From NCBI RefSeq assembly GCF_014696355.1, contig NZ_JACJQA010000003.1:62001-126000 (forward strand): 64,000 nt of DNA, in the 5' to 3' direction. The notes beneath the pieces are model-generated. The model had not been told where the DNA came from. It ran no database searches and saw only the letters and a list, made by a program, of their open reading frames with translations. This stretch comes from Pseudanabaena sp. FACHB-1998. Its GTDB lineage: Bacteria > Cyanobacteriota > Cyanobacteriia > Pseudanabaenales > Pseudanabaenaceae. The position numbers were made by a program, and so were the translations under genes. Shown piece after piece: positions 1 to 64,000 of this stretch; position 1 is the stretch's first letter; every line of letters starts with the position of its first letter.

Positions 1-422
1 GGATGCAGCCCATTTACGATAATTTCGACCTAATTTTTGGAACGCAAGCTCCCAAAGAAAAACGCAGTATTCACGCTCACACCCGCCGAGGTCACGAAGA
101 TTTACTAGAGCGCGGACTTCTCCAAATTGAACCCTTGACTTACATAAGGGGTCGCACAATTCCCCAGCAATTCCTCATCGTTGACGAAGCCCAAAATCTT
201 ACCCCCCACGAAGTCAAGACTATTTTGACCCGCGCAGGCGAAGGTACAAAGATCGTCCTCACTGGCGATCCTGAACAAATTGATAATCCCTTCATTGATG
301 CCGCCAGCAACGGACTCACCTATGTAGTGGAGCGTTTCAAAAACGATCCTCTCGCAGGACATATTACGCTTAGCAAAGGCGAGCGTTCCAAATTAGCCGA
401 ACGTTCCACAGAATTGTTATAG
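1..422 (+). CDS. PhoH family ATPase, C-terminal part (cut by window edge)
   Basis: This is the last ~140 residues of a PhoH-like P-loop protein; the reading frame is open to the left edge, so the first ATG at position 3 is probably internal. A Walker-B-like stretch FLIVDEAQNLTPHEV is followed by KIVLTGDPEQIDNP, both typical of PhoH. The segment MQPIYDNFDLIFG fits the YlaK/PhoH2 type, which carries an N-terminal PIN nuclease domain, but that domain lies outside the window. The family is thought to act as an RNA helicase/nuclease. The stop codon TAG lies in the left end (TATAGC) of a dispersed hairpin element. Confidence 0.85.
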   Translation, partial: MQPIYDNFDLIFGTQAPKEKRSIHAHTRRGHEDLLERGLLQIEPLTYIRGRTIPQQFLIVDEAQNLTPHEVKTILTRAGEGTKIVLTGDPEQIDNPFIDAASNGLTYVVERFKNDPLAGHITLSKGERSKLAERSTELL

Positions 423-539
423 CTGTAGCTGTAGTCTCTTGCATTAGGACAAACTAAAACCCAAGAAGTGAGTTGCGGCGCTTCGCGCCGCAACTCACTT
501 CTTGGGTTTTGTGTCCTAACAAAATTGGCTATAGCTATA
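418..539. repeat. MITE/REP-like element, family 1, forward copy
   Basis: A ~120-bp element begins at TATAGC, which overlaps the phoH stop, and ends at GGCTATAGCTATA. Its centre is a nearly perfect hairpin (about 458-510), with arms AACCCAAGAAGTGAGTTGCG and a GCGCTTCGCGC core. Both flanks carry the shared blocks TTAGGACA and TGTCCTAA. At least seven more copies or fragments lie in this window. It probably also terminates phoH transcription. Confidence 0.75.
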
Positions 540-542
540 AAA

Positions 543-603
543 GTGCAAACCAAGAGATTTAAAAAGGTTGCAAAGAAACCTTTTTAAATCTCTTGGTTTG
601 CAC
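543..603. repeat. Long perfect hairpin with locus-specific arms
   Basis: Arms of about 27 bp beginning GTGCAAACCAAGAGATTTAA flank a short GCAAAG loop. The arm sequence is not seen elsewhere in the window. Confidence 0.7.
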
Positions 604-605
604 AG

Positions 606-632
606 TAAGGGCGGCGCGAAACGCCGCCCTTA
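606..632. repeat. GC-rich hairpin upstream of the arsenite methyltransferase
   Basis: Arms TAAGGGCGGCG and CGCCGCCCTTA flank CGAAA. It follows the previous hairpin by two bases. Together with family 1 these three hairpins fill the phoH-arsM gap. Confidence 0.7.
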
Positions 633-703
633 CGCTCTTTTACATTGCTATAATGTCCTTTCCATGAGAAAAAGACAAATCTCCATCGCTTACCCCTAAC
701 TCC

Positions 704-1672
704 ATGAGCTACCTCCAAACCACTGCCGAATTTTATACAGAAGCCGCCAAATCTCCACAAGTTGGCTTGTGCTGCATCAGCACACCACCGATGCAATTTC
801 CCGATCTCAAAATCCCTGAAATCATGCAGCAGATGAACTACGGCTGCGGCACAACCATTCAGCCAACAGAATTGCGTGGTAATCCTACGGTTTTATACAT
901 CGGTGTGGGAGGAGGACTAGAAGCTCTGCAATTTGCCTATTTCACCCGTCGCCAAGGGAGTGTCATCGCCATTGATCCCGTAGTAGCCATGAGAGAAGTC
1001 GCTCAGCAAAACTTAGAACTAGCCACACAAGAAAATCCTTGGTTCGATCGCGAATTTGTAAAAATACTCGCAGGTGACGCTTTTGCTTTACCCGTTGCCG
1101 ATGCCTCCGTCGATATCGTCGCCCAAAATTGCCTATTCAACATCTTTGAATCACAGGATTTACAAATAGCCCTAAAAGAAGTCTATCGAGTCCTAAAACC
1201 GAGAGGCAGATTACTAATGAGCGATCCCATAGCCGCTCGCCCGATTTCAGCCCATCTCCAAGCCGATGAACGTTTACGCGCCATGTGTCTCTCGGGCGCG
1301 ATGACCTACGATGAATATATTCAACATCTCATTGATACGGGCTTTGGACAAGTAGAAGTTCGCGCCCGTCGCCCCTATCGTCTTTTAGATACCCATAGCT
1401 TTGCTTTAGATACCCCGTTAATGCTAGAAAGCCTCGACACAGTTGCTTTTAAAGTTCCAATTCCTAATGATGGCGCTTGTGTCTTTACAGGTAAGACCGC
1501 CATTTACAACGGCTCAGAATCCCAATTAGACGATCGCGCAGGACATATTTTGCAACGAGGCAATCCGACCTCCGTTTGCGACAAAACCGCCGCTAAACTT
1601 GCCACTAAGTTCCCTCACGAAGTAGTAATTACTGATTCCACTTGGCACTATAACGGAGGCGGATGCTGCTGA
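704..1672 (+). CDS. arsM: Arsenosugar-type arsenite S-adenosylmethionine methyltransferase (ArsM-like)
   Basis: A class I SAM methyltransferase of 322 residues. The glycine-rich motif LYIGVGGGLE lies at about 64-73 and further MT motifs follow (LAGDAFALPVADASVDIV). A cysteine pair occurs near the N-terminus (GLCCISTPP, residues 23-24), there are scattered cysteines, and the chain ends in GGGCC. This arrangement recalls the cyanobacterial ArsM form that sits beside radical-SAM ArsS and a TVP38 protein in arsenosugar loci. Expected reaction: stepwise methylation of As(III) in the cytosol. No arsS is present here; the next gene is the TVP38 protein. A different small-molecule methyltransferase is possible. 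Confidence 0.7.
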   Translation: MSYLQTTAEFYTEAAKSPQVGLCCISTPPMQFPDLKIPEIMQQMNYGCGTTIQPTELRGNPTVLYIGVGGGLEALQFAYFTRRQGSVIAIDPVVAMREVAQQNLELATQENPWFDREFVKILAGDAFALPVADASVDIVAQNCLFNIFESQDLQIALKEVYRVLKPRGRLLMSDPIAARPISAHLQADERLRAMCLSGAMTYDEYIQHLIDTGFGQVEVRARRPYRLLDTHSFALDTPLMLESLDTVAFKVPIPNDGACVFTGKTAIYNGSESQLDDRAGHILQRGNPTSVCDKTAAKLATKFPHEVVITDSTWHYNGGGCC

Positions 1673-2283
1673 TGTTAGAGATCCTATTAGAAGCCTTAAA
1701 ATGGATTGAAAGTCTCGGATATATCGGCGGACTTGCCTTTGTGGGGATTTATATTGTTTCCACAGTGGCTTTCATTCCCGGATCTGTCCTTACCCTTGGA
1801 TCTGGTGTCGTTTTTGGCGTAGTTTGGGGTTCATTTTATGTATTTATTGGAGCTACGCTAGGAGCGATCGCCGCCTTTCTAGTTGGGCGCTATCTAGCTC
1901 GCGATTGGATTGGCAAAAAAATCGAAGGTAATCAGAAATTTGTAGCGATCGATCGCGCTGTAGCCCATGAGGGTTTCAAGATCGTCTTACTAACGCGCCT
2001 ATCGCCAATTTTTCCATTCAATCTTCTCAATTATGCGTTTGGCATCACAGGCGTGAGCCTCAAAGATTATGCACTAGCCTCCGTAGGCATGTTTCCGGGA
2101 ACTGTAATGTATGTATATATCGGTTCCCTTGCTGGAGATATAGCCCGAATTGGCAATAATAATCAACCTTCTGATCCTCTAATTCAATGGACAATTCGGA
2201 TTATCGGATTTATAGCAACTTTAGCTGTAACCATCTATGTAACCCGCATTGCCCGAAAAGCCTTAGCAGAAATAGAACAATAA
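1663..2283 (+). CDS. TVP38/TMEM64 (DedA-like) family membrane protein
   Basis: A 206-residue integral membrane protein with about five hydrophobic segments. It has the family signature of a small-residue-rich loop (GATLGAIAAFLVGRYLARDWI) followed by LLTRLSPIFPFNLLNYAFGITGV. It overlaps the end of arsM. Two starts are possible: ATG 1663 (overlap) or ATG 1672, which shares its A with the arsM TGA stop. The only Shine-Dalgarno candidate, GGAGG at 1655-1659, lies in the codons for arsM's terminal glycines. Translational coupling suggests a shared role, perhaps transport of arsenic metabolites, which is inference; the family includes lipid scramblase-like proteins. Confidence 0.85.
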   Translation: MLLMLEILLEALKWIESLGYIGGLAFVGIYIVSTVAFIPGSVLTLGSGVVFGVVWGSFYVFIGATLGAIAAFLVGRYLARDWIGKKIEGNQKFVAIDRAVAHEGFKIVLLTRLSPIFPFNLLNYAFGITGVSLKDYALASVGMFPGTVMYVYIGSLAGDIARIGNNNQPSDPLIQWTIRIIGFIATLAVTIYVTRIARKALAEIEQ

Positions 2284-2306
2284 AAAGAGCGCAATGCGCT
2301 CTTTTT
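2282..2306 (+). terminator. Rho-independent-type terminator of the arsM/TVP38 unit
   Basis: AAAAAGAGCGC-AAT-GCGCTCTTTTT overlaps the TAA stop of the TVP38 gene and runs into a T-tract. Confidence 0.8.
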
Positions 2307-2318
2307 ATTGTTCTATTT

Positions 2319-2501
2319 GCAATATCAAAATAAAGGAAGAATATGACGGCGTAAAGCGCCGCCATATTCTAAAAAACTTGCAATATCAAAACCAAGGGAA
2401 AATATGACGGCGTAAAGCGCCGCCATATTCTAAAAAGTTTGCAATATCGAAACCAAGGAAGAGTAGGGCGGCGCAAAGCACCGCCCTACTCTAAAAAAAT
2501 G
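2319..2501. repeat. Three tandem 61-bp hairpin units
   Basis: Units start at 2319, 2380 and 2441, each with GCAATATC, and each contains one hairpin. Units 1 and 2 share the stem GAATATGACGGCG / CGCCGCCATATTC. In unit 3 both arms have changed together to GAGTAGGGCGGCG / CACCGCCCTACTC, so pairing is kept. The array sits between the converging TVP38 and glnA genes. Confidence 0.85.
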
Positions 2502-2517
2502 GCATAGCCATTTTTTT
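2493..2517. terminator. Terminator of glnA
   Basis: AAAAAAATGGC-ATA-GCCATTTTTTT lies 13 bases past the glnA stop. The A-rich and T-rich arms let it work in both directions. Confidence 0.7.
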
Positions 2518-2529
2518 AATTTGTTAAGT

Positions 2530-3951
2530 TTAGCAATCGTAATAGAGACTGAACTCGTAGGGATGAGGACGAATTTCAGTAGGGAGAACTTCATTATTCA
2601 ACTTGTAGGTAATCCAAGTATTGATGAAGTCTTCCGTAAATACACCACCCTCCGTCAAGAAGGCATGGTCAGCTTTCAGGTTAGCCAAAGCTTCACGCAA
2701 AGAAGCGGGAGTGGAAGGAATCTTAGAAAGCTCTTCAGGAGAAAGTTCATAGATATCCACATCCCAAGATTCCCCTGGATGAATTTGATTCTTAATACCA
2801 TCAAGCCCAGCCATCAGCATCGCCGCAAAAGCGAGATATGGGTTACAGGTCGCATCGGGACAACGGAACTCTAGGCGCTTAGCTTTTGGATTAGTACCCG
2901 AAAGGGGAATCCGAATCGAAGCAGAACGATTTCCTTGAGAATAAGCCAAGTTTACAGGTGCTTCAAATCCGGGAACAAGCCGCTTATAAGAGTTGGTGGA
3001 TGGATTGGTTAAAGCCAGTAATGCAGGGGCGTGCTTCAGCAAACCACCAATGTAGTAAAGCGCCATGTCGCTCAAGCCTGCATACTTATCGCCAGCAAAT
3101 AGCGGCTGACCTTCCTTCCAGATCGATTGGTGAGTATGCATACCCGACCCATTGTCCCCAAACAAAGGCTTAGGCATGAAGGTAACAGTCTTACCATAGC
3201 GATTGGCGACATTTCTAATCACATATTTATATGTCATCAAATAGTCAGCCGCACGAATTAAAGTATCAAATCGAAAACCTAGCTCAGCCTGTCCTCCAGT
3301 AGCAACTTCGTGGTGATGTTTTTCGATAGGCACACCACAATCTGCCATAGTCAACAACATTTCTGTACGGATATCTTGGAATGAATCCGAAGGTGAAACA
3401 GGAAAATATCCCTGCTTACCGCGAATCTTATAGCCAAGGTTGCCGCCATACTCTTCCCGCCCCGTATTCCAATGACCTTCGCTAGAGTCCACCTTATAAT
3501 AGCCAGTGTTAATTTCCTGACCATAGGTAACACTATCAAACATAAAAAACTCAGCTTCGGGACCAAAGAAAGCGGTGTCACCGATACCCGTTGATTGCAG
3601 ATAATCGACAGCTTTTTGCGCGATCGCACGGGGACATCGGCTATAGAGATTACCAGTGCGAGGATCTTTGATCGTACAGATCATGCTGAGGGTTGGCACT
3701 TCCATAAAAGGATCAATCCATGCAGTAGCAGGATCAGGAACCATTGCCATGTCTGATTCGTTGATTGCCTTCCAACCACGAATACTGGAGCCATCGAAAG
3801 GAACGCCATCGACAAAGGAACTTTCATCGATTTGGTTGTAATAAAAAGAGCAGTGTTGCCAAATTCCGGGAGTATCGATGAACTTCAGGTCGATCATTTT
3901 AATGCTCTGCTCTTGGATCATTTGCAGAACGTCTTGTGGGGACTGAGTCAT
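2530..3951 (-). CDS. glnA: Glutamine synthetase type I
   Basis: Makes glutamine from glutamate, ammonia and ATP; this is the entry step of the GS-GOGAT cycle. The 473-residue length is that of bacterial GSI. Recognisable motifs are FDGSSIRGW near residue 53, [12 protein letters not shown] in the metal site, the ATP-binding loop [18 protein letters not shown], and NRSASIRIP and [21 protein letters not shown] near the C-terminus. The start is ATG 3951, preceded by AAGGA at a normal distance. It appears to be a single-gene unit. I found no convincing NtcA site GTA-N8-TAC upstream, although NtcA control is usual for cyanobacterial glnA. Confidence 0.98.
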
Positions 3952-4087
3952 GTTTTATCCTTGAAATACTTTAAAAATCCAATGATGATCTGATTTATAC
4001 CAAATTAATCAATGGCTGAACCATTTATTAATTTAAAAATCCTTACTAGATTTAGTTTTTAATCGATGAAAGTGTTGTCACACTTTC

Positions 4088-4138
4088 TAAGTGAATAGAT
4101 AGGTGCAGCGCAAAGCCCCGCACCTATCTATTCACTTA
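4088..4138. terminator. Hairpin between the 4141-4800 gene and glnA
   Basis: Arms TAAGTGAATAGATAGGTGC and their complement flank AGCGCAAAGCCCC. It directly follows the stop of the minus-strand gene at 4141 and probably separates that transcript from glnA. Confidence 0.65.
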
Positions 4139-4140
4139 GT

Positions 4141-4800
4141 TTAGTTCATCACTTCTGCTTGATCTTTTTCTACTTCAAATTCAGGTACTGGCAAAACCAA
4201 GCGATCGCCACACATTGAGCGTAGCTTATCCACAAATATTGATGTCTCGGCGAATAAGGTCATACTTTCATAAGCAGAAAGATAAGCTTCTGAAAATTGA
4301 GTCTTAATTGGCTCTGGATAAGTTTGAGCAGGTTCGGTGGTTCCCGATATAGAAGTTGTGCGACTGGGATATTTATGGGCTTTTGGGGGAGATTCTTGAT
4401 TAATCTTCATCCCTGCAATAGTTGATCGTTTTGGGAAGGGGATAGGTGAGCTTACTTTTTCTGGAGGCACAAAAGGAGCTATTTCCGTAATACCTGCTTC
4501 TCTAACAGAGGTACGGGGTGGTGTGTAGAAAATTCGATCTTCATAAATTACCGCTACATCACCGCATACTAAACGCTCAAATTCACGGTTATAACGATAA
4601 TTAGCTTCTCCCTTACGTTCCCAAAGATATAAAATCTGGCTGACCGATACGGCTTTATATCTTCCTTGAAAGAGCGACTCGATTACGGCTTGTCTTACCC
4701 ATTCAGGTTTAAATCGACCCCAAGCCCGTGTTAAATCATTAATGGTATAACCACCAAGATCAAAACTGTAGTGCTGCAAGAGGGCGATCGCTATTTCCAT
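4141..4800 (-). CDS. Conserved cyanobacterial protein of unknown function
   Basis: A 219-residue soluble protein. The N-terminal ~85 residues (HYSFDLGGYTINDLTRAW, then WVRQAVIESLFQGRYKAVSV and LYLWERKGEANYRYNREFERLVC) form a helical module that I recall from many cyanobacterial hypothetical proteins. The middle is proline- and serine-rich and probably disordered. A short helical C-terminal block (YESMTLFAETSIFVDKLRSM) closes it. No catalytic motif is visible. It stands alone upstream of glnA, and the start is the first ATG of the module. Confidence 0.8.
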   Translation of the reverse strand: MEIAIALLQHYSFDLGGYTINDLTRAWGRFKPEWVRQAVIESLFQGRYKAVSVSQILYLWERKGEANYRYNREFERLVCGDVAVIYEDRIFYTPPRTSVREAGITEIAPFVPPEKVSSPIPFPKRSTIAGMKINQESPPKAHKYPSRTTSISGTTEPAQTYPEPIKTQFSEAYLSAYESMTLFAETSIFVDKLRSMCGDRLVLPVPEFEVEKDQAEVMN

Positions 4801-4882
4801 TAGGGCGACAAATTCTTAAATTATGTATCACTATCTTACATTTAAAATCGATAAATGTGAAGAATTTCATTACCTAAAAATA

Positions 4883-5518
4883 TCAGATCTGCTGAGAAAA
4901 CCAAATTGCGGCTTCCGTATTAGTTTTTGTATTCAGTAATTCCATCGTTTGCTCTAATAAAGCGATCGCTAAATTAGGCAAAACTTGAGAAACTTCACAT
5001 TGTTGATAAACTCCCGCTTCTTCTAATCGAAACGCGAATAATCGGGAAGCCTTAACATCGATTACCCAATATTCAGCGATACCCAATTCCGCATACATTC
5101 TTTTCTTTTCATCTAAATCGATCGCCAAAGTCGTATCGGAAATCTCACCCACGAGATCAGGCGATCGGCACTGCTCCAAATCAATAAATCGCGATTGCCC
5201 AGCTTTCCAAGTTGGCACGTCATCGCCAACATAAACCACAATATCGGGAGCCACAGCCCGCTTGCCATTTTTTTCCATCTGGCAACCACCAAATGTACTC
5301 AATTTGATATCAGGAAACTTGGTTGCACATACAAGCAAAATCATTGCAACCAAATCGCCAAATTTAGAGTGATTAATCCCTTCTGCGCCCATTTCCACCC
5401 ACAATTTTTGGTTGTCAAAAAATAATTTGTAGCGATCGCGATCGTCCTCTCGCAATGTCACATAATCATCCCAAGTGGCTAGCTGCCATTTCTGCTCAGG
5501 TTTTATTGCCACAATCAT
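4883..5518 (-). CDS. Uma2 family (DUF820) PD-(D/E)XK nuclease-like protein
   Basis: A 211-residue member of a family greatly expanded in cyanobacteria. Features of the restriction-endonuclease-like fold are visible: APDIVVYVGDD, PDLVGEISDTT and GIAEYWVIDVKASRLFAF. ATG 5518 is preceded by GGAGG nine bases upstream. Biological function is unknown; nuclease activity is inferred from the fold. Two further members lie at 34.6 and 55.1 kb. Confidence 0.85.
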   Translation of the reverse strand: MIVAIKPEQKWQLATWDDYVTLREDDRDRYKLFFDNQKLWVEMGAEGINHSKFGDLVAMILLVCATKFPDIKLSTFGGCQMEKNGKRAVAPDIVVYVGDDVPTWKAGQSRFIDLEQCRSPDLVGEISDTTLAIDLDEKKRMYAELGIAEYWVIDVKASRLFAFRLEEAGVYQQCEVSQVLPNLAIALLEQTMELLNTKTNTEAAIWFSQQI

Positions 5519-5552
5519 GATTTAAATCCTCCATGTTAAGGTTTTGCGATTT

Positions 5553-5581
5553 CTATCAGCACGGCTTTGCCGTGCTGATAG
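5553..5581. repeat. Hairpin CTATCAGCACGGC / GCCGTGCTGATAG
   Basis: Perfect 13-bp arms with a TTT loop. It is one of several hairpins in the 450-bp gap between Uma2 and ycf35, in which I see no gene. A smaller one lies at 5623-5644 (TAAAAGTGT-TGGC-ACACTTTTA). Confidence 0.7.
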
Positions 5582-5718
5582 ATCGGTTTCTTATTCTAAG
5601 ACGAAGTCCTTATATCAATGCATAAAAGTGTTGGCACACTTTTACGATGAATTAAAATCCAAATCCAGTACAGGTTTTAAAAACACAAACTGGCAATGCC
5701 ATTTGGTGTTTTGGTATT

Positions 5719-5761
5719 ACAGAAATATTTTTGAAAGCGGCGCTTTCAAAAATATTTCTGT
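5719..5761. repeat. Hairpin with 20-bp arms
   Basis: ACAGAAATATTTTTGAAAGC pairs with its complement across a GGC centre. The arms are unique in this window. Confidence 0.7.
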
Positions 5762-5865
5762 TGCCATTCTTGTAAAGACACAAACCCAGAAAACGAGTTA
5801 CGGGGCTTTGCCTCGCAACCCGCTTCTTGGGTTTTGATTTCTCCTAATGCAAGTCACAGCCATAT
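5762..5865. repeat. Family 1 MITE/REP-like element, reverse copy, degenerate
   Basis: Reverse of the family 1 order: GACACAAACCCAG, a decayed central hairpin, then CTTGGGTTTTGATTT, CTCCTAATGCAAGTCAC and AGCCATA. The stem carries several mismatches, so the copy is probably old. Confidence 0.65.
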
Positions 5866-5903
5866 TTGTGGGTTTTAAGAAAGCGCTAAGCGCAGTATTA
5901 AAA

Positions 5904-5941
5904 TGAAAAAACAGGCTAGTCAAAGATATGACTAGCCTGTT
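5904..5941 (-). terminator. Rho-independent terminator of ycf35
   Basis: On the minus strand AACAGGCTAGTCA and TGACTAGCCTGTT form a 13-bp stem followed by a run of T. It lies 30 bases past the ycf35 stop. Confidence 0.85.
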
Positions 5942-5970
5942 AATTGCATAGTTAAACAAGATCGAATACC

Positions 5971-6321
5971 CTACTGCACAACAAGCTTAACGTTGGCATT
6001 GGCTAGCCCAGGACGCTTAACTTCAGTCAGAGCCTTGTTAACAGCATACTTTTGGTTGATCGAGTTGATTAGCTCGGTCTGGTTATGCTTTTTGGCAACA
6101 CCCCAGAGATCGGCAATCAGATCAAAAGAACCATCAGAGTTACGAGACCAGCCTAGATCATAGTCACCTTCAAGACTCGCTACAATGTCGGCACGGATGC
6201 GTTGGCTGTTGTAGCCACGAACATCAGCTTCAGTATTAACGGTAATACCCAGATCGCGCAAAGACGACTTGAGGACTTCGGCATCAGTAATTTTTGTGCG
6301 AAGAGTGCTGAAATGAGACAT
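5971..6321 (-). CDS. ycf35: Ycf35 (DUF1257) protein
   Basis: A 116-residue protein matching Ycf35 over its full length: MSHFSTLRTKITDAEVLK at the start, then ADVRGYNSQR, DLGWSRNSDGSFDLIADLWG and the end block INQKYAVNKALTEV. It is conserved in cyanobacteria and red-algal plastids; its molecular role is unknown to me. It lies 188 bases downstream of ycf46 on the same strand and has its own terminator, so it may be transcribed with ycf46 or from the gap. Confidence 0.93.
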   Translation of the reverse strand: MSHFSTLRTKITDAEVLKSSLRDLGITVNTEADVRGYNSQRIRADIVASLEGDYDLGWSRNSDGSFDLIADLWGVAKKHNQTELINSINQKYAVNKALTEVKRPGLANANVKLVVQ

Positions 6322-6509
6322 AATAGTGTAGCTCCTGTAAATAATTGTTAATTCAGGTGTGAACTCAACTGTTAACTCAAACGGGAGACATAAGAGATCT
6401 GGTAGTTCTTACCTCTTATGTTAGCTGCTAGCCTAAAGATCTTTTGATAAGAGATTCTTTAGAATCTAGCCTTAACTCTGCTGCCTGCAAAACAGCAGAA
6501 ATAAGCTTT

Positions 6510-8033
6510 TTAAAACTCCATACGCTGATATTCAGCGACTGAAGTAGCGGCGGGTCTAGCCCGCATCCTTGCCCAGTCACGCAGAGCAGCAACCTGCTCA
6601 GTCATCGTGCGCGAGAGGGGAGTTGTAGACTTCACAGCCGAAATGATATCTAGCTGTGTAAACTCCCGATCTTGGGCAAAAGCTTCATACATAGCGGCAA
6701 TTACCGCCTGTTCGATTTCCGCCCCCGAAAAACCATCGCTTACTTTCGATAGTTGTTCAAAATCGAATCTGTCTAATTTTTCGACATCTGGACGACGCTT
6801 GCACAGATGGATTTTAAAAATATCTCTGCGTTCTTCACCATTAGGCAAATCTACAAAGAATAGTTCATCAAAACGCCCCTTGCGTAAAAACTCCCCTGGT
6901 AACTTTTCGATACGGTTTGCGGTAGCCATTACGAATACAGGTGATTTTTTCTCCTGCATCCATGTGAGAAATGTGCCAAAAATCCGTGAAGATGTACCAC
7001 CATCAGAATCAGCCGAACCTGCTCCCCCAGCAAAAGCCTTATCAAGCTCATCGATGAACAAGATCATCGGTGAAATTGACTCAGCAACCTTGAGGGCATT
7101 GCGAAGATTTGCTTCGGATTTGCCTACGGTAGAACCATCGTAGACTCGTCCCATATCCAGACGGATCAGTGGTAATGACCAAAGGCGAGCCGTAGTTTTG
7201 GCAATTAAGGATTTTCCACAGCCTGGAACACCCAGAATGAGCATCCCTTTGGGTTGAGGCAATCCATAATTTCTGGCTCTTTGACTAAAGGCATTTGATC
7301 GCTGTTGTAACCAATGCTTTAGTTCTTCGAGACCACCTACTGCATCTAAGTCTTCTTCTTCTTCGATGTATTCGAGGATGCCGTTGCGACGGATAAGTTG
7401 CTGCTTTTCGGAGAGGACAATATCGACCTCTTCTTCGGTGAGCTTGCCATTTGTAACTTGGGCTTTGCGATAGACTTTTTCCGCTTCATCTTGGGTTAGC
7501 CCCAAGGTGGCTCGAACAAGCTTTTCGCGAGTTTCCGATGATATTTTCTTGGTGCGAACTTGTCCGAGTTGTTGGTCAAGGACTTCCTCGATCGCCTTCA
7601 TATCAGGCAGAGGAAAATCAAGAACTACGATTTCTTTTTCAAGTTCAACAGGAATAACTTGGATCGGCGACATCAAAATGATTGTTTTTTGAGTGCCTTT
7701 AAAGTTAGCAACCGCATCCCGCAAACAACGAACGATTACTGGGTGATCAAAGAATGGGTGAGCATCTTTAAATATGTAAATAGCAGGATCTTTTTGATCA
7801 GCGCGAGTAATCCATTTCAGAGCAGCCTCTGCGGACTCAGTGTTGTGCTGTGCTGAACCTGTCGTTTGACCATATTCAACAATTCCTTGCGTCACTGTCC
7901 ATGTGAACAGGCGACGGACTGGCTTAAGTTGAGAGATGGTAGCGATCGCCCTTTCTGCTCTTTCTTCCTCGGGGGTGTTGAGGTAGACCAAGGGATATTG
8001 GGCTTGAATTAAAATGCTAAGTTGCTCTTGCAT
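6510..8033 (-). CDS. ycf46: AAA ATPase Ycf46
   Basis: A 507-residue AAA protein. The N-terminal ~230 residues are the Ycf46-specific region. The single AAA module follows, with Walker A GVPGCGKS near 268, Walker B ILFIDELDKAF near 326 and the arginine-finger region FLRKGRFDELFFVDLP. Ycf46 is conserved in cyanobacteria and some plastids and has been linked to regulation of photosynthesis. The next gene downstream is ycf35, another plastid-conserved gene. The start is the only ATG giving the conserved N-terminus MQEQLSILIQAQYPLVYLNT. Confidence 0.93.
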   Translation of the reverse strand: MQEQLSILIQAQYPLVYLNTPEEERAERAIATISQLKPVRRLFTWTVTQGIVEYGQTTGSAQHNTESAEAALKWITRADQKDPAIYIFKDAHPFFDHPVIVRCLRDAVANFKGTQKTIILMSPIQVIPVELEKEIVVLDFPLPDMKAIEEVLDQQLGQVRTKKISSETREKLVRATLGLTQDEAEKVYRKAQVTNGKLTEEEVDIVLSEKQQLIRRNGILEYIEEEEDLDAVGGLEELKHWLQQRSNAFSQRARNYGLPQPKGMLILGVPGCGKSLIAKTTARLWSLPLIRLDMGRVYDGSTVGKSEANLRNALKVAESISPMILFIDELDKAFAGGAGSADSDGGTSSRIFGTFLTWMQEKKSPVFVMATANRIEKLPGEFLRKGRFDELFFVDLPNGEERRDIFKIHLCKRRPDVEKLDRFDFEQLSKVSDGFSGAEIEQAVIAAMYEAFAQDREFTQLDIISAVKSTTPLSRTMTEQVAALRDWARMRARPAATSVAEYQRMEF

Positions 8034-8135
8034 ATAGTAATACAGAGGTTTAATCCTCTATCCTCACCTTGTCTACAGAAAGTCTACGGGAAAATATCTT
8101 GAGAATTATCTTGAAGCTTAGCTGGGCTTAACTCC

Positions 8136-8453
8136 CTAGTTAATGGAAACTAGCTCTTCATCTGGGCTGTCAGCTTTGCCAACAGTGACAGGTAAAGTGA
8201 GATTGCGGTTGCCCCCGATTGCTAGTAGTTCACCATTACGGATCACAACTGTTTGAGAACAGCTCGGACAGTTATAGGTTTGGTGGGTATGTCCGATACC
8301 AGAGGACTCGACGATATCAGCGTGAGCTAGATAAAAGCTAATCGCCTTTTCTGCTAAGTCTGACATGGAGTCGCCATCAATAGCTGAACGAATCTTAAGC
8401 TGTTGATGTAGTCGTTCGGGGAGATAGAAAGTTACCTTTTGCTTGTCTTGCAT
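8136..8453 (-). CDS. Ribbon-helix-helix (CopG-like) regulator
   Basis: The N-terminus MQDKQKVTFYLPERLHQQLK and the following helices (SAIDGDSMSDLAEKAISFYL) look like a ribbon-helix-helix DNA-binding domain. The C-terminal half has one CPSC knuckle (YNCPSCSQTVV), which is half of a zinc ribbon, and may dimerise. A longer frame to 8543 exists, but its extra 30 residues look unlike protein, and ATG 8453 begins the conserved domain. Perfect palindromes lie just upstream, suggesting autoregulation. It precedes ycf46 by about 100 bases on the same strand. Confidence 0.7.
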   Translation of the reverse strand: MQDKQKVTFYLPERLHQQLKIRSAIDGDSMSDLAEKAISFYLAHADIVESSGIGHTHQTYNCPSCSQTVVIRNGELLAIGGNRNLTLPVTVGKADSPDEELVSIN

Positions 8454-8471
8454 AGTGGTTAAAAACTGTGA

Positions 8472-8483
8472 ATACCCGGGTAT
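8472..8483. promoter_or_regulatory. Palindrome, possible operator of the RHH gene
   Basis: ATACCCGGGTAT is a perfect 12-bp palindrome 19 bases upstream of the RHH start codon at 8453. A second one, TAACGTTA, lies at 8489-8496. The spacing is right for autorepression, but the function is inferred. Confidence 0.35.
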
Positions 8484-8582
8484 GCAACTAACGTTACAGG
8501 CATATTTTTGTGCTGTCAAGCCACTATGCCTACATGACAGCAATAACTTAATATTTTGTTACATTAGGCTATTGCAAAGCAA

Positions 8583-8675
8583 GAGTTAGCCAGTACAAAT
8601 CAAAACCCCAAAAGCGAGTGGCGGCGCGAAGCGCCGCCACTCGCTTTTGGGGTTTTATGTCCTAAGCAAAACCTA
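8583..8675. repeat. Family 1 MITE/REP-like element, forward copy
   Basis: The central perfect hairpin 8602-8656 has arms of 26 bp (AAAACCCCAAAAGCGAGTGG then CGGCGC) and a GAA loop. It is followed by the family tail TATGTCCTAAGCAAAACCTATA; the left flank ACAAATC also matches. Confidence 0.7.
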
Positions 8676-8730
8676 TATTTCTATATTGCAAAAAAGATAT
8701 TTATCTAAATCATTCTGATGTAAAAATCTC

Positions 8731-8770
8731 TAAGTAGCTACTCCCTTGCCACCCAAGGATTAGCTACTTA
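8731..8770. repeat. Family 2 element remnant
   Basis: TAAGTAGCTACTCCC...GATTAGCTACTTA is the two ends of family 2 with the central hairpin missing. It lies upstream of hisZ. Confidence 0.5.
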
Positions 8771-8827
8771 TAAATTGTTTCGGCAAGCATTCGCGATAGG
8801 ATAAAAGACGAAGACTGAGAGAACTGT

Positions 8828-10030
8828 ATGGTGCATCAACTGCCGACTGGCGCAAAAGACTTACTTCCCCTAGACGTTGCTCAAAAGCGTTGGATCGAGA
8901 GCCGCATTCAACAAGTTTTTCAGTCATGGGGCTATCAACGCATCATTACCCCAACTGTTGAACATTTGCGATCGCTGACCGCAGGCGGAGCCGTCGATCC
9001 TGAATCCGTGATCCAACTTCATAGCAACAGCATCGATATTTTAGGATTACGTCCCGAATTTACCGCCTCGATCGCCCGTGCCTATGCTGCCCGTTTGGGT
9101 AGCCATGTGGCAACCTGTCCGCAGCGACTTTATTACAATGCCAATGTATTTCGCCGCAGAGCTAATAACACCTCAGAGGAATCCTTTCAAGCGGGCGTAG
9201 AATTGCTGGGCGCATCAGGACTATTAGCCGATGGCGAAATTTTATTACTCTTAGCCGAGAGCCTTGATCGCGTAGAACTACCAGATTGGCAAATCATCCT
9301 CGGTGATGCTCGACTGACTGGCGCATTGCTAGATCTATTACCAGAACAATATCGCGCCAAGGTACGCCAAAGCCTCGCTAAGCTCGATCGCATTGCCCTT
9401 ACGGAAATGGACTTACCTGAAGATGTCAAAGGCTATGCTCTTGAATTGGTGGATCTGCGCGGTAAGCCCAAGGATGTATTGAGTCGTCTTTCGACCAGCA
9501 AATGGACATCGGGACTGACAGGCGAAATTAGTTACCTCAAGTCCTTGATTGATCTCTGGGAAAGTACTAATCAAAGTGCCAGCGATCGCCTAATTCTCGA
9601 TCTTAGCTTTATGCAAACCTTCGACTACTACACAGGGATCGTCTTTGAGGTTGCCTCCAATAACTATGTCGTGGCTCAGGGTGGACGCTATGATCACCTG
9701 CTTGGGGTTTATCATCCTCAAAATGTCAGCTATCCCAGTATCGGCTTTTGCATTAATCTCGAAGACTTGCAACAGGCCCTGCAAAAGCAGTTACCCCAAA
9801 CTCTCACCACGTCAAGCTGGTTAGTTGTCGCTAAAACTCCTGATGCGATGCAAGCCGCCTTTGCCCATGCCGCGAAGTTGCGTCAAGATCCGCAAACAGA
9901 GGCGATCGAGCTAGAGCTTGAGTTTCGTGATGCTGATGTTGTGCGTGACCATGCGCGATCGCGTGGTATTCCGCAGATTGCATGGGTAAGTAGCGATGGG
10001 GCGATCGCTTCCGAAACAATTGCTACTTAA
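8828..10030 (+). CDS. hisZ: ATP phosphoribosyltransferase regulatory subunit HisZ
   Basis: A class II aminoacyl-tRNA synthetase-like paralogue (HisRS-like) that activates the short HisG in the first step of histidine synthesis. Landmarks are LPTGAKDLLPLDVAQKRWIE at the N-terminus, LGLRPEFTASIARAYAARL, FQAGVELLGASG and the AQGGRYDHLLGVY motif. The 400-residue length fits HisZ. It lacks the HisRS anticodon-binding domain and has a shorter divergent C-terminus. No hisG is in the window. ATG 8828 follows GAGAGAA at a suitable distance. Confidence 0.93.
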   Translation: MVHQLPTGAKDLLPLDVAQKRWIESRIQQVFQSWGYQRIITPTVEHLRSLTAGGAVDPESVIQLHSNSIDILGLRPEFTASIARAYAARLGSHVATCPQRLYYNANVFRRRANNTSEESFQAGVELLGASGLLADGEILLLLAESLDRVELPDWQIILGDARLTGALLDLLPEQYRAKVRQSLAKLDRIALTEMDLPEDVKGYALELVDLRGKPKDVLSRLSTSKWTSGLTGEISYLKSLIDLWESTNQSASDRLILDLSFMQTFDYYTGIVFEVASNNYVVAQGGRYDHLLGVYHPQNVSYPSIGFCINLEDLQQALQKQLPQTLTTSSWLVVAKTPDAMQAAFAHAAKLRQDPQTEAIELELEFRDADVVRDHARSRGIPQIAWVSSDGAIASETIAT

Positions 10031-10032
10031 AT

Positions 10033-10079
10033 AAATAAAAAAGAGAGGTGCTGCTAAGCAGCACCTCTCTTTTTTATTT
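10033..10079. terminator. hisZ terminator
   Basis: AAATAAAAAAGAGAGGTGCTGC-TAA-GCAGCACC and onward to TATTT has perfect 22-bp arms and starts two bases past the hisZ stop. Confidence 0.85.
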
Positions 10080-10155
10080 CAGAAAGGAGGTGGCGGCGCT
10101 TTGCGCCGCCACCTCCTTTCTGGTTTTGTGTCCTAACAAGACTGGTGACAGCTAT
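10080..10155. repeat. Family 1 element with a replaced stem
   Basis: The hairpin CAGAAAGGAGGTGGCGGCGC-TTT- and its complement spans 10080-10122. The standard family 1 tail TTTTGTGTCCTAACAAGA and GACAGCTATA follows. The outer arm sequence differs from other copies while the core and the right flank are kept. Confidence 0.65.
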
Positions 10156-10225
10156 ATTTAAAAAATACTGGTCAAATTTGGAGAACTTAAGGTAATCTAT
10201 TCAACCAATCATCGAATTTGCGTAG

Positions 10226-10280
10226 TTAGAGATTTCCTAAATAAATATCACTGGGTGATATTTATTTAGGAAATCTCTAA
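10226..10280. repeat. Hairpin upstream of the SH3 gene, 26-bp arms
   Basis: TTAGAGATTTCCTAAATAAA to ATATCAC pairs with its complement across a two-base loop. It is AT-rich and lies about 40 bases before the SH3 start, so it could fold in the leader. Confidence 0.7.
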
Positions 10281-10322
10281 CCCATTTTGCTAGTGATTTT
10301 TGATAGAGATAGGTGTGACTGA

Positions 10323-10766
10323 ATGAGATTTCCAGAAACTGCAAAATCGAGTACAAGTTTAGCTTTTAGCCTAGGACTAATTGCGGCGATCGTCGTGACA
10401 GGCTGGTACTACATCATTTTGCCCTTTCAGAAACATCCCCAAAGACCCATATTCTCTAATGATCTAAAGTCAGTTCCTGCACCAGCACCACCGATCGCCG
10501 CTATTAAAGTCGCACCTATGCCCCAGCCCACGGTCAAGGCAAAGCCCAAAACTAACGATGCTAAATATCAAGGTAAAGTTAACGCCAGTATTGGTTTAGT
10601 GTTTCGTGCCGATCCAAGCCAAGCTTCTAAGAGTGTTGGTGGTGCTGACTTCAACAACAAAGTTTCTGTGCTTAGAGAAGCTCCTGATCGCGAATGGGTA
10701 TATGTTCGCAATGAAAACACAAAGGAAGAAGGTTGGGTCAGGACTGGCAATATTACTAAGGAATAA
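10323..10766 (+). CDS. Membrane-anchored bacterial SH3 domain protein
   Basis: A 147-residue protein with one N-terminal membrane segment (SLAFSLGLIAAIVVTGWYYIILPF), a proline/lysine-rich linker (residues ~40-78) and a C-terminal SH3-like domain (VNASIGLVFRADPSQASKSVG ... REWVYVRNENTKEEGWVRTG). Such domains bind peptidoglycan or peptides in the periplasm. The CDF transporter starts six bases after the stop, so the two are probably cotranscribed; a functional link is not evident. Confidence 0.8.
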   Translation: MRFPETAKSSTSLAFSLGLIAAIVVTGWYYIILPFQKHPQRPIFSNDLKSVPAPAPPIAAIKVAPMPQPTVKAKPKTNDAKYQGKVNASIGLVFRADPSQASKSVGGADFNNKVSVLREAPDREWVYVRNENTKEEGWVRTGNITKE

Positions 10767-10772
10767 GCCTCA

Positions 10773-11732
10773 ATGCCGCATCAGCATTCCCACAAACACC
10801 ATGATCATTCGGGGCATAACCACTCCCATCACGGACATAATCATTCCGCCCCTTCTAACTATAGCCAAGCCTTCATCATTGGCTTTGTTCTGAATGCTGG
10901 GTTTGTCATGGTGGAGTTTGGCTTTGGGTTTTTCTCTAATTCTGTATCCCTAATTGCCGATGCCGCTCATAATCTCAGTGATGTATTGGGGCTAGTCATT
11001 TCATGGGTAGCGATTTTGGTATCTCGGCGGCAACCCTCTAGTCGCTATACCTATGGCTGGCGCAAGTCATCAATTTTGGCTACTTTCCTCAATGCCATTT
11101 TTCTATTAGTCACCACAGGAGGGATTGTGTGGGAAGCGATTCAGCGATTGTTGCAACCCTCAAGCAAGGTTGAAGGCGGCGTGATTATGGCGGTGGCAGC
11201 GATCGGGATTGTGATTAATGCGGCTACGGCTCTATTGTTTGTCTCTGGAAGTAAAGGCGACATGAATATCAGGGCTGTATTTCTGCATATGGCTGCCGAT
11301 GCCTTAGTTTCGCTTGGAGTCGTCTTAGCGGGGATCGCCATTATATTTACAAAATGGTTTTGGCTTGATCCCGTTTTTAGTTTAGTTATTAGCGCTCTGA
11401 TTATTTTTAGTACTTGGGAGCTTTTAAAGGATTCCTTTAATTTAGCGATCGATGGTGTGCCTAATGAAATTGATGAACGATTGGTGCGGACTTATCTATC
11501 GGAACTGGAGGGGGTAACAGGAGTCCATGATTTGCACATTTGGAATATGAGTACTGTGGAAACGGCTCTAACTGCACATTTGGTGATGCCCACAGGAAAT
11601 AGCGATGAATTTCTCGCGCAAATCAGTCGGGAGTTACATCAGCATTTTGCGATCGACCATAGCACTTTACAAATTGAGACAGGCGATCGCGATCATCCTT
11701 GTTCGCTAGAAACTAAATGCCAAGCTCCATAA
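10773..11732 (+). CDS. Cation diffusion facilitator (CzcD/ZitB-type) metal exporter
   Basis: A 319-residue, six-helix cation/H+ antiporter. A histidine-rich N-terminus (about a dozen His in the first 25 residues) is followed by the paired metal-site motifs HNLSD in helix 2 and HMAAD in helix 5. That HxxxD/HxxxD set is typical of Zn(II)/Cd(II) CDFs. The C-terminal cytoplasmic domain (VHDLHIWNMSTVETALTAHL) is complete and ends with CSLETKC. It most likely exports zinc from the cytosol. The start is six bases after the SH3 gene. Confidence 0.93.
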   Translation: MPHQHSHKHHDHSGHNHSHHGHNHSAPSNYSQAFIIGFVLNAGFVMVEFGFGFFSNSVSLIADAAHNLSDVLGLVISWVAILVSRRQPSSRYTYGWRKSSILATFLNAIFLLVTTGGIVWEAIQRLLQPSSKVEGGVIMAVAAIGIVINAATALLFVSGSKGDMNIRAVFLHMAADALVSLGVVLAGIAIIFTKWFWLDPVFSLVISALIIFSTWELLKDSFNLAIDGVPNEIDERLVRTYLSELEGVTGVHDLHIWNMSTVETALTAHLVMPTGNSDEFLAQISRELHQHFAIDHSTLQIETGDRDHPCSLETKCQAP

Positions 11733-11735
11733 AAC

Positions 11736-11775
11736 AACAAATATTAGGTGACGTGAAGCGTCGCCTAATATTGTT
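11736..11775 (+). terminator. Hairpin after the CDF gene
   Basis: AACAAATATTAGGTGACG pairs almost perfectly with CGTCGCCTAATATTGTT across TGAAG. It starts four bases past the stop. Confidence 0.7.
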
Positions 11776-11819
11776 ATGAATACCTTTAGCATTGCATAAT
11801 AGATATAAAACTAAATAAA

Positions 11820-11848
11820 GATAACGCTGCAAGTAAATTGCGTTATCT
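11820..11848. repeat. Small hairpin in the obg leader
   Basis: GATAACGC and GCGTTATC lie 12 bases apart, upstream of the larger hairpin at 11879. Confidence 0.5.
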
Positions 11849-11878
11849 CCTGTAGCGCTTGGCGCTTACTTAAAAAAA

Positions 11879-11927
11879 CAAGATAGTTTTGAAAGGCTTG
11901 CAAAGCAAGCCTTTCAAAACTATCTTG
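11879..11927. repeat. Hairpin in the obg leader, 22-bp arms
   Basis: CAAGATAGTTTTGAAAGGCT pairs with its complement across CAAAG. It lies 30 bases before the obg ATG. The longer obg frame runs through this hairpin, which argues against an upstream start. Confidence 0.7.
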
Positions 11928-11957
11928 AACTCCTCAGAGCAATTAATCGGATTAGCA

Positions 11958-12953
11958 ATGCATTTTATCGATCGCGTTACGATACAAGTAAAGTCTGGAA
12001 ATGGTGGAGATGGGCTAGTTGCCTTTCGCCGTGAGAAATATGTGCCTGCGGGTGGTCCTGCGGGTGGGAATGGTGGTCATGGCGGCTCGGTGATTTTACA
12101 GGCTACCACCGATCTGCAAACCCTTCTAGACTTTCGCTTCGAGAATATTTTTAAGGCTGAAGATGGCGAACGTGGCGGTCCTAGCAATATGACAGGCAAA
12201 AAGGGCAGCGATCGCATTATCAAAGTGCCACTGGGTACGGTGGTCATGAATGAGACAACAGGTGAGGTTTTAGGAGATCTTACGGAAGTTGACCAAACTT
12301 TGATCGTGGCAAGAGGCGGTAAAGGCGGCTTAGGTAATAAATACTTTTTAAGCAATCAAAATCGCGCCCCTGACTACGCCTTACCCGGATTACCGGGGGA
12401 AGAACTGACGCTTTATTTAGAGTTAAAACTCATTGCGGAAGTGGGGATCATTGGAATGCCCAATGCTGGTAAATCGACTTTGATTTCAGTAGTGTCGGCG
12501 GCGCGTCCTAAAATTGCTGATTATCCCTTTACTACCCTTGTGCCAAATCTAGGGGTCGTATCCAAGCCATCGGGTGATGGCATTGTCTTTGCGGATATTC
12601 CTGGACTTATCGAAGGTGCATCCGATGGGATCGGTTTAGGGCATGACTTTTTACGCCATGTGGAACGGACTAAGCTCTTAATTCATCTCATCGATGTAAC
12701 TCAAGATGATCCCCTCACCGCCTATCACACAATTCAAGAAGAGTTAGCCGCCTATGGTCATGGTTTAGCTGATAAGCCCCAGATTTTGGCGTTAAATAAA
12801 ATTGATGCGATGTTGCCTGAAGATGTGGAAGAAATCGCAGCCCAATTTGATATGCCGATCCTCTCAATTTCGGCTGCCTCGAAAAAAGGACTAGATAAGC
12901 TTTTGCAGTTGGTCTGGAAGCAATTAGAGCAATTCGATCTCGAAAACCCATAA
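11958..12953 (+). CDS. obgE: GTPase Obg/CgtA
   Basis: An essential P-loop GTPase that binds the 50S subunit. The N-terminal glycine-rich Obg fold ([20 protein letters not shown] ... [12 protein letters not shown]) covers residues 1-158. The G domain follows, with GMPNAGKST (G1), [11 protein letters not shown] (G2), DIPGLIEGA (G3), NKID (G4) and SAAS (G5). Length from ATG 11958 is 331 residues, close to the usual ~340. A 354-residue frame from a TTG at 11889 begins in a hairpin and is rejected. Confidence 0.95.
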
Positions 12954-12983
12954 GTAAAGCGGTGCATCGCACCGCTTTACTTA
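12951..12983. terminator. Bidirectional terminator holding both stop codons
   Basis: TAAGTAAAGCGGTGC-ATC-GCACCGCTTTACTTA is a perfect 15-bp stem. The outermost three bases on the left are the obg TAA, and the outermost three on the right are the TAA of the convergent DUF4359 gene. Confidence 0.85.
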
Positions 12984-13310
12984 TTTGAGCATAAAGAAAT
13001 TACCAAAGGCAGCGATCGTAGTTATTTTTTGATTGGGTAGATCGGTTTCGTAAAGACTGAACAATACAAAATTTTGCTGTTTTGTGGAATTTTCCACAAT
13101 TGACTTGATTACGCCTTTGCCTTGAGAAATCACAAATTTACAGGATTGCTGAGCCGCGATCGGAATATTATCACCAGCACAAATAGATGTTTTACCTGTT
13201 TCCGCAAACTGCTCCGTGGCGTAGGTGACATAGCGTTCTTTGCTGGGATTGGTGATCGCCATGACCCCAACAACCACAGCCGCACCAATTAAAATTGCTT
13301 GTAATTTCAT
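12981..13310 (-). CDS. DUF4359 protein, exported
   Basis: A 109-residue small protein with an N-terminal signal or anchor (MKLQAILIGAAVVVGVMAIT) followed by NPSKERYVTYATEQF, which matches DUF4359 as I recall it. Cysteines at ICAGD and QQSCKF may form a disulfide outside the cytosol. The C-terminal FSLYETDLPNQKITTIAAFGNFF is the most family-like block. Function unknown. Convergent with obg. Confidence 0.75.
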   Translation of the reverse strand: MKLQAILIGAAVVVGVMAITNPSKERYVTYATEQFAETGKTSICAGDNIPIAAQQSCKFVISQGKGVIKSIVENSTKQQNFVLFSLYETDLPNQKITTIAAFGNFFMLK

Positions 13311-13324
13311 ACGCCCTTTTTAAC

Positions 13325-13371
13325 GAAATAATTAGTGGTGCGCGGCTTAGCCGCACACCACTAATTATTTC
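13325..13371. terminator. Hairpin between the IMPase and DUF4359 genes
   Basis: GAAATAATTAGTGGTGCGCGGC-TTA-GCCGCACACCACTAATTATTTC covers this span. The stop codon of the minus-strand phosphatase (13370-13372) lies at its right edge. Confidence 0.75.
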
Positions 13372-14218
13372 ACTTTTTGATTGGCGCGATCGCATCTTGG
13401 CTAATTTGACAGATCTGATCATGACAATGCCCATTGCTTGCCACGATGGTTCCCCATTGACGCAATTCGAGATTGTTGTAAGACAATGGCGAGAGGTCGG
13501 CGTGCGTAAGTTGTCCCCCTGCTTCGGTCAAGATGATTTCAGGAGCGCAATAGTCCCAATCCTTAGGCGCAGATTTGCCTGAGACGGAGATATAGACATC
13601 AGCAGTACCTGAGGCGATCGCCGCAAATTTGCCGCCAATACTACCTACAGCGATTTCCGCCGCCTTGGGCAATTGTTGGAGAATACTTTCTAATTGGTAG
13701 TTGCGATGGCTCCGACTGGCGACCACCACCATTTTGGCGAGGTCAACTTTGTTAGAAACATGGATGCTTTGCTGTGCGCCATCTCGCGTTTCCACAAATG
13801 CGCCATTGCCCAGAGAACCTTGAAACAATCGATCTTGAGCAGGGGTTGCCACTAGTCCGAGGACAGGACGCTGGCGATAGCTCAAACCAATATGTACTGC
13901 AAACTCGTTAGTCCGACGGATAAAGTCACTTGTGCCATCCATCGGATCGATGATCCACACCCATTCATGATCGAGGCGATCGGTACTGTCTTCGGTTTCT
14001 TCGCTGAGGTAAGCAAAATTTTCTGTGCCGAAGGTTTGCTTTAACTGTCCCAAAATAAAATCATTGGCGGCTAAATCGGCGGAGGTGACATTACCATCTT
14101 CCACACCCTTAAACGTAATCTTTAAATCCTGTGGCGCTTGATAATACTTCATCAGAATGTCCCCTGCGCCCCAAGCGATCGGGCGAGCCAGTGACATAAT
14201 TTCGTTTAAATTCAGCAT
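13370..14218 (-). CDS. Inositol monophosphatase family protein (CysQ/SuhB-like)
   Basis: A 282-residue Mg-dependent, Li-sensitive type phosphatase. The metal site is recognisable as YLSEETED near residue 72, WIIDPMDGTSDFIRR near 93-107 and DWDYCAPEIILTEAGG near 220-235. Substrates in the family include inositol phosphates, fructose-1,6-bisphosphate and 3'-phosphoadenosine 5'-phosphate. I cannot choose between them; the WDYCAPEIILTEAGG block is compatible with CysQ-like PAP phosphatases. Single gene, start at ATG 14218. Confidence 0.88.
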   Translation of the reverse strand: MLNLNEIMSLARPIAWGAGDILMKYYQAPQDLKITFKGVEDGNVTSADLAANDFILGQLKQTFGTENFAYLSEETEDSTDRLDHEWVWIIDPMDGTSDFIRRTNEFAVHIGLSYRQRPVLGLVATPAQDRLFQGSLGNGAFVETRDGAQQSIHVSNKVDLAKMVVVASRSHRNYQLESILQQLPKAAEIAVGSIGGKFAAIASGTADVYISVSGKSAPKDWDYCAPEIILTEAGGQLTHADLSPLSYNNLELRQWGTIVASNGHCHDQICQISQDAIAPIKK

Positions 14219-14341
14219 CTTGAATTTTGGTGAAGCTAATGATCTGTACTATAGCGTAAACCCAATGCTAAAAGCTGAAGATTAACTAAATCCTAGGAGA
14301 GAGATTAAAATAGAAATCCTATCCAAGGCAGTTTAATTTAG

Positions 14342-15466
14342 ATGTATACAGTTTTAGAAGCGATCGCAACTGCCAATCCCCCCTATAAACTAACTCAGAG
14401 TGAAGCTTCCAACTTCATGTTACAAACGGAGAGCTTATCGGAGGCAATAAAAAAAAGAATTCCTTCAATTTATGCTAATTCAGGAATAGATTATCGCTAC
14501 AGTTGTATTCCTGATTATGCTGGATATCTACCAGAGTTTGAACTTTATCCGCCTAATTGGGAACTGATTCCTACGCCAACGACTAGCGATCGCAATCAGA
14601 AATATCAAACCTATGCGACGAAATTAGCACTCCAAGCAGCACAGCAAGTTATCACGGATGCGGGACTGCGCCCAAAGGAAATTACCCATTTAATTGTGGT
14701 TAGCTGCACGGGCTTTTCGGCTCCAGGCATTGATATTCAGTTAATTAGGCAATTAGGACTTCCCTTAACGATCGCGCGAACGATGATTGGCTTTATGGGC
14801 TGTCATGCGGCTTTTAATGGACTTAGTACGGCTCATGCTATTTGCCAAAGCGATCGCCAAGCTAAGGTTCTCTTAGTCTGTGTCGAGCTATGTTCGCTCC
14901 ATTTCCAAGTAGCGGATACCTTAGAAAATACGATTATTAATGCTATTTTCGCAGATGGGGCGGCAGCAGCGATTCTTACTGCTTCGCAGCTACCTACCCA
15001 AGGTCAACTTATTTATCGAGATGGATCTAGCCTACTGCTCGAAGAGACCACCGATCTGATGAATTGGACGATTGGCGATACGGGCTTCTTAATGCATCTA
15101 TCTCCCAAAGTTCCTGAAGTAGTGGCGGGTTATTTACCAGCCTATTTACAGGATTTTTTGGCTAGGCATCAGCTTACGCAGCAGGATTTAGACTTTTGGG
15201 CTATTCACCCAGGAGGCAGGAAAATTATTGATAAAATTCAATCCATTTTTACCCTTAGCGATCGCATGGTAGCGGATTCCTATGAGGTATTGCGGAATTA
15301 TGGAAATATGAGTTCACCAACAATTCTATTTATTCTCAAGCGAATTTTAGAAAATAAAAAAAGTGGATCAAAGGAACTAAGCAATGCACCATTCTCCCAT
15401 AACGGAATTGCCTTAGCCTTTGGACCGGGACTATCCATAGAGGGCTGTCTATTGTCTTTTCAGTGA
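14342..15466 (+). CDS. Type III polyketide synthase (chalcone synthase family)
   Basis: A 374-residue homodimeric-type ketosynthase. The Cys-His-Asn triad is visible: Cys154 in GFMGCHAAFNG, His289 in WAIHPGGRKI and Asn322 in NYGNMSSPTILFIL. Bacterial relatives condense a long-chain acyl starter with malonyl-CoA to make alkylresorcinols or alkylpyrones. It is first of three closely spaced genes (PKS, methyltransferase, flavoprotein), broadly like the Streptomyces srsABC phenolic-lipid operon. The stop codon lies in the left arm of a 27-bp hairpin, so read-through into the next gene may be limited. Confidence 0.93.
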   Translation: MYTVLEAIATANPPYKLTQSEASNFMLQTESLSEAIKKRIPSIYANSGIDYRYSCIPDYAGYLPEFELYPPNWELIPTPTTSDRNQKYQTYATKLALQAAQQVITDAGLRPKEITHLIVVSCTGFSAPGIDIQLIRQLGLPLTIARTMIGFMGCHAAFNGLSTAHAICQSDRQAKVLLVCVELCSLHFQVADTLENTIINAIFADGAAAAILTASQLPTQGQLIYRDGSSLLLEETTDLMNWTIGDTGFLMHLSPKVPEVVAGYLPAYLQDFLARHQLTQQDLDFWAIHPGGRKIIDKIQSIFTLSDRMVADSYEVLRNYGNMSSPTILFILKRILENKKSGSKELSNAPFSHNGIALAFGPGLSIEGCLLSFQ

Positions 15467-15509
15467 AGAATTGCGCGGCTTCGCCGCGCAATTCTTCACT
15501 GAAAAGACA
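15453..15509. repeat. Hairpin at the PKS end, including its stop codon
   Basis: TGTCTTTTCAGTGAAGAATT and onward to CGCGGC pairs with its exact complement across TTC (27-bp arms). The last codons and the TGA of the PKS gene are part of the left arm. There is no T-tract, so it may be an attenuator or an mRNA stabiliser inside the operon. Confidence 0.8.
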
Positions 15510-15545
15510 GTCTTTAAAGAATTGTTTTTTATTACAGGAATATCT

Positions 15546-16286
15546 ATGCCTTCTTTTAAAATTCGCACCGATCAAGATGAATTGATGGATGATTTCTCAA
15601 TTCAGGATGAACGCCTCACCGAGGCTTTAGAGCAACTGCGTCCGATTAATCAATTACTCGGTGGCTATGCGACGACCATGGCTGTAATTGCGCCATTTCT
15701 GCGATCGCGTCCCCATCAAAAAACTAGAATCCTTGATTTAGGAACAGGTATTGGTGATTTTCCTGAATATATTGTGCGGTGGGCGGCGGCGCAATCGCCT
15801 GTACTAGATGTAGAAATTGTGGCGATCGATGCTAATCCTGTGACGGTGGACTATGCGCGTTCGACTTTACAAAAGCGCTTGCCTGTGGAATTGCAATCAA
15901 AAATCACCGTGGAAGTAGCCGATGCTCTTGCTCTACCCTATGCTGACGATGAGTTCGATCTGGCGATCGCGGCGATGTTTTTGCATCACTTTGCCCATGA
16001 AAATGCCGTGCAGATTGTGCGATCAATGCAACGAGTCTCGAAGCAAGGAATTTTAGTCAATGATTTGCATCGCCATCCCCTAGCCTATTACGGGATCTAT
16101 TCCCTGACAAGGTTGCTTTCTGCTGCGCCGATGGTGCGCCATGATGGACCGCTTTCGGTGTTGCGCGGTTTTAAATTTTTGGAACTAGAACGAATCGCCC
16201 AAGCCGCAGAACTCCAAAATTTCTCGCTTAACTGGCGCTATGCCTTCCGTTGGGTTTTAAGTACGATTGAGGTTAATCATGACTAA
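15546..16286 (+). CDS. SAM-dependent class I methyltransferase
   Basis: A 246-residue methyltransferase, with LGTGIGDFPEYIVRWA as SAM motif I, VEIVAIDANPVTVDYAR, and the later VADALALPYADDEFDLAIAAMFLHHF. The start at ATG 15546 follows a hairpin; the longer frame from 15471 starts inside that hairpin and is rejected. Position between a type III PKS and a flavoprotein suggests O- or C-methylation of the polyketide (inference). The gene overlaps the next one by eight bases. Confidence 0.88.
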   Translation: MPSFKIRTDQDELMDDFSIQDERLTEALEQLRPINQLLGGYATTMAVIAPFLRSRPHQKTRILDLGTGIGDFPEYIVRWAAAQSPVLDVEIVAIDANPVTVDYARSTLQKRLPVELQSKITVEVADALALPYADDEFDLAIAAMFLHHFAHENAVQIVRSMQRVSKQGILVNDLHRHPLAYYGIYSLTRLLSAAPMVRHDGPLSVLRGFKFLELERIAQAAELQNFSLNWRYAFRWVLSTIEVNHD

Positions 16287-17454
16287 AAATATGAATTATG
16301 ATGCGATCGCGATCGGTGCTGGGCTAGCGGGTTCTAGCGCCGCGATTCAGTTGGCTCAACGGGGCTATCGGGTGTTATTACTAGAGCAGAGCCATTATCC
16401 GATGCATCGACTCTGTGGTGAATTTCTCTCCATCGAAGTTACCGATGCTTTTGAGAAGTTAGGGCTTTTAGAACAGGTTCGCAAAATCGGAGCGCATCCC
16501 ATTCATCGCGCCTATCTGACTACCGCTAGCGGTGCATCCTTTCGCGGCAAACTTCCGAGTGCAGCGCTAGGATTGAGTCGTTATCAACTCGACCTGATGC
16601 TGTTTCAACGGGCGCAGGCGGTAAAGGTGGATTGCTTAGATAGCACTAAAGTTTTGGATGTAGTTGGTGATTTTTCATCAGGATTTACGGTAAGTACTAG
16701 CAAAGGTGATTTCAAAAGTCGGTTAGTATTGGGAGCCTTTGGGAAGCGATCGCCTTTAGATCGCACGCTCAATCGTAAATTTATTCGCCAGCGATCGCCT
16801 TGGGTTGCTTATAAGGGACATTACACAGGTGTGGATCTAGGCGATGTGATTGAGTTACATAGTTTTCCCAATGGTTATTGTGGCTTATCCCAAATTGAAA
16901 CTGGCGAGATTAATGTCTGCTGGATCGCCCATGAGAGAGTAACGAAAGAAGATTTAGATCCTGAACTAGCGATTCCCCATTCCTTAGCCCAAAATCCTGT
17001 CTTAGCCGATCGCTTCCGTAATATGCAAAGAACTTCGCCTTCACTGCAAGGTTTGAGTCAGATTTCCTTTGCCCTGAAAGGTAATTTTCATGGCGATATT
17101 TGCATGATTGGCGATACCGCAGGGATGATTACGCCGCTATGTGGAGACGGCATGGCGATGGCTTTGCGTTCGTCCGAAATGGCGGTTCCCTTGGTGAGTC
17201 AATTTTTAGACGGAGAGATTTCGGCGATCGCCTTTAAACAAAAATATGCGATCTCATGGCAAAGGGAGTTTCAAACGCGCTTGCAATTGGGGCGAATTAT
17301 GCATAATTGCTTGATTCAGCCACCCTTGGCGGATTTTGGGATTAAGCTCTGTGAGACTTTTCCTGCCTTGGGCAATTGGGTGATCGGGGCAACTCGCGGC
17401 AAAATCTCCGCAGATAAGGGGCTTAAGCCCCTTGTCTATAAAGACGCACATTAA
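16279..17454 (+). CDS. FAD-dependent oxidoreductase, geranylgeranyl-reductase-like
   Basis: A ~391-residue flavoprotein. The N-terminal Rossmann motif is AIAIGAGLAGSSAAIQLAQRG, followed by LLEQSHYPMHRLCGEFLS. The second FAD motif ICMIGDTAGMITPLCGDGMAMA lies near 275-296. Such enzymes hydroxylate or reduce lipid and aromatic rings; after a type III PKS it would be expected to oxidise the resorcinol toward a quinone. ATG 16279 overlaps the methyltransferase stop. The last residues (KGLKPLVYKD) are encoded by a palindrome at 17416-17433. Confidence 0.88.
   Translation: MTKNMNYDAIAIGAGLAGSSAAIQLAQRGYRVLLLEQSHYPMHRLCGEFLSIEVTDAFEKLGLLEQVRKIGAHPIHRAYLTTASGASFRGKLPSAALGLSRYQLDLMLFQRAQAVKVDCLDSTKVLDVVGDFSSGFTVSTSKGDFKSRLVLGAFGKRSPLDRTLNRKFIRQRSPWVAYKGHYTGVDLGDVIELHSFPNGYCGLSQIETGEINVCWIAHERVTKEDLDPELAIPHSLAQNPVLADRFRNMQRTSPSLQGLSQISFALKGNFHGDICMIGDTAGMITPLCGDGMAMALRSSEMAVPLVSQFLDGEISAIAFKQKYAISWQREFQTRLQLGRIMHNCLIQPPLADFGIKLCETFPALGNWVIGATRGKISADKGLKPLVYKDAH
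17416..17433. repeat. 18-bp palindrome inside the end of the flavoprotein gene
   Basis: AAGGGGCTTAAGCCCCTT is identical to the core of the hairpin at 17453-17496, 46 bases downstream. Here it is read as protein (KGLKPL). Confidence 0.75.
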
Positions 17455-17496
17455 ATCCAAAAGAGAAGGGGCTTAAGCCCCTTCTCTTTTGGATTT
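17453..17496. terminator. Terminator of the PKS operon
   Basis: AAATCCAAAAGAGAAGGGGC meets its complement across TTAA; the perfect arms end in TTTT. It overlaps the flavoprotein stop and lies 15 bases before the end of the convergent CHAT gene. Confidence 0.8.
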
Positions 17497-17510
17497 TAAA
17501 GCAAAATGAC

Positions 17511-20500
17511 CTATAAACCATTGCCTATGATGATAAAGGGTGACCAGAAGTAGGGATGGGAAAAGTCCTGAGTATTACTCTGGCGTTGAATCATGGCTCT
17601 TTGAGCTTTGGCTAACACTTCGGCTTTAGTCAATTGCGAATCCTTCAGAACTCCATAAAAAGCTTCCATCAAAGCCTGTGTACCGCCGTCGGACACTTGC
17701 CAAAGCGAAGCGATCGCGGCTTTTGCGCCCGCATATTCCATTTGATAGCCAAAGCCCATAATCTCTGTGCCATTGCCCAGTTTGCCCCCTAGCCCCGTCT
17801 CACAGGCACTCAAAATCACTAAATCGACATTTTTTAGTGACCACGTAGAGACATCGCGCAGAGAAGCACGACTACCATCGCCAAACATCACAAAGGAATC
17901 CTCAGGCTTGCCAATCACAAAGGCGGCATGGGTAGCCAGATGGATAATATTGAACTGCTGGAATTTAGCAACGGTGGAATTAACATTAAAATCGCGATCA
18001 ATAAACTTTGCGGAGTTAGGCAACTTTGATACTAAATTTTCTACTTCCTTCTCGGCAAAGGGCAATCCCGCAAAGCTAAAAGTTTGTCCATTCACCTCAA
18101 AAGTGTAGCGCCCAGACGTAAAGGCTCCCGCCAGAACGCGAGGCTGTTTATTGCTAGGGCGATCGCTTAAATTCGTTAAGCTCGCCGCCGTAATCGTATT
18201 AATCGCATAGCGCTCTACTAGCCATTGCTTGCCATCATGGAGGGCTGCGATCGGTACATAGCGCAACTGTCCATCGGGAGCATAGATAATCGTTTGGATT
18301 CCGGCCTGTTGCAAATCCGAAGCGATCGGTTGAATCAGCCATGAGTGCAGCTTTTGAGCAGAATCAAGGATATCAAGGGAGCTAGGATCGCGGACTTCAG
18401 AACGAAAATCCACGATCGCCTGATTAAATTCTATTTGCTTAACAGGCACAGTGCGGCGAATGGGCTTACCATTGGCGGTTACAAGAATTAGCTCTAAGCG
18501 ATCTTCTAATATCAGAGGATAGAAAATCGCCGCTTTTTGGGACAACTGCTGAAGATTCTTTTGAAGAGATGCAAATTGTTGAAGAGTAGCTTCGCTATTA
18601 GAGCTTTCCGATTGACTAATTTGTTTGAGAATTGTAGTTACGGCTGGACTTTGAACATAGGTGTTTAATTGCTGGGAGGTTTGCTCTTGAATATCTTGTA
18701 GTTCCATTAATCTCTGGATTTGTTGCGGTGAACGGTTGATAGGAGTAATTTTTAAAATATCCAGCAGCTTTTCACCAGCTTGAATGGAGCGATTTTGAAT
18801 TGCACTATAGTCAGTTAAAAATCGCTGCTCAGGAGCCAACAACTCAATACCTTTAGCTGTTTCGCTATTCCCACGTACATTTTTGAGATAGTCATCCAGT
18901 TCTTGGATTTTTAACAGATCGAGAACTTGCTGCGCTTCAAGAAGTCTATTTTGCTTAAGTAAGAGATTTGCTAAATCACGATAGGTCTTTTCTACAGTGC
19001 CTGTATAGACTTTTTGGGCCTCGACCGATAGCGATCGCAAATCCTTCCGAATTGACTCCCGCACATTCACCGACTGTTTAAAAAATAAAATTGCCAACTC
19101 AGGCTTGTTCCAATCTAAAAATAAATAGCCTAAATTACTAAGATCGATACTTTCGCCGCGTCGTTCTCCCAATTGTCGATGGATTGCCACAGCCTGTTGA
19201 TTGACGGTCAGAGATTCCGAATAACGTTTCGTTTCCGTATAAATTGATCCCATATTCGCCAGAGCTACTGCTTCTGCCGAGCGATCGCCAAGTTCACGTA
19301 AAATTTTGAGTGCTTGTTGATAATTACTTAAAGAATTGTCATATTGCTTTAGGGTGCGATAGGCTTCACCAATATTATTGAGGGTGACCCCCTGAGCCGC
19401 AATGTCATTGATTTCTTGATGAATTGCAAGGGCTTGCTGGTAATAATTTAAGGCTTGCTGCGTCTTCCCTTGATCATCGTAAATAGAACCAATATTGCTT
19501 AAAAGCACGCTTTCAAATTGGCGATTCTTGAGCTTTTTATTTTTTTGTAAGGCTTGTTCAAAATATTTCAGGGCATTTGCCGATTGTCCCAATTCCTTAT
19601 AAACTGTGCCAATATTGCTGAGAGTACTCGCTTCTTGACTGAAGAGAGATAGCTTTTGGGCTAAGTCGAGAGAAGCTTGATATTGCTCAAGGGATTTTAA
19701 ATATTTACCTTGACTGCGATAGATTCCTGCAATGTTATTGAGAATACTCGTTTCCACTTTGCGATCGCCTGTCTTTTTCGCTACGCCAAGAGACTGTTGA
19801 TAAAAATCTAAAGCCTTATCAAACTGTCCTAATCGTCGATAGGTAAACCCAATATTTAATAAAACTCCTGCTAAATTTTTCTTGAGAGCGGGATCGGGAC
19901 TATTCTGGCGGATGGCTAGAGCTTTTTGGAGGCGCTCTAAACCTTGACTAATTTTGCCTAGCCGTACATAAATCTGTCCAAGATTATTTAGAATAGTCGC
20001 CTCCCTTTCTTGATCCTTAATCGTTTGCGCTCCCACTAAGGCTTGCTCGTAAATAGAAACCGCTTCCTCTTGTTTGCTCGCTTGATTGAGCGTATAACCA
20101 AGATTTAGCAAGATCAGGACTTCATCGTTGCGTACTTTCAAAGCATCCTTGGGATTGCTCGGCTTGATCTGATTAACAATCCCCAAAGCTACTTGATAGG
20201 TGGCGATCGCCTTCTCAAATTGAGTTAAATCTAAATAGACATTCCCAATAAAATTCAAAGTCCGCGCCTCGGAATAGCGATCGCCTTGTTTTTGAAAAAT
20301 CGCAATCGCCTGCTGAAATAAGGTCAAGGCTTCCTGTGTATTCCCTTGCTGAAGCTGTTCCCTAGCCTTAATCACTAATTGAAATCCCCGTTCGCCGTCA
20401 CTGGTGAGCGGATTAGATGGCGGTTGTTCAGGACTATTTTGAGCAATCAACTTGGGCGAATCTAGCTCCTGAGCGAAAATCTCAGTAGAAGCTATGGGGG

Positions 20501-20543
20501 CGATCGCAATGAACAGAGTTGCAAAAACTGAGGGATAGATCAT
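17511..20543 (-). CDS. Exported TPR-CHAT protease-like protein
   Basis: A 1010-residue protein. It has a predicted signal peptide (about residues 1-24, ending STEIFAQ) and about ten tetratricopeptide repeats (roughly 50-490) whose recurring core reads like LNNIGxxYxxxGxxxxALxxYQQAL. A helical linker follows, then a C-terminal CHAT domain (~690-1010). The caspase-type dyad is visible as His in IHLATHAAF and Cys in ILSACETGLGGKLGNGTEI. CHAT proteins are caspase/separase-related proteases. This one would act outside the cytosol if the signal is real. Single gene, convergent with the PKS operon. Confidence 0.9.
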   Translation of the reverse strand: MIYPSVFATLFIAIAPIASTEIFAQELDSPKLIAQNSPEQPPSNPLTSDGERGFQLVIKAREQLQQGNTQEALTLFQQAIAIFQKQGDRYSEARTLNFIGNVYLDLTQFEKAIATYQVALGIVNQIKPSNPKDALKVRNDEVLILLNLGYTLNQASKQEEAVSIYEQALVGAQTIKDQEREATILNNLGQIYVRLGKISQGLERLQKALAIRQNSPDPALKKNLAGVLLNIGFTYRRLGQFDKALDFYQQSLGVAKKTGDRKVETSILNNIAGIYRSQGKYLKSLEQYQASLDLAQKLSLFSQEASTLSNIGTVYKELGQSANALKYFEQALQKNKKLKNRQFESVLLSNIGSIYDDQGKTQQALNYYQQALAIHQEINDIAAQGVTLNNIGEAYRTLKQYDNSLSNYQQALKILRELGDRSAEAVALANMGSIYTETKRYSESLTVNQQAVAIHRQLGERRGESIDLSNLGYLFLDWNKPELAILFFKQSVNVRESIRKDLRSLSVEAQKVYTGTVEKTYRDLANLLLKQNRLLEAQQVLDLLKIQELDDYLKNVRGNSETAKGIELLAPEQRFLTDYSAIQNRSIQAGEKLLDILKITPINRSPQQIQRLMELQDIQEQTSQQLNTYVQSPAVTTILKQISQSESSNSEATLQQFASLQKNLQQLSQKAAIFYPLILEDRLELILVTANGKPIRRTVPVKQIEFNQAIVDFRSEVRDPSSLDILDSAQKLHSWLIQPIASDLQQAGIQTIIYAPDGQLRYVPIAALHDGKQWLVERYAINTITAASLTNLSDRPSNKQPRVLAGAFTSGRYTFEVNGQTFSFAGLPFAEKEVENLVSKLPNSAKFIDRDFNVNSTVAKFQQFNIIHLATHAAFVIGKPEDSFVMFGDGSRASLRDVSTWSLKNVDLVILSACETGLGGKLGNGTEIMGFGYQMEYAGAKAAIASLWQVSDGGTQALMEAFYGVLKDSQLTKAEVLAKAQRAMIQRQSNTQDFSHPYFWSPFIIIGNGL

Positions 20544-20699
20544 GGCTTTAGGAATTAGCTATTTGCTTAAAGAATTTTTACTTTTCTAATTCTTAGGGCA
20601 TCACTAGACTTTTTAGTTGAGCCGAACCACTGAATTTTGTCATAATTTAAGTTAATGACTAGTCAATTTTTGATAGGACAGTGTATTGTTATATCAAAA

Positions 20700-20726
20700 T
20701 AAACACTTATATATAGGAGATATTGT
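20700..20726 (+). promoter_or_regulatory. psaM upstream region with strong ribosome binding site
   Basis: TAGGAGA at 20714-20720 lies six bases before the ATG at 20727. The AT-rich stretch before it (TTATATATAGG) could hold the -10 element. This supports translation of an ORF only 32 codons long. Confidence 0.5.
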
Positions 20727-20825
20727 ATGAATCTTTCAGATTATCAAGTTTTCACCGCTCTTGTAGTTGCTCTGTTCCCCGCAGTTTTGGCAGCTTTGTT
20801 GGGTTCGGCTCTCTCTAATTCCTAG
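20727..20825 (+). CDS. psaM: Photosystem I subunit XII (PsaM-like)
   Basis: A 32-residue single-span peptide. It begins MNLSDYQVFTALVVALFPAV and continues LAALLGSALSNS. The N-terminal two thirds match PsaM (DTQ-V--ALVIALLPAVLA in known subunits). The C-terminus lacks the usual FRLSTELYK ending, so it is a divergent PsaM or a similar small thylakoid peptide. PsaM sits in the PSI core at the trimer interface region. An excellent Shine-Dalgarno precedes it, and the next gene begins 38 bases later on the same strand. Confidence 0.7.
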   Translation: MNLSDYQVFTALVVALFPAVLAALLGSALSNS

Positions 20826-20863
20826 TCCTCATTACCCTATTTTTTACGACCTAGAGGTTAAGA

Positions 20864-21448
20864 ATGGTTGCCAAACGAGACTTGTCTCCCCGTTTTTCTG
20901 CTGATGTACCCCAAAAAGCCATGCGTCGTTCGCAAGGTCAGTACGAACGGCACGATGTCGTGGGCATTAACTCCCGTAGCAGCCGTTCTGCCTCAAATCA
21001 TAACTTGACTTCGATGTCGGCTAATCCCGCCGTTAACCCACCCAGCAGTTACGGTGATACGGTAGCCCAAAGCGTCCAGCACAAGCGAGACAAATATCTT
21101 CGAGCGAAGGCAACTGAATCCATAATTGTAATTGCGGTGAATGTGGCTTTGTCGCTGGCAGCGATCGCGGCGATTACGAAATTACTTCCCTATCAGTCAT
21201 CGCAAAAAGATCGACTTGATGAGATTACTACTGAAGTAACCTCTGTAGAGCAAAGGGTGAATGGGTTGCGTGATAAATTGCCCCAAACCCTCAACTCAGG
21301 AAAGTCCCAAGAGATGCTATTGAGAAAGCAAGGCTGGATCAAAAATAATCAAATGACCATCAAGTTACTTGATCCTTCAGAAATTGCTTCGCCTAATAAT
21401 GACGGTGTGATGCCCACCACGACCACGGCTCAAAAAACTGGACGTTAA
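20864..21448 (+). CDS. Single-pass membrane protein with coiled coil, function unknown
   Basis: A 194-residue protein. A basic, disordered N-terminus (~1-90) is followed by one membrane segment (SIIVIAVNVALSLAAIAAIT, about 87-107). A short coiled-coil stretch (KDRLDEITTEVTSVEQRVNGLRDKL) and a conserved-looking RKQGWIKNNQMTIKLLDP complete it. The layout of one TM followed by a coiled coil resembles FtsB/DivIC-like proteins, but I see no specific match. It may be cotranscribed with psaM. Confidence 0.75.
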   Translation: MVAKRDLSPRFSADVPQKAMRRSQGQYERHDVVGINSRSSRSASNHNLTSMSANPAVNPPSSYGDTVAQSVQHKRDKYLRAKATESIIVIAVNVALSLAAIAAITKLLPYQSSQKDRLDEITTEVTSVEQRVNGLRDKLPQTLNSGKSQEMLLRKQGWIKNNQMTIKLLDPSEIASPNNDGVMPTTTTAQKTGR

Positions 21449-21488
21449 ACAAAAGGGCTGTGCAAAGCACAGCCCTTTTGTTTAACGT
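21442..21488. terminator. Bidirectional terminator between the 20864 gene and clpB
   Basis: ACGTTAAACAAAAGGGCTGTGC-AAA-, followed by its perfect complement, gives 22-bp arms. The stop TAA of the plus-strand gene is in the left arm, and the clpB stop lies seven bases further. Confidence 0.85.
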
Positions 21489-21494
21489 CTGATT

Positions 21495-24389
21495 TTAGGT
21501 GAAAACAAGGCTATCGTTTTCCACAGTAATGTGAATCGTGTGACCTTCAGCAAAGCTTCCTTCTAAGATTTTTGTAGCGATCGGATTTTCGATTTCCCTT
21601 TGAATCGCTCGCTTCAGAGGACGCGCCCCATAGGACGGATCATAACCAACTGCTGCAATATAATCCTTAGCTTCTTCACTGAGATTGAGGGAAATTTTAC
21701 GATCGCTGAGGCGATTTTCAATCCGTTTAATCTGCAAGGTAGCGATCGAGCGAATCTCGTTACGGCGCAGGGCATGGAAGATCACCGTCTCATCAATGCG
21801 ATTGAGAAATTCAGGGCGGAAATGAGTACGCAGAACATCGAGGACGCGATCGCGCATTTCGTCATAAAGAGATTCTTCTTCAGAATTATCCGCTTGGTTT
21901 GTGGATAATTCTGAAGTTTCGAGAGGGAGAGGAAGATTAATGTCAATATCTTTTTTACTAAGTTCCTTAATAATATAATCAGCAAAATCAACACTATCAG
22001 GCGCATCAGCAACCTGATATTTGAGCCCACTAATAATCTTAATCATCTGCTCTCGGGTTTGATCAAATTTAGATTTAGGCTTAGTTTTGAATTTTGCGGA
22101 GATCTTTTTAGGCGCTTCTTTTGACACTTCGAGAATGCGATCGCTACCGATATTACTGGTCATAATAATGACTGTATTTTTGCAATCAACTAAGCGACCT
22201 TGACTGTCAGTAATCCGCCCATCGTCAAGGACTTGCAAGAGAATATTAAATACATCGGGATGAGCCTTCTCGACTTCATCGAATAGAACTACAGAGTAAG
22301 GATGGCGGCGCACGGCTTCGGAGAATTGTCCACCTTCCTCATAGCCCACATACCCCGGGGGCGCACCGATTAGGCGCGATACGGAATGTTTTTCCATATA
22401 TTCCGACATATCAATGCGAACCATTGAGGCATCGGAATCAAAGAGAAATTCGGCAAGGGCGCGAGCGAGTTCGGTTTTACCAACACCCGTTGGTCCCAAA
22501 AACAGGAATGAACCCAGAGGACGATTGGGATCATTCATACCTGCACGGGCGCGACGAATCGCTGAGGCTACGGAGCTTACGGCTTCCTCTTGACCAATCA
22601 CGCGATCGTGCAGATGGGTTTCTAGGGTCAGCAGTTTCTGGCGTTCTGATAGCAATAATTTCTTGAGAGGAATCCCTGTCCAACGCGCCACAATTTCGGC
22701 AATGTCATCTTCCGTAACCTGTTCACGGAATAAAATTGAACCATCAGCCCTAGCGCGATTCAATTCTAACTCGGCTTCATCGAGATTTTTCTCTAGTTCC
22801 GTTAGCTTGCCATACTTGAGTTCGGCAGCTCGATTGAGATTAAACTCTCGCTCAGCTTGTTCAATTTGCAACTTCGTTTGATCAATTTGTTCTTTCAAAT
22901 TCCGCAAATTATCAATCGTATCTTTTTCCTTTTGCCAACGATCATCTAGAGCTACTTGCCGATCGCGCAGTTCATTCATTTCTTTGTCAAGGCGTTCAAG
23001 ACGATCTTGGACTGCCTTCCCGCTTTTGGTTTTATAGACAACTTTCCCTTCTGTTTCCGTGCGTTCGATGGGCGTAGAATCACCTTCGCGTTGTAAAGAT
23101 AGTCTTTCCATTTCTAATTGCATCAGGCGGCGATCAATTTCATCAAGTTCCAATGGACGCGAATCTACTTCCATTTTTAATTTAGCTGCCGACTCATCGA
23201 CGAGATCGATCGCCTTATCGGGCAGAAAGCGATCGGTGATATAGCGATTGGAAAGGGTGGCGGCAGCTACTAATGCCGAATCCGAAATACTTACACCATG
23301 ATGCACTTCATAGCGTTCCTTCAGTCCGCGCAAAATCGAGATCGTGTCTTCCACCGTGGGCTGATCAACGACCACCTGTTGAAAGCGACGCTCTAAAGCC
23401 GCATCCTTTTCAATGTATTGGCGATATTCATCCAAAGTTGTCGCGCCAATACATCGCAACTCACCCCGCGCTAACATCGGCTTGAGCAAGTTCCCTGCAT
23501 CCATTGCGCCTTGCTGCGTTGCACCCGCACCGACCACCGTATGCAACTCATCAATGAATAATACAATTTTGCCATCGGAGTTGAGAACTTCCTTTAGTAC
23601 CGCTTTCAGGCGATCTTCAAATTCACCACGATATTTTGCGCCAGCAATCAGCGAACCCATATCAAGGCTAATAATCGTGCGGTCTTTGAGGGATTCAGGA
23701 ACATCACCACGAATAATTCGTTGGGCTAATCCTTCAGCGATCGCGGTTTTACCCACTCCCGGTTCACCAATCAGCACAGGATTATTTTTGGTACGTCTCG
23801 ATAGCACCTGCATCACCCGCCGAATTTCATCATCACGACCGATCACAGGGTCAAGCTTGCCCTCCTTAGCTTGCTCCGTCAGATCGCGCCCATACTTCTC
23901 CAAAGCCGCATACTTCGCTTCAGGATTTTGATCGGTAATGGTCTGGCTACCCCTGACCGCTTTAATGGTTTCCTCTAATTTTTTGCGATCAATGCTCAAA
24001 TCGCGATAGAGCCGCTTACCAAGGCGATCGTCATCCGCTAAGCCGATCAGCATATGCTCGATCGCCATAAACTCATCCCCAAAGCTCTTACGACTCTCCT
24101 CAGCGCGATCGAGCCATACCTCTAGGTTACGCCCTAAGTACAACTGCTCGGGACTCGCCACGCGGGGCTGTCGTCGCAAAAATTCCTCCACCTGTCGCCT
24201 TGCTCTAGCCATCGGCACTGCCATCGCCGTGAAGATGTTCGTAGTTAAGCCTTCTTCCTGCTCCAAGAGCGCCATGACTAAATGCTCAACTTCGAGTTGC
24301 TGATGTTGCGATCGCCTTGCGACTTCTTGCGATTTGACAATCGCTTCCCATGCTTTTTCAGTGAATTTTTTTGGATCGGTTGGTTGCAT
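21495..24389 (-). CDS. clpB: ATP-dependent disaggregase ClpB
   Basis: An Hsp100 chaperone that rescues aggregated proteins with DnaK. Domains are: Clp-N repeat domain (~1-150); AAA-1 with GEPGVGKT near 206; the middle-domain coiled coil (~400-530); AAA-2 with GPTGVGKT near 630 and [13 protein letters not shown]; and the C-terminal [11 protein letters not shown] and [16 protein letters not shown] blocks. The chain is 964 residues against ~870 typical. The excess is an in-frame insertion (about residues 750-838) after [14 protein letters not shown] and before [20 protein letters not shown]. The N-terminus resembles cyanobacterial ClpB1. I saw no CIRCE element upstream. Confidence 0.95.
21878..21916. 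repeat. Inverted repeat inside the clpB insertion
   Basis: CTTCAGAATTATCC and GGATAATTCTGAAG are perfect 14-bp arms, 11 bases apart, within the extra segment of clpB. Confidence 0.75.
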
Positions 24390-24813
24390 TGGCTTTGGTT
24401 ACGGCAGGATCGGGTGTATTGACTAATGTTAGTTAAGATAAGTTTACATTATCGTCAAAGCCTATAAAACTCAGTTGGCTAGTGTTGCGTTACAGCTAAG
24501 TCTCATAGAAAGTTGCGGCACTCTGCGTCACAACTTACGAATAAATAGGAGGTGTGCGGCTTCGCCGCACACCTCCTATTTAGCTACGGGGAAAGGAGTA
24601 GAAAGATTTATTACCCATAAATGGAGAAGGATTGCTATATTGACACTAAGTCGATTAGCAAAAGAAACCTCTAAAAAGCAACGATCCCCGACTTTTTGGG
24701 TGAATTTACAAATTGTCTTTACTTGCCTAGAAAAAGTTGAGGATCTTAACCTATTTTTTTAAGTTTTCTTATGCCTAGATACTCAGTAAAATCTTAAAGA
24801 ACTTAAATTTCTA
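24390..24813. other. Intergenic region between divergent clpB and TldD/PmbA genes
   Basis: No credible gene. It contains a perfect hairpin at 24543-24581 (AAATAGGAGGTGTGCGGC-TTC- and its complement) and must hold the promoters of both divergent genes. A 95-codon plus frame through it reads across the hairpin and looks non-coding. Confidence 0.6.
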
Positions 24814-26169
24814 ATGATTAGACATCTTGAAGAGCAAGAACTAGAGCATTCATTCTATCAATTAGTTGATCGCCTCAATAATAGCCTCCATGTGGGTGAA
24901 CATTTGACGATTAATCTTGACAGTGAGCGCAGTCAATTTACAAGGTTTAATCATGCTAAAGTTCGACAATCAGGGATAGTCGCTGATGGGACAGTCACAG
25001 TGACATTAATTTATAATCATCGTGAAGCCTATGCAGAATTTCCCTTTACGGGCGATCTCAGCATTGATGATCCCGTGGCAATGGAGAGCTTGCAATATCT
25101 GCGGAAAGAGGTTTCGCAAATACCTGAAAATCCTTACTTAGTTCTACCCGAAAATCAAGGCTCCAGTCGTGAGTTATATCAAGGGAAGTTATTGTCTTCT
25201 GAGGAAGCGATCGCCACGATTTTAGAGCCTGTGGCAAAAGTAGATTTTACAGGCTTTTATGCTTCAGGTTCCATCGTGCGAGCTAATGCTAATTCCGCAG
25301 GGCAACGCCATTGGTTTGCGACGGATTCTTTTTTTGTAGACTATTCGATGTTTGTGCAGACCGATTCGGGCGAAAAGGCGGTGAAAGGAATCTATGCAGG
25401 CAAAGACTGGAATAAGCAAGCCTATCATTCCCAAATTCAGCGATCGCAACAACAACTTATCGCTTTACAACGCCCAAGTAAAAAGATTGAAAGGGGGCAG
25501 TATCACACCTATTTTGCACCTGCGGCGGCTTCCGAATTATTTGGTTTTTTGGCTTGGAGTGTGGGCGAAGGCTCCATGCAGCAGGGTAGTAGTGCGCTCT
25601 TAAAGCTCCGCAATCAAGAAAAATCTCTATCACCGCTACTCAGTCTCAAGGAAAATTTTAGTTATGGAAATGTGCCACGCTTTAATAGTTTGGGGGAAGT
25701 TGCTCCTGATCAACTAGTAGTAATCGATCAGGGTAAATTAACTAATACTTTGGTGAGTTCGCGCAGTGCCAAAGAATATGACAAAGAAACAAATGGAGCC
25801 GACGAAGGCGAATCCATGCGATCGCCTGAAATTGCCGCAGGGAGTCTAGCCGAGTCGGATATTTTATCCAGACTAGATACGGGGCTGTATTTATCGAATT
25901 TGCACTATCTCAATTGGAGCGATCGCACTGGCGGCAGAATTACAGGCATGACTCGCTATGCTTGCTTTTGGGTAGAAGATGGTAAATTTATTGCTCCCAT
26001 TGAGAATCTCCGTTTTGATGATAGTATCTATAAATTTTTAGGTGATAATTTAGAGGATTTGACCAGCTTTCGCGATTTTATTCCCAGTACTGGAACCTAT
26101 GGCAAGCGATCGCTCGGCGCAATTCTCGTTCCTGGAATGTTAGTCAAAGACTTTACCTTTACTCTATAG
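24814..26169 (+). CDS. TldD/PmbA family protein
   Basis: A 451-residue member of the TldD/TldE (PmbA) metallopeptidase family. The C-terminal region is characteristic: RFNSLGEVAPDQLVVIDQGKL, LSNLHYLNWSDRTGGRITGMTR and the end LGAILVPGMLVKDFTFT. The zinc motif HExxxH of TldD is absent, so this is the TldE/PmbA-like partner or a cyanobacterial non-catalytic paralogue. E. coli TldD/E processes peptides such as microcin B17 and CcdA. The phosphotransferase gene starts 67 bases after the stop, beyond a 26-bp hairpin. Confidence 0.82.
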   Translation: MIRHLEEQELEHSFYQLVDRLNNSLHVGEHLTINLDSERSQFTRFNHAKVRQSGIVADGTVTVTLIYNHREAYAEFPFTGDLSIDDPVAMESLQYLRKEVSQIPENPYLVLPENQGSSRELYQGKLLSSEEAIATILEPVAKVDFTGFYASGSIVRANANSAGQRHWFATDSFFVDYSMFVQTDSGEKAVKGIYAGKDWNKQAYHSQIQRSQQQLIALQRPSKKIERGQYHTYFAPAAASELFGFLAWSVGEGSMQQGSSALLKLRNQEKSLSPLLSLKENFSYGNVPRFNSLGEVAPDQLVVIDQGKLTNTLVSSRSAKEYDKETNGADEGESMRSPEIAAGSLAESDILSRLDTGLYLSNLHYLNWSDRTGGRITGMTRYACFWVEDGKFIAPIENLRFDDSIYKFLGDNLEDLTSFRDFIPSTGTYGKRSLGAILVPGMLVKDFTFTL

Positions 26170-26221
26170 TTATAGCGTGATTGATTTTTGCCTACGGCAA
26201 AAATCAATCACGCTATAACTA
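26167..26221. terminator. Hairpin at the end of the TldD/PmbA gene
   Basis: TAGTTATAGCGTGATTGATT to TTTGCC pairs with its exact complement across TAC. The first three bases are the TAG stop codon. Confidence 0.8.
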
Positions 26222-26236
26222 CGCAAAACCCTTGCT

Positions 26237-27352
26237 ATGAGTCAAAATCAAGAACTGCAAAAACTTATTCATATCGGTTCGCAATTTTCTCAACAGGAAA
26301 CTATTACACAAATTCAAGCCTTTGGTAGTGGCAATATTAATGCAACTTTTTTGGCTTCAGGTCAGGGATTAAACCCATCTCCCTTTATTTTGCAGCGCAT
26401 CAATACCAATGTATTCCGTAATCCGAAGCAGGTAATGCAGAATATGCGTATTTATGCCGATCATGTAAGCGATCGCTTACAAAAGAATCCCTTGCAACGT
26501 CGCTGGGAAGTGCCACAAGTTCGGCAAACTGGGGATGGACAAGACTATATCGAAACAGCGAATGGTGAATTTTGGCGATCGCTAAGCTTTATTGAGAATT
26601 CCCATTCCTTTGATGCGTTGCTCAATGTCGATCATGCGAGGGAAGTGGGCTATGCTTTGGGAACTTTCCATCATTTAACGAGTGATCTCGACTCCGCAAA
26701 ACTAGCAGATACTCTGGTGGGCTTCCATATCACACCGCTTTATCTGGAGCAGTACACCGCCGCCTTGGCAACCAGCGAACACCTGATTTTGCGATCGCCA
26801 GAGGTTAATTATTGTCTGAACTTTGTAGAGTCACACAAATATTTAGCGCATATCTTAGAAGCCGCGAAAGCCTCTGGCAAACTACTTTTGAGAACCATGC
26901 ATGGTGATCCTAAAGTAAATAATATTTTATTTGATAAGCATACTCACTTAGCCGTAAGTGTGGTTGATTTGGATACGATTAAGGCTGGTTTAATTCATTA
27001 CGATATCGGCGACTGTTTGAGATCGGGCTGCAATCCCTCTGGGGAAGAGTGCGAGCAATGGGAAGATGTGGAATTTAGTAGCGAACTCTGTTTTGCGATT
27101 TTGCAAGGCTATTTATCGCAAGCAAGTTCCTTTTTAACGGAATCTGACTATGCCTATATTTACGATTCTATCCGTGTGATTACCTTTGAGTTAGGTCTGC
27201 GCTTCTTTACCGATTATCTATTAGGAAATGTCTACTTCGCAGTGAAATATCCTGAACATAATTTATTGCGATCGCTAGTCCAATTCCGTTTATTAGAAAG
27301 CATCGAAGCTCAAAAACCTGCTATTAATCACATTATTGAAAAAACAAAATAA
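26237..27352 (+). CDS. Aminoglycoside-phosphotransferase-like kinase
   Basis: A 371-residue protein of the APH/choline-kinase fold. The nucleotide-binding N-lobe starts with IQAFGSGNINATFL and continues FILQRINTNVFRNPKQVMQNM. The catalytic loop is LLRTMHGDPKVNNILFD (the Brenner HGD-x4-N motif, ~226-238), and the metal-binding aspartate is in VSVVDLDTIKAG. The family includes N-acetylhexosamine 1-kinase (NahK), which it resembles most to my eye. Substrate unknown. It converges with the lycopene-cyclase homologue, only 12 bases away. Confidence 0.85.
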   Translation: MSQNQELQKLIHIGSQFSQQETITQIQAFGSGNINATFLASGQGLNPSPFILQRINTNVFRNPKQVMQNMRIYADHVSDRLQKNPLQRRWEVPQVRQTGDGQDYIETANGEFWRSLSFIENSHSFDALLNVDHAREVGYALGTFHHLTSDLDSAKLADTLVGFHITPLYLEQYTAALATSEHLILRSPEVNYCLNFVESHKYLAHILEAAKASGKLLLRTMHGDPKVNNILFDKHTHLAVSVVDLDTIKAGLIHYDIGDCLRSGCNPSGEECEQWEDVEFSSELCFAILQGYLSQASSFLTESDYAYIYDSIRVITFELGLRFFTDYLLGNVYFAVKYPEHNLLRSLVQFRLLESIEAQKPAINHIIEKTK

Positions 27353-27364
27353 AAAGCTTCTTTT

Positions 27365-29368
27365 CTATTTGTTTTTGCCAACGGAATAATTAATAGCGTA
27401 GCTCCAACTGAGTAAACGTAGCCACAGGCGGGGATTATTAGGTTCTAGCCATGGTTGACAATTGCGTAAAATTGGTGGCAACCATCCGCCCAAAAGCGCA
27501 TTAGTTAAAGAACTGCGGGTAAAGGCTCCATAACTAGATAGCCATTTCAGCAAATCCTTTAGCCCCGCCATTTGGAAAATCCAGAGAATTAACTGAGGAT
27601 TTTTAAAAGCAGCAATGAGAGCAAGGCGGTTAAACATCAGCCATCCCAGCCGATCTTTGATAAAGCGATCGCTGACAGGTTGCGGCTCATCGGCAAGCAA
27701 GCCAAAAAATGTATTCAGCATCGAATTCACTCGCTCTGGCGGCAAATACATCCCCGTGGGAACCATCATTCCTTTTGAAAATAGCCAAGTAACCGCAATA
27801 TTACTCTGATAGGCATTAATCTGGCTGAGATCATCGGCTCTGAGCAAATCATGTTTCAAGGCTGTATCCAGCAATGTCGCTAAACGTGGCAAGTTGCGAA
27901 CGAGGGAACCAAACCCTGTAAACACAAGGGGTGATTGCAACGAGGCAGCATCACCGATCGCGAGTATCCGATCAAAGGCACATTTTTTGGAGTCTTCATT
28001 CAAGCTGTAATGTCCCGTGATGTAGCCAAAGGTTGCCTTCTTCCAAGTCAGTTTCTCCATATCACAACGGCGATATTCTGGCAAAATCGTGAAGAAGTCC
28101 TCATACATCTCCAATAATGATCCTGCATTTTCTGGATGGACTTGGTGATAATGGAATAGATAAATCGTTAGTTCATCTTTTTCCGCAGGAAAGAGTTCCC
28201 AAATTAATTGTCGTCCTCGCGAAATATCGCCATGACTAAACAGCACATCACCATACTGGGAATCCCAAACCTGTTTATCAAAACCTTCGAGAACTGCGCC
28301 CACAGTGGGACAAACGCTATCAAAGGCTTGCCCTGCATTCAGTTGTTGCGCGATCGCTGAAGCCGATCCCATCGCATCGATCACCAATCGCGAATTTAGA
28401 ATTACCTCCGCATCTGTTTCCAAATTTTTAGCAAAAATGGTCGCGCCGTTATCATTAATTACTACTTTCTGAAATTCAGTGCGATCGCAAATTACTGCGC
28501 CATACTGATGTAATTTCTTGCTACAAATCTCTAATAAACGATTAGTATCGATCGCAATATTTAAAACCGTAGGCGTATGCAGCACCTTAGCCTTGAGATG
28601 GGGTGGATTATTGCTATCAAAAAACTTATTAAAGCCATCAACATATTCCGCCGTAATCATCACTTCAAATTCTTCTTTAGTGAATAGCCCAAAGTCGATG
28701 AGATTCTGGAATTCCGCACGGGAAATATTCCATTCTCGATTCATCCGTCCAAAGGGAATTCGCTCTACTAAGCACACACGATAACCTAACTTAGCCATCA
28801 TCGCCGCATGGATCGCGCCTAATGCTCCTCCCAAATACACAATGTCATAGATTACATCTGACTTCACAGAATTAGCTTGTGAATCTTCAAAAATCACTTG
28901 TTTAGGAGTTTCAGGATTTTTGACACTTTCCCGCCAGCGCTTTTCCCACCAATAGACGCGATTAAGGTCATATTCACCATTGGGAATGCGTTGAAAGAAT
29001 TTGACCGTAAGCGGATATTCTTCAACTAGGGCTGCAAAAATTGATTGATTCGGGGCGATCGCTGGTGGTTGTTTAAACTCATAGGGAAAAGCTTGACGCG
29101 CCGCCTTTGTCAAATGGTCAAGAAATTCCTTTTCCCCATCCATGACCTCATCCGACCATCGAAACACTTTGAGATAAGCCGTGCGCTGTAATGTCCAGAT
29201 AAATACTGATAATTGCGCGATCGCTCCTGAGCGATTTTGGCGATCGAGGATAAAGCCATGCTTAGCAACGGATTTTTTCCCAAAGGGAGGTTGGTACTCA
29301 GTCTGGAGCCATGTTTTCACGGCTGCAACCTGCGTTGTAGGAATCTCGATGTAAAGTAACTGCTGCAT
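27365..29368 (-). CDS. CruA/CruP-type lycopene cyclase family flavoprotein
   Basis: A 667-residue FAD protein. An N-terminal ~170-residue region (YIEIPTTQVAAVKTWLQTEY...) precedes the dinucleotide-binding motif VYLGGALGAIHAAMMAKLG at about 176-195. The family signature MNREWNISRAEFQNLIDFGL and later AIGDAASLQSPLVFTGFGSL follow. CruA and CruP homologues cyclise lycopene or limit its peroxidation; the two cannot be separated here by eye. Carotenoid cyclisation at the thylakoid membrane is the likely role. No other carotenoid genes are adjacent. Confidence 0.8.
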   Translation of the reverse strand: MQQLLYIEIPTTQVAAVKTWLQTEYQPPFGKKSVAKHGFILDRQNRSGAIAQLSVFIWTLQRTAYLKVFRWSDEVMDGEKEFLDHLTKAARQAFPYEFKQPPAIAPNQSIFAALVEEYPLTVKFFQRIPNGEYDLNRVYWWEKRWRESVKNPETPKQVIFEDSQANSVKSDVIYDIVYLGGALGAIHAAMMAKLGYRVCLVERIPFGRMNREWNISRAEFQNLIDFGLFTKEEFEVMITAEYVDGFNKFFDSNNPPHLKAKVLHTPTVLNIAIDTNRLLEICSKKLHQYGAVICDRTEFQKVVINDNGATIFAKNLETDAEVILNSRLVIDAMGSASAIAQQLNAGQAFDSVCPTVGAVLEGFDKQVWDSQYGDVLFSHGDISRGRQLIWELFPAEKDELTIYLFHYHQVHPENAGSLLEMYEDFFTILPEYRRCDMEKLTWKKATFGYITGHYSLNEDSKKCAFDRILAIGDAASLQSPLVFTGFGSLVRNLPRLATLLDTALKHDLLRADDLSQINAYQSNIAVTWLFSKGMMVPTGMYLPPERVNSMLNTFFGLLADEPQPVSDRFIKDRLGWLMFNRLALIAAFKNPQLILWIFQMAGLKDLLKWLSSYGAFTRSSLTNALLGGWLPPILRNCQPWLEPNNPRLWLRLLSWSYAINYSVGKNK

Positions 29369-29467
29369 GGCTAAATCAATATCTTCAATGTTCTAATTTT
29401 GGCATATAGGCGATCGCATTACTAAATAAGCGACAGCTACATTGTAAAGGCTCTAACCATTCTGGAA

Positions 29468-30070
29468 CTAATCATTGAGGCTTTGCAAAATACTCTCAAC
29501 CAATTTATAAACACGAGTACCTAATTCTGAAGTCCAAGATCCCTTTAGGTTTAAATCAAGATTTCGCGATCGCTTAATCGCGCTTTCTACATTGGGTTGG
29601 TATGCAAAAATATCTAAATTGCTCTTATTGTAGCCCCCTAAATCTGCTTTAAGTCTGGCTTCAAAATGCTTACAAGTTTTATCTGTGGGGTGTAAATCCC
29701 TAAAGTGTAAACATAGCCAAATTTCAAAACAAGGATTACTAATGGCTAGTTGATAGCCTTTTTGATTAGCTTGACGGCAGACTGTAATTAATTGTTTTCT
29801 CCAGCGATCCACATCAATTACTAACCAAAACTCGTCTTCTTCATTAAAATCATATAAATCCTTAAATTTATCTAGACGTTCCAACACATATTCGGGTGCA
29901 GACTTGTTATCATCTCCAGTAGCTAATATTTCTACTTTGACTTTACGGCTTCCAAACATTTCAAAATATTGCTTTTCTGTGTCTTTACCTTCGGTTGCGA
30001 TCACAAATAATTTTGCACTTCGGCGATCATGTTTACGGTCTAAAAGCTTAGTGCGGTTTATCTTTCTCAT
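29468..30070 (-). CDS. RloB-like protein (Toprim-like nuclease of a defence pair)
   Basis: A ~200-residue protein of the RloB family. KLFVIATEGKDTEKQYFEMF contains the acidic Toprim-like start (TEG..TE), and FWLVIDVDRWRKQL contains the DxD element. SNPCFEIWLCLHF is the most characteristic RloB block. It follows the RloA-like ATPase gene directly: ATG 30070 lies eight bases after the rloA stop, and an alternative TTG at 30082 overlaps it by four. RloA/RloB-like pairs resemble PARIS-type and other ATPase-plus-Toprim abortive infection systems. The defence role is inferred. Confidence 0.8.
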   Translation of the reverse strand: MRKINRTKLLDRKHDRRSAKLFVIATEGKDTEKQYFEMFGSRKVKVEILATGDDNKSAPEYVLERLDKFKDLYDFNEEDEFWLVIDVDRWRKQLITVCRQANQKGYQLAISNPCFEIWLCLHFRDLHPTDKTCKHFEARLKADLGGYNKSNLDIFAYQPNVESAIKRSRNLDLNLKGSWTSELGTRVYKLVESILQSLND

Positions 30071-30078
30071 TTCTCTTA

Positions 30079-31479
30079 TCAATTTGCCTTTTCAGATAGA
30101 GAATCTTCACATTCAAACCACCCCAAATCTTTTGGGTTTCCAAAAAAAGGAATAGCTCCAAAACGAGCATTCAAGTAACCTTTTTCAATCTTAAGATCGG
30201 GTCTGATCTTAAATTCAGCTAACGAGTAGCAATCAGATATACCATTTTTATTTTTTTCAACAAACCATATCTCATCACGCCTCAATAAATCTAGATCTAG
30301 CAAATTAGTATCATGGGTTGTAAAAATAAGTTGATTACTTGTTGCCCTACAATTTATAGCAGTCTCAACAAAATATCGAGAAAGTAAAGGATGTAATCGC
30401 CGATCTAGTTCATCTAAAAAAATAATCTTTTCTGGTTCTTGCTGCAACAAAAAAAGAGCAGGGATCAGATGAATTAATCGCTGTGTTCCTTCTGATTCTT
30501 CTTCTATAGAAAAATTGATAAAGTCTCCATTCTCCGCAAGATGTATTGTTTTCAATCTGGTCAGGGTTACGTTCCCCATATCATCTTTAGAAAATATTTC
30601 TCTCCCTCCTTGGGACTTTTCAACAGTTACTTCAGGTCTATTATCCAATTCTTGCAAAAGTTTTTCTCTTGTCGATTTATGCATAGTTGCAAGATGCTGA
30701 TCGAAATCAACTTCTATTTTTTCGTCAACAACTGAATTTATGCCTGTTCCAGTAACTTGAAGAAATCCATCAAGAAAATTTCTAAAATTTTTATTTCTCT
30801 GTACACTAACTTCTAAGCCTGTACAATCTACATCTGCTGGGATAACAGTTAATGCATTACTAAACCAGTTGTAGACTGGCATTAGGGCATTAAGATTGCG
30901 ATCAATTGATTCTGTTAGAAAAAGTTGATTAGGGCGAGTGCCTAACGCAATAAAGTTTAAATTTTGTTCGTCTTTGCGAGTTTTACCTTTAATAATAGAG
31001 CCAAATTTTATAGTTGTTTTTGTTGGATTTGAGTCTTGAATAGAAGTAAATCTCTCAAAGTACATTATCTCTTTCTTCTTACCTTGAGGAATTCCATATA
31101 GCCATTCTTCTAAAATTTGTTCTCTATTTAGAGTAAATCCGTAAGAATATTGAGAACCTTTGTAGGTAAAAATAAACTCGAACTTACTAGGATTTTTGCT
31201 GCAATCTCCTAACTTAAATGGATGTATAGCAATAGATTGATTGCTTCTAGTTCCTTCCAGCACTAGATTTTGAGCAAAAGCTATAGCTTTAATAAGATTT
31301 GATTTACCTGAGGCATTAGCTCCATAGATAGCAGCAATTGGTAATACAGAACGACCTTCTCCTGCTTCATGCTGAGCAAGATGCTCGCTATGCTGACTAT
31401 CACTATTAACCGCCACCATACTAAATGTCACTTCATCTCTGAAGGACAAAAAGTTTTCTATGGTGAATTGAATTAGCAT
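30079..31479 (-). CDS. RloA-like AAA/ABC-type ATPase
   Basis: A 466-residue SMC/ABC-like ATPase. The N-terminal MLIQFTIENFLSFRDEVTFS and Walker A IYGANASGKSNLIKAI lie near residues 52-67. The signature-like segment EEESEGTQRLIHLIPAL, Walker B KIIFLDELDRRLHP and H-loop LIFTTHDTNLLD lie near 330-390. This layout is that of RloA/AAA_15 ATPases of anti-phage systems. It is encoded immediately before the rloB-like gene; a hairpin at 31530-31580 separates the pair from the upstream peptidase gene, so it is probably its own operon. Confidence 0.85.
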   Translation of the reverse strand: MLIQFTIENFLSFRDEVTFSMVAVNSDSQHSEHLAQHEAGEGRSVLPIAAIYGANASGKSNLIKAIAFAQNLVLEGTRSNQSIAIHPFKLGDCSKNPSKFEFIFTYKGSQYSYGFTLNREQILEEWLYGIPQGKKKEIMYFERFTSIQDSNPTKTTIKFGSIIKGKTRKDEQNLNFIALGTRPNQLFLTESIDRNLNALMPVYNWFSNALTVIPADVDCTGLEVSVQRNKNFRNFLDGFLQVTGTGINSVVDEKIEVDFDQHLATMHKSTREKLLQELDNRPEVTVEKSQGGREIFSKDDMGNVTLTRLKTIHLAENGDFINFSIEEESEGTQRLIHLIPALFLLQQEPEKIIFLDELDRRLHPLLSRYFVETAINCRATSNQLIFTTHDTNLLDLDLLRRDEIWFVEKNKNGISDCYSLAEFKIRPDLKIEKGYLNARFGAIPFFGNPKDLGWFECEDSLSEKAN

Positions 31480-31529
31480 TTTTTAATCAAACATATTGAG
31501 AATTTTGTTTGATTATAGTTTATATGGTT

Positions 31530-31580
31530 CATCCAAATGACAATTCAGGAGAAAAAATCTCCTAAATTGTCATTTGGATG
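31530..31580. terminator. Hairpin between the M16 peptidase gene and rloA
   Basis: CATCCAAATGACAATTCAGG to AGA pairs with its complement (one mismatch) across five A. Read on the minus strand it lies 27 bases beyond the peptidase stop and gives a T-rich loop rather than a T-tail. Confidence 0.6.
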
Positions 31581-31606
31581 AGTATTTTTTATGAAGTTAG
31601 TACCAT

Positions 31607-32938
31607 TTAAGGTTTGACAATCAAAATACCGTAGGCATCAGGATTGAGATATTTGCGAACGGCGGCTTGGATGTCCTCTTTGGTGATGGATTTGATTAAA
31701 TCGGGATAGTTTAAGGCTGGTTCTAGAGAACCAACAATGCGATCGTAATAGCCGTAGATGCCCGCGCGTTCCTTGGGTGACTCATTACCGAAGATAAAGC
31801 GATTGCTGACTTGAGTGCGAATTTTGGCTAGTTCCTCATCGGTGACAGGCACTTCATGCAGTTGGCGAATATGCTCGCGAATCGCTTCTTCGACGATCGC
31901 CACATCCTCCACATTTAACTTCGCGAACACTTGGAAAGCTCCTTGCCAACGCATCGCTGAATTACTAACGGAAATGCGATCGACGATGCGGCGATTTTCG
32001 CGCAAATCCTGCACCATCCGCGAAGTGCGTCCGCTACCGAGAATATTGGCAAGAATACTTAAGGGATAGGTTTCCGATAGTTCAGTCAAACCAGCAACGC
32101 GCCATGTCATGCTCAATCTGGCTTGCTTCAGGCTGGTATCGGTCACTTCGCGCCGCACAATTTCGGTAAAAGGCTTTTCGGGGGTAAAAGTCTTAGGCTC
32201 TGGTTTATCCGCGATCGCCTGATCGTCATTGCGAGTTTCAAAGTAATCGGCAATTACGCTAATCATTTCGCTTACGGGCAGATTGCCAACTACGGCGATC
32301 GTCATATTTTGCGGCGCATACCATTTGCGGTGAAAGGCTTGCATCTGCTCCGAGGTGACATTTTCAATCACTTCGACAGGGCCCAGCACCGCACGGCGAT
32401 AGGGTAAAGTTTCATAGACTAATTCCGAAATATGGCGATAAATGCGGCGATCGGGATTGTCTTCACTGCGGCGGATTTCCTCTAACACCACATGACGTTC
32501 GCGCTGAAACTCTTCATCGGGAATGCTTGCCTTTAACACTATATCCAGTTGTAAAGGCGCAAGCGTGGCGAAATCCTTGGGCGCGACATTGATATAAAAA
32601 TGCGTGTAGTCCTGACTGGTTGCCGCATTGGTATTACCACCGTGGGACTCGATCGCCTGTTCAAATTCTCCCAAAGCAAGGCGATCGCTACCCTTGAAAA
32701 CCATATGTTCCAAGAAATGTGCCATGCCGTTAATGTCATCGGTTTCCGCCGCAGAGCCAACATTAACCCAAATGCTAAGGTTAACTGCGTCCACAGGAAC
32801 CTGTTCGGCAATAATCTTAATTCCGTTTGGCAAAATATGTTGAGTGGGCGCAGATACTTGCGCTCTAGTAGCTAGATCATGGAGAGCATGATCAGTCTCA
32901 GCTACATCTAACCGACGCGGAATGACGATCGCTGGCAT
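31607..32938 (-). CDS. M16 family zinc peptidase (processing-peptidase type)
   Basis: A ~443-residue pitrilysin-family protein. The inverted zinc motif HXXEH is intact (MAHFLEHMVFKG), with the distal glutamate in HVVLEEIRRSEDNPDR. The C-terminal half shows the substrate-clamp region (RTSRMVQDLRENRRIV). ATG 32938 starts MPAIVIPRRLDVAE. A longer frame to 33040 would add a basic, very hydrophobic leader that could be a signal peptide, but that stretch is AT-rich and poorly convincing. Relatives process or degrade short peptides in the cytosol or periplasm. Confidence 0.88.
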   Translation of the reverse strand: MPAIVIPRRLDVAETDHALHDLATRAQVSAPTQHILPNGIKIIAEQVPVDAVNLSIWVNVGSAAETDDINGMAHFLEHMVFKGSDRLALGEFEQAIESHGGNTNAATSQDYTHFYINVAPKDFATLAPLQLDIVLKASIPDEEFQRERHVVLEEIRRSEDNPDRRIYRHISELVYETLPYRRAVLGPVEVIENVTSEQMQAFHRKWYAPQNMTIAVVGNLPVSEMISVIADYFETRNDDQAIADKPEPKTFTPEKPFTEIVRREVTDTSLKQARLSMTWRVAGLTELSETYPLSILANILGSGRTSRMVQDLRENRRIVDRISVSNSAMRWQGAFQVFAKLNVEDVAIVEEAIREHIRQLHEVPVTDEELAKIRTQVSNRFIFGNESPKERAGIYGYYDRIVGSLEPALNYPDLIKSITKEDIQAAVRKYLNPDAYGILIVKP

Positions 32939-33040
32939 GGCAATATAAACTTTTGCTAAAGGGTTTGCTAAAAAATGAGAAAGAAAAATAGAAGGAAGAA
33001 AATATAAATAAAATTTTTTGTTTTTATTATATAAATTCAA

Positions 33041-33397
33041 AGGCTCAAAATACGAACAAAGGGATCTTTTTTATCTGCTCCACCTGACTAATTAACACTT
33101 GGTCAAATTGCGGTTGCCATAAAGCAAAAAGGAGCTTTAGTTCTAGATATTTCAGTCTTGAATATAACTTAACCTTTATTTTAGGTAAATTGGGGGAAAT
33201 ATTTAAATTTCTTGCAATTTTAGCTTTCTCCTACTGCATTAACCCAATCAAAGAAAATAGCGCTGCCATTTTCTGTCTCGCACAACCTCAGATGAGGGGC
33301 GGCGCAAAGCGCCGCCCCTCATCTAAGGTTGTGCTACGTGGAAACTTGTAAAGCCCTCTCCCGTAAGCGAGGGGAACAAGAAAATAAAACTTGAAAC
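33041..33397. other. Gap between the M16 and TPR genes
   Basis: No gene visible. It contains a hairpin at 33280-33334: GCACAACCTCAGATGAGGGG to CGGCGC, an AAA loop and a nearly perfect complement, 26-bp arms. The rest is AT-rich and probably the M16 promoter region. Confidence 0.6.
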
Positions 33398-34426
33398 CTA
33401 CATTTGATCCAATGCTCGCAATTTGTAATAAGCTTCGCGCAGGGCAAGGCTACTAGCTCCTTCCTCTAAATTAGCCGCAAAGTCATAGGACTCTTGATAA
33501 GCGACGCGGGCTTTAGGAAGATTGCCAAAGGACAGGTATAAATCTCCCAAATATCGCTGCACGATCGCCGCCGTTTCTTGATCGCCCATCACCAGAGCTA
33601 AGCTAGAGCGATTTTGCAATAAGTCTTCAATGCGATAAAAGTTAGGAACTTCGAGATAGGCGGCAATCAGGCGATCGCTAGCCACCGACATCAACGGATA
33701 ATTGCGATATTGACGCGCGATCGTCAGAGCCATTCCATAGTCTTTGATAGCTGACTTGTAATTATCCAAAGCCATTAAACTATCGCCACTATTAACGTAG
33801 GTATACCCCTCACCAATGGCTTCCCGAAGCGGATGTATCTTGATCGATGCGTAATATTGCTTGAGAGCCTCTACATGATTACCATAGCGTCCTGCGATTA
33901 AGCCTTTGCTATTTAGAGCGATCGCCGTATTTAGTCGCTGTTCTTTGGCGATCGCTAGATCTAGAGTCTCTTTGTTGAGTTTTGCCGCAGATTCTAATTT
34001 ATTTTCAGCAATTTTGAAGCTGACCAAATTATTAGAGCTTTCTAGCTTTGCGCCACTGTCTTTCAAAGTATTAGCGTAGCCAATGCGTTGAATCGTGGAA
34101 TCTTGAGCCGCATTACTTGCGCCTAAAACTTCATAGGCATCACTCACTCGCGCCAGAGTGTAGGAAATTGCGGCTTGATCGTTGACGCGGCGGTAATAGC
34201 CAATCGCGTAGAGCCAAGTTTTAATCGCCTCGCGGGGTTTGCCTTCCTTGAACTGATTGTAGCCAAGATCTAATAAGCGATCGGCTTCATCCCGCACAGC
34301 CCGATTTTCAAGCTTGATCGTAGTTTGCGACTGGGTTGGCATTGGAACAACGATCGCCCCCACAAAGGCAGCTAAAATCGTCGCTCCAATATTAGCTACG
34401 GACATTTTTTGACGCTTTTTATACAT
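33398..34426 (-). CDS. Exported tetratricopeptide repeat protein
   Basis: A 342-residue protein (or 335 from the internal Met at 34405) with an N-terminal signal sequence (SVANIGATILAAFVGAIVVPMPTQSQ). About five to six TPR-like helical pairs follow (GYNQFKEGKPREAIKTWLYAIGYYRRV, SYTLARVSDAYEVLGA, RYLGDLYLSFGNLPKARVAYQESYDFA). It has no catalytic domain and is probably a periplasmic scaffold. Its TPRs resemble the first part of the CHAT protein at 17.5 kb, but the protease domain is absent. Single gene. Confidence 0.8.
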   Translation of the reverse strand: MYKKRQKMSVANIGATILAAFVGAIVVPMPTQSQTTIKLENRAVRDEADRLLDLGYNQFKEGKPREAIKTWLYAIGYYRRVNDQAAISYTLARVSDAYEVLGASNAAQDSTIQRIGYANTLKDSGAKLESSNNLVSFKIAENKLESAAKLNKETLDLAIAKEQRLNTAIALNSKGLIAGRYGNHVEALKQYYASIKIHPLREAIGEGYTYVNSGDSLMALDNYKSAIKDYGMALTIARQYRNYPLMSVASDRLIAAYLEVPNFYRIEDLLQNRSSLALVMGDQETAAIVQRYLGDLYLSFGNLPKARVAYQESYDFAANLEEGASSLALREAYYKLRALDQM

Positions 34427-34519
34427 TTCCCTACATCCTCACCAAAAAGGTGGACATATTGTAGCGACATAAAAGCAATTTTTTCTAGAAGTTTTCTGAC
34501 TTTTTCTGACATAACCTAA

Positions 34520-34617
34520 ATACTCCCTTCCCAGTCTAAAAAATAGACATTAAAACCCAAGAATTAGGTAGGTAGCGCAAAGCGACGCATAGCTAATCTT
34601 GGGTGGGAAGGGAGTAT
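34520..34617. repeat. Family 2 MITE/REP-like element
   Basis: TACTCCCTTCCCAGTCTAAA and AATAGACATTAAAACCCAAG precede a central hairpin (ATTAGGTAGGTAGCGCAAAG ...). The element ends TTGGGTGGGAAGGGAGTA, the inverted copy of its start. Other copies are at 35297-35361 (reversed) and 63055-63160, with a remnant at 8731-8770. Confidence 0.7.
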
Positions 34618-34648
34618 ATAATTTAGGCTAAGCATTTTGAGGAAATCT

Positions 34649-35287
34649 ATGATTACACTCACACCGCCAAGATCAGATTCAGAGATATTTCAAGAGACGA
34701 ATCTAGAGCTAAATTTTGACCAGTTTTTGGCGCAATGTCCTGAAGATGGTCGCTATGAACTAGTGGATGGCAAAATGGTAAAAATCTTAGCAACCCGAAT
34801 TCATTACGATGTTGCTTGGCTAATTTTAAAAAGCTTTGATCGAGAGGTTGAGCGCTTAAATTTAAACTACGTGGTTAATGACGTAGCGGCAGTTTTAACC
34901 ATAAATAAGAAAGGTAAAGAACAAGGCAGACATCCAGATGTCAGCGTAATTAATCGCGATCTGTGGCGTAGCGATCGCCTAAATCATCGGGGTATTCGCC
35001 AACCAATTCAGCTTGCGGTGGAGGTAGTGTCCACCAATTGGGAAGATGATTATATTGACAAACTTGATGAATACGAGCGCTTAGGTATCCCTGAATATTG
35101 GATTGTGGATTATTTAGCGATCGGGTCGCGTAATTATTTAGGAGATCCCAAACTTCCTTCGGTACTGATATTTACTTTAGATACGGAAGGCAAATATCAA
35201 ATAACAAGATTTCAAAATAGCGATCGCCTTATTTCTCAGACTTTCCCCGAATTAAATCTCACCGTCGAGCAGATTATGGCAGCCTAG
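34649..35287 (+). CDS. Uma2 family (DUF820) PD-(D/E)XK nuclease-like protein
   Basis: A 212-residue Uma2 protein with RYELVDGKMVKI, GRHPDVSVINRDL, LAVEVVSTNWEDDYIDKLDEYE and GIPEYWIVDYLAIG. These give the acidic residues of the nuclease fold. ATG 34649 is chosen because TTGAGGAAA lies just upstream; a TTG at 34637 is also open. Function unknown. Flanked on both sides by mobile-looking hairpin elements. Confidence 0.85.
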   Translation: MITLTPPRSDSEIFQETNLELNFDQFLAQCPEDGRYELVDGKMVKILATRIHYDVAWLILKSFDREVERLNLNYVVNDVAAVLTINKKGKEQGRHPDVSVINRDLWRSDRLNHRGIRQPIQLAVEVVSTNWEDDYIDKLDEYERLGIPEYWIVDYLAIGSRNYLGDPKLPSVLIFTLDTEGKYQITRFQNSDRLISQTFPELNLTVEQIMAA

Positions 35288-35296
35288 TTACTTAAT

Positions 35297-35361
35297 CACT
35301 TCCTACCCAAGGATTAGCTGTGCGCCGCACAGCTAATCCTTGGGTTTTAATGTCTATTTTT
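35297..35361. repeat. Family 2 element, reversed copy
   Basis: CACTTCCTACCCAAGGATTAGCT with a GTGCGCCGCAC core, then AGCTAATCCTTGGGTTTTAA and TGTCTATTTTTAA. This is the reverse order of the copy at 34520. Confidence 0.65.
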
Positions 35362-35443
35362 AACCCCAAGAAGTGAGTTGCGGCGCTTCGCGCCGCAACT
35401 CACTTCTTGGGGTTGTGTCCTAACAAGAGTGGCTATAGCCATA
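35362..35443. repeat. Family 1 element, left end truncated
   Basis: A perfect 25-bp hairpin AACCCCAAGAAGTGAGTTGC... with TTC loop (35362-35414), then the family tail GTGTCCTAACAAGAGTGG and CTATAGCCATA. It directly abuts a family 2 copy, suggesting one inserted beside the other. Confidence 0.7.
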
Positions 35444-35450
35444 CCAATGG

Positions 35451-35498
35451 AATACAAAAAAGAAAAGCGCCGCTAGCGGCGCTTTTCTTTTTTGTATT
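35451..35498 (-). terminator. frr terminator
   Basis: AATACAAAAAAGAAAAGCGC, then CGC-TAG-GCG-like centre and the complement. The T-tract on the minus strand follows the stem, ten bases past the frr stop. Confidence 0.85.
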
Positions 35499-35507
35499 CT
35501 CAGAGCT

Positions 35508-36056
35508 TTAAATTGTTGAAATTTCTTTTTCTTTTTCAGCAGTAACTTTATCGATATTCTTAACGAACTTTTCCGTTAACTTATCTACCTGTTCTTGTTG
35601 GCTTTTAGATTCATCTTCAGAAATTTCTTTAGCCTTTTCTAGCTTGCGAAGTGAATCAATCGCATCACGTCTTACATTACGAACTGCGACCTTGCCTTCT
35701 TCAGCTAATTTAGAAACCATCTTCACCAACTCTTTACGGCGATCGGTGGTCAAAGGCGGAATATTCAGGCGAATGCTAGTTCCATCATTATTGGGGGTTA
35801 AACCAATATCAGACTCAGAAATCGCTTTTTCGATTGACCTCATCGTCGAGCGATCAAACGGCTGAATCATCAAGGTAGATGCATCAGGCGAAGAAATATT
35901 TGCCAAAGCCTTCAGCGAAGTCTCTGCCCCATAATATTCCACCGTAATCCGATCCAACAACGACGCATTTGCACGCCCCGTTCGCACAGTATTAAAATTG
36001 TGCTGGGTCGCTTCTACAGCTTTCTGCATTCGCGCCTCAACATCAGTTAACTTCAC
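35508..36056 (-). CDS. frr: Ribosome recycling factor
   Basis: Releases ribosomes from mRNA after termination, with EF-G. The sequence [24 protein letters not shown] and the end block [23 protein letters not shown] are diagnostic. The start chosen is GTG 36056: GGAGG lies five bases upstream, and the product [18 protein letters not shown] is 182 residues, the usual cyanobacterial length. Open frame extends to 36182 and contains ATG 36071, but without a good ribosome binding site. The GTG start lies inside the end of pyrH, giving a 14-base overlap and likely translational coupling. Confidence 0.95.
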
Positions 36057-36807
36057 AGGAACCTCCAACATAAGTACCCATCGATTCTCCCATGACGACG
36101 CGACGAATGTTACCTGTGACACCCAGATCAAACACAATAATTGGGATGCCATTTTCTTTGCACAGGGCAAAAGCCGTAGCATCCATCACTCGCAAGTCGT
36201 GGATCAAGGCATAGTCAAAGGTGACATTTTGAAAACGCTTTGCTCCAGCATTTTTCTTCGGATCGCTATCATAGATCCCATCAACGCGAGTTGCCTTGAG
36301 GATCACCTCCGCATTAATCTCCGCCCCACGCAAAGCCGCAGTCGTATCCGTTGTGAAATAGGGATTTCCTGAACCAGCGCCAAAAATAACCACCCGATTA
36401 TTTTCAAGGTGGCGAATGGCTCTACGGCGGATATAGGGTTCGGCGATCTCTTGCATGGCGATCGCCGACATTACTCTTGTGGGAATGGGATCATCCAAAT
36501 GCTCGAGTGCATCTTGTAAAGTTAAGGCATTCATCACCGTCGCAATCATGCCAATATAATCCGCCGTAGCGCGATCCATCCCCTTTGCAGCACCATTAAT
36601 CCCGCGAAAAATATTGCCACCACCTACGACGATCGCCACTTCGATACCATCGCGGACAATTTCGGCAATCTGCAAAGCAATATCTTGGACGATTTCAGGA
36701 TCAATCCCGAAACTGCGATCGCCCATGAGCGACTCGCCACTAAGTTTTAATAAAATGCGTTTGTATTTTGGTTGTTCAAGCTTTGCTGTAGTCATAGTCG
36801 CGTCCAT
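36043..36807 (-). CDS. pyrH: UMP kinase
   Basis: An amino-acid-kinase-family enzyme that phosphorylates UMP to UDP in pyrimidine nucleotide synthesis; usually hexameric and regulated by GTP and UTP. Motifs are [15 protein letters not shown] near residues 16-30, [12 protein letters not shown] near 58-70, [22 protein letters not shown] near 147-168, and the C-terminal [10 protein letters not shown]. The order pyrH-frr is the common bacterial arrangement; tsf and rpsB are not upstream here. Start ATG 36807. Confidence 0.97.
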
Positions 36808-36937
36808 GTTTCATTCCTACTGAATTAATTTCCAATGCATTCCTGAGCGATCGCTTTTATAGTTATCTCTCTCTAAATAAGACGTATAAAGAGGCTCTTG
36901 CGGTTTCTACGGCAAATAGCTTAACTTGCTAGCTCTT

Positions 36938-37837
36938 TTAATCCCTTGCATACTGGGTATTGCGATCGATCTCATAATCGACTGGTTGCAGAGAAGCATT
37001 CGAGAAATTCGTACAATTTAAATTTGCTCCATTGAGATTTGTTCTTAGTAAAAGTGCACCATTAAAATCAGCTTTATAGCAATTGGTTTTACTAAGATTT
37101 GCTCCATCTAGACAGGCTCGACCTAGCTGAGCATCCACCAGAAAAGCCCCATTAAGATCCGCTTCCTTTAGATCAGCATCATTGAGATTAGCATTACTTA
37201 AATTTGCCCCACTCAGATCGGCTTTGGACAACAAAGCATCACTAAGATTCGCTCCATACAAATTCGCATGAGAAAGATCAGAAGCACTGAGATTAGCATG
37301 ACTCAAATTAGCATCACTGAAGCTAGCCCCACTTAAATTAGCACCTTCCAGAATTGCACCATTTAATTTTGCGCCATCTAAGTTTGCTCCTTTTAAAAAT
37401 GCTTCTGTAAGATTTGCTCCTTCTAGGTTAGCTCCCACAAGGGAGACACAACTTAAGTTTGCTCCAGTCAAGTCGGAATTGGCGAGACTCACAGCGTTGA
37501 GGTTAGCACCTGTTAAATCAGCATCCTTTAGTTTTGCTCTCTCCAACCTAGCTCCATGCAAATCAGCCTTAATCAGACTAGCACCATTTAGATCCGCCTC
37601 ACAGAGATTTGCATCACTAAGACTCGCCCTATATAAGACAGCAGTATTAAGGTTGGCATTATATAAATTGGCTTCATTTAATGTGGTGCAAGAGAGATTT
37701 GTTTCACTTAGATTGGCATTAGCCAAATCGATCGCCGTCAAGCCTGCACCACTGAGATTTTCTCGACTAATATCTATGTCACTAAAATCTCGAAACCCTT
37801 TGTTATAACGTTCGAGGAGTTCTCCAGCTTTCATCAC
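36938..37837 (-). CDS. Pentapeptide repeat protein
   Basis: A 299-residue protein almost entirely of A(D/N)LxX repeats from residue ~25 to ~285 (for example ANLSGASFSDANLSHANLSA). Such repeats fold as a right-handed square beta-helix. A short non-repeat N-terminus (MMKAGELLERYNKGFRDFSD) may cap it; no membrane or enzyme domain is present. Function unknown; some family members mimic DNA. It lies 71 bases downstream of a second, larger pentapeptide gene on the same strand, so they may be cotranscribed. Confidence 0.9.
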   Translation of the reverse strand: MMKAGELLERYNKGFRDFSDIDISRENLSGAGLTAIDLANANLSETNLSCTTLNEANLYNANLNTAVLYRASLSDANLCEADLNGASLIKADLHGARLERAKLKDADLTGANLNAVSLANSDLTGANLSCVSLVGANLEGANLTEAFLKGANLDGAKLNGAILEGANLSGASFSDANLSHANLSASDLSHANLYGANLSDALLSKADLSGANLSNANLNDADLKEADLNGAFLVDAQLGRACLDGANLSKTNCYKADFNGALLLRTNLNGANLNCTNFSNASLQPVDYEIDRNTQYARD

Positions 37838-37908
37838 TCTTAAACACCATATTTTTTGTTATTTCGACATTTTTTAGAAACGTGACAGCACAGACCTAAA
37901 AATTATAA

Positions 37909-39111
37909 TTACTTGTCCGTAGGTAAAATTGCGCCTGTCATATTTGCGCCATCTAAATTTGTCCACAACATAAAAGCGCCTTTTAAGTTTGTCCACAACA
38001 TAAAAGCACCTTTTAAATTCGCGCCCGTCAAGCTGGCTCTGGTTAAATTGGCACGATTGAGGTTAGCGCGATTGAGGCTAGCGCCATTAAGAACCGCTTC
38101 ATCGAGATTAGCTCCCGTTAAATTAGCCTCATTTAAAATGGCATTGTGTAAATTAGTACGAATCAAATAAGCACCTCGCAAATCAACATTACTCAAATCG
38201 GCTCCGCTTAAGTTAGCACCCATCAAGTTTGCGCCACTTAAATTCGCGCCACTGAGATTGGCATTAGAAAGATTAACGCCATTAAGATTTGCGCCACTGA
38301 GGTTGGATTTCATCAAAAAAGCCCCCGTCAGATTAGTCCAACTCAAATCCGCCTCTACGAGATTGGCTTCATTGAGATTTGCCCAACTTAGATCAGAGCC
38401 AACCAAGTTAGCTTTTTCGAGATTTGTGCCTAGCAAGTTTGCCCAGCCCAAGTTGGCGCGGCTCAAGGAACCACCACTTAAATTGGCATGGACAAGATCG
38501 ACCGCATTGAGATTGGCTTCATTGAGAATCGCGCCACTTAGCTCCACCCCATGCAACTCTGCACCCGTGAGGTTAGCTTCGGTCAAATCCACATTCATCA
38601 AGCAGGCTTGGCTCAAATTTGCACCACTGAGATTAGCTTTAATCATCAGTGCGCCTGTAAAGTCTGTTCCGCTTAGATCGGCTCCTATCAAATTTGCTTC
38701 AATAAAAAATGTCCCGTTTAGCTTAGCGTTGCTAAGATTTGCGCCATTGAGGCAGGCTCCCGTCAAAGTAGCAAGGCTAAGATCAGCGTTGATCAAAGTC
38801 GCGCTGGTTAGATTTGCTGTATTTAAGTTTGCTGCAACTAGATAGGCTTCGTTGAGGCAAGCTCGTTGGAGATCCGCTTTGATCAGATAAGCGGAGGTAA
38901 GATTTGCTTCCGATAAATTTGCTTCGATCAGATTAGCTCGATTTAAATCAGCACCATGAAGAAAAGCCCCTGTGAGATTTGCTTTGGAGAGGATAGAATC
39001 AGCAAGTTTCGCGTTACTAAGATTAACGCGCTTGAGATCTGCCCCCTTAAGGTTAATTCTTTCTAGGCTGGATTTGGTAAGATTTGCTTTATTAAAGTCT
39101 GTAAGATTCAC
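37909..39111 (-). CDS. Large pentapeptide repeat protein
   Basis: A 400-residue protein made of about 75-78 uninterrupted pentapeptide repeats beginning within ten residues of the N-terminus (NLTDFNKANLTKSSLERINL). There is no separate cap or signal. Near the C-terminus a ten-residue unit containing KGAFMLWTNL is present twice in a row, an exact recent duplication. Function unknown. Likely arose from the same ancestor as the neighbouring 299-residue gene. Confidence 0.9.
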   Translation of the reverse strand: MNLTDFNKANLTKSSLERINLKGADLKRVNLSNAKLADSILSKANLTGAFLHGADLNRANLIEANLSEANLTSAYLIKADLQRACLNEAYLVAANLNTANLTSATLINADLSLATLTGACLNGANLSNAKLNGTFFIEANLIGADLSGTDFTGALMIKANLSGANLSQACLMNVDLTEANLTGAELHGVELSGAILNEANLNAVDLVHANLSGGSLSRANLGWANLLGTNLEKANLVGSDLSWANLNEANLVEADLSWTNLTGAFLMKSNLSGANLNGVNLSNANLSGANLSGANLMGANLSGADLSNVDLRGAYLIRTNLHNAILNEANLTGANLDEAVLNGASLNRANLNRANLTRASLTGANLKGAFMLWTNLKGAFMLWTNLDGANMTGAILPTDK

Positions 39112-39608
39112 GCCTGCCTCATTTTGATTCGTTGTACTCGTTACATCTAAAGAAGCTTTTTAAACATATAAATGTTCCTTAGTTTTCCTTGATTTGGCTT
39201 GACAAAATGGCTGCGTCTCAATATTGAGAAAGTATTACGCAAAGCGTTTTTCTTTCTAGCTTCTACAAATTTTGAGTATTAATTTTGCCTAGGGCAAGAT
39301 TAATACTCAAAACCCTTACTGAAAAAGCTTTTTTGCTTTTAAATGAGTACACACTCATTGGAAAACAGCTATAAAGTTATATAAAGTTAAGATGCACAGC
39401 ATCTTGCTTTATCAGAACTATGGCAGTTCACATTATGACTAAAGCAAAAGATAAACCTTCAAGTTTTTACGGAGTTTGATTTTTTAGTTTGTAAATTTGC
39501 TTATGCTCGTTCACAAACAGCTATATCAATACAATACATGAGGAAAATGATGATGCGATCGCCTTGCAATATTTGGCTTAGATACTAAAGTTGTAAATCC
39601 ATAAACGA
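39112..39608. other. Intergenic region between the pentapeptide gene and cobA
   Basis: An AT-rich gap of about 500 bases between divergent genes. It holds a hairpin at 39270-39312 (TTTTGAGTATTAATTTTGCC paired across TAG). No conserved RNA motif was recognised; in particular I see no B12 riboswitch elements before cobA. A 19-codon frame at 39420-39479 was not accepted as a gene. Confidence 0.5.
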
Positions 39609-40445
39609 ATGTCCAATATAAATCCAGATAAAAATCCCGATCTCAGTCCAAATCCAAGTACAGATCCAAGTACAGATCCAATTCCTGAAATGGCGATCGC
39701 GTCTCCACGGAGCAAATTAGGTAAGGTGTACCTAGTTGGGGCGGGGCCCGGAGATGCAGGTTTGATGACGCTAAAGGGTAAGGCTTTGCTCGAAACCTGT
39801 GATGTGGTGCTTTATGACGCCTTGGTGAGTGATGAAATCCTTGCCATGATTAATCCGATCGCTGAGAAAATCCATGCAGGCAAAAGACGCGGCAACCATT
39901 CGCTTCTGCAAGAGGAAACAACCCAGCTATTGATCGAGAAGGCGAAAGAACAGGCGATCGTGGTACGTCTGAAGGGGGGCGATCCATTTATCTTTGGGCG
40001 TGGTGGCGAAGAATTAGCGGATCTGCGAGCCGCAGGGATTGAGGTGGAAGTTGTCCCCGGAATTACTTCAGGGATTGCGGCTCCTGCCTATGCGGGAATT
40101 CCCTTGACCCATCGCGATTTTAGTTCGTCAGTAATTTTTGTGACGGGGCATGAGTCGGCGGGGAAATATCGCCCTCAAGTGGAGTGGAAAGCGATCGCGC
40201 AAGGGGCGGAGACAATTGTGGTTTATATGGGTTTACATAATTTAGGTGAAATTGTGACTAAACTTCAGTTAGCAGGTTTAGCGGCAGAGACCCCTGTGGC
40301 GTTAATCCGTCAGGGAACTCGCGCCGATCAGTCGGAGTTAATTGGATGCTTGAGTAATATTGTCGATTTAGTACAAACAAATCAGTTTGCCCCCCCTGCG
40401 ATCGCCGTTATAGGCAATATCGTCAATTTTCGCAAACAGGGTTAA
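39609..40445 (+). CDS. cobA: Uroporphyrinogen-III C-methyltransferase
   Basis: Transfers two methyl groups from SAM to uroporphyrinogen III, giving precorrin-2 for siroheme and cobalamin. Typical SUMT motifs are GKVYLVGAGPGDAGLMTLKG, VVLYDALVSDEI, VRLKGGDPFIFGRGGEE and VPGITSGIAAPAYAGIPLTH. The first ~35 residues (asparagine/proline-rich DPNPS-type repeats) are not part of the domain; a start at the internal Met near the SPRSKLG segment is possible. A monofunctional enzyme without the CysG or HemD domains. Confidence 0.95.
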   Translation: MSNINPDKNPDLSPNPSTDPSTDPIPEMAIASPRSKLGKVYLVGAGPGDAGLMTLKGKALLETCDVVLYDALVSDEILAMINPIAEKIHAGKRRGNHSLLQEETTQLLIEKAKEQAIVVRLKGGDPFIFGRGGEELADLRAAGIEVEVVPGITSGIAAPAYAGIPLTHRDFSSSVIFVTGHESAGKYRPQVEWKAIAQGAETIVVYMGLHNLGEIVTKLQLAGLAAETPVALIRQGTRADQSELIGCLSNIVDLVQTNQFAPPAIAVIGNIVNFRKQG

Positions 40446-40495
40446 ATGAAAAAGATTGATGCTGTGACGAGGCTGCAATATCAATCTTCTTCATT
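40445..40495. terminator. Hairpin between convergent cobA and xisI
   Basis: AATGAAAAAGATTGAT and ATCAATCTTCTTCATT (one mismatch) flank a 19-base loop; the arms touch both stop codons. Confidence 0.55.
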
Positions 40496-40832
40496 AGGCA
40501 ATAGCAAATTCAGTGTGTTGTCGAATCTCTGGCGACTTGAATGCTAAGACAATATGACTTTTGGGTATTCCTGCCGCTACTAATTCATCGGCAATACCAT
40601 CTTCTGTCCCATCGTGTTGAATCCAGAGTTTATGATCAACTAGATCAATATGTAGCAGTGTTCCATAAATACGATAACCGTTTTGCCATCCTGTTTCTAC
40701 TAGCAGATAGCGATCGCGTTTTTCATCTAATACTAGTTCAACTTGAACGTAGCGATCGGTGTCGAGAAATTTGGCATATTCTTGGAGAATTTTTTCGATA
40801 ACTTGACGATATTGATGCGTTAAGGAATCCAT
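40494..40832 (-). CDS. xisI: XisI protein
   Basis: A 112-residue protein with the full XisI pattern: QYRQVIEKILQEYAK, the DRYLLVETGWQNGYRIYGTLLHIDL block, WIQHDGTEDGIADELVAAGI and IVLAFKSPEIRQHTEFA. It was first described as a factor controlling excision of the Anabaena fdxN element, but is widespread in cyanobacteria without that element. It overlaps xisH by 13 bases, so the two are translated as a pair. Confidence 0.93.
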   Translation of the reverse strand: MDSLTHQYRQVIEKILQEYAKFLDTDRYVQVELVLDEKRDRYLLVETGWQNGYRIYGTLLHIDLVDHKLWIQHDGTEDGIADELVAAGIPKSHIVLAFKSPEIRQHTEFAIA

Positions 40833-41239
40833 CGCACAATTACCTCCTGATTGGGATCAAAACTAAACAAGCGAATAATGCCGTCCTCAATTAAGGTTTG
40901 CCCTGCTTCTTCTTCAAAAACTGTTTTACAAACATTTTCTGTGACAGCAAGAAATAATTTATATTCAGGATAATAACGCACTAATAAGTGAGCGTACAAA
41001 ACAAATTGCCCCACCGCTTCTTCTAAATTTTTCATGTCAGAAGGACTGGTAAAGCTTTTTATCTCAACCGCTATTTTCTCAGTTCCACGTTCTGCGGCTA
41101 ATAATCTTTCGGCTCCTAAGTCAACGAATAAATTTTTGCCTCGCGCTAAACGAATTCGTAAAGGATCGTGGGTGATTTTCCAGTTATCCTTGATGAGTGA
41201 ATTTTTTACATTGTCGTGATACAAATCTTTTGCTGGCAT
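40820..41239 (-). CDS. xisH: XisH protein (endonuclease-fold)
   Basis: A 139-residue XisH with DNWKITHDPLRIR, LFVDLGAERLLAAERGTEKIAVEIKSF and AVGQFVLYAHLL. The D...ExK arrangement (DLGAERL ... VEIKSF) is consistent with a PD-(D/E)XK nuclease fold. Paired and overlapping with xisI. No fdxN element or site-specific recombinase is visible near it. A toxin-antitoxin-like or defence role is speculation. Confidence 0.93.
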   Translation of the reverse strand: MPAKDLYHDNVKNSLIKDNWKITHDPLRIRLARGKNLFVDLGAERLLAAERGTEKIAVEIKSFTSPSDMKNLEEAVGQFVLYAHLLVRYYPEYKLFLAVTENVCKTVFEEEAGQTLIEDGIIRLFSFDPNQEVIVRWIP

Positions 41240-41310
41240 ATCTATGAGATCCTATTTTAATGAAGTATGAATATTATCAATTTTCGCAATAAATTATAAA
41301 ACCTAAAAGA

Positions 41311-41337
41311 GAGTGACGGCGCGAAGCGCCGCCACTC
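41311..41337. repeat. GC-rich hairpin upstream of the HepT-like gene
   Basis: GAGTGACGGCGC-GAA-GCGCCGCCACTC, one mismatch; short form of the common core. Confidence 0.65.
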
Positions 41338-41378
41338 CACGAATGGGTTAAACTAGTCTTTTGTAGGGAAAAAAGCTA

Positions 41379-41759
41379 ATGGAAACTAATGAAGTGAGTA
41401 TTCCTGCGGATATTGAAAATAATAACCATCGTCTTGAGGTTCAGATTCAAGACATTTTAGAGGCGATCGCGGCTACGGAGTCATTTATTGCAGGAATAGA
41501 TTTTATGGAATTTAGTCGCGATCAAAAAACTATTTTTGCAGTGGAACGAGCCATCGGAATTATTGGAGCAACGGCTAAGCGTTTGCCTATTAGCTTTATG
41601 GATCGCTATCCCCAGATTAATTGGCGACGTTTAAGCGGCATTGGCGATATCTTGATGTTTGGCTATTTAGAAATTGATCTTAAAACTCTCTGGGAATTGA
41701 CCCAAAATGATATTCCTTTTATTAAGGATTTAATGAGTAAAGTAATTGCGACTTTGTAG
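41379..41759 (+). CDS. HepT-like (DUF86) protein lacking the active-site residues
   Basis: A 126-residue helical protein of the HepT/DUF86 family: IQDILEAIAATESFIAGIDFMEFSRDQ, FAVERAIGIIGATAKRLP and WRRLSGIGDILMFGYLEIDLKTLWE. In toxic HepT the last block reads like MRDxLIHxY, with the R-x4-6-H RNase motif. Here Arg is replaced by Gly and His by Phe (GIGDILMFGY). No MntA nucleotidyltransferase partner is adjacent. It is probably an inactive or repurposed member, or has another role. Confidence 0.8.
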   Translation: METNEVSIPADIENNNHRLEVQIQDILEAIAATESFIAGIDFMEFSRDQKTIFAVERAIGIIGATAKRLPISFMDRYPQINWRRLSGIGDILMFGYLEIDLKTLWELTQNDIPFIKDLMSKVIATL

Positions 41760-41794
41760 TAATGGATTGGCGGCTACGCTGCCAATCCATTACT
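41758..41794. terminator. Hairpin between the convergent HepT-like and DUF429 genes
   Basis: AGTAATGGATTGGC and GCCAATCCATTACT flank GGCTACGCT. The arms begin inside one stop codon and end at the first base of the other. Confidence 0.75.
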
Positions 41795-42600
41795 TACCCA
41801 CAAATCCAGCCCTCTAGGCGATCGCAGGTTTCAGGAATGCCGTAGTGGGGTTGACGAAAGGCAATTGCGGCTTGGATGGCGGCGAGTATGGCATCGAGAG
41901 TATCGCCCGACGCATCTTGGAGCGCTAAAAGGATAAGGTTTTCACTAATTTCTAACCTCAGTCCATATTTTGTGAGAAATACAGGCGATCGCATTTGGAT
42001 GATTATTTCTTGGCGCAAAAGCTGCATTTCCTGAGTTTGTTTACTTTTCGTGTCGGACTTGTAACTATGTTTACCAATTAGAGCTTTAGCGATTAAGGCT
42101 GGATAAATTTCTAGAACAGTTCGAGAATCGGCAGTGGGATGACAGGGCTGAATGCTAAATCCTGCCTTGAGCATTCTAGGTGCGCCTTCAAAAAACATTT
42201 TCCCCACTGGTACCCCATAGACTTTCATTGGGCTAATTGCGCCTGTGAGCCGATCTGTTTGTCGTAAATGTTCGCGATCGCCTGCCGCCCGATCTTGACG
42301 GTATTGATTGAGGACAGTCACAAATTCCTGTTTAGACATTTGCCCTACAAGTTCGACATATTCTGCCCAAGTGCTACCCCATCCAAGGTTTTCCACGAGC
42401 TTACGTGGTTGTCCAAGGGGAAAGTCCACCCCTGCAAGCCAATTTGGCGATCGCCGCAAAAAGGTCATAAATCCATCGAAGTCGATGAAGTAATGGAACT
42501 TCTCAATCTGCAAAATATCTTTATCTAGCAAAGCTTCGGCACAGGTGATCGGCTTAGTTTTTGACGGTGCGCTTGTAAAATCAATTCCATATATTTTCAT
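41794..42600 (-). CDS. DUF429 protein
   Basis: A 268-residue protein starting MKIYGIDFTSAPSKTKPITC and containing WLAGVDFPLGQPR, SPMKVYGVPVGKMFFEGAPR, VLEIYPALIAKALIG and DASGDTLDAILAAIQA. The conserved aspartates (GIDFT, GVDFP, DTLDA) suggest an RNase H-like fold with metal-binding acids, as proposed for DUF429. Function unknown. It is within a run of accessory genes. Confidence 0.82.
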   Translation of the reverse strand: MKIYGIDFTSAPSKTKPITCAEALLDKDILQIEKFHYFIDFDGFMTFLRRSPNWLAGVDFPLGQPRKLVENLGWGSTWAEYVELVGQMSKQEFVTVLNQYRQDRAAGDREHLRQTDRLTGAISPMKVYGVPVGKMFFEGAPRMLKAGFSIQPCHPTADSRTVLEIYPALIAKALIGKHSYKSDTKSKQTQEMQLLRQEIIIQMRSPVFLTKYGLRLEISENLILLALQDASGDTLDAILAAIQAAIAFRQPHYGIPETCDRLEGWICG

Positions 42601-42611
42601 GGCTACTTCCC

Positions 42612-42656
42612 AGTGAATAAGGGATGCGCGGCAAAGTCACGCATCCCTTATTCACT
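42612..42656. repeat. Hairpin between divergent DUF429 and DUF29 genes
   Basis: AGTGAATAAGGGATGCG pairs with its complement across an 11-base loop. Confidence 0.65.
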
Positions 42657-42728
42657 TTATAATGCCTATTCTGGGAGTGGGAAAGAAATAGGCTAAAATT
42701 TTGATAAAGCTAGGACAAGGACATTTTC

Positions 42729-43184
42729 ATGACCCAAGCGATCGCTCGTAAATCTCTATATGAGTCTGACTTCTTGCTATGGACTCAAGACACTGTAGCT
42801 AAGCTCAAAGCTAGGGATTTTGATCATGTGGATTTAGAGAACTTAATAGAGGAGATCGACAGTTTGGGTAGATCAGACAAAAAGGAGATAAAAAGTCGCC
42901 TCACAACGTTGCTCGCGCATTTACTCAAGCGTATATATATCGATATGCCTGACTGTTTTAATGGTTGGGAAAATACAATTGTCGAGCAACGAACTGAGAT
43001 CGAGTTTGCCTTTGCTGATTCACCTAGTTTAAAAACTTTGTGGAATGATACTTTTGACATTGCATTTCGCACTGCATTACGAAATGTTAAAAAAGAGTAT
43101 GCAAAAAAAGGCTATCAAATTCCTGATACATGGCAATTCGGACGCGATATCGACACCATGCTTAATGTTGATTTTTGGGAATAG
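42729..43184 (+). CDS. DUF29 protein
   Basis: A 151-residue helical protein with the family pattern: LYESDFLLWTQDTVAKLKA, DLENLIEEIDSLGRSDKKEIKSRL, TLLAHLLKRIY and a final PDTWQFGRDIDTMLN. DUF29 is abundant in cyanobacteria and often found among mobile or toxin-antitoxin-like genes. Function unknown. ATG 42729 follows GGACA. Confidence 0.88.
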   Translation: MTQAIARKSLYESDFLLWTQDTVAKLKARDFDHVDLENLIEEIDSLGRSDKKEIKSRLTTLLAHLLKRIYIDMPDCFNGWENTIVEQRTEIEFAFADSPSLKTLWNDTFDIAFRTALRNVKKEYAKKGYQIPDTWQFGRDIDTMLNVDFWE

Positions 43185-43223
43185 ATTTTTTCAAAGTGTT
43201 GCGAAGCAACACTTTGAAAAAAT
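43185..43223. terminator. DUF29 terminator hairpin
   Basis: ATTTTTTCAAAGTGTTGC-GAA-GCAACACTTTGAAAAAAT starts right after the stop codon. Confidence 0.7.
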
Positions 43224-43244
43224 TTCTTGCTGTAATTCAAATTT

Positions 43245-43289
43245 CTTAAAAAGGATAGGTGGCGCGAAGTGCTACCTATCCTTTTTAAG
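43245..43289. terminator. Terminator of the Ser/Thr kinase gene
   Basis: CTTAAAAAGGATAGGTGGC pairs (one mismatch) with GCTACCTATCCTTTTTAAG, ending two bases from the kinase stop. Confidence 0.7.
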
Positions 43290-43290
43290 G

Positions 43291-45084
43291 CTATCTATTT
43301 CTAACCTTGATTTCGATTTGGGGGACGGGAGTTGTAGGTGTGGGCGTAGCGGCTGGAGTAGGTGCTACTGGTGGCGGCGTTGTGGCATTGGGGACTGGAT
43401 TGGGATTTACGGATGGATTTACGGATGGATTAACAGGTGGATTATTGGGTAAGGGAGAATTAAAGGGAAGAGGTGTAGCAATAGGGTTGGGAGAGGCGAT
43501 CGCATTTTTATCTTTAAGAGCAAGCCTTAATTGATAGGGAAGTTCATTAGCATTTGTGATTCCGCGTAACTGCACTGTATAGATACCATCCGCAGCGATC
43601 GCCACATCACCATTAACGATATTCGCGCCATTAGGTAAGGCAATTCCCTGAGAATCCAAAACATTCATCACCATGCCAGTACCAGTCAGCCCGACATTGA
43701 GTATCTGTCCAGATCTCGCTTGCAAGGTATAGGAATGGGTTCCATTCCCTCCCATTTTGCTAGGAATAACTAGGGATTCTCGATTGGCTTCTAGACTAAG
43801 ATTTTGATTGACAGGCTCATTGGAAAGAGGCGCATTGGGTGCAGCCGTGGGATTCACCTCAGGATTAATAGCTGAAGTAATTGGTGGATTGTTAACAACT
43901 ATAGGTTGCGATTTATTCCGCATCATTGATGGCAAGGCAAAAGCGGCTACTACTGCCACTACTGCCAATAGACCACCAAATAAAAAGAGAACTCCTGCAT
44001 TAGAACTTGCTGAAGCATTAGAAGAAGATGATACTCGACGGGTAGATGTAGAAAGACTAGATCGAGAACCAGAATTAGATCTCATACTGGTTGATTGTTC
44101 TGATTCAGTTAGAGTCGTTGACCGCATGATTTTACTCGTCGTAGCCTGACGCTCTACTTCCGTCATCGTGGCAAAGGTGGTGATCCCTTGCTTGACTTCA
44201 CGTACTGACTGATAACGCTGAGTATAGTGATAACGCACCATCCGAGTTAGTACCATTGCCAATCCATTACTCACCTTTGCTTTATCGCGCCAAACCACCT
44301 CACCCGTAGCAGGATCATTAGGTAAGTCCGTAGGTGCATAGCCCGTAAGCGCCTTAATCGCCACCATTCCCAGCGCGTAGATATCACTGCTGTAATTCGG
44401 TCTACCTGCACATTGTTCACTTGGCATATACCCCGGTGTGCCAATCGTGACTGTAAATCGTGATTCTCCCTTCTCGTCGGCAGTTAACTGCGTATTGGCA
44501 TCTTGCATGGCTCGCACTGCACCAAAATCAATGAGAACAATCTTTTGATCTTTTTTGCGGCGAATTAAGTTGTCGGGTTTAATATCGCGATGAATTACGC
44601 CTTCGGAATGCACAAAATCTAGAACATCAAGGACATCTGCCAAAATTTTAAGTACTTCGATTTCGCTTAGTTGTTTGTCTCTTATAGGAGCTTCCAGATT
44701 GCTAAGCTGCTCCAAAATCCGATCTTGAGGCTCATTATCTAAATCTGAAACTTCAGGCAATCGCGCTTTCATTTCATCATGGAGCGATCGCCCTTCAATA
44801 AATTCTTGCACTAAAAAAAACTGCTTATCTTCTTCAAAATAGGCGAGTAATTGAGGAATCTGATCATGCCTGCCTAGCTTTTCGAGGGTTTCCGCCTCGG
44901 TATTAAATAAACGCCTTGCCTCACGGATAAAAGTCGGATCGTCACTGGCGGGCTTGAGTTGCTTAACTACACAGGGAGGCGAACCCGGACGACGCATATC
45001 CCTAGCAATGAATGTATGCCCAAATCCACCTGCGCCGATTTTTTTGATCAGTTTATAGCGTCCATCAAGTACTTTGGCTGGCAT
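43291..45084 (-). CDS. Transmembrane Ser/Thr protein kinase with C-terminal PPC-like domain
   Basis: A 597-residue protein. The N-terminal kinase domain (~1-300) has GAGGFGHTFIARD (P-loop), CVVKQL (ATP lysine), HRDIKPDNLIRR near 165 and DFGAVRAM. A serine-rich stretch leads to one membrane segment (VLFLFGGLLAVVAVVAAFALP, about 365-385). Outside the membrane a ~90-residue beta-sandwich-like segment (GGNGTHSYTLQARSGQILNV ... AADGIYTVQLRG) recalls pre-peptidase C-terminal domains, followed by a proline/threonine-rich tail of imperfect repeats. The external domain may sense a ligand or the cell wall. No partner is evident. Confidence 0.92.
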   Translation of the reverse strand: MPAKVLDGRYKLIKKIGAGGFGHTFIARDMRRPGSPPCVVKQLKPASDDPTFIREARRLFNTEAETLEKLGRHDQIPQLLAYFEEDKQFFLVQEFIEGRSLHDEMKARLPEVSDLDNEPQDRILEQLSNLEAPIRDKQLSEIEVLKILADVLDVLDFVHSEGVIHRDIKPDNLIRRKKDQKIVLIDFGAVRAMQDANTQLTADEKGESRFTVTIGTPGYMPSEQCAGRPNYSSDIYALGMVAIKALTGYAPTDLPNDPATGEVVWRDKAKVSNGLAMVLTRMVRYHYTQRYQSVREVKQGITTFATMTEVERQATTSKIMRSTTLTESEQSTSMRSNSGSRSSLSTSTRRVSSSSNASASSNAGVLFLFGGLLAVVAVVAAFALPSMMRNKSQPIVVNNPPITSAINPEVNPTAAPNAPLSNEPVNQNLSLEANRESLVIPSKMGGNGTHSYTLQARSGQILNVGLTGTGMVMNVLDSQGIALPNGANIVNGDVAIAADGIYTVQLRGITNANELPYQLRLALKDKNAIASPNPIATPLPFNSPLPNNPPVNPSVNPSVNPNPVPNATTPPPVAPTPAATPTPTTPVPQIEIKVRNR

Positions 45085-45193
45085 GGCGATCGCCTCTCTA
45101 GAATTATGAGCTAAGAATATGCTGACATCTGATAATTATAGGTTTGATTGATATGTTTGAGCATCTGATATACAACGCAAAATCCAAGATAAA

Positions 45194-45279
45194 GGTGACG
45201 GCACAAAGCACCGCTACCTTTATCTAGATCGGTTTCAAAAGAGAGTTGCGTGGCAACTCTCTTTTGAAACCGATCTAGA
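45194..45279. repeat. Two consecutive hairpins between the kinase gene and the DUF4346 gene
   Basis: The first (45191-45222) is AAAGGTGACGGC with a decayed partner. The second, 45223-45279, is TCTAGATCGGTTTCAAAAGA to GAGTTGC with a perfect complement across GTG (27-bp arms). Confidence 0.7.
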
Positions 45280-45327
45280 AAGTCGTATCATGGAATTCTA
45301 AGTAAATATTTTGAAGACTCAAATTGA

Positions 45328-45729
45328 ATGAATTTGACTGTGGAAACGGACGGACTTACTAAACAACTCCATGATATTGACGATGAGTTATCTAAGCGAT
45401 CGCTAGCCCTCGATCCCAGTGGTTACTTTATTATTTATGTTGACCGTCAATTAAATCTAATTTGTGCGAAACACTATAGCAATATCATCAATGAACAAGG
45501 CTTAGCGGTTGATCCCGAAACGGGAAAAGTCATTCCCGCGAAAGGCAAGGTTAATCGTCAAGCGGTACAACTATTTACAGGTAGAACTGCTAAAGAACTC
45601 TGCGTAGAAATCTTTGAAAAAACACAACCCTGTCCTGTTACACTATTTGACCATGCTGCTTATCTAGGACGTGAAGCCCAACGCGCAGAGTTAGCATTAT
45701 TGCAGCAACAAGAATATATCCAAGACTAA
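45328..45729 (+). CDS. DUF4346 protein
   Basis: A 133-residue soluble protein with LDPSGYFIIYVDRQLNLICAKHYSN, PETGKVIPAKGK and GRTAKELCVEIFEK, followed by FDHAAYLGREAQRAELAL. These match the cyanobacterial/algal DUF4346 family. Function unknown; the C-terminal DHAAYLGREL-like motif is highly conserved in the family. It precedes prmA by about 90 bases on the same strand. Confidence 0.85.
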   Translation: MNLTVETDGLTKQLHDIDDELSKRSLALDPSGYFIIYVDRQLNLICAKHYSNIINEQGLAVDPETGKVIPAKGKVNRQAVQLFTGRTAKELCVEIFEKTQPCPVTLFDHAAYLGREAQRAELALLQQQEYIQD

Positions 45730-45817
45730 AGAATTACGATAATTACGTTGAAAGGCGGTTTTCGCTTTTCAATGTAAGCCCTGAATATAATTATCAATAC
45801 CCCTAATCAAAAGCCAG

Positions 45818-46741
45818 ATGTCACCTTCGATCCTTTCCTCAGTCAATAATTGGTGGGAAATCCAAGTTCTCGCCGAACAATCTTTGGAAGAACAGATTTT
45901 TTGGCGATTACAAAATTTTGGCTGCCAAGGTATGGCAACTCAAAAAAAAGATGGACGGATTCGCGTAAGTAGCTATCTACCCGTGGAAAAGGCAAAGGTC
46001 TTGGATTTGGCGGCTCTGGCTCTGTGGCTAAAACAGGATGCGATCGCTAGTGGTTACGAAGCTCCTGCTACACAATGGGCAGTCATCAATGATGAGGACT
46101 GGTCATCTAGCTGGAAACAACATTGGAATCCACAGGAAATTGGCGATATGTTGGTGATTTATCCTGCGTGGATCGACCCACCCACCGACGGCGATCGCAA
46201 AATTCTGCGTCTCGACCCCGGTAGCGCCTTTGGGACTGGCGCTCATGCCACAACACAGCTTTGTCTAGAAGCCTTAGAGATGCGCCTCTGGGGAGCAAAG
46301 CCTGAAGATAATATTGTGGTGGCGGATGTGGGCTGTGGCTCAGGCATTCTTAGTATTGGCGCTTTGTTAATCGGTGCAAGCCAAACCTATGCGATCGACA
46401 ATGACATTTTGGCTATTAAGGCAACTAATCACAATCGCCAACTCAATGACATTCCCGAGGAAAAAATTTGGGTGCAGGAAGGCAGTATTCAGGACTTAAT
46501 TGCGAATATGCCTGCTCCTGCCAATGGGTTTACCTGTAATATTCTCGCGGACATTATTGTAGACATGGTTCCCCATTTCGATAAGTTGGTAGGCGATCAT
46601 GGCTGGGGAATTTTAAGTGGTATTTTAATTGAGCAAGTACCCAAGGTTGCCGATGCCCTAGATTTGCATAAATGGGTCGTTGCGACTTTCTGGAAGCGTC
46701 AGGAATGGGCTTGTCTAACAATTAGGCGATCAGAGTATTAA
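45818..46741 (+). CDS. prmA: Ribosomal protein L11 methyltransferase
   Basis: Trimethylates lysines and the N-terminus of ribosomal protein L11. A 307-residue protein: the N-terminal substrate-recognition domain starts WWEIQVLAEQSLEEQIFWRL. The catalytic domain has LDPGSAFGTGAHATTQLCLEAL, the SAM motif VVADVGCGSGILSIGALLIGA near residues 167-187, and NILADIIVDMVP. The PrmA-specific PGSAFGTGxHxTT loop is intact. Confidence 0.95.
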   Translation: MSPSILSSVNNWWEIQVLAEQSLEEQIFWRLQNFGCQGMATQKKDGRIRVSSYLPVEKAKVLDLAALALWLKQDAIASGYEAPATQWAVINDEDWSSSWKQHWNPQEIGDMLVIYPAWIDPPTDGDRKILRLDPGSAFGTGAHATTQLCLEALEMRLWGAKPEDNIVVADVGCGSGILSIGALLIGASQTYAIDNDILAIKATNHNRQLNDIPEEKIWVQEGSIQDLIANMPAPANGFTCNILADIIVDMVPHFDKLVGDHGWGILSGILIEQVPKVADALDLHKWVVATFWKRQEWACLTIRRSEY

Positions 46742-46778
46742 AAAAAGGTGCGGCACAGAGTGCCGCACCTTTTTTTTA
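46738..46778. terminator. Bidirectional terminator with both stop codons in mirror positions
   Basis: TTAAAAAAAGGTGCGGCA-CAGAG-TGCCGCACCTTTTTTTTAA. The prmA stop (46739-46741) and the stop of convergent ycf36 (46776-46778) sit at matching ends of the stem. Confidence 0.85.
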
Positions 46779-47258
46779 AGTAATTTGTAAAGCGCCAAAA
46801 ATTATGGCTAGAAAAACGACAATTCCTAAAAGCGTTTTGTATAGCCTATTGAGGACGGGTTTAATTTCATAGGTTACTAACAAACGATCCTTGGCTAAAT
46901 CAGCCTCTGGCTTTTCCCAAGTCTGCCCGTCATACCAGCCCGACTCTTCATAAAAAATCTTGGCACTATCAAGGCGTTGTCTAACATGACTCCACCCCGA
47001 TAGCATCAACAGCATAGGCAAAACCAAACCTAAGGCTCCACCGATACTCGCAACCCCTATAAATTCCCATAAATGCCGACTCGGTGACTCAATGCTCATG
47101 GCAACAGGGGAAAATACCACCGTAAAGCCTAGCCACATTAATAATACAGCTCGCAAATATTGCGATCGCTCTAGCTTTGCCCATCGATAGAAAAAAGCTT
47201 CCTTTAGCTCGACATACTCATTAAGTGGTTGTTGGTCTTTAGGAACTGGGCAAGTCAT
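46776..47258 (-). CDS. ycf36: Ycf36/CGLD27 (DUF1230) membrane protein
   Basis: A 160-residue protein with three hydrophobic segments. The N-terminal MTCPVPKDQQPLNEYVELKE and the block FYEESGWYDGQTWEKPEADLAKDRLL are the family signatures. It is conserved in cyanobacteria, red-algal plastids and green algae (CGLD27), where it is linked to photosynthesis or iron homeostasis. Precise role unknown. Convergent with prmA. Confidence 0.9.
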   Translation of the reverse strand: MTCPVPKDQQPLNEYVELKEAFFYRWAKLERSQYLRAVLLMWLGFTVVFSPVAMSIESPSRHLWEFIGVASIGGALGLVLPMLLMLSGWSHVRQRLDSAKIFYEESGWYDGQTWEKPEADLAKDRLLVTYEIKPVLNRLYKTLLGIVVFLAIIFGALQIT

Positions 47259-47310
47259 AGATAAACGCTATAGGGTCAGATATCTTGCCAGTTTAGCAAT
47301 AAAAACCAGT

Positions 47311-47353
47311 CAAAATGTTGAAATTGTCGCAAACCAACAATTTCAACATTTTG
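47311..47353. repeat. First of three consecutive hairpins, ycf36-sulP gap
   Basis: CAAAATGTTGAAATTGT pairs with its complement across CGCAAACCA. Unique arms. Confidence 0.7.
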
Positions 47354-47409
47354 GCTCCAAACCAAGAAGTGAGTGGCGGCGCAAAGCGCCGCCACTCACT
47401 TCTTGGTTT
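47354..47409. repeat. Family 1 core hairpin
   Basis: AAACCAAGAAGTGAGTGGCG and its complement around GCAAAGC. The family flanks GGACA and TGTCC are missing. Confidence 0.65.
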
Positions 47410-47414
47410 ACATA

Positions 47415-47443
47415 TGTTGTATCGCTTAGCAAGCGATACAACA
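47415..47443 (-). terminator. Hairpin past the sulP stop
   Basis: TGTTGTATCGCTT-AGC-AAGCGATACAACA lies eight bases from the sulP stop. Confidence 0.7.
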
Positions 47444-47450
47444 ATTTTGG

Positions 47451-49187
47451 TTATTTGCTTAGTTCGCGCATGGCAAGGTCAGTGGAGAGAAAGAAGCGAT
47501 CGCGTCCCACTAAATCCACAAAACCAATAGGCTCCAACTTGTCCATAACAGAACTTTTTACTTCAGAGAAATAGAAGTTAATATTTAAGGATTTGAAGGT
47601 AGCAATGAGACTTTCCAGCATCTCTAGGGCGCTCGTATCAATAAAATTAATCGCGCTACACACTAGCAAAATAGAAGTCACCTCTGGCTGATCATCTGGG
47701 CGATCGCTGATCGCTTGATTGATAAAGTTCTGCACATACTGGGCATTAGCAAAGTAGAGATTTGCATCGATGCGTATTGCCAAAATTTGAGGATTAGTCT
47801 TGACCTCATGGCGCAAAATATCGCGAAAATCAGCAGAATCTCCCATGCGTCCAACGATCGCGATATGGGGCTGACTAGTGCGATAGAGATGCAAGGCGAT
47901 CGCGATCATTGCACCCAAGATAATTCCAGCTTGTACATCCCATAGCAGAACTGCGACAAAGGTCGCTATCCAAGCGATCGCGTCGGCTTTGTCATAGTTC
48001 CACATCCGCTTTAAGGTGGCGAAATCAATCAATTTATAGACAGCCATGATGATGATGGCGGCGAGGCAAGTCTGGGGCAAAAAGTAAAACCATGAGGTAA
48101 AAAACAGCAGCGTAATGATGGCAAATACACCCGTAATCATCGAAGCTAGCCCCGTATTTGCTCCTGCGGAAAAGCTAACCATAGATCGGCTCACGGCTCC
48201 CGTGACAGGATATCCACCTGAGAACGCAGCGCTAATATTGGCGATACCAAAGGCAATCAACTCTTGATTAGGATCGATCTTTTCCATCCTCTTAGTGGCG
48301 ATCGCTTGTCCTCCCGCAAATCCTTCCATATAACCCACGATCGCGATCGCTAAAGCCGCCGAAAGCAGCGATAACCAAGTTTCTTGGTCAAATATTGGCA
48401 TGGTTAAACCTGACAAGCCCGCAGGAATAGCGCCCACAATCTCAACTGCTTGAGTTTGGTCAAGCTGCAAACTGAAGGTGATTAAGGTTCCCAAAATCAC
48501 TACTAACAAGGGTGCGCCCTTGGAAATCGGCAAAATCTGCGCTTCGCTCCAGTCTAGTTGCTTTAATTGGTTAACTAGCGGCTGATTGAAATAGAGCAGA
48601 ATGGCAACGCTCCCAAGTCCCAGAATGGCAGTGGTGCGATTAATATGCGTTATCAAACTTAGGGTCTTGATCAGAGTTTCGATAAAGGATGTGGTTGTAG
48701 GGACTCCCAAGCCGAGCAGATGATCAAGTTGGCTGACAATCACAATGATCAAAGCGCCACTGATAAAGCCCGAAATCACCGCACGACTGAGGAAGTTCAC
48801 CAAAAATCCCATTCGCAAGATTCCCATCACCACCGCGATCGCCCCGACTAGAAAGGCGATCGTCAAGGCTAAAGTCAAATATGCCTCAGTTCCTTGGGGA
48901 GCTAACTTCGCGATCGCCGCCGCCACCATCAGCGAACTCACCGCCACAGGGCCCACCGCAAGGACTTTGCTAGTTCCAAATAAGGGATAGGCGATCGCAG
49001 GGACAATACTGGCATAGAGTCCCACCTGTGGCGGTAATCCTGCTAGCAAAGCATACGCCATACTTTGGGGAATCAGCAGACTCGTAACCACAATTCCTGC
49101 GGTAATGTCGCCCAGTAAATATTGAGATTGATACTTCTGCATCCATTCCCAAGCGGGAAGAGAGGGCATGGGAGGCAAATTGGGCAT
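47451..49187 (-). CDS. SulP family anion transporter
   Basis: A 578-residue inner-membrane transporter. An N-terminal membrane region of about 12-14 spans includes GDITAGIVVTSLLIPQSMAYALLAGLPPQVGLYASIVP. A C-terminal cytoplasmic STAS domain follows (about 450-570; LAIRIDANLYFANAQYVQNF and INFIDTSALEMLESL). Cyanobacterial relatives include the bicarbonate transporter BicA and sulfate carriers; the substrate cannot be read from sequence. The DUF1460 gene ends five bases upstream, so they form one unit. Confidence 0.93.
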   Translation of the reverse strand: MPNLPPMPSLPAWEWMQKYQSQYLLGDITAGIVVTSLLIPQSMAYALLAGLPPQVGLYASIVPAIAYPLFGTSKVLAVGPVAVSSLMVAAAIAKLAPQGTEAYLTLALTIAFLVGAIAVVMGILRMGFLVNFLSRAVISGFISGALIIVIVSQLDHLLGLGVPTTTSFIETLIKTLSLITHINRTTAILGLGSVAILLYFNQPLVNQLKQLDWSEAQILPISKGAPLLVVILGTLITFSLQLDQTQAVEIVGAIPAGLSGLTMPIFDQETWLSLLSAALAIAIVGYMEGFAGGQAIATKRMEKIDPNQELIAFGIANISAAFSGGYPVTGAVSRSMVSFSAGANTGLASMITGVFAIITLLFFTSWFYFLPQTCLAAIIIMAVYKLIDFATLKRMWNYDKADAIAWIATFVAVLLWDVQAGIILGAMIAIALHLYRTSQPHIAIVGRMGDSADFRDILRHEVKTNPQILAIRIDANLYFANAQYVQNFINQAISDRPDDQPEVTSILLVCSAINFIDTSALEMLESLIATFKSLNINFYFSEVKSSVMDKLEPIGFVDLVGRDRFFLSTDLAMRELSK

Positions 49188-49192
49188 AGGTT

Positions 49193-50173
49193 CTAGGGCA
49201 ATTGTGGTCGTGCTACCATAATACCGATCGCGCGATCAACTCCTTCCACATAACGCTGGAGGTCGGACGAAACTTTGACCATCCCCGATGGAGACGCATG
49301 AATTAAGCCAGTCCCCTTGCTAGTTAAATAAACTAAGCCCGTATGCGTGGTATCCAAACCTTGAATATCCGTAACCACGCCAATAATATCGCCAGATTTG
49401 AGGGATGGATAAATAGAACTAATTTTGCGGGAAGGAATGTAATAAATCTGCGATCGCGTATCCTGCTCTAGTTTTCGCTCCATCGCCAAAATACATTGAT
49501 AATTAGCTTCACTATTCCTAAGGCGTGGATATTTTTGCCAATTACTACTCATAAAGTTTAACTTCTTCTTAAGCTGAATCCCCCCTAGTTCCGATGTTAA
49601 GTCTTGAACGAGATTTCGCTTTTGATTATCAACTATCCATTCTGAAAAATAATGCAAGCGACTGCAATATCCATCAAGTTTGCCATCTTGATAACGCACT
49701 GTCTCGACATTTTGTCCAAAATTCTCATAGGAAGGATTCGTGCTTAATAAATTGCGAGAGAAAGCCAGAACCGTTTCTACAAATAGCACACAATCAAATT
49801 CTGTCAGAGAAATAAATAACTGTTCTGATTTGCTCTTTTCCAATAATCCTTCGCGATATTTAGCACCTAAGAATTTAGAAGATACCGTTTGTAAAATCTG
49901 ATCCGTTGTTAATTTAGATAATGGGTTAGATAACTGGCGATCGCTTAACGACTGCATTAAGCGTTGATACTCAAGTTTAGTTGCCGAGCTATCTATGCTG
50001 GATACTTTCTGCAAAGGATCTTGTTCAACATCCTGAGTTATGGGCAGTTTATCTTTCGCGGTTACCAAAACTCGATCTTGTTGTTCAATACTTTTTACAT
50101 TGGGAATAAAATAATCGCTAATGGATATTCCCATCAAAGCGCCTAGTAAAAATGGCTTGAAAATTTTTCCCAT
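49193..50173 (-). CDS. DUF1460 (NlpC/P60-like amidase) protein
   Basis: A 326-residue protein with an N-terminal hydrophobic anchor (KPFLLGALMGISISDYF). A papain-like domain contains FDCVLFVETVLAFSRNL (catalytic Cys), HYFSEWIVDNQKRNLV and TTHTGLVYLTSKGTGLIHAS (His). DUF1460 enzymes act on peptidoglycan-derived substrates in the periplasm. It is directly upstream of sulP; a functional link is not obvious. Start ATG 50173. Confidence 0.85.
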   Translation of the reverse strand: MGKIFKPFLLGALMGISISDYFIPNVKSIEQQDRVLVTAKDKLPITQDVEQDPLQKVSSIDSSATKLEYQRLMQSLSDRQLSNPLSKLTTDQILQTVSSKFLGAKYREGLLEKSKSEQLFISLTEFDCVLFVETVLAFSRNLLSTNPSYENFGQNVETVRYQDGKLDGYCSRLHYFSEWIVDNQKRNLVQDLTSELGGIQLKKKLNFMSSNWQKYPRLRNSEANYQCILAMERKLEQDTRSQIYYIPSRKISSIYPSLKSGDIIGVVTDIQGLDTTHTGLVYLTSKGTGLIHASPSGMVKVSSDLQRYVEGVDRAIGIMVARPQLP

Positions 50174-50212
50174 GAAAATCTTATATAGCGGCAGCAGTTA
50201 GTATAGCAATCA

Positions 50213-50263
50213 CCACGTAAAGAATAAAGGCGACGCTTTGTGTCGCCTTTATTCTTTACGTGG
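50213..50263. terminator. Hairpin after ycf34 (stop codon in the stem)
   Basis: CCACGTAAAGAATAAAGGCGAC, a seven-base loop and the perfect complement; the ycf34 stop at 50256-50258 is in the right arm. Confidence 0.75.
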
Positions 50264-50504
50264 GAACCAATTCCCCCGGACGCAATCTTACCCATTTACC
50301 CATATCTTGTTTAAAACTTTCACAACCCACCACATCCCATTCCATTTCAATATCATCAGACTCAGTACGGATATTGACATTAACTGTTGGTGAGATAGCC
50401 TCAAAGTCTGGATGATCGGTTAAATGGGGTTGCAAATGCAAAGATTCAACGGAGTGATAAGTTAGACAGCGATCGACATAGGTGCAATTGATGCAAATAC
50501 ACAT
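50256..50504 (-). CDS. ycf34: Ycf34 protein
   Basis: An 82-residue protein matching Ycf34: MCICINCTYVDRCLTYHSVE, HLQPHLTDHPDFEAISPTVN and EMEWDVVGCESF. The four conserved cysteines (2, 4, 7, 13 and one near 62) fit reports that Ycf34 carries an iron-sulfur cluster and affects photosynthetic electron transport. It is divergent from ndhO, another photosynthesis gene, 147 bases away. Confidence 0.92.
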   Translation of the reverse strand: MCICINCTYVDRCLTYHSVESLHLQPHLTDHPDFEAISPTVNVNIRTESDDIEMEWDVVGCESFKQDMGKWVRLRPGELVPT

Positions 50505-50539
50505 GGCATTTATACCTAATTCATGGGGCTATCCTAACA

Positions 50540-50582
50540 AAAAAGCAAGAGATAATTGTGCTGCAATTATCTCTTGCTTTTT
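50540..50582. repeat. Hairpin between divergent ycf34 and ndhO
   Basis: AAAAAGCAAGAGATAATTG and its complement around TGCTG. It lies in the shared promoter region, so it may form in the ndhO leader. Confidence 0.65.
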
Positions 50583-50651
50583 CCCAAACAAAAAGCTTTG
50601 CTATACAATACCTAAGTAGCTAAGCATAATCAAAAAACCGATTCAAAACCT

Positions 50652-50870
50652 ATGGCACTAAAGAAAGGCACACTTGTTCGCGCAATTCGCGAGAAGCTAG
50701 AAAACAGCCCTGAAGCTACGGCAAATGATACACGCTGGTCTTCTTACATTTTTGAGACATGGGGCGAAGTATTAGAATTTCGTGGCGATTATGTCCAAGT
50801 CAAGTTTGGTAAAGTACCAACTCCTGTAATTTGGCTCCATAAGGATCAGTTACAAGAACAAGCTGCTTAA
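50652..50870 (+). CDS. ndhO: NAD(P)H-quinone oxidoreductase subunit O
   Basis: A 72-residue subunit of the photosynthetic NDH-1 complex on the thylakoid, acting in cyclic electron flow and respiration. The whole sequence fits Ndh[42 protein letters not shown] and [10 protein letters not shown]. It is a stand-alone gene. Confidence 0.95.
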
Positions 50871-50875
50871 GTAAG

Positions 50876-51042
50876 AATCTCACCTTTAGAGCGTGTTTGA
50901 GAAGTCTCCTATCTAGCATAAATTTCTGCTTTTACCCCCCTTAATCCCCCCTTTGAAAGGGGGGAAACTTGAATCCTCCCCCTTTCAAGGGGGAGTTAGA
51001 GGGGGTAAAGAACTTCTCAAACACGCTCTTAGGGTGAGATTT
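50876..51042. mobile_element. MITE-like element with long terminal inverted repeats
   Basis: A ~165-bp near-palindrome with no coding capacity. Left end AATCTCACCTTTAGAGCGTG TTTGAGAAGT matches the reverse complement of the right end (AATCTCACCCTAAGAGCGTG TTTGAGAAGT) at 28 of 30 positions. Inner C-rich and G-rich blocks (CCCCCCTTTGAAAGGGGGG, CCCCCTTTCAAGGGGGAG) also pair. The ORF that reads through it into the next gene is not real. Confidence 0.7.
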
Positions 51043-51081
51043 TTATTCTCTTGCCAGTCGAGAATTATTAGGAGCCAAATC

Positions 51082-51432
51082 ATGAAAATGAAATTAGCTT
51101 TGATTGCTGTGATTTCAGCGATCGCCCCCTTATCTATTCCTTTGTCGGCACAGGCGGACAGCCGCAAAGCCTATTGTGAATATTTTGAAAATGGTGCTAG
51201 GCAAGCGAAGGTTTCGATGGCTTGTATATTTTCGATGCGTCAAGGGGCGGTTACGATTACTTGGCAAGATGGAGTGAGCGATTATTTTCGACCTATTCCC
51301 GATCGCGCTTTTGTTTATACCGATGAGCGAGGTGGACTTGTTTACCAACAACGAGGCGATGAAGATGCAAATGGTGAGAGGTCGAGAATCTTCAAGATGG
51401 AAAATGGTTCTATTTATGTTTGGGGCAGTTAG
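51082..51432 (+). CDS. Small exported protein of unknown function
   Basis: A 116-residue protein from ATG 51082, which has AGGAG at 51070-51074. It starts with a clear signal peptide (MKMKLALIAVISAIAPLSIP...AQA). The mature part contains two cysteines (KAYCEYFENGARQ and MACIFSMRQG) and ends EDANGERSRIFKMENGSIYVW. I do not recognise the family; it is small, acidic and probably beta-rich in the periplasm. Confidence 0.75.
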   Translation: MKMKLALIAVISAIAPLSIPLSAQADSRKAYCEYFENGARQAKVSMACIFSMRQGAVTITWQDGVSDYFRPIPDRAFVYTDERGGLVYQQRGDEDANGERSRIFKMENGSIYVWGS

Positions 51433-51445
51433 GGCTTCACTCTAA

Positions 51446-51506
51446 AATAATAGTCAGAGTTTTGATGATGCGGCTTCGCCGCATCATCAAAACTCTGACT
51501 ATTATT
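51446..51506. terminator. Hairpin with 29-bp perfect arms before the SOUL gene end
   Basis: AATAATAGTCAGAGTTTTGA to TGATGCGGC and its complement around TTC. The SOUL stop (51502-51504) is in the right arm. It is one of the longest perfect stems in the window. Confidence 0.8.
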
Positions 51507-52104
51507 GGATTTTGCGAATAGGAATTTGCACTTCACGACGCTTTAATGGGTTGGGCGTATAGGGAGAATCATAGAGAAATTCTCTGGGTTCGCCAGCGAT
51601 TTCATATTCGGGATGCTCGGCTAGCCATTGCTTGAGCTTAGCAATATGCCCTAGATAGCTTTGATAACCATAGGCTCCCTGCACACCTAAGCTGACAACC
51701 AGCATCGGGGGATGATCTTCCACTTGGATATCTCGTGCTACCTGTTGCGGATTAATGCCGCTATTGTTGTAGAGAAATGAGACTTTTGCCTTACCTTTTT
51801 GAAGAGGCTGATTGATGGTTTCGCTGGGATAACGCGCCTCTACGGGAGTAGTCATCGCAATGTTATTGTTGCTGATGTGCTGAAAGAGAGGATTAAAGGA
51901 AGAGCTAGTCGCGTCGCTGAGATTCCCTTCATAGGTATAGGTTCCTGAGCGATAGGCGGGATATTGCTTGATTTCGATTTGGTCGTGGGACGTGGGGGTG
52001 GGAAAGCCGACGGGTAGAGGGGCGGACATAGCTTTTTTTACAGCAATAAAGGCAAAGGGAAGGGCGATCGCCCCGATAATAACGAGAATATGGGAAAGTT
52101 TCAT
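51502..52104 (-). CDS. SOUL heme-binding family protein
   Basis: A 200-residue protein with an N-terminal membrane anchor (LSHILVIIGAIALPFAFIAV). The SOUL domain follows: QIEIKQYPAYRSGTYTYEGN, NNIAMTTPVEARYP, KVSFLYNNSG and the end block AGEPREFLYDSPYTPNPLKRREVQIPI. Family members bind heme or tetrapyrroles. Single gene upstream of nothing obvious; the dnaA gene lies 53 bases upstream on the same strand and may be cotranscribed. Confidence 0.88.
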   Translation of the reverse strand: MKLSHILVIIGAIALPFAFIAVKKAMSAPLPVGFPTPTSHDQIEIKQYPAYRSGTYTYEGNLSDATSSSFNPLFQHISNNNIAMTTPVEARYPSETINQPLQKGKAKVSFLYNNSGINPQQVARDIQVEDHPPMLVVSLGVQGAYGYQSYLGHIAKLKQWLAEHPEYEIAGEPREFLYDSPYTPNPLKRREVQIPIRKIQ

Positions 52105-52120
52105 AAAGCCTCATGAGCCT

Positions 52121-52149
52121 AAAGGATATGTGCGGAGCAGATATCCTTT
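52121..52149. terminator. Small hairpin between dnaA and the SOUL gene
   Basis: AAAGGATAT and ATATCCTTT flank an 11-base loop, nine bases past the dnaA stop. Confidence 0.5.
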
Positions 52150-52157
52150 GGGTTGTA

Positions 52158-53624
52158 CTAATTTTTGGTTTGAGCTACGAGATAGATGCGATCGCTTAAT
52201 TGTCTGAGCAATTGAGCGATATCGCCATCGGTAGATTGTAACTGGGCTACTTTTTCGCAGCTATACATGACTGTTGTATGGTCTTTACCGCCCACCGCTT
52301 CACCAATTTTGGGCAGGCTTAGATTAGTATGTTGGCGCATTAGGTACATCACGATTTGGCGAGCTTGGCTGATTTCGCGGCGGCGCGAATTACCTAATAA
52401 ATCCGAAAGCTCGATATTGAGCATTTCGGTAACTACACTCAATACCATTTCCGCAGAGACTTCTACAGGCTCCTTGGGGGGATTCAGCACAGGCGCGACA
52501 TTTTCCACGGTCATCGGCAAACCTGAAATCGAGATATAGGCTACGGTTCGCACTAATGCGCCTTCAAGTTCGCGAATGTTTGAGGTATAGCTGGCGGCGA
52601 TGTAGTGCAGAACATCGGTAGGAATTTTGAGGTTGTCATATTCGGCTTTCTTTTGCAAAATTGCCATGCGAGTTTCGAGATCAGGGACTTGAATATCGGC
52701 AATTAATCCCATGGAGAAGCGTGAGCAAAGGCGTTCTTGTAAACGAGGAATCTGAGCAGGTGGGCGATCGCTTGCTAAGACAATCTGTTTGCCAGTCTCG
52801 TACAGGGTATTAAAGGTATGGAAAAATTCTTCTTGGGTGTATTCCTTGCCCTCAATGAACTGAATATCATCAATGATCAGCATATCGATTTCGCGATATA
52901 GCTCCCGAAATCTCTGCATACTATCTTTGCGAATTGCCGAGATTAGATCATTGGTGAACTGCTCCGTGGAGACATAGGCAATTCTTGCCTTCGGCTCAAT
53001 TTCGAGGCGGTAATGGGCGATCGCCTGCATTAAGTGCGTCTTGCCTAAGCCCACACCACCGCATAAAAATAAAGGATTAAATTCGCGCCCCGGAAGCTCG
53101 GACACCGCAAGCGCCGCCGCATGAGCCATGCGATTGGTAGAGCCGACCACAAACCGATTGAAATTATATTTGGGGTTGAGATTACTGGGACGGGGCGCAG
53201 AGCCGTTAGTTTCAGATTGGGGATTGGCTTGATTATTGGCGCTAGGGATTGCCGATGCCATTGCTTGCACGGCTTCGGCAGCGATCGCAGTTTCTAGCAT
53301 CCCATCTTGATTAATTTCCGCTTCATCTTCATTAAGTTCTTCGGGTTGCCCACTGGGCGGCTCGGCACTGGGCGCGGAAACAATATGCACCTCAACGGGA
53401 TAGCCTAAAATTTCGCTTACCGCATCTGTAATATTTTGAAAATAATATTTATGGAGCCAATTTTTCGCAAAGGTGGATGGCGTGCGAATAGTCAAGCGAT
53501 CGGCCGTTAGCTCATCAGCCACAACTGTCTTGATCCATCCTTCGTAGGTTGGGCGACTTAGTTGGCTTTCAAGTAGTTCAAGGACTTGATTCCAGAGTGT
53601 TTCTAAGGAAATATCAACAGACAT
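52158..53624 (-). CDS. dnaA: Chromosomal replication initiator DnaA
   Basis: A 488-residue DnaA: domain I ([26 protein letters not shown]), a long acidic/Asn-rich linker (~100-165), the AAA+ domain with [17 protein letters not shown] and [16 protein letters not shown], and the C-terminal DNA-binding signature [15 protein letters not shown]. It initiates replication at oriC by binding DnaA boxes. I see only one weak DnaA-box-like site (TTATCCTGT near 53668) in the upstream gap, so oriC is not evident here, and dnaN is absent. Confidence 0.97.
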
Positions 53625-53742
53625 TGTTGGTTGCGATCGGGAGGGCTAATGGCGAAGAATTACGATCTTATCCTGTGTACTAAAATTTGGGGAGTTATTT
53701 TGCAGAGTAATAGTAATTCTCATTATAAAAATTAGCTTTTCA

Positions 53743-53799
53743 GAAACCAATTTTGGTGATTCCAGTGCCAAAGGCACTGGAATCACCAAAATTGGTTTC
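53743..53799. repeat. Hairpin with perfect 27-bp arms upstream of dnaA
   Basis: GAAACCAATTTTGGTGATTC to CAGTGCC, AAA, then the exact complement. Locus-specific arms; it lies 118 bases before dnaA. Confidence 0.75.
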
Positions 53800-53842
53800 A
53801 TAATGGCAATTGCTGAGGGAGTAGAGCGATCGCCAAACCATT

Positions 53843-53957
53843 TATAGCCGTGGTCATTCTTGGAAGGACACAAAACCAGAAGACGAGTTGTGGCGCTTCG
53901 CGCCGCAACTCGCTTCTTGGGTTTTGATTTGTCCTTAGGCAAGTGACCCCAGCTATA
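53843..53957. repeat. Family 1 MITE/REP-like element, reverse full-length copy
   Basis: TATAGCCGTGGTCATTCTTG, GGACACAAAACCAGAAGACG, the core GGCGCTTCGCGCC, then CTTCTTGGGTTTTGATTTGT, CCTTAGGCAAGTGACC and GCTATA. Both ends carry TATAGC/GCTATA. Confidence 0.75.
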
Positions 53958-53997
53958 GTCAATCTAGACGCACTTTACAGGAAATTTAAAATAATTT

Positions 53998-55101
53998 ATG
54001 GAAATGAATGTGCTGCGGACTTCTCACCGCCAAAAACAACCGCGAATAGCTCTCACTATAGGCGATCCCGCAGGTATCGGCATGGAAATCATTCTGAAGG
54101 CTCTAAATAATCCTACTTTGCTGGATCTAGATGCAATTTTTACAATCTTTGGCGATCGCCAATATCTGACCCAAAGTTATCATTTGTTAAAAAATCAGAC
54201 CGATGCATCAATGGTCGATCCCGATCGCTTGCCTGAGCATATAAAAATTGTCGATATCGCAGTAGATGGGGTAGATAGCAAGGATATTGTTTTAGGGCTA
54301 GGCAATCGCGCTAGTGGGGCAGCAAGTTTTGCATATCTTGATACAGCGATCGCCCAAACTCTAGCAGGAAAATTTGAGGCGATCGTCACTGCTCCCATTG
54401 CCAAATCTGCATGGAAACAAGCGGAACATAACTATGCGGGACAAACTGAGTTACTAGCGGAACGTAGCCAAATCAAGGATTTTGGGATGTTATTTGTCGG
54501 CAAATCGCCCTATACGGATTGGATCTTTAAAACTTTGCTTGCGACCGTGCATATTCCTTTGAGTGAAGTATCTCAGCGCTTAACTCCTGAGTTAATCGAA
54601 CAGAAGCTAGACCTATTGAGCCGATCGCTCCTACAGGATTTCGGGATTTCTAATCCTCGCATAGCCCTATCGGGGATCAATCCCCATAGTGGTGAGATGG
54701 GACAACTGGGGCGCGAAGAATGTGATTGGTTACAGCCACTCATAGATCGCTATCGCCTCAAACATCCCCATGTCACCATTACTAATCCGATTCCGCCCGA
54801 TACCATGTGGATTAACCCCGCTAAAGCTTGGCGCGATCGCGATCGGGTACATCTTGGTTATGACGCTTATCTTGCCATGTATCACGATCAGGGCTTGATC
54901 CCCGTCAAGCTGTTAGCCTTTGATCGTGCAGTAAATACAACTATTGGGTTGCCCTTTGTGCGAACATCTCCCGATCACGGCACAGCCTTTGATATTGCAG
55001 GCAAAGGCTGTGCCGATCCCGCCAGTATGGTCGAGTCCATTAAATTAGCGATCGAGCTTGCCAAAATCAGGAAAGAAACTGTATCTACTCAATCCCTGTG
55101 A
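53998..55101 (+). CDS. pdxA: 4-hydroxythreonine-4-phosphate dehydrogenase
   Basis: Oxidises 4-phosphohydroxy-L-threonine in DXP-dependent vitamin B6 synthesis. A 367-residue PdxA with ALTIGDPAGIGMEIILKAL near the N-terminus, EAIVTAPIAKSAWKQAEHNYAGQTELLAE in the middle, and SGINPHSGEMGQLGREECDW and MYHDQGLIPVKLL, which provide the metal-binding histidines. The end FVRTSPDHGTAFDIAGKGCADP is diagnostic. The 3' end overlaps the convergent Uma2 gene by 17 bases. Confidence 0.96.
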   Translation: MEMNVLRTSHRQKQPRIALTIGDPAGIGMEIILKALNNPTLLDLDAIFTIFGDRQYLTQSYHLLKNQTDASMVDPDRLPEHIKIVDIAVDGVDSKDIVLGLGNRASGAASFAYLDTAIAQTLAGKFEAIVTAPIAKSAWKQAEHNYAGQTELLAERSQIKDFGMLFVGKSPYTDWIFKTLLATVHIPLSEVSQRLTPELIEQKLDLLSRSLLQDFGISNPRIALSGINPHSGEMGQLGREECDWLQPLIDRYRLKHPHVTITNPIPPDTMWINPAKAWRDRDRVHLGYDAYLAMYHDQGLIPVKLLAFDRAVNTTIGLPFVRTSPDHGTAFDIAGKGCADPASMVESIKLAIELAKIRKETVSTQSL

Positions 55102-55744
55102 TGCGGCGATAAATTTCTGAAAGGGGAATTTCGATATTGAGGCTGGGCAAGATGACTTTCTGATCTAAGCGATCGCTTATTTGCAACTGCCAGATATTTC
55201 TATTCTCAGCCTTAAAATTGGTATTAGAGTAATGCTCGATATATGGCTCTGATTGACTGATGAGTAGATATTCAGCGAGGTGGGGAATGGAACGATATTT
55301 ACGGAACTTCTCACCGCGATCATAGCCCTCTGTTGATGGAGATAATACTTCCACAATCAGCAAAGGATTGAGAATTTCGTCAGTGCGGTTCTCATTAAAC
55401 TCTGGTTCACCATCAATCACCAGCACATCGGCATAAGTACCACAATTGAATTCTGGAATCCAGATCCGCATATCGCCGTTGTATATACGCAAATCGGTAT
55501 CTCTTAGTAAAAACCCCAGATAAATGATCAAATTAACAGCGATCGCACTATGATTTGCGGTTCCTCCAGACATCGTAAAAACTTCTCCATTACAGTATTC
55601 GAGACGCTCTTCGGCAGTTTCAGAAAGCGATCGATATTCATCCAGAGTTACAAAAGTTTGGTTATTTAGATTAGCCTCTTGATCGGCAATATTTGGATCA
55701 CTTTCGGGTGATGTTGGCTTAAGGCGATCGACTGTAACGACCAT
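55085..55744 (-). CDS. Uma2 family (DUF820) PD-(D/E)XK nuclease-like protein
   Basis: A 219-residue Uma2 protein with FVTLDEYRSLSETAEERLEYCNGEVFTMSG, GTYADVLVIDGEPEF, PLLIVEVLSPSTEGYDRGEKFRKYR and LAEYLLISQSEPYIEHY. ATG 55744 (AAGGTG upstream) is preferred to a TTG at 55801. It converges with and overlaps pdxA. Of the three Uma2 genes in the window this one has the most complete active-site pattern. Confidence 0.87.
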   Translation of the reverse strand: MVVTVDRLKPTSPESDPNIADQEANLNNQTFVTLDEYRSLSETAEERLEYCNGEVFTMSGGTANHSAIAVNLIIYLGFLLRDTDLRIYNGDMRIWIPEFNCGTYADVLVIDGEPEFNENRTDEILNPLLIVEVLSPSTEGYDRGEKFRKYRSIPHLAEYLLISQSEPYIEHYSNTNFKAENRNIWQLQISDRLDQKVILPSLNIEIPLSEIYRRITGIE

Positions 55745-55867
55745 GACTACACCTTGAATTAATCTTTGATAATTATAGTGGTTTTCTATTAATCGCCCCA
55801 AACCCTATGACTCAGGCAGCAAAATGGAGCATAATTATTAGCAGAAATTTAGCTTTAAGGCAAACCT

Positions 55868-56269
55868 ATGCAGGATCAAAATTGGGGTGATGAGGAGTTA
55901 TGGATCGTGACCGCTAGTTCGGCAAATGTCCCACAAGCATCGACCACTGGTCAAAAAAGTCCAACTCGTGATTTCAATCCCTATAACAATCCTTCTAAGG
56001 CAACGGTATCAGGTGAGGAAGTGCAAGCGAGTCGCGTCAAGGCAGAAACTTTGGCTGTCCAAATGTCTCAGTTTGTTAGGATTATTGGTCGAGTCTTTGC
56101 TACTGCTCAACAACAAATCGATCCTCTCGCGGGGCTGCAACTGGATGAGATTAAGCTTGCCGTTGAGATTTCAGGTAAGGGTGAAATTAAGTTGCTGGGT
56201 ACTGGTATCGAGACATCTGGCAAAGGGGCGATCGAGTTAAAATTTAAAAGGATTGATCCATCTAAATAA
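55868..56269 (+). CDS. Pepco-like small protein, first gene of the caspase-GUN4 operon
   Basis: A 133-residue protein with a variable acidic N-terminus (MQDQNWGDEELWIVTASSAN). The conserved C-terminal half, FVRIIGRVFATAQQQ and LQLDEIKLAVEISGKGEIKLLGTG, ends in KGAIELKFKRID. It resembles the Pepco/Trypco small domains that accompany peptidases in bacterial conflict systems; the name is from memory and tentative. The two-strand 'VEISGKGEIKLLG...GAIELKFKR' pattern suggests a beta-sandwich. Four genes in tight succession start here. Confidence 0.7.
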   Translation: MQDQNWGDEELWIVTASSANVPQASTTGQKSPTRDFNPYNNPSKATVSGEEVQASRVKAETLAVQMSQFVRIIGRVFATAQQQIDPLAGLQLDEIKLAVEISGKGEIKLLGTGIETSGKGAIELKFKRIDPSK

Positions 56270-56272
56270 GTA

Positions 56273-56458
56273 ATGGGTAAAAAGAATCATGAGAAATCAA
56301 TTAATTCGCTTAAACAACGAATTATTGAGCATCAGCAAAAAATTGACGTAGAGCTACTGAAAGATTATCCCGACTTGGGATTAATTCGTCATTGGCAAAA
56401 AGAGATTCGCGCCTTTGAACTTGGTATTGAAAAAGCACAAAAAAGATTAAGGAGATAA
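56273..56458 (+). CDS. 61-residue coiled-coil protein of the caspase-GUN4 operon
   Basis: Strongly charged and almost wholly helical: KKNHEKSINSLKQRIIEHQQKI followed by LIRHWQKEIRAFELGIEKAQKRLRR. I recall similar short proteins next to Pepco-like genes in other cyanobacteria. It starts three bases after the previous stop and ends two bases before the next start. Probably a protein-protein adaptor; unproven. Confidence 0.75.
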   Translation: MGKKNHEKSINSLKQRIIEHQQKIDVELLKDYPDLGLIRHWQKEIRAFELGIEKAQKRLRR

Positions 56459-56460
56459 AT

Positions 56461-56736
56461 ATGCAGGTTACAGAGTTCCCGATAAATTCTCTAGTGAATT
56501 CCTATAGACCAAAGACGATCGCCAATCCGACTCTTAATACTTTGATTGCTGAGCTAGGGGTTGAATGTCAGAGGGTGATCATGCTGGTACATCAACTGCA
56601 ATTACCAAATATTAGCGATCGCCAAAAAGTTGATGTATTGGCAGAGTTAAATGCTTCTATAATTCATTTACAGTCTCATTGTGACGACGATTTACAGGAT
56701 CTGATTGCGGATGAGTTGGAAAGTATTATTCCTTAA
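56461..56736 (+). CDS. 91-residue helical protein of the caspase-GUN4 operon
   Basis: A small, mostly helical protein. LIAELGVECQRVIMLVHQLQL is followed by SDRQKVDVLAELNASIIHLQSHCDDDLQDLIADELE. No known domain is recognised. Preceded by AAGGAG (56449-56454) at a normal distance. Its position between the coiled-coil protein and the caspase suggests a regulator or chaperone of the protease, which is inference. Confidence 0.8.
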   Translation: MQVTEFPINSLVNSYRPKTIANPTLNTLIAELGVECQRVIMLVHQLQLPNISDRQKVDVLAELNASIIHLQSHCDDDLQDLIADELESIIP

Positions 56737-56768
56737 ATCACATTTTTAGAAAGAGTTTGCAGTCAGCT

Positions 56769-58376
56769 ATGGCGAGAAATTGCGCGGTAATTGTCGGAAT
56801 CAATGACTATGATGAGATTTCGCCTCTGAAGTATGCCAAAAGCGATGCGGAGAGAATGCGTGATTTTTTCATGCAGGATTTGGGCGTTAGTCAGGACGAT
56901 CTGTACTTTTTTACCGATGACTCGCCGCGCAATGCTCAGGGGCGCAAGACACAGCCGACCTATGGCACGCTCAAGTCTTTTTTAGGCGATCGCTTTGCCA
57001 ACCCTTTTCTATCCGCAGGGGATACACTGTGGTTTTACTTTAGTGGTCATGGGATGCCCTGTGAGGGGCGCGATTATCTTTTGCCTAGCGATGGTAATCC
57101 GCGTTCTATTCCCGATCTGGCGATTCCGATTGGTTATGTGACGGAACGCTTGCGGCGGAGTGGTGCGGATAATGTGGTGATGTTGATCGATGCTTGTCGC
57201 AGTGATGGTGCGAAGAATGCGGGTATGGGCATCGGTGAGGAGAAGCAGCAGGGTGTAATTACGTTCTTTTCTTGCAGTCCGTCACAGGTTTCCTATGAGA
57301 TTGATGAGATTGGACAAGGGGCGTTTACGAATGTGTTGTTGGAGGCGTTGCGGATTCAGGGTGAAGGAAATTGCGCGACAGTGGAGCGTTTTTATCAATT
57401 TTTGAGAACTCAAGTACCACGTCTGACGCAACGCTATAAGAACTATGTGCAAACACCCTATGCTGCGATCGAGCCAGCTACGAAGTTACATTATATTTTG
57501 TTGCCGAAATTTGCCAACCTCACCGATATTGGCTTACTGCGAGAAGAGGCGGGTGATGCCGAACTTGAAGGGGATTTTGCTTTAGCTTTTCAGTTATGGC
57601 TGCGGGTAAATGTCGCGGCTGGTGGTACGGATATAAAGGCTATTAAAGCTTTTCAGCGTTTGGCTAATAAGCAATCTGCGCCTAATTCGCAAACACAAGA
57701 AAGAATTAGCGATCAGGGTAGTAAAACTCCTTCAGTGTCGTCTATTTCACCACCTGCTGTTCCTAAAGAATTGCAGAGAGATATTTCCAGAACAACGCTG
57801 CAAATGTCGTTAGAGCCAGAGGTGACTAATAATCTTGTGAACTTGCTGAGTACTAAAGGGATCGACTATTGCGAGCTAGAAAATTTGCTGAAGAATAAGC
57901 AATGGTATGAGGCGGATAAATTGACCGATCGCTTGATGCTTAAGGCTTCAGGACGGGAGAAAGAAAGATGGATCGATCTTGATAGTATTAAAAACTTTCC
58001 CTGCGAAGATTTACAGACGATTGATCGCCTATGGGTGCATTACAGCAATGGACTTTATGGCTTTAGCGTCCAGAAAAAAATATATGTTGAGTGTGGTGGT
58101 AAGCTAAATTTTAGTAATCCGATTTTCAATTCTGAGCCTTGGAAAAGATTTTGCGATCGCACAGCATGGAAAAGCGAGGGTAGGTGGGTGGAATATCACC
58201 AACCATTTTTCAAGGAAAATTTTATGTGTGTTAAGGGACACCTCCCATTTTATAGGGGTTGTGGGAATGCGAAGGGTCTGGATTTTTATGGTTTCCATTT
58301 TGTGGGTGAAATTAATAGAATGGGGGGGTGGGTGGGTATTTACTTCTTTTCTCGCATCGAGACTTGTGAAGTCTAA
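56769..58376 (+). CDS. Caspase-like (C14) protease fused to a GUN4 domain
   Basis: A ~535-residue protein. The caspase/metacaspase domain covers ~1-240: MARNCAVIVGINDYDEISPL, catalytic His in FYFSGHGMPCEGRDYL (~92) and catalytic Cys in VVMLIDACRSDGAKN (~143). A helical segment follows (GLLREEAGDAELEGDFALAFQLWLRV), then a low-complexity linker. The GUN4 domain is at ~375-535: LLKNKQWYEADKLTDRLML, FPCEDLQTIDRLWVHYSNGLYGFSVQKKIY and GHLPF, ending FFSRIETCEV. GUN4 binds Mg-protoporphyrin-type tetrapyrroles, so the protease may respond to pigment status. ATG 56769 is preferred to TTG 56757. Confidence 0.9.
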   Translation: MARNCAVIVGINDYDEISPLKYAKSDAERMRDFFMQDLGVSQDDLYFFTDDSPRNAQGRKTQPTYGTLKSFLGDRFANPFLSAGDTLWFYFSGHGMPCEGRDYLLPSDGNPRSIPDLAIPIGYVTERLRRSGADNVVMLIDACRSDGAKNAGMGIGEEKQQGVITFFSCSPSQVSYEIDEIGQGAFTNVLLEALRIQGEGNCATVERFYQFLRTQVPRLTQRYKNYVQTPYAAIEPATKLHYILLPKFANLTDIGLLREEAGDAELEGDFALAFQLWLRVNVAAGGTDIKAIKAFQRLANKQSAPNSQTQERISDQGSKTPSVSSISPPAVPKELQRDISRTTLQMSLEPEVTNNLVNLLSTKGIDYCELENLLKNKQWYEADKLTDRLMLKASGREKERWIDLDSIKNFPCEDLQTIDRLWVHYSNGLYGFSVQKKIYVECGGKLNFSNPIFNSEPWKRFCDRTAWKSEGRWVEYHQPFFKENFMCVKGHLPFYRGCGNAKGLDFYGFHFVGEINRMGGWVGIYFFSRIETCEV

Positions 58377-58480
58377 ACCGTAAAGCTTTCACACCTCTAT
58401 TAAGATTTGTAAGCCGACAATTTCTTACAGCATAATCAGCATCCTAGCGTTTCGTTACCTGTCACCAGACCCATCATCCT

Positions 58481-58720
58481 GTAGGGGCAAAGCATTCCCA
58501 CCACAATCTATAAATTCTGCAATTATCTCAAATTGGGAATGCTCTGCCCTTAACCTCCAACATTTATCGAAAATCCCCAAACTTCCCTTAACCTCCAACA
58601 TTCACCGAAAATCTCAAACCGCTGGGATAAATTATCGGTAACCGCCAAGAGGGTAGAGCATTTGCGTATAAAGATTTCGGTGATAATTTGCAGATATTGC
58701 CGCAAATGCTCTACCCCTAC
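58481..58720. repeat. REP/BIME unit 1 (two hairpins)
   Basis: Hairpin A (58481-58550) starts GTAGGGGCAAAGCATTCCC and closes with GGGAATGCTCTGCCC. Hairpin B (58651-58720) is GGGTAGAGCATTTGCG ... CGCAAATGCTCTACCCCTAC, i.e. GTAGGGG at its base on the other strand. The GTAG at the hairpin foot is the known RAYT recognition feature. Its last 117 bp (58604-58720) are identical to 58828-58944. Confidence 0.85.
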
Positions 58721-58742
58721 AGCGATTGATTTCACGATTCCC

Positions 58743-58944
58743 TTAGAGGCAGAGCATTCCCGCCACAATCTATAAATTCTACAATCATCTCAAATTGGGA
58801 ATGCTCTGCCCTTAACCTCCAACATCTACCGAAAATCTCAAACCGCTGGGATAAATTATCGGTAACCGCCAAGAGGGTAGAGCATTTGCGTATAAAGATT
58901 TCGGTGATAATTTGCAGATATTGCCGCAAATGCTCTACCCCTAC
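58743..58944. repeat. REP/BIME unit 2 (two hairpins)
   Basis: Hairpin C (58743-58812, TTAGAGGCAGAGCATTCCC) and hairpin D (58875-58944), in the same order as unit 1. The 58828-58944 half is an exact copy of 58604-58720. Unit 1 carries an extra ~38 bp in its middle. The last hairpin lies 27 bases before the transposase start. Confidence 0.85.
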
Positions 58945-58971
58945 ATTTATCGTATTTGCCACATTTGTTTT

Positions 58972-59451
58972 ATGTCTTACAATCCTGAAATTCATCATCG
59001 GCGCTCTATCCGTTTGCAAGGATATGACTACACAAACACAGGAATCTATTTTTTAACTATCTGTTGCAATCAAAGACAGCATTTGTTTGGAGAAATAGAT
59101 AATGGAGAGATGAAAATAAATGCGATCGGTCAAATTATTTCTAATCTATGGCAAAAAATTCCTCAGCATTTCCCTAATGTAGAACTTGATAGATTCGTTC
59201 TGATGCCCGATCACCTTCATGAAATTATCCTAATCTCAGAATCAACAGAAAAATCCTCATTAGCCAATATTGTCCAGAATTTTAAATCTATTTCCTCTCG
59301 CAAAATCAACCGTATTAACAAAAACTACGGCGTATCAATTTGGCAACGCAACTATTATGAAAAGATTGTCAGGTCTGAACAGGAATTAAAAAATCTGCGT
59401 GAATATATCGAGAATAATCCAGCTAATTGGACAGATCGCAAGACCGAATAA
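58972..59451 (+). CDS. rayT: REP-associated tyrosine transposase (RAYT, IS200-like)
   Basis: A 159-residue HUH-type Y1 transposase. SIRLQGYDYTNTGIYFLTICC and HLFGEIDNGEM lead to the catalytic HUH motif LMPDHLHEIIL (HLH, ~80-82); the nucleophile tyrosine lies in IWQRNYYEKIVRSEQEL, with REYIENNPANW at the end. All residues needed appear intact. The start is ATG 58972; the frame extends to 58912 through a REP hairpin. RAYTs mobilise the REP hairpins they are flanked by, and such hairpins occur on both sides. Confidence 0.9.
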   Translation: MSYNPEIHHRRSIRLQGYDYTNTGIYFLTICCNQRQHLFGEIDNGEMKINAIGQIISNLWQKIPQHFPNVELDRFVLMPDHLHEIILISESTEKSSLANIVQNFKSISSRKINRINKNYGVSIWQRNYYEKIVRSEQELKNLREYIENNPANWTDRKTE

Positions 59452-59483
59452 ATCGAAATAACGTTTTTATTTCCATAATTCCC

Positions 59484-59553
59484 TTAGGGGCAGAGCATTT
59501 CCGCAGAAATTTATGATTTTTCAGAACGCCTCAAATTGGGAATGCTCTGCCCT
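59484..59553. repeat. REP hairpin downstream of the RAYT gene
   Basis: TTAGGGGCAGAGCATTTCC ... GGGAATGCTCTGCCCTA, the same family as hairpins A and C, followed by the shared ACCTCCAACATTCATC. It brackets the transposase gene together with units 1 and 2. Confidence 0.8.
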
Positions 59554-59640
59554 AAACCTCCAACATTCATCAACAATCCCCAGACCGCAGGGATAAGCGA
59601 TCAATAAAAGCAAAGATGTCAACTTTAATACCATTAGCAA

Positions 59641-59675
59641 AAAAAAGAGGCGGCGCATTGCGCCGCCTCTTTTTT
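59641..59675 (-). terminator. rplI terminator
   Basis: AAAAAAGAGGCGGCGC-ATT-GCGCCGCCTCTTTTTT, seven bases past the rplI stop. Confidence 0.85.
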
Positions 59676-59681
59676 AGGAAA

Positions 59682-60143
59682 TTATTCAGGAATAACTTGG
59701 ATTTTAATGTTAGCAGTGACTTCAGCATGAAGCTTAATCGATACATCGTAAGTACCTGTTTGATTAATTTCAGGAATTGTGATGTCGCGGTGATCGATTT
59801 CGAGCATAGACTTAGCTGTAATCAACAGAGCTACTTCGCGATCGGTCACAGTCCCGAAAATAGAGTTGCCTTCGCCAACCTTTTTCTTGATAATAAAGCC
59901 GCCAATAGTTGAAAGCGCTACCTTACGGCTTTCAGCCTCTTGACGAATAGCAATCAAGCGTTGACGCTCAACTTCTTTACGTCTTTCGACTTCTTTAACA
60001 ACACCTGTGGTTGCACGGATTGCTAAACCTTGAGGTATGAGGAAATTTTGAGCATAACCGGGCGCTACGGATACTAAATCGCCGAGTTTACCTAATTTTG
60101 TGACATTTTTGGTCAGCATGACCTGCAAATTACTCTTTGCCAT
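59682..60143 (-). CDS. rplI: 50S ribosomal protein L9
   Basis: A 153-residue L9: the N-terminal rRNA-binding domain VMLTKNVTKLGKLGDLVSVAPGYAQNFLIPQGLA is joined by a long charged helix (VEVERRKEVERQRL) to the C-terminal domain SIFGTVTDREVALLI. The length and layout are standard. No dnaB or rpsR neighbour is present. Confidence 0.97.
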   Translation of the reverse strand: MAKSNLQVMLTKNVTKLGKLGDLVSVAPGYAQNFLIPQGLAIRATTGVVKEVERRKEVERQRLIAIRQEAESRKVALSTIGGFIIKKKVGEGNSIFGTVTDREVALLITAKSMLEIDHRDITIPEINQTGTYDVSIKLHAEVTANIKIQVIPE

Positions 60144-60357
60144 GTGCTTTTGACTCTTGTTCGTTTAAAGATAAATTTGATGTTTACAAAAGTTAGCTTA
60201 TAGCCAAATTTTGTAAAGCTAGGAAGTAGAATTGGAGCTACCTATGGTCAAACAACAATGTTAGACCTAATATAGATACATTAGGATTTACGGTTTTAAC
60301 CAGACTCCCTAGTATAGCGAAAAAAACTGGCTTTGTAGACTCTACAAAAAATTTACG

Positions 60358-61515
60358 ATGCAGCGTTGGCAGTTATCTAAAATCTTTGGGCGAACTTTGG
60401 GGCAAATCTCTGGGAAAATCTCTGGGCGAATTTTGCTTCTGTTGGGCTTATCGCTAACAGCCCTATCCCTACCGAGCTGTACGATCAACCAACCTCCTAA
60501 ACCCTTTAGCTCTGAAGCTTTACCCACCGAAGCGATCGCCGAAATTAGTGAAATTCGCAGCTATCCAGTGCGGGTTAAGTACATTAACTCCTCATCCGCA
60601 AGACCCGCAACCGTTGGCGTACCCCTCAAGGTAAATGAAAGTGTTAGCACTGAAGATCAATCAACGGCTCAAGTAACCTTACGCAGTGGCACAATTATTC
60701 GCATCGGTGGTAATGCGAAATTGACCCTCAAACCTCAAAACCAAGTGGAATTTGCCTCGGGGCGTTTAGTCGCATGGGCAGCCAGCGATCGCAAAGCTCC
60801 CGCCCAGATCAAAACGACCTTTGGCGAAATTTCTAGCAATGATGGCACGCTGTATCTAGAAATTCCTGAAAAGGCCGCAGAAGATCGGCGCATTATGGCT
60901 CTTGATGGCACAGTTACCGTTTTACTAAAAAGCACATCGGAAATTGTGACCATCGGCAAAGGCGAAGAAATCAAGATCAAAGCCGACGGTAAGGCAACTG
61001 CACCTAAACGCATCGACAAAGAAAGCATTGATAAACGGATCGCTAATAATTCGCTGATTTTTGGCTTTAATAATCAATTAGCCAGCTTGCCCCAAATCAC
61101 TTCTGAATTTGGAGTGACCGCAACGGTCAAGGAAGCCAGCACGATCCAGTTCCGCCGATCTGACTTGCCTACTAAGCCTGCTAATGATGCCAATAAGCCC
61201 AAGGTTACTTACACCTCAGGATCGGCAAATAACGATCGCCGCGAAGAGCAAAGTAGCCCCAGACGTGAGGAACAAGCGGCGGCTAAAAATACGGAACCTG
61301 CACCTTCGGCAAAACCAGCTGAGCCTACACCAGTAGATCCTAAATCGCCGACAACGCCACCACCCTCAGAGCCAAGTCCTGTTACCACCAATACTCCTCC
61401 CAAACCTATTGAACCTGTGGCTCCGCAACCAGTCCCCCTCGAGCCACCTCCTCAACCCGTTCAGCCCGAAATACCTGCCCCAGAGCCACTACCTAGCACT
61501 AAGCCCAAAAACTAG
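60358..61515 (+). CDS. FecR-like lipoprotein with proline-rich tail
   Basis: A 385-residue protein. The N-terminal hydrophobic segment ends in a lipobox (LTALSLPSCTIN), so lipidation at Cys ~41 is likely. The middle (~70-200) has the FecR-type beta-repeat pattern: QSTAQVTLRSGTIIRIGGNAKLTL, FASGRLVAWAASDRK, TTFGEISSNDGTLYLEI and VTVLLKSTSEIVTIGKGEEIKI. The last ~110 residues are rich in proline, threonine and glutamate and would span the periplasm or wall. FecR domains sense or regulate; no sigma factor is adjacent. Confidence 0.82.
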   Translation: MQRWQLSKIFGRTLGQISGKISGRILLLLGLSLTALSLPSCTINQPPKPFSSEALPTEAIAEISEIRSYPVRVKYINSSSARPATVGVPLKVNESVSTEDQSTAQVTLRSGTIIRIGGNAKLTLKPQNQVEFASGRLVAWAASDRKAPAQIKTTFGEISSNDGTLYLEIPEKAAEDRRIMALDGTVTVLLKSTSEIVTIGKGEEIKIKADGKATAPKRIDKESIDKRIANNSLIFGFNNQLASLPQITSEFGVTATVKEASTIQFRRSDLPTKPANDANKPKVTYTSGSANNDRREEQSSPRREEQAAAKNTEPAPSAKPAEPTPVDPKSPTTPPPSEPSPVTTNTPPKPIEPVAPQPVPLEPPPQPVQPEIPAPEPLPSTKPKN

Positions 61516-61556
61516 AAATAAAAAAGCGCCGCAAAGCGGTGCTTTTTTATTTCTAG
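61512..61556 (+). terminator. Terminator of the FecR-like gene
   Basis: CTAGAAATAAAAAAGCGCCGC-AAA-GCGGTGCTTTTTTATTTCTAG; the stop TAG is in the left arm. Confidence 0.8.
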
Positions 61557-61660
61557 TTTTTCGATACGAACAAATTGTGTATGAAAAAACATTTTTTTGT
61601 ATGGCGATCGCAAACTCTTGTGTTAACATCTGACGCTTAAAAGCGTTTAAAGAGCATCAA

Positions 61661-62809
61661 GTGATGGTGGATAAAATGGTTGTAGCCCCAAACACATCAA
61701 AAAACATTGCTAAGGCAAAAGGAGCGATCGCTACAAAGTTCCCCAAAGCCCTATTAGCCCTAACAGTTAACCTAATCGGTCTATGGGCTGTAGGTTCGGT
61801 AAACATAAATAAGGCGGAAGCCGTAATCGTTGATAGTCAACTTCAGGCTAATGAAAGAGCCGACTTAAAATCCTTATCGCCCCATTCTTTATCCCCGAAT
61901 TTTTTATTTGCCGCCAAACCGTTATCGATTGATCGCCGTATTAGCGCCACTTTAATTGATAGTCAAAATAAGTTATGGATTGGGACTTGGCGGGGCTTAA
62001 TCCAAATCGATCGCCGCACGGGCGGAGCAGTTACTTCCATATCTTTGCCAAATTCTACAGTTACGGCTCTATTAGAAGATCAACGGGGATATTTCTGGGT
62101 TGGCACAACTTCGGGACTATATCAAATTGATCCCGACTCAGGCAAAATCGAAAATATTGCGATCCAGCTATCATCTAGCCGCATTTTAAGTCTCGCCATG
62201 GATCGCGCAGGGTTTATCTGGGTAGGAACTGATTTGGGCATAACTCGCATCAGTCCCTACAACGCGGAAACCTATGCCAGATTACCAAATATTCCCGGAA
62301 CTGCCGCTAATGTGATGCAGCTTGATAAGGATGGAAATATTTGGGTTGGCACTTTAGAGGGTTTATTTAAACTCAATCCGGGAACTGCCAAAATTATCAC
62401 TCGGATAGCCTTTGTTTCAGGGCAGATCGTGCAAACGATCGCGATCGATCCATCGGGTACAGTCTGGGCGGGAACCCCTCGCAATGTTATTGAAATTAAT
62501 CCTAAAACCAACAAAGCGATCGCTCGCATTAATCCCGTGACAGGTCGAGATATTGTGGCTTTAGCTAGTAATAAGAAGGGAGAACTATGGATTGGAATGC
62601 GTGATGGACTGGTTTTAGCTAATACTTACAATGGCGAAATTACCTCACTGGTGAATAATTTGCCTAACAGTACGATTAGTAATCTCTTAATCCGCGATCG
62701 GCAATTGTGGATTGGGACAGAGGGGGGATTGAGTAAGATTAATACCACCCTAAAAGAATCAGAAATACCCAACGCAACTGCTACCGTAGTTTATAAAGTA
62801 CAGAAGTAG
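61661..62809 (+). CDS. Exported two-component-regulator-type beta-propeller protein
   Basis: A ~381-residue protein with an N-terminal membrane or signal segment (ALLALTVNLIGLWAVGSVNI). About six Reg_prop repeats follow from residue ~95 (KLWIGTWRGLIQIDRRTG, YFWVGTTSGLYQIDPDSG, FIWVGTDLGITRISP, NIWVGTLEGLFKLNP, TVWAGTPRNVIEINP, ELWIGMRDGLV, QLWIGTEGGLSKI). These make a beta-propeller like the periplasmic part of hybrid histidine kinases, but no kinase domain follows. Possible starts are GTG 61661 and ATG 61664. Confidence 0.85.
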   Translation: MMVDKMVVAPNTSKNIAKAKGAIATKFPKALLALTVNLIGLWAVGSVNINKAEAVIVDSQLQANERADLKSLSPHSLSPNFLFAAKPLSIDRRISATLIDSQNKLWIGTWRGLIQIDRRTGGAVTSISLPNSTVTALLEDQRGYFWVGTTSGLYQIDPDSGKIENIAIQLSSSRILSLAMDRAGFIWVGTDLGITRISPYNAETYARLPNIPGTAANVMQLDKDGNIWVGTLEGLFKLNPGTAKIITRIAFVSGQIVQTIAIDPSGTVWAGTPRNVIEINPKTNKAIARINPVTGRDIVALASNKKGELWIGMRDGLVLANTYNGEITSLVNNLPNSTISNLLIRDRQLWIGTEGGLSKINTTLKESEIPNATATVVYKVQK

Positions 62810-62821
62810 ACTAATACCGAA

Positions 62822-62876
62822 CCCGCCAAGAATTAAAGGTGAGGGGCTTTGCCCCTCACCTTTAATTCTTGGCGGG
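62822..62876 (+). terminator. Hairpin after the propeller gene
   Basis: CCCGCCAAGAATTAAAGGTG to AGGGGC, TTT, then the perfect complement (26-bp arms), 12 bases past the stop. Confidence 0.75.
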
Positions 62877-62944
62877 CATGGCGGGGTTGGAAAAGAGCTT
62901 TTTTAGGCTTTCTGCATGATCAAGCTTTTTTCAGAAATTGGTAT

Positions 62945-63058
62945 TATAGCGGTGGTCACTTGCATTAGGACAAATCAAAATCCAAGAAGCAAGTTGTGGT
63001 ACTTCCCGTCCCAACTCGTCTTCTGGAGTTGTGTTCTAACAAAAATGGCAACAGCTAA
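62945..63058. repeat. Family 1 MITE/REP-like element, forward, decayed stem
   Basis: TATAGCGGTGGTCACTTGCA, TTAGGACAAATCAAAATCCA, a stem with several mismatches (TTGTGGTACTTCCCGTCCCA), then GTTGTGTTCTAACAAAAATG and GCAACAGCTA. Confidence 0.65.
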
Positions 63059-63160
63059 TCCCTTCCGAGTCTAAAAAATGGACATTAAAACCCAAGAATT
63101 AGCTATGCGGCGCGAAGCACCGCATAGCTAATTCTTGAGTGGGAAAGGAGTAGCTACTTA
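63055..63160. repeat. Family 2 MITE/REP-like element
   Basis: CCCTTCCGAGTCTAAAAAATG, GACATTAAAACCCAAGAATT, the hairpin AGCTATGCGGCGCGAAGCAC and its complement, then GTGGGAAAGGAGTAGCTA. It directly adjoins the family 1 copy, as at 35.3 kb. Confidence 0.7.
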
Positions 63161-63200
63161 TTTAAAAGCGACATATTTGTGTTGGAGAAATAGACAAACA

Positions 63201-64000
63201 ATGGAAGTGGTAGCCACCAAACTGCACGAAATCTTCACAGCACAAATACTAGACATCGGGGGTACTAAATTCTCGATCGCCACCTTTGCTTCTTTGCTAT
63301 CGCTAATCGTCTTATCTCTTTTTATTTCCAGACTTATTAGCGAACTAATTCGGCGATCGCTGTTAACCCGCCTCCGAATCAATCGCGGTTTACAAGAAGC
63401 AATTACAGTATTTATTAAATATCTATTGATCGTATTGAGCAGTACGATTATTTTGCAAACCGCAGGATTTAATCTAAGTTCCTTAGCGGTGATTGCTGGG
63501 GTTATTGGTATTGGTATTGGTTTCGGTTTACAAAATATTGCTAGTAACTTTATCAGTGGATTAGTCCTACTTTTTGAGCAGACTCTTAAAGTAGGCGACT
63601 ATATCGAAATTGGCGAACTCAAAGGCACAATCGAAAAAATTTCTATTCGCTCCACGATTTTACGAACTGATGACGATGTATTTGTGATTGTGCCGAACCA
63701 ACGTTTTTTGGAAAATAACACGGTTAACTGGAGCTATGCAGGGCATACTTGCCGCATCCATATTCCCATTAGTGTGGCTCAAGATACCGATCTCCTCATC
63801 CTCACAGAAGCCTTGCTCACCGCCGCAAGACATGAACCCAGAGTCTTATCCAATCCCCCTCCCGAAGTTTGGTTCAAAAAATTTGGTGGTGATTCCTTAG
63901 ATTTTGAGTTACTAGTTTGGATTGATGAACCTGATGTCAATGAACCCATTCGCAGTTCACTAAACTTTCGGATTGCCTATGAAATTCGCGAAAGAGGTAT
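63201..64000 (+). CDS. MscS family mechanosensitive channel (cut by window edge)
   Basis: The frame is open from ATG 63201 to the right edge (266 codons seen). Two to three N-terminal membrane segments include FASLLSLIVLSLFISRLI. The MscS pore helix and gate region follow (LAVIAGVIGIGIGFGLQNIASNFISG), and the cytoplasmic beta-domain begins VGDYIEIGELKGTIEKISIRSTILRT and VIVPNQRFLENNTVNWS. The channel opens under membrane tension to release solutes at osmotic downshift. GGAGA lies 12 bases upstream of the start. Confidence 0.92.
   Translation, partial: MEVVATKLHEIFTAQILDIGGTKFSIATFASLLSLIVLSLFISRLISELIRRSLLTRLRINRGLQEAITVFIKYLLIVLSSTIILQTAGFNLSSLAVIAGVIGIGIGFGLQNIASNFISGLVLLFEQTLKVGDYIEIGELKGTIEKISIRSTILRTDDDVFVIVPNQRFLENNTVNWSYAGHTCRIHIPISVAQDTDLLILTEALLTAARHEPRVLSNPPPEVWFKKFGGDSLDFELLVWIDEPDVNEPIRSSLNFRIAYEIRERG

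Follow-up and report, generated by a model that had tools for sequence, protein, structure and literature searches.

Which function might be served by four closely spaced genes of a cyanobacterium, the last of which joins a caspase-like domain to a GUN4 domain, and do these genes form a single system at all? The window, that is, the whole stretch of DNA analyzed here (64,000 nucleotides from Pseudanabaena sp. FACHB-1998, contig NZ_JACJQA010000003.1, positions 62,001 to 126,000), had been described in an earlier note as harboring four genes separated by gaps of about 3, 2, and 32 bp; all of them are present, with these gaps, as open reading frames on the plus strand (Table 1). That note read them as one operon, in which GUN4 senses a tetrapyrrole, Pepco and the two tiny proteins act as regulators, and the caspase is unleashed. 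The comparative analysis revealed that the four genes are three separate things, i.e., a Pepco-caspase operon, a two-gene unit (B-C), and a GUN4 variable-tail cassette. On the whole, we consider it fairly probable that the tail of this GUN4 paralog is a diversified recognition loop that would trigger the attached effector, carried here on a two-gene operon of Pepco and a caspase-sensor into which B-C was inserted.

Table 1. Features of the locus, with positions counted within the window
Feature	Position	Strand	Evidence or remark
Pepco small protein, 133 aa	55868..56269	+	PF24393, E 9.5e-27
Gene B, 61 aa, basic, predicted helical hairpin	56273..56458	+	no family match
Gene C, 91 aa, acidic, all-helical	56461..56736	+	second gene of B-C unit
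Caspase-GUN4 fusion, 535 aa, ATG start	56769..58376	+	PF00656, 4.7e-22; PF05419, 1e-35
Caspase domain of fusion	56778-57464	+	PF00656
GUN4 domain of fusion	57849-58253	+	PF05419
5' boundary of variable segment, GGACACCTCCC (GHLP codons)	58236..58246	+	
Hypervariable segment, 99 bp, G/T-rich, C-poor	58247..58345	+	in place of GUN4 ligand-loop region
3' DNA element (CTTTTCTCGCATCGAGACTTGTGAA ... TACCTGTCACC), ~120 bp	58346..58466	+	supplies a stop codon whichever frame is read
REP-type Y1 transposase, 179 aa	58912..59451	+	PF01797, 1.7e-12; NF047646, 80.7 bits, above cut-off

The first and the last of the four genes belong together. The Pepco assignment, tentative in the earlier note, was confirmed by a score of 94.2 bits against the PF24393 cut-off of 27, with a peptidase gene adjoining; the claimed catalytic residues of the caspase (SGHG and DACRS) are both in place, the pair SGHG and DACR recurring in nearly all complete relatives, and the C-terminus of the fusion is a GUN4 domain. 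The operonic pairing of Pepco and caspase is also borne out, as a caspase gene lies directly downstream in 20 of the 30 Pepco loci, and a caspase of the FGS type upstream in 3 more. The core pair of the locus is an operon of an already known kind: with a small gene directly beside a peptidase gene, it does not differ in any essential way from the Pepco-peptidase pairs of PF24393, and apart from the inserted B-C genes the locus is ordinary. As the name implies, Pepco is presumably a relative of the Trypco adaptors described by Kaur et al. 2020. The C-terminal module of the caspase is exchanged between relatives, the Pepco-linked caspases of other cyanobacteria ending either in GUN4 or in an FGS (C-type lectin) domain, the latter with the variable end typical of diversity-generating retroelements (DGRs). 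A whole-genome search returned seven GUN4 and three Pepco matches. A 210-aa Pepco-GUN4 fusion with a truncated GUN4 (L005, contig C45 of the same genome) is kept through the genus and adjoins an Hpt-like gene and a chloride-channel/CBS-like gene.

The two tiny proteins lying in between had been regarded as undescribed; indeed, neither has a significant family in Pfam, NCBIfam, or PADLOC. The AF2 model of C is helical (pLDDT 84), and its comparison with the PDB returned generic helical hairpins without any significant match, so that an identification of C by its fold was abandoned. The idea that the 61- and 91-residue proteins are dedicated regulators of the caspase is contradicted by their presence/absence pattern and genomic context. 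Among 13 orthologous Pseudanabaena Pepco-caspase operons, four contain B-C, five lack it (in these sister genomes the caspase directly follows Pepco), and four are half-deleted, with an in-frame deletion after which only the 11 initial codons of B remain, fused to C, and, in one case, a stop codon in C as well. The earlier note had itself named non-conservation of the small genes beside the caspase as evidence against its reading, and the four-gene order proved to be restricted to a subset of the genus. The C family occurs in 51 of the 291 cyanobacterial genomes; at 57 C loci, B usually lies upstream of C, and caspase/GUN4 neighbors are found almost only in Pseudanabaena. Elsewhere the genes preceding B-C are unrelated (among them ftsH, sufS, thiC, a helicase, and transposases), which speaks against any other fixed partner. 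When 84,980 genomes were scanned with a profile, 80 B loci were obtained, with C directly downstream in 74; these 74 include all 14 non-phage B loci outside the cyanobacteria, the hosts being Nitrospirae/Nitrospira, Geobacter, Desulfonema, Brocadiaceae, Chloroflexi, KSB1, and Thermaceae. The neighbors of B-C are thus unrelated to it in six phyla or more. No C gene was found on the plasmids of PLSDB. Thus, B-C is an independent travelling unit inserted into the Pepco-caspase operon, where these unrelated contexts and its loss or half-deletion in orthologous operons mark it as a passenger or accessory. HicAB-like genes lie near some B-C copies; a toxin-antitoxin-like role of the pair would be a guess.

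Some variants of this unit were also observed. B-like domains occur, with no C alongside, in phage-like genes (L234, L236, L238-L248) and likewise in viral contigs; in L234, the domain forms the C-terminus of a protein adjoining a portal-like protein. At L093 (minus strand), an ATPase-TPR protein of 546 aa ends in a fused B (open reading frame 6695-8350), and C follows as a separate gene (6438-6737). At L072 and L074, a small gene that by eye is DUF2283-like precedes C in the place of B.

Concerning the sensor, bilin binding by GUN4 is tied to the LxNxLR motif (PMC10156173) and porphyrin binding to F196 and R214, in Synechocystis numbering (PMC8967248). The ligand loop reads GHLPLSNQLRG in the true GUN4 of this genome versus GHLPFYRGCG in the fused domain, which has lost N211, R214, and both leucines of the motif and may keep F196. 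The fold as such is intact, the model superposing on the porphyrin-bound structures 4xkb/4xkc with a Z of 20.8 and an rmsd of 1.9 over 148 residues. In the model of the tail, the variable part is a disordered loop (pLDDT ~41), whereas the core before it and the final helix after it are both predicted with confidence. The view of GUN4 as a sensor can thus be retained in part: a sensor module of the caspase is plausible, and the tetrapyrrole ligand is what the missing motif and arginine speak against. Caspase-GUN4 fusions had been listed in 2010 (PMC2853523), and the idea of tetrapyrrole-sensing GUN4 fusions has already been published (PMC7159879). This published idea and the intact fold would suit a caspase unleashed by a tetrapyrrole-sensing GUN4 under the control of Pepco and two tiny regulators; set against the lost ligand residues and against small genes that most orthologous operons lack or carry in damaged form and that occur in other contexts, such a switch appears very unlikely at this locus.

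What replaces the ligand loop is a stretch of DNA in which, between GHLP and a 3' part conserved at the DNA level, orthologs and paralogs are completely different from each other; the hypervariability of the GUN4 tail segment is directly visible in comparisons between species representatives and between plasmid paralogs. The 72 distinct segments range from 11 to 169 bp (median 49) with lengths uniformly distributed modulo 3, and their composition (G.42, T.32, A.17, C.10) is common to many genera and practically equal at the three codon positions, whereas the GUN4 core differs by position; dinucleotide ratios are mostly near 1. In pairs whose flanks share at least 80% identity, the segments have an identity of 0.47, compared with 0.44 after shuffling. 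The clearest, indeed decisive, case is a plasmid of Cylindrospermopsis curvispora, on which paralogous GUN4 genes share 97.1% and 98.2% identity in their flanks, the segments in between, of 66 and 34 bp, having an identity of 0.38 (0.41 when shuffled); two further GUN4 copies on this plasmid behave alike. No donor was found for the segments on that plasmid, nor any donor or template for the segment of the window elsewhere in its own genome. Strain pairs of Fremyella and of Leptolyngbya boryana are identical in their plasmids, both without the element described below.

It might be argued that such a tail is a fast-decaying, unconstrained C-terminus beside a conserved terminator, in line with the low confidence of the modeled loop, with G-runs that favor slippage, and with a 3' element that comes after the stop codons. 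Decay of this kind should leave the frame open at the rate of chance, i.e., in 40% of copies, and the GUN4 frame is open through the element in 83 of 91 distinct copies, which argues that selection keeps the tails translatable (this count is the unbiased one, the lack of in-frame stops in the segments being biased by the choice of open reading frames). As the segments are, moreover, unalignable despite flanks that are 97-98% identical, alike in composition in many genera, and followed by an element conserved regardless of frame, we regard decay as unlikely. The pattern is the trace to be expected of a synthesis that is random in length and either untemplated or extremely error-prone; ordinary drift does not fit it.

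The element that closes the tail is conserved as DNA irrespective of the reading frame, starting with CTTTTCTCGCATCGAGACTTGTGAA and also including the stretch CTTTTCTCGC. The reading phases of the 83 open copies are 30/27/26, so that one and the same element is translated in three ways (...FSRIETCEV, ...LFSHRDL, and ...SLASRLVKC). In the 36 copies that keep it, the far end, TTACCTGKCAC, is always 101-102 bp away from the core. Searching for the core pattern GCAYMGARACTTGTRAACTGTAGCA with up to 3 mismatches, we found the element in 72 of 291 cyanobacterial genomes and 39 of 130 genera, the reversed control giving 1 match; of 30 copies inspected, 29 terminate GUN4 open reading frames and one is a fragment. 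Within the genus, a DNA search recovered 29 copies in 18 of 26 members, essentially all at GUN4 3' ends. The genome under study has only two copies, both at GUN4 ends, the second gene encoding a NACHT-GUN4 protein. An Rfam scan of the region gave sub-threshold matches only, the conserved fold of the element amounts to a 4-bp TCTC/GAGA hairpin without useful covariation, and viral contigs held no exact match. The gene C and the element co-occur above chance (the element is present in 27 of 51 genomes with C and in 45 of the 240 without it; p 1e-6), which genome size alone may explain.

In published work, hypervariability has been credited to DGR-FGS systems and GUN4 read as a pigment sensor (PMC7159879). 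One alternative is that the GUN4 segment is the work of a DGR whose template has escaped recognition. The genome does possess a complete DGR (contig C34, L331:2254-6760), consisting of a caspase-FGS target, Avd (NF033474, 1.5e-36), a reverse transcriptase (RT), and, immediately behind the latter, a template repeat, and FGS domains on the same caspase scaffold are DGR-diversified. The element and the DGR RT also co-occur above chance (odds ratio 3.6, uncontrolled for genome size), probably through genome size. On the other hand, the template repeat of C34 matches the variable region of its FGS target, and apart from the two GUN4 genes no copy of element or segment exists in the genome that could provide a template, including one differing at adenines; this candidate was accordingly discarded. 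The segments are not adenine-substituted versions of each other at fixed length, as DGR products would be, since they vary in length and frame and defy alignment. In addition, the element is independent of a DGR RT, which is missing (E<=1e-40) from 46 of the 72 genomes carrying it. We therefore judge a DGR origin of the tails to be quite improbable.

The only recurrent neighbor family of the element is a Y1 (HUH) transposase, always convergent and mostly 85-270 bp downstream. With a profile, the enzyme or a remnant of it was detected beside 31 of some 92 distinct element copies; among 175 control loci there were 4 such cases, three of them at GUN4 loci (hence, 1 of 172 unrelated controls). It also lies near the element on a plasmid of Nostoc edaphicum, and on the Cylindrospermopsis plasmid two GUN4 stops have an annotated transposase at a distance of 90 bp. 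Among the neighbors of the element, neither a terminal transferase nor a polymerase was consistently present. The element-linked enzymes match PF01797, and the nearest named family comprises the REP-associated tyrosine transposases (NF047646), with which they share the Y1_Tnp fold; they differ from them in scoring 69.8 and 66.9 bits, below the cut-off of 80, in being convergent to GUN4 genes, and in having a one-ended 3' element. The intact Y1 gene of our genome stands beside the second GUN4-tail gene (contig C27), the copy in the window being without an element-linked Y1. The window does contain a Y1 transposase gene (Table 1), of a different subfamily, whose link to the element is uncertain; it adjoins a repeated intergenic REP-like sequence (CCTCCAACATTCACCGAAAATC and relatives, 58455-58830).

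The constant convergence of Y1 and the TTAC-like end of the element (TACCTGKCAC) might suggest an ordinary IS200/REP-type insertion sequence targeting GUN4 ends, the variable DNA being a scar of insertion or excision. An alignment of nine loci revealed no conservation past the start of Y1; as conservation stops there, with no second end beyond the transposase, the element and Y1 are not a two-ended IS200/IS605 unit. If one also considers that the element is (nearly) confined to GUN4 ends, with few copies per genome, and that the random-like DNA is kept open, this interpretation appears improbable. Y1 is possibly just a linked selfish gene, as it is missing at about two-thirds of the copies, that of the window included.

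We therefore return to the diversified recognition loop. All of the 20 element-carrying proteins scanned end in GUN4, and their N-termini are of the effector type: NACHT (8), TIR (4), caspase (4), and Ser/Thr kinase (4), i.e., effector/receptor domains of bacterial conflict systems (PMC7159879, PMC8195603). The presence of the cassette at the C-termini of such proteins suggests that the tail most likely represents a diversified recognition loop. According to this model, the unrelated B-C unit would have entered a Pepco and caspase-sensor operon whose sensor is a GUN4 paralog that had lost the tetrapyrrole motif; DNA of random-like sequence and random length would be placed between GHLP and the last helix of GUN4, and the downstream element would permit the protein to end in whichever frame arises. 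Comparable to CDR3 or to the C-type lectins that DGRs diversify, the loop might then bind foreign or self ligands and, acting in immune recognition, trigger the attached effector, with cell death or signalling as the output. The segment itself might be generated by nicking at the element by the Y1/HUH enzyme, followed by untemplated or highly error-prone synthesis. This is the weakest step of the model, and we advance only tentatively, as a rather doubtful possibility, a retroelement-independent system in which the enzyme would open the GUN4 gene at the element, random untemplated nucleotides would be added, and the gene would be resealed in any frame to give an antibody-like loop.

How does this locus compare with known systems? 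The fusion shares its domain architecture with the GUN4-fused caspases and orthocaspases (PMC2853523, PMC7159879), which are described as tetrapyrrole sensors; unlike them, it lacks the ligand motif and has a hypervariable tail, which goes unmentioned in the excerpted text of those papers. We found no description of variable GUN4 tails in the open-access literature, and, if our interpretation is correct, the cyanobacterial GUN4 fusions, hitherto taken for pigment sensors, should be reread as diversified receptors. Programmed protein diversification in bacteria is known from DGRs, phase variation, and cassette recombination; here, NACHT, TIR, caspase, and kinase proteins would share a loop that is random in length, tolerant of frame, and apparently made without a template. 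There is a close resemblance to the DGRs with FGS/C-type lectin domains (PMC7159879, PMC10907252, PMC7517822), which also diversify a C-terminal domain of caspase, kinase, TIR, and NACHT proteins, are proposed to form hypervariable ligand or antigen sensors, and have the Pepco and caspase scaffold in common with the GUN4 tails. They differ in that the latter use a GUN4 scaffold, with no template repeat found, no RT in most carriers, a G/T-biased segment of random length in any frame, and a linked Y1 transposase instead of an RT.

The V(D)J junctions of vertebrates (CDR3) are likewise random-length DNA between constant ends, made by a machinery that includes a transposase-derived enzyme. The GUN4 tails are bacterial and comprise one short segment, known from sequence comparison rather than from observed recombination, and their link to such an enzyme is an inferred one; nevertheless, they share with CDR3 the random-like DNA of random length between constant ends and the retention of frame-open products. 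If this holds, they would be a bacterial counterpart to the way in which the CDR3 of antibodies is formed, the candidate machinery being an enzyme of the transposase type.
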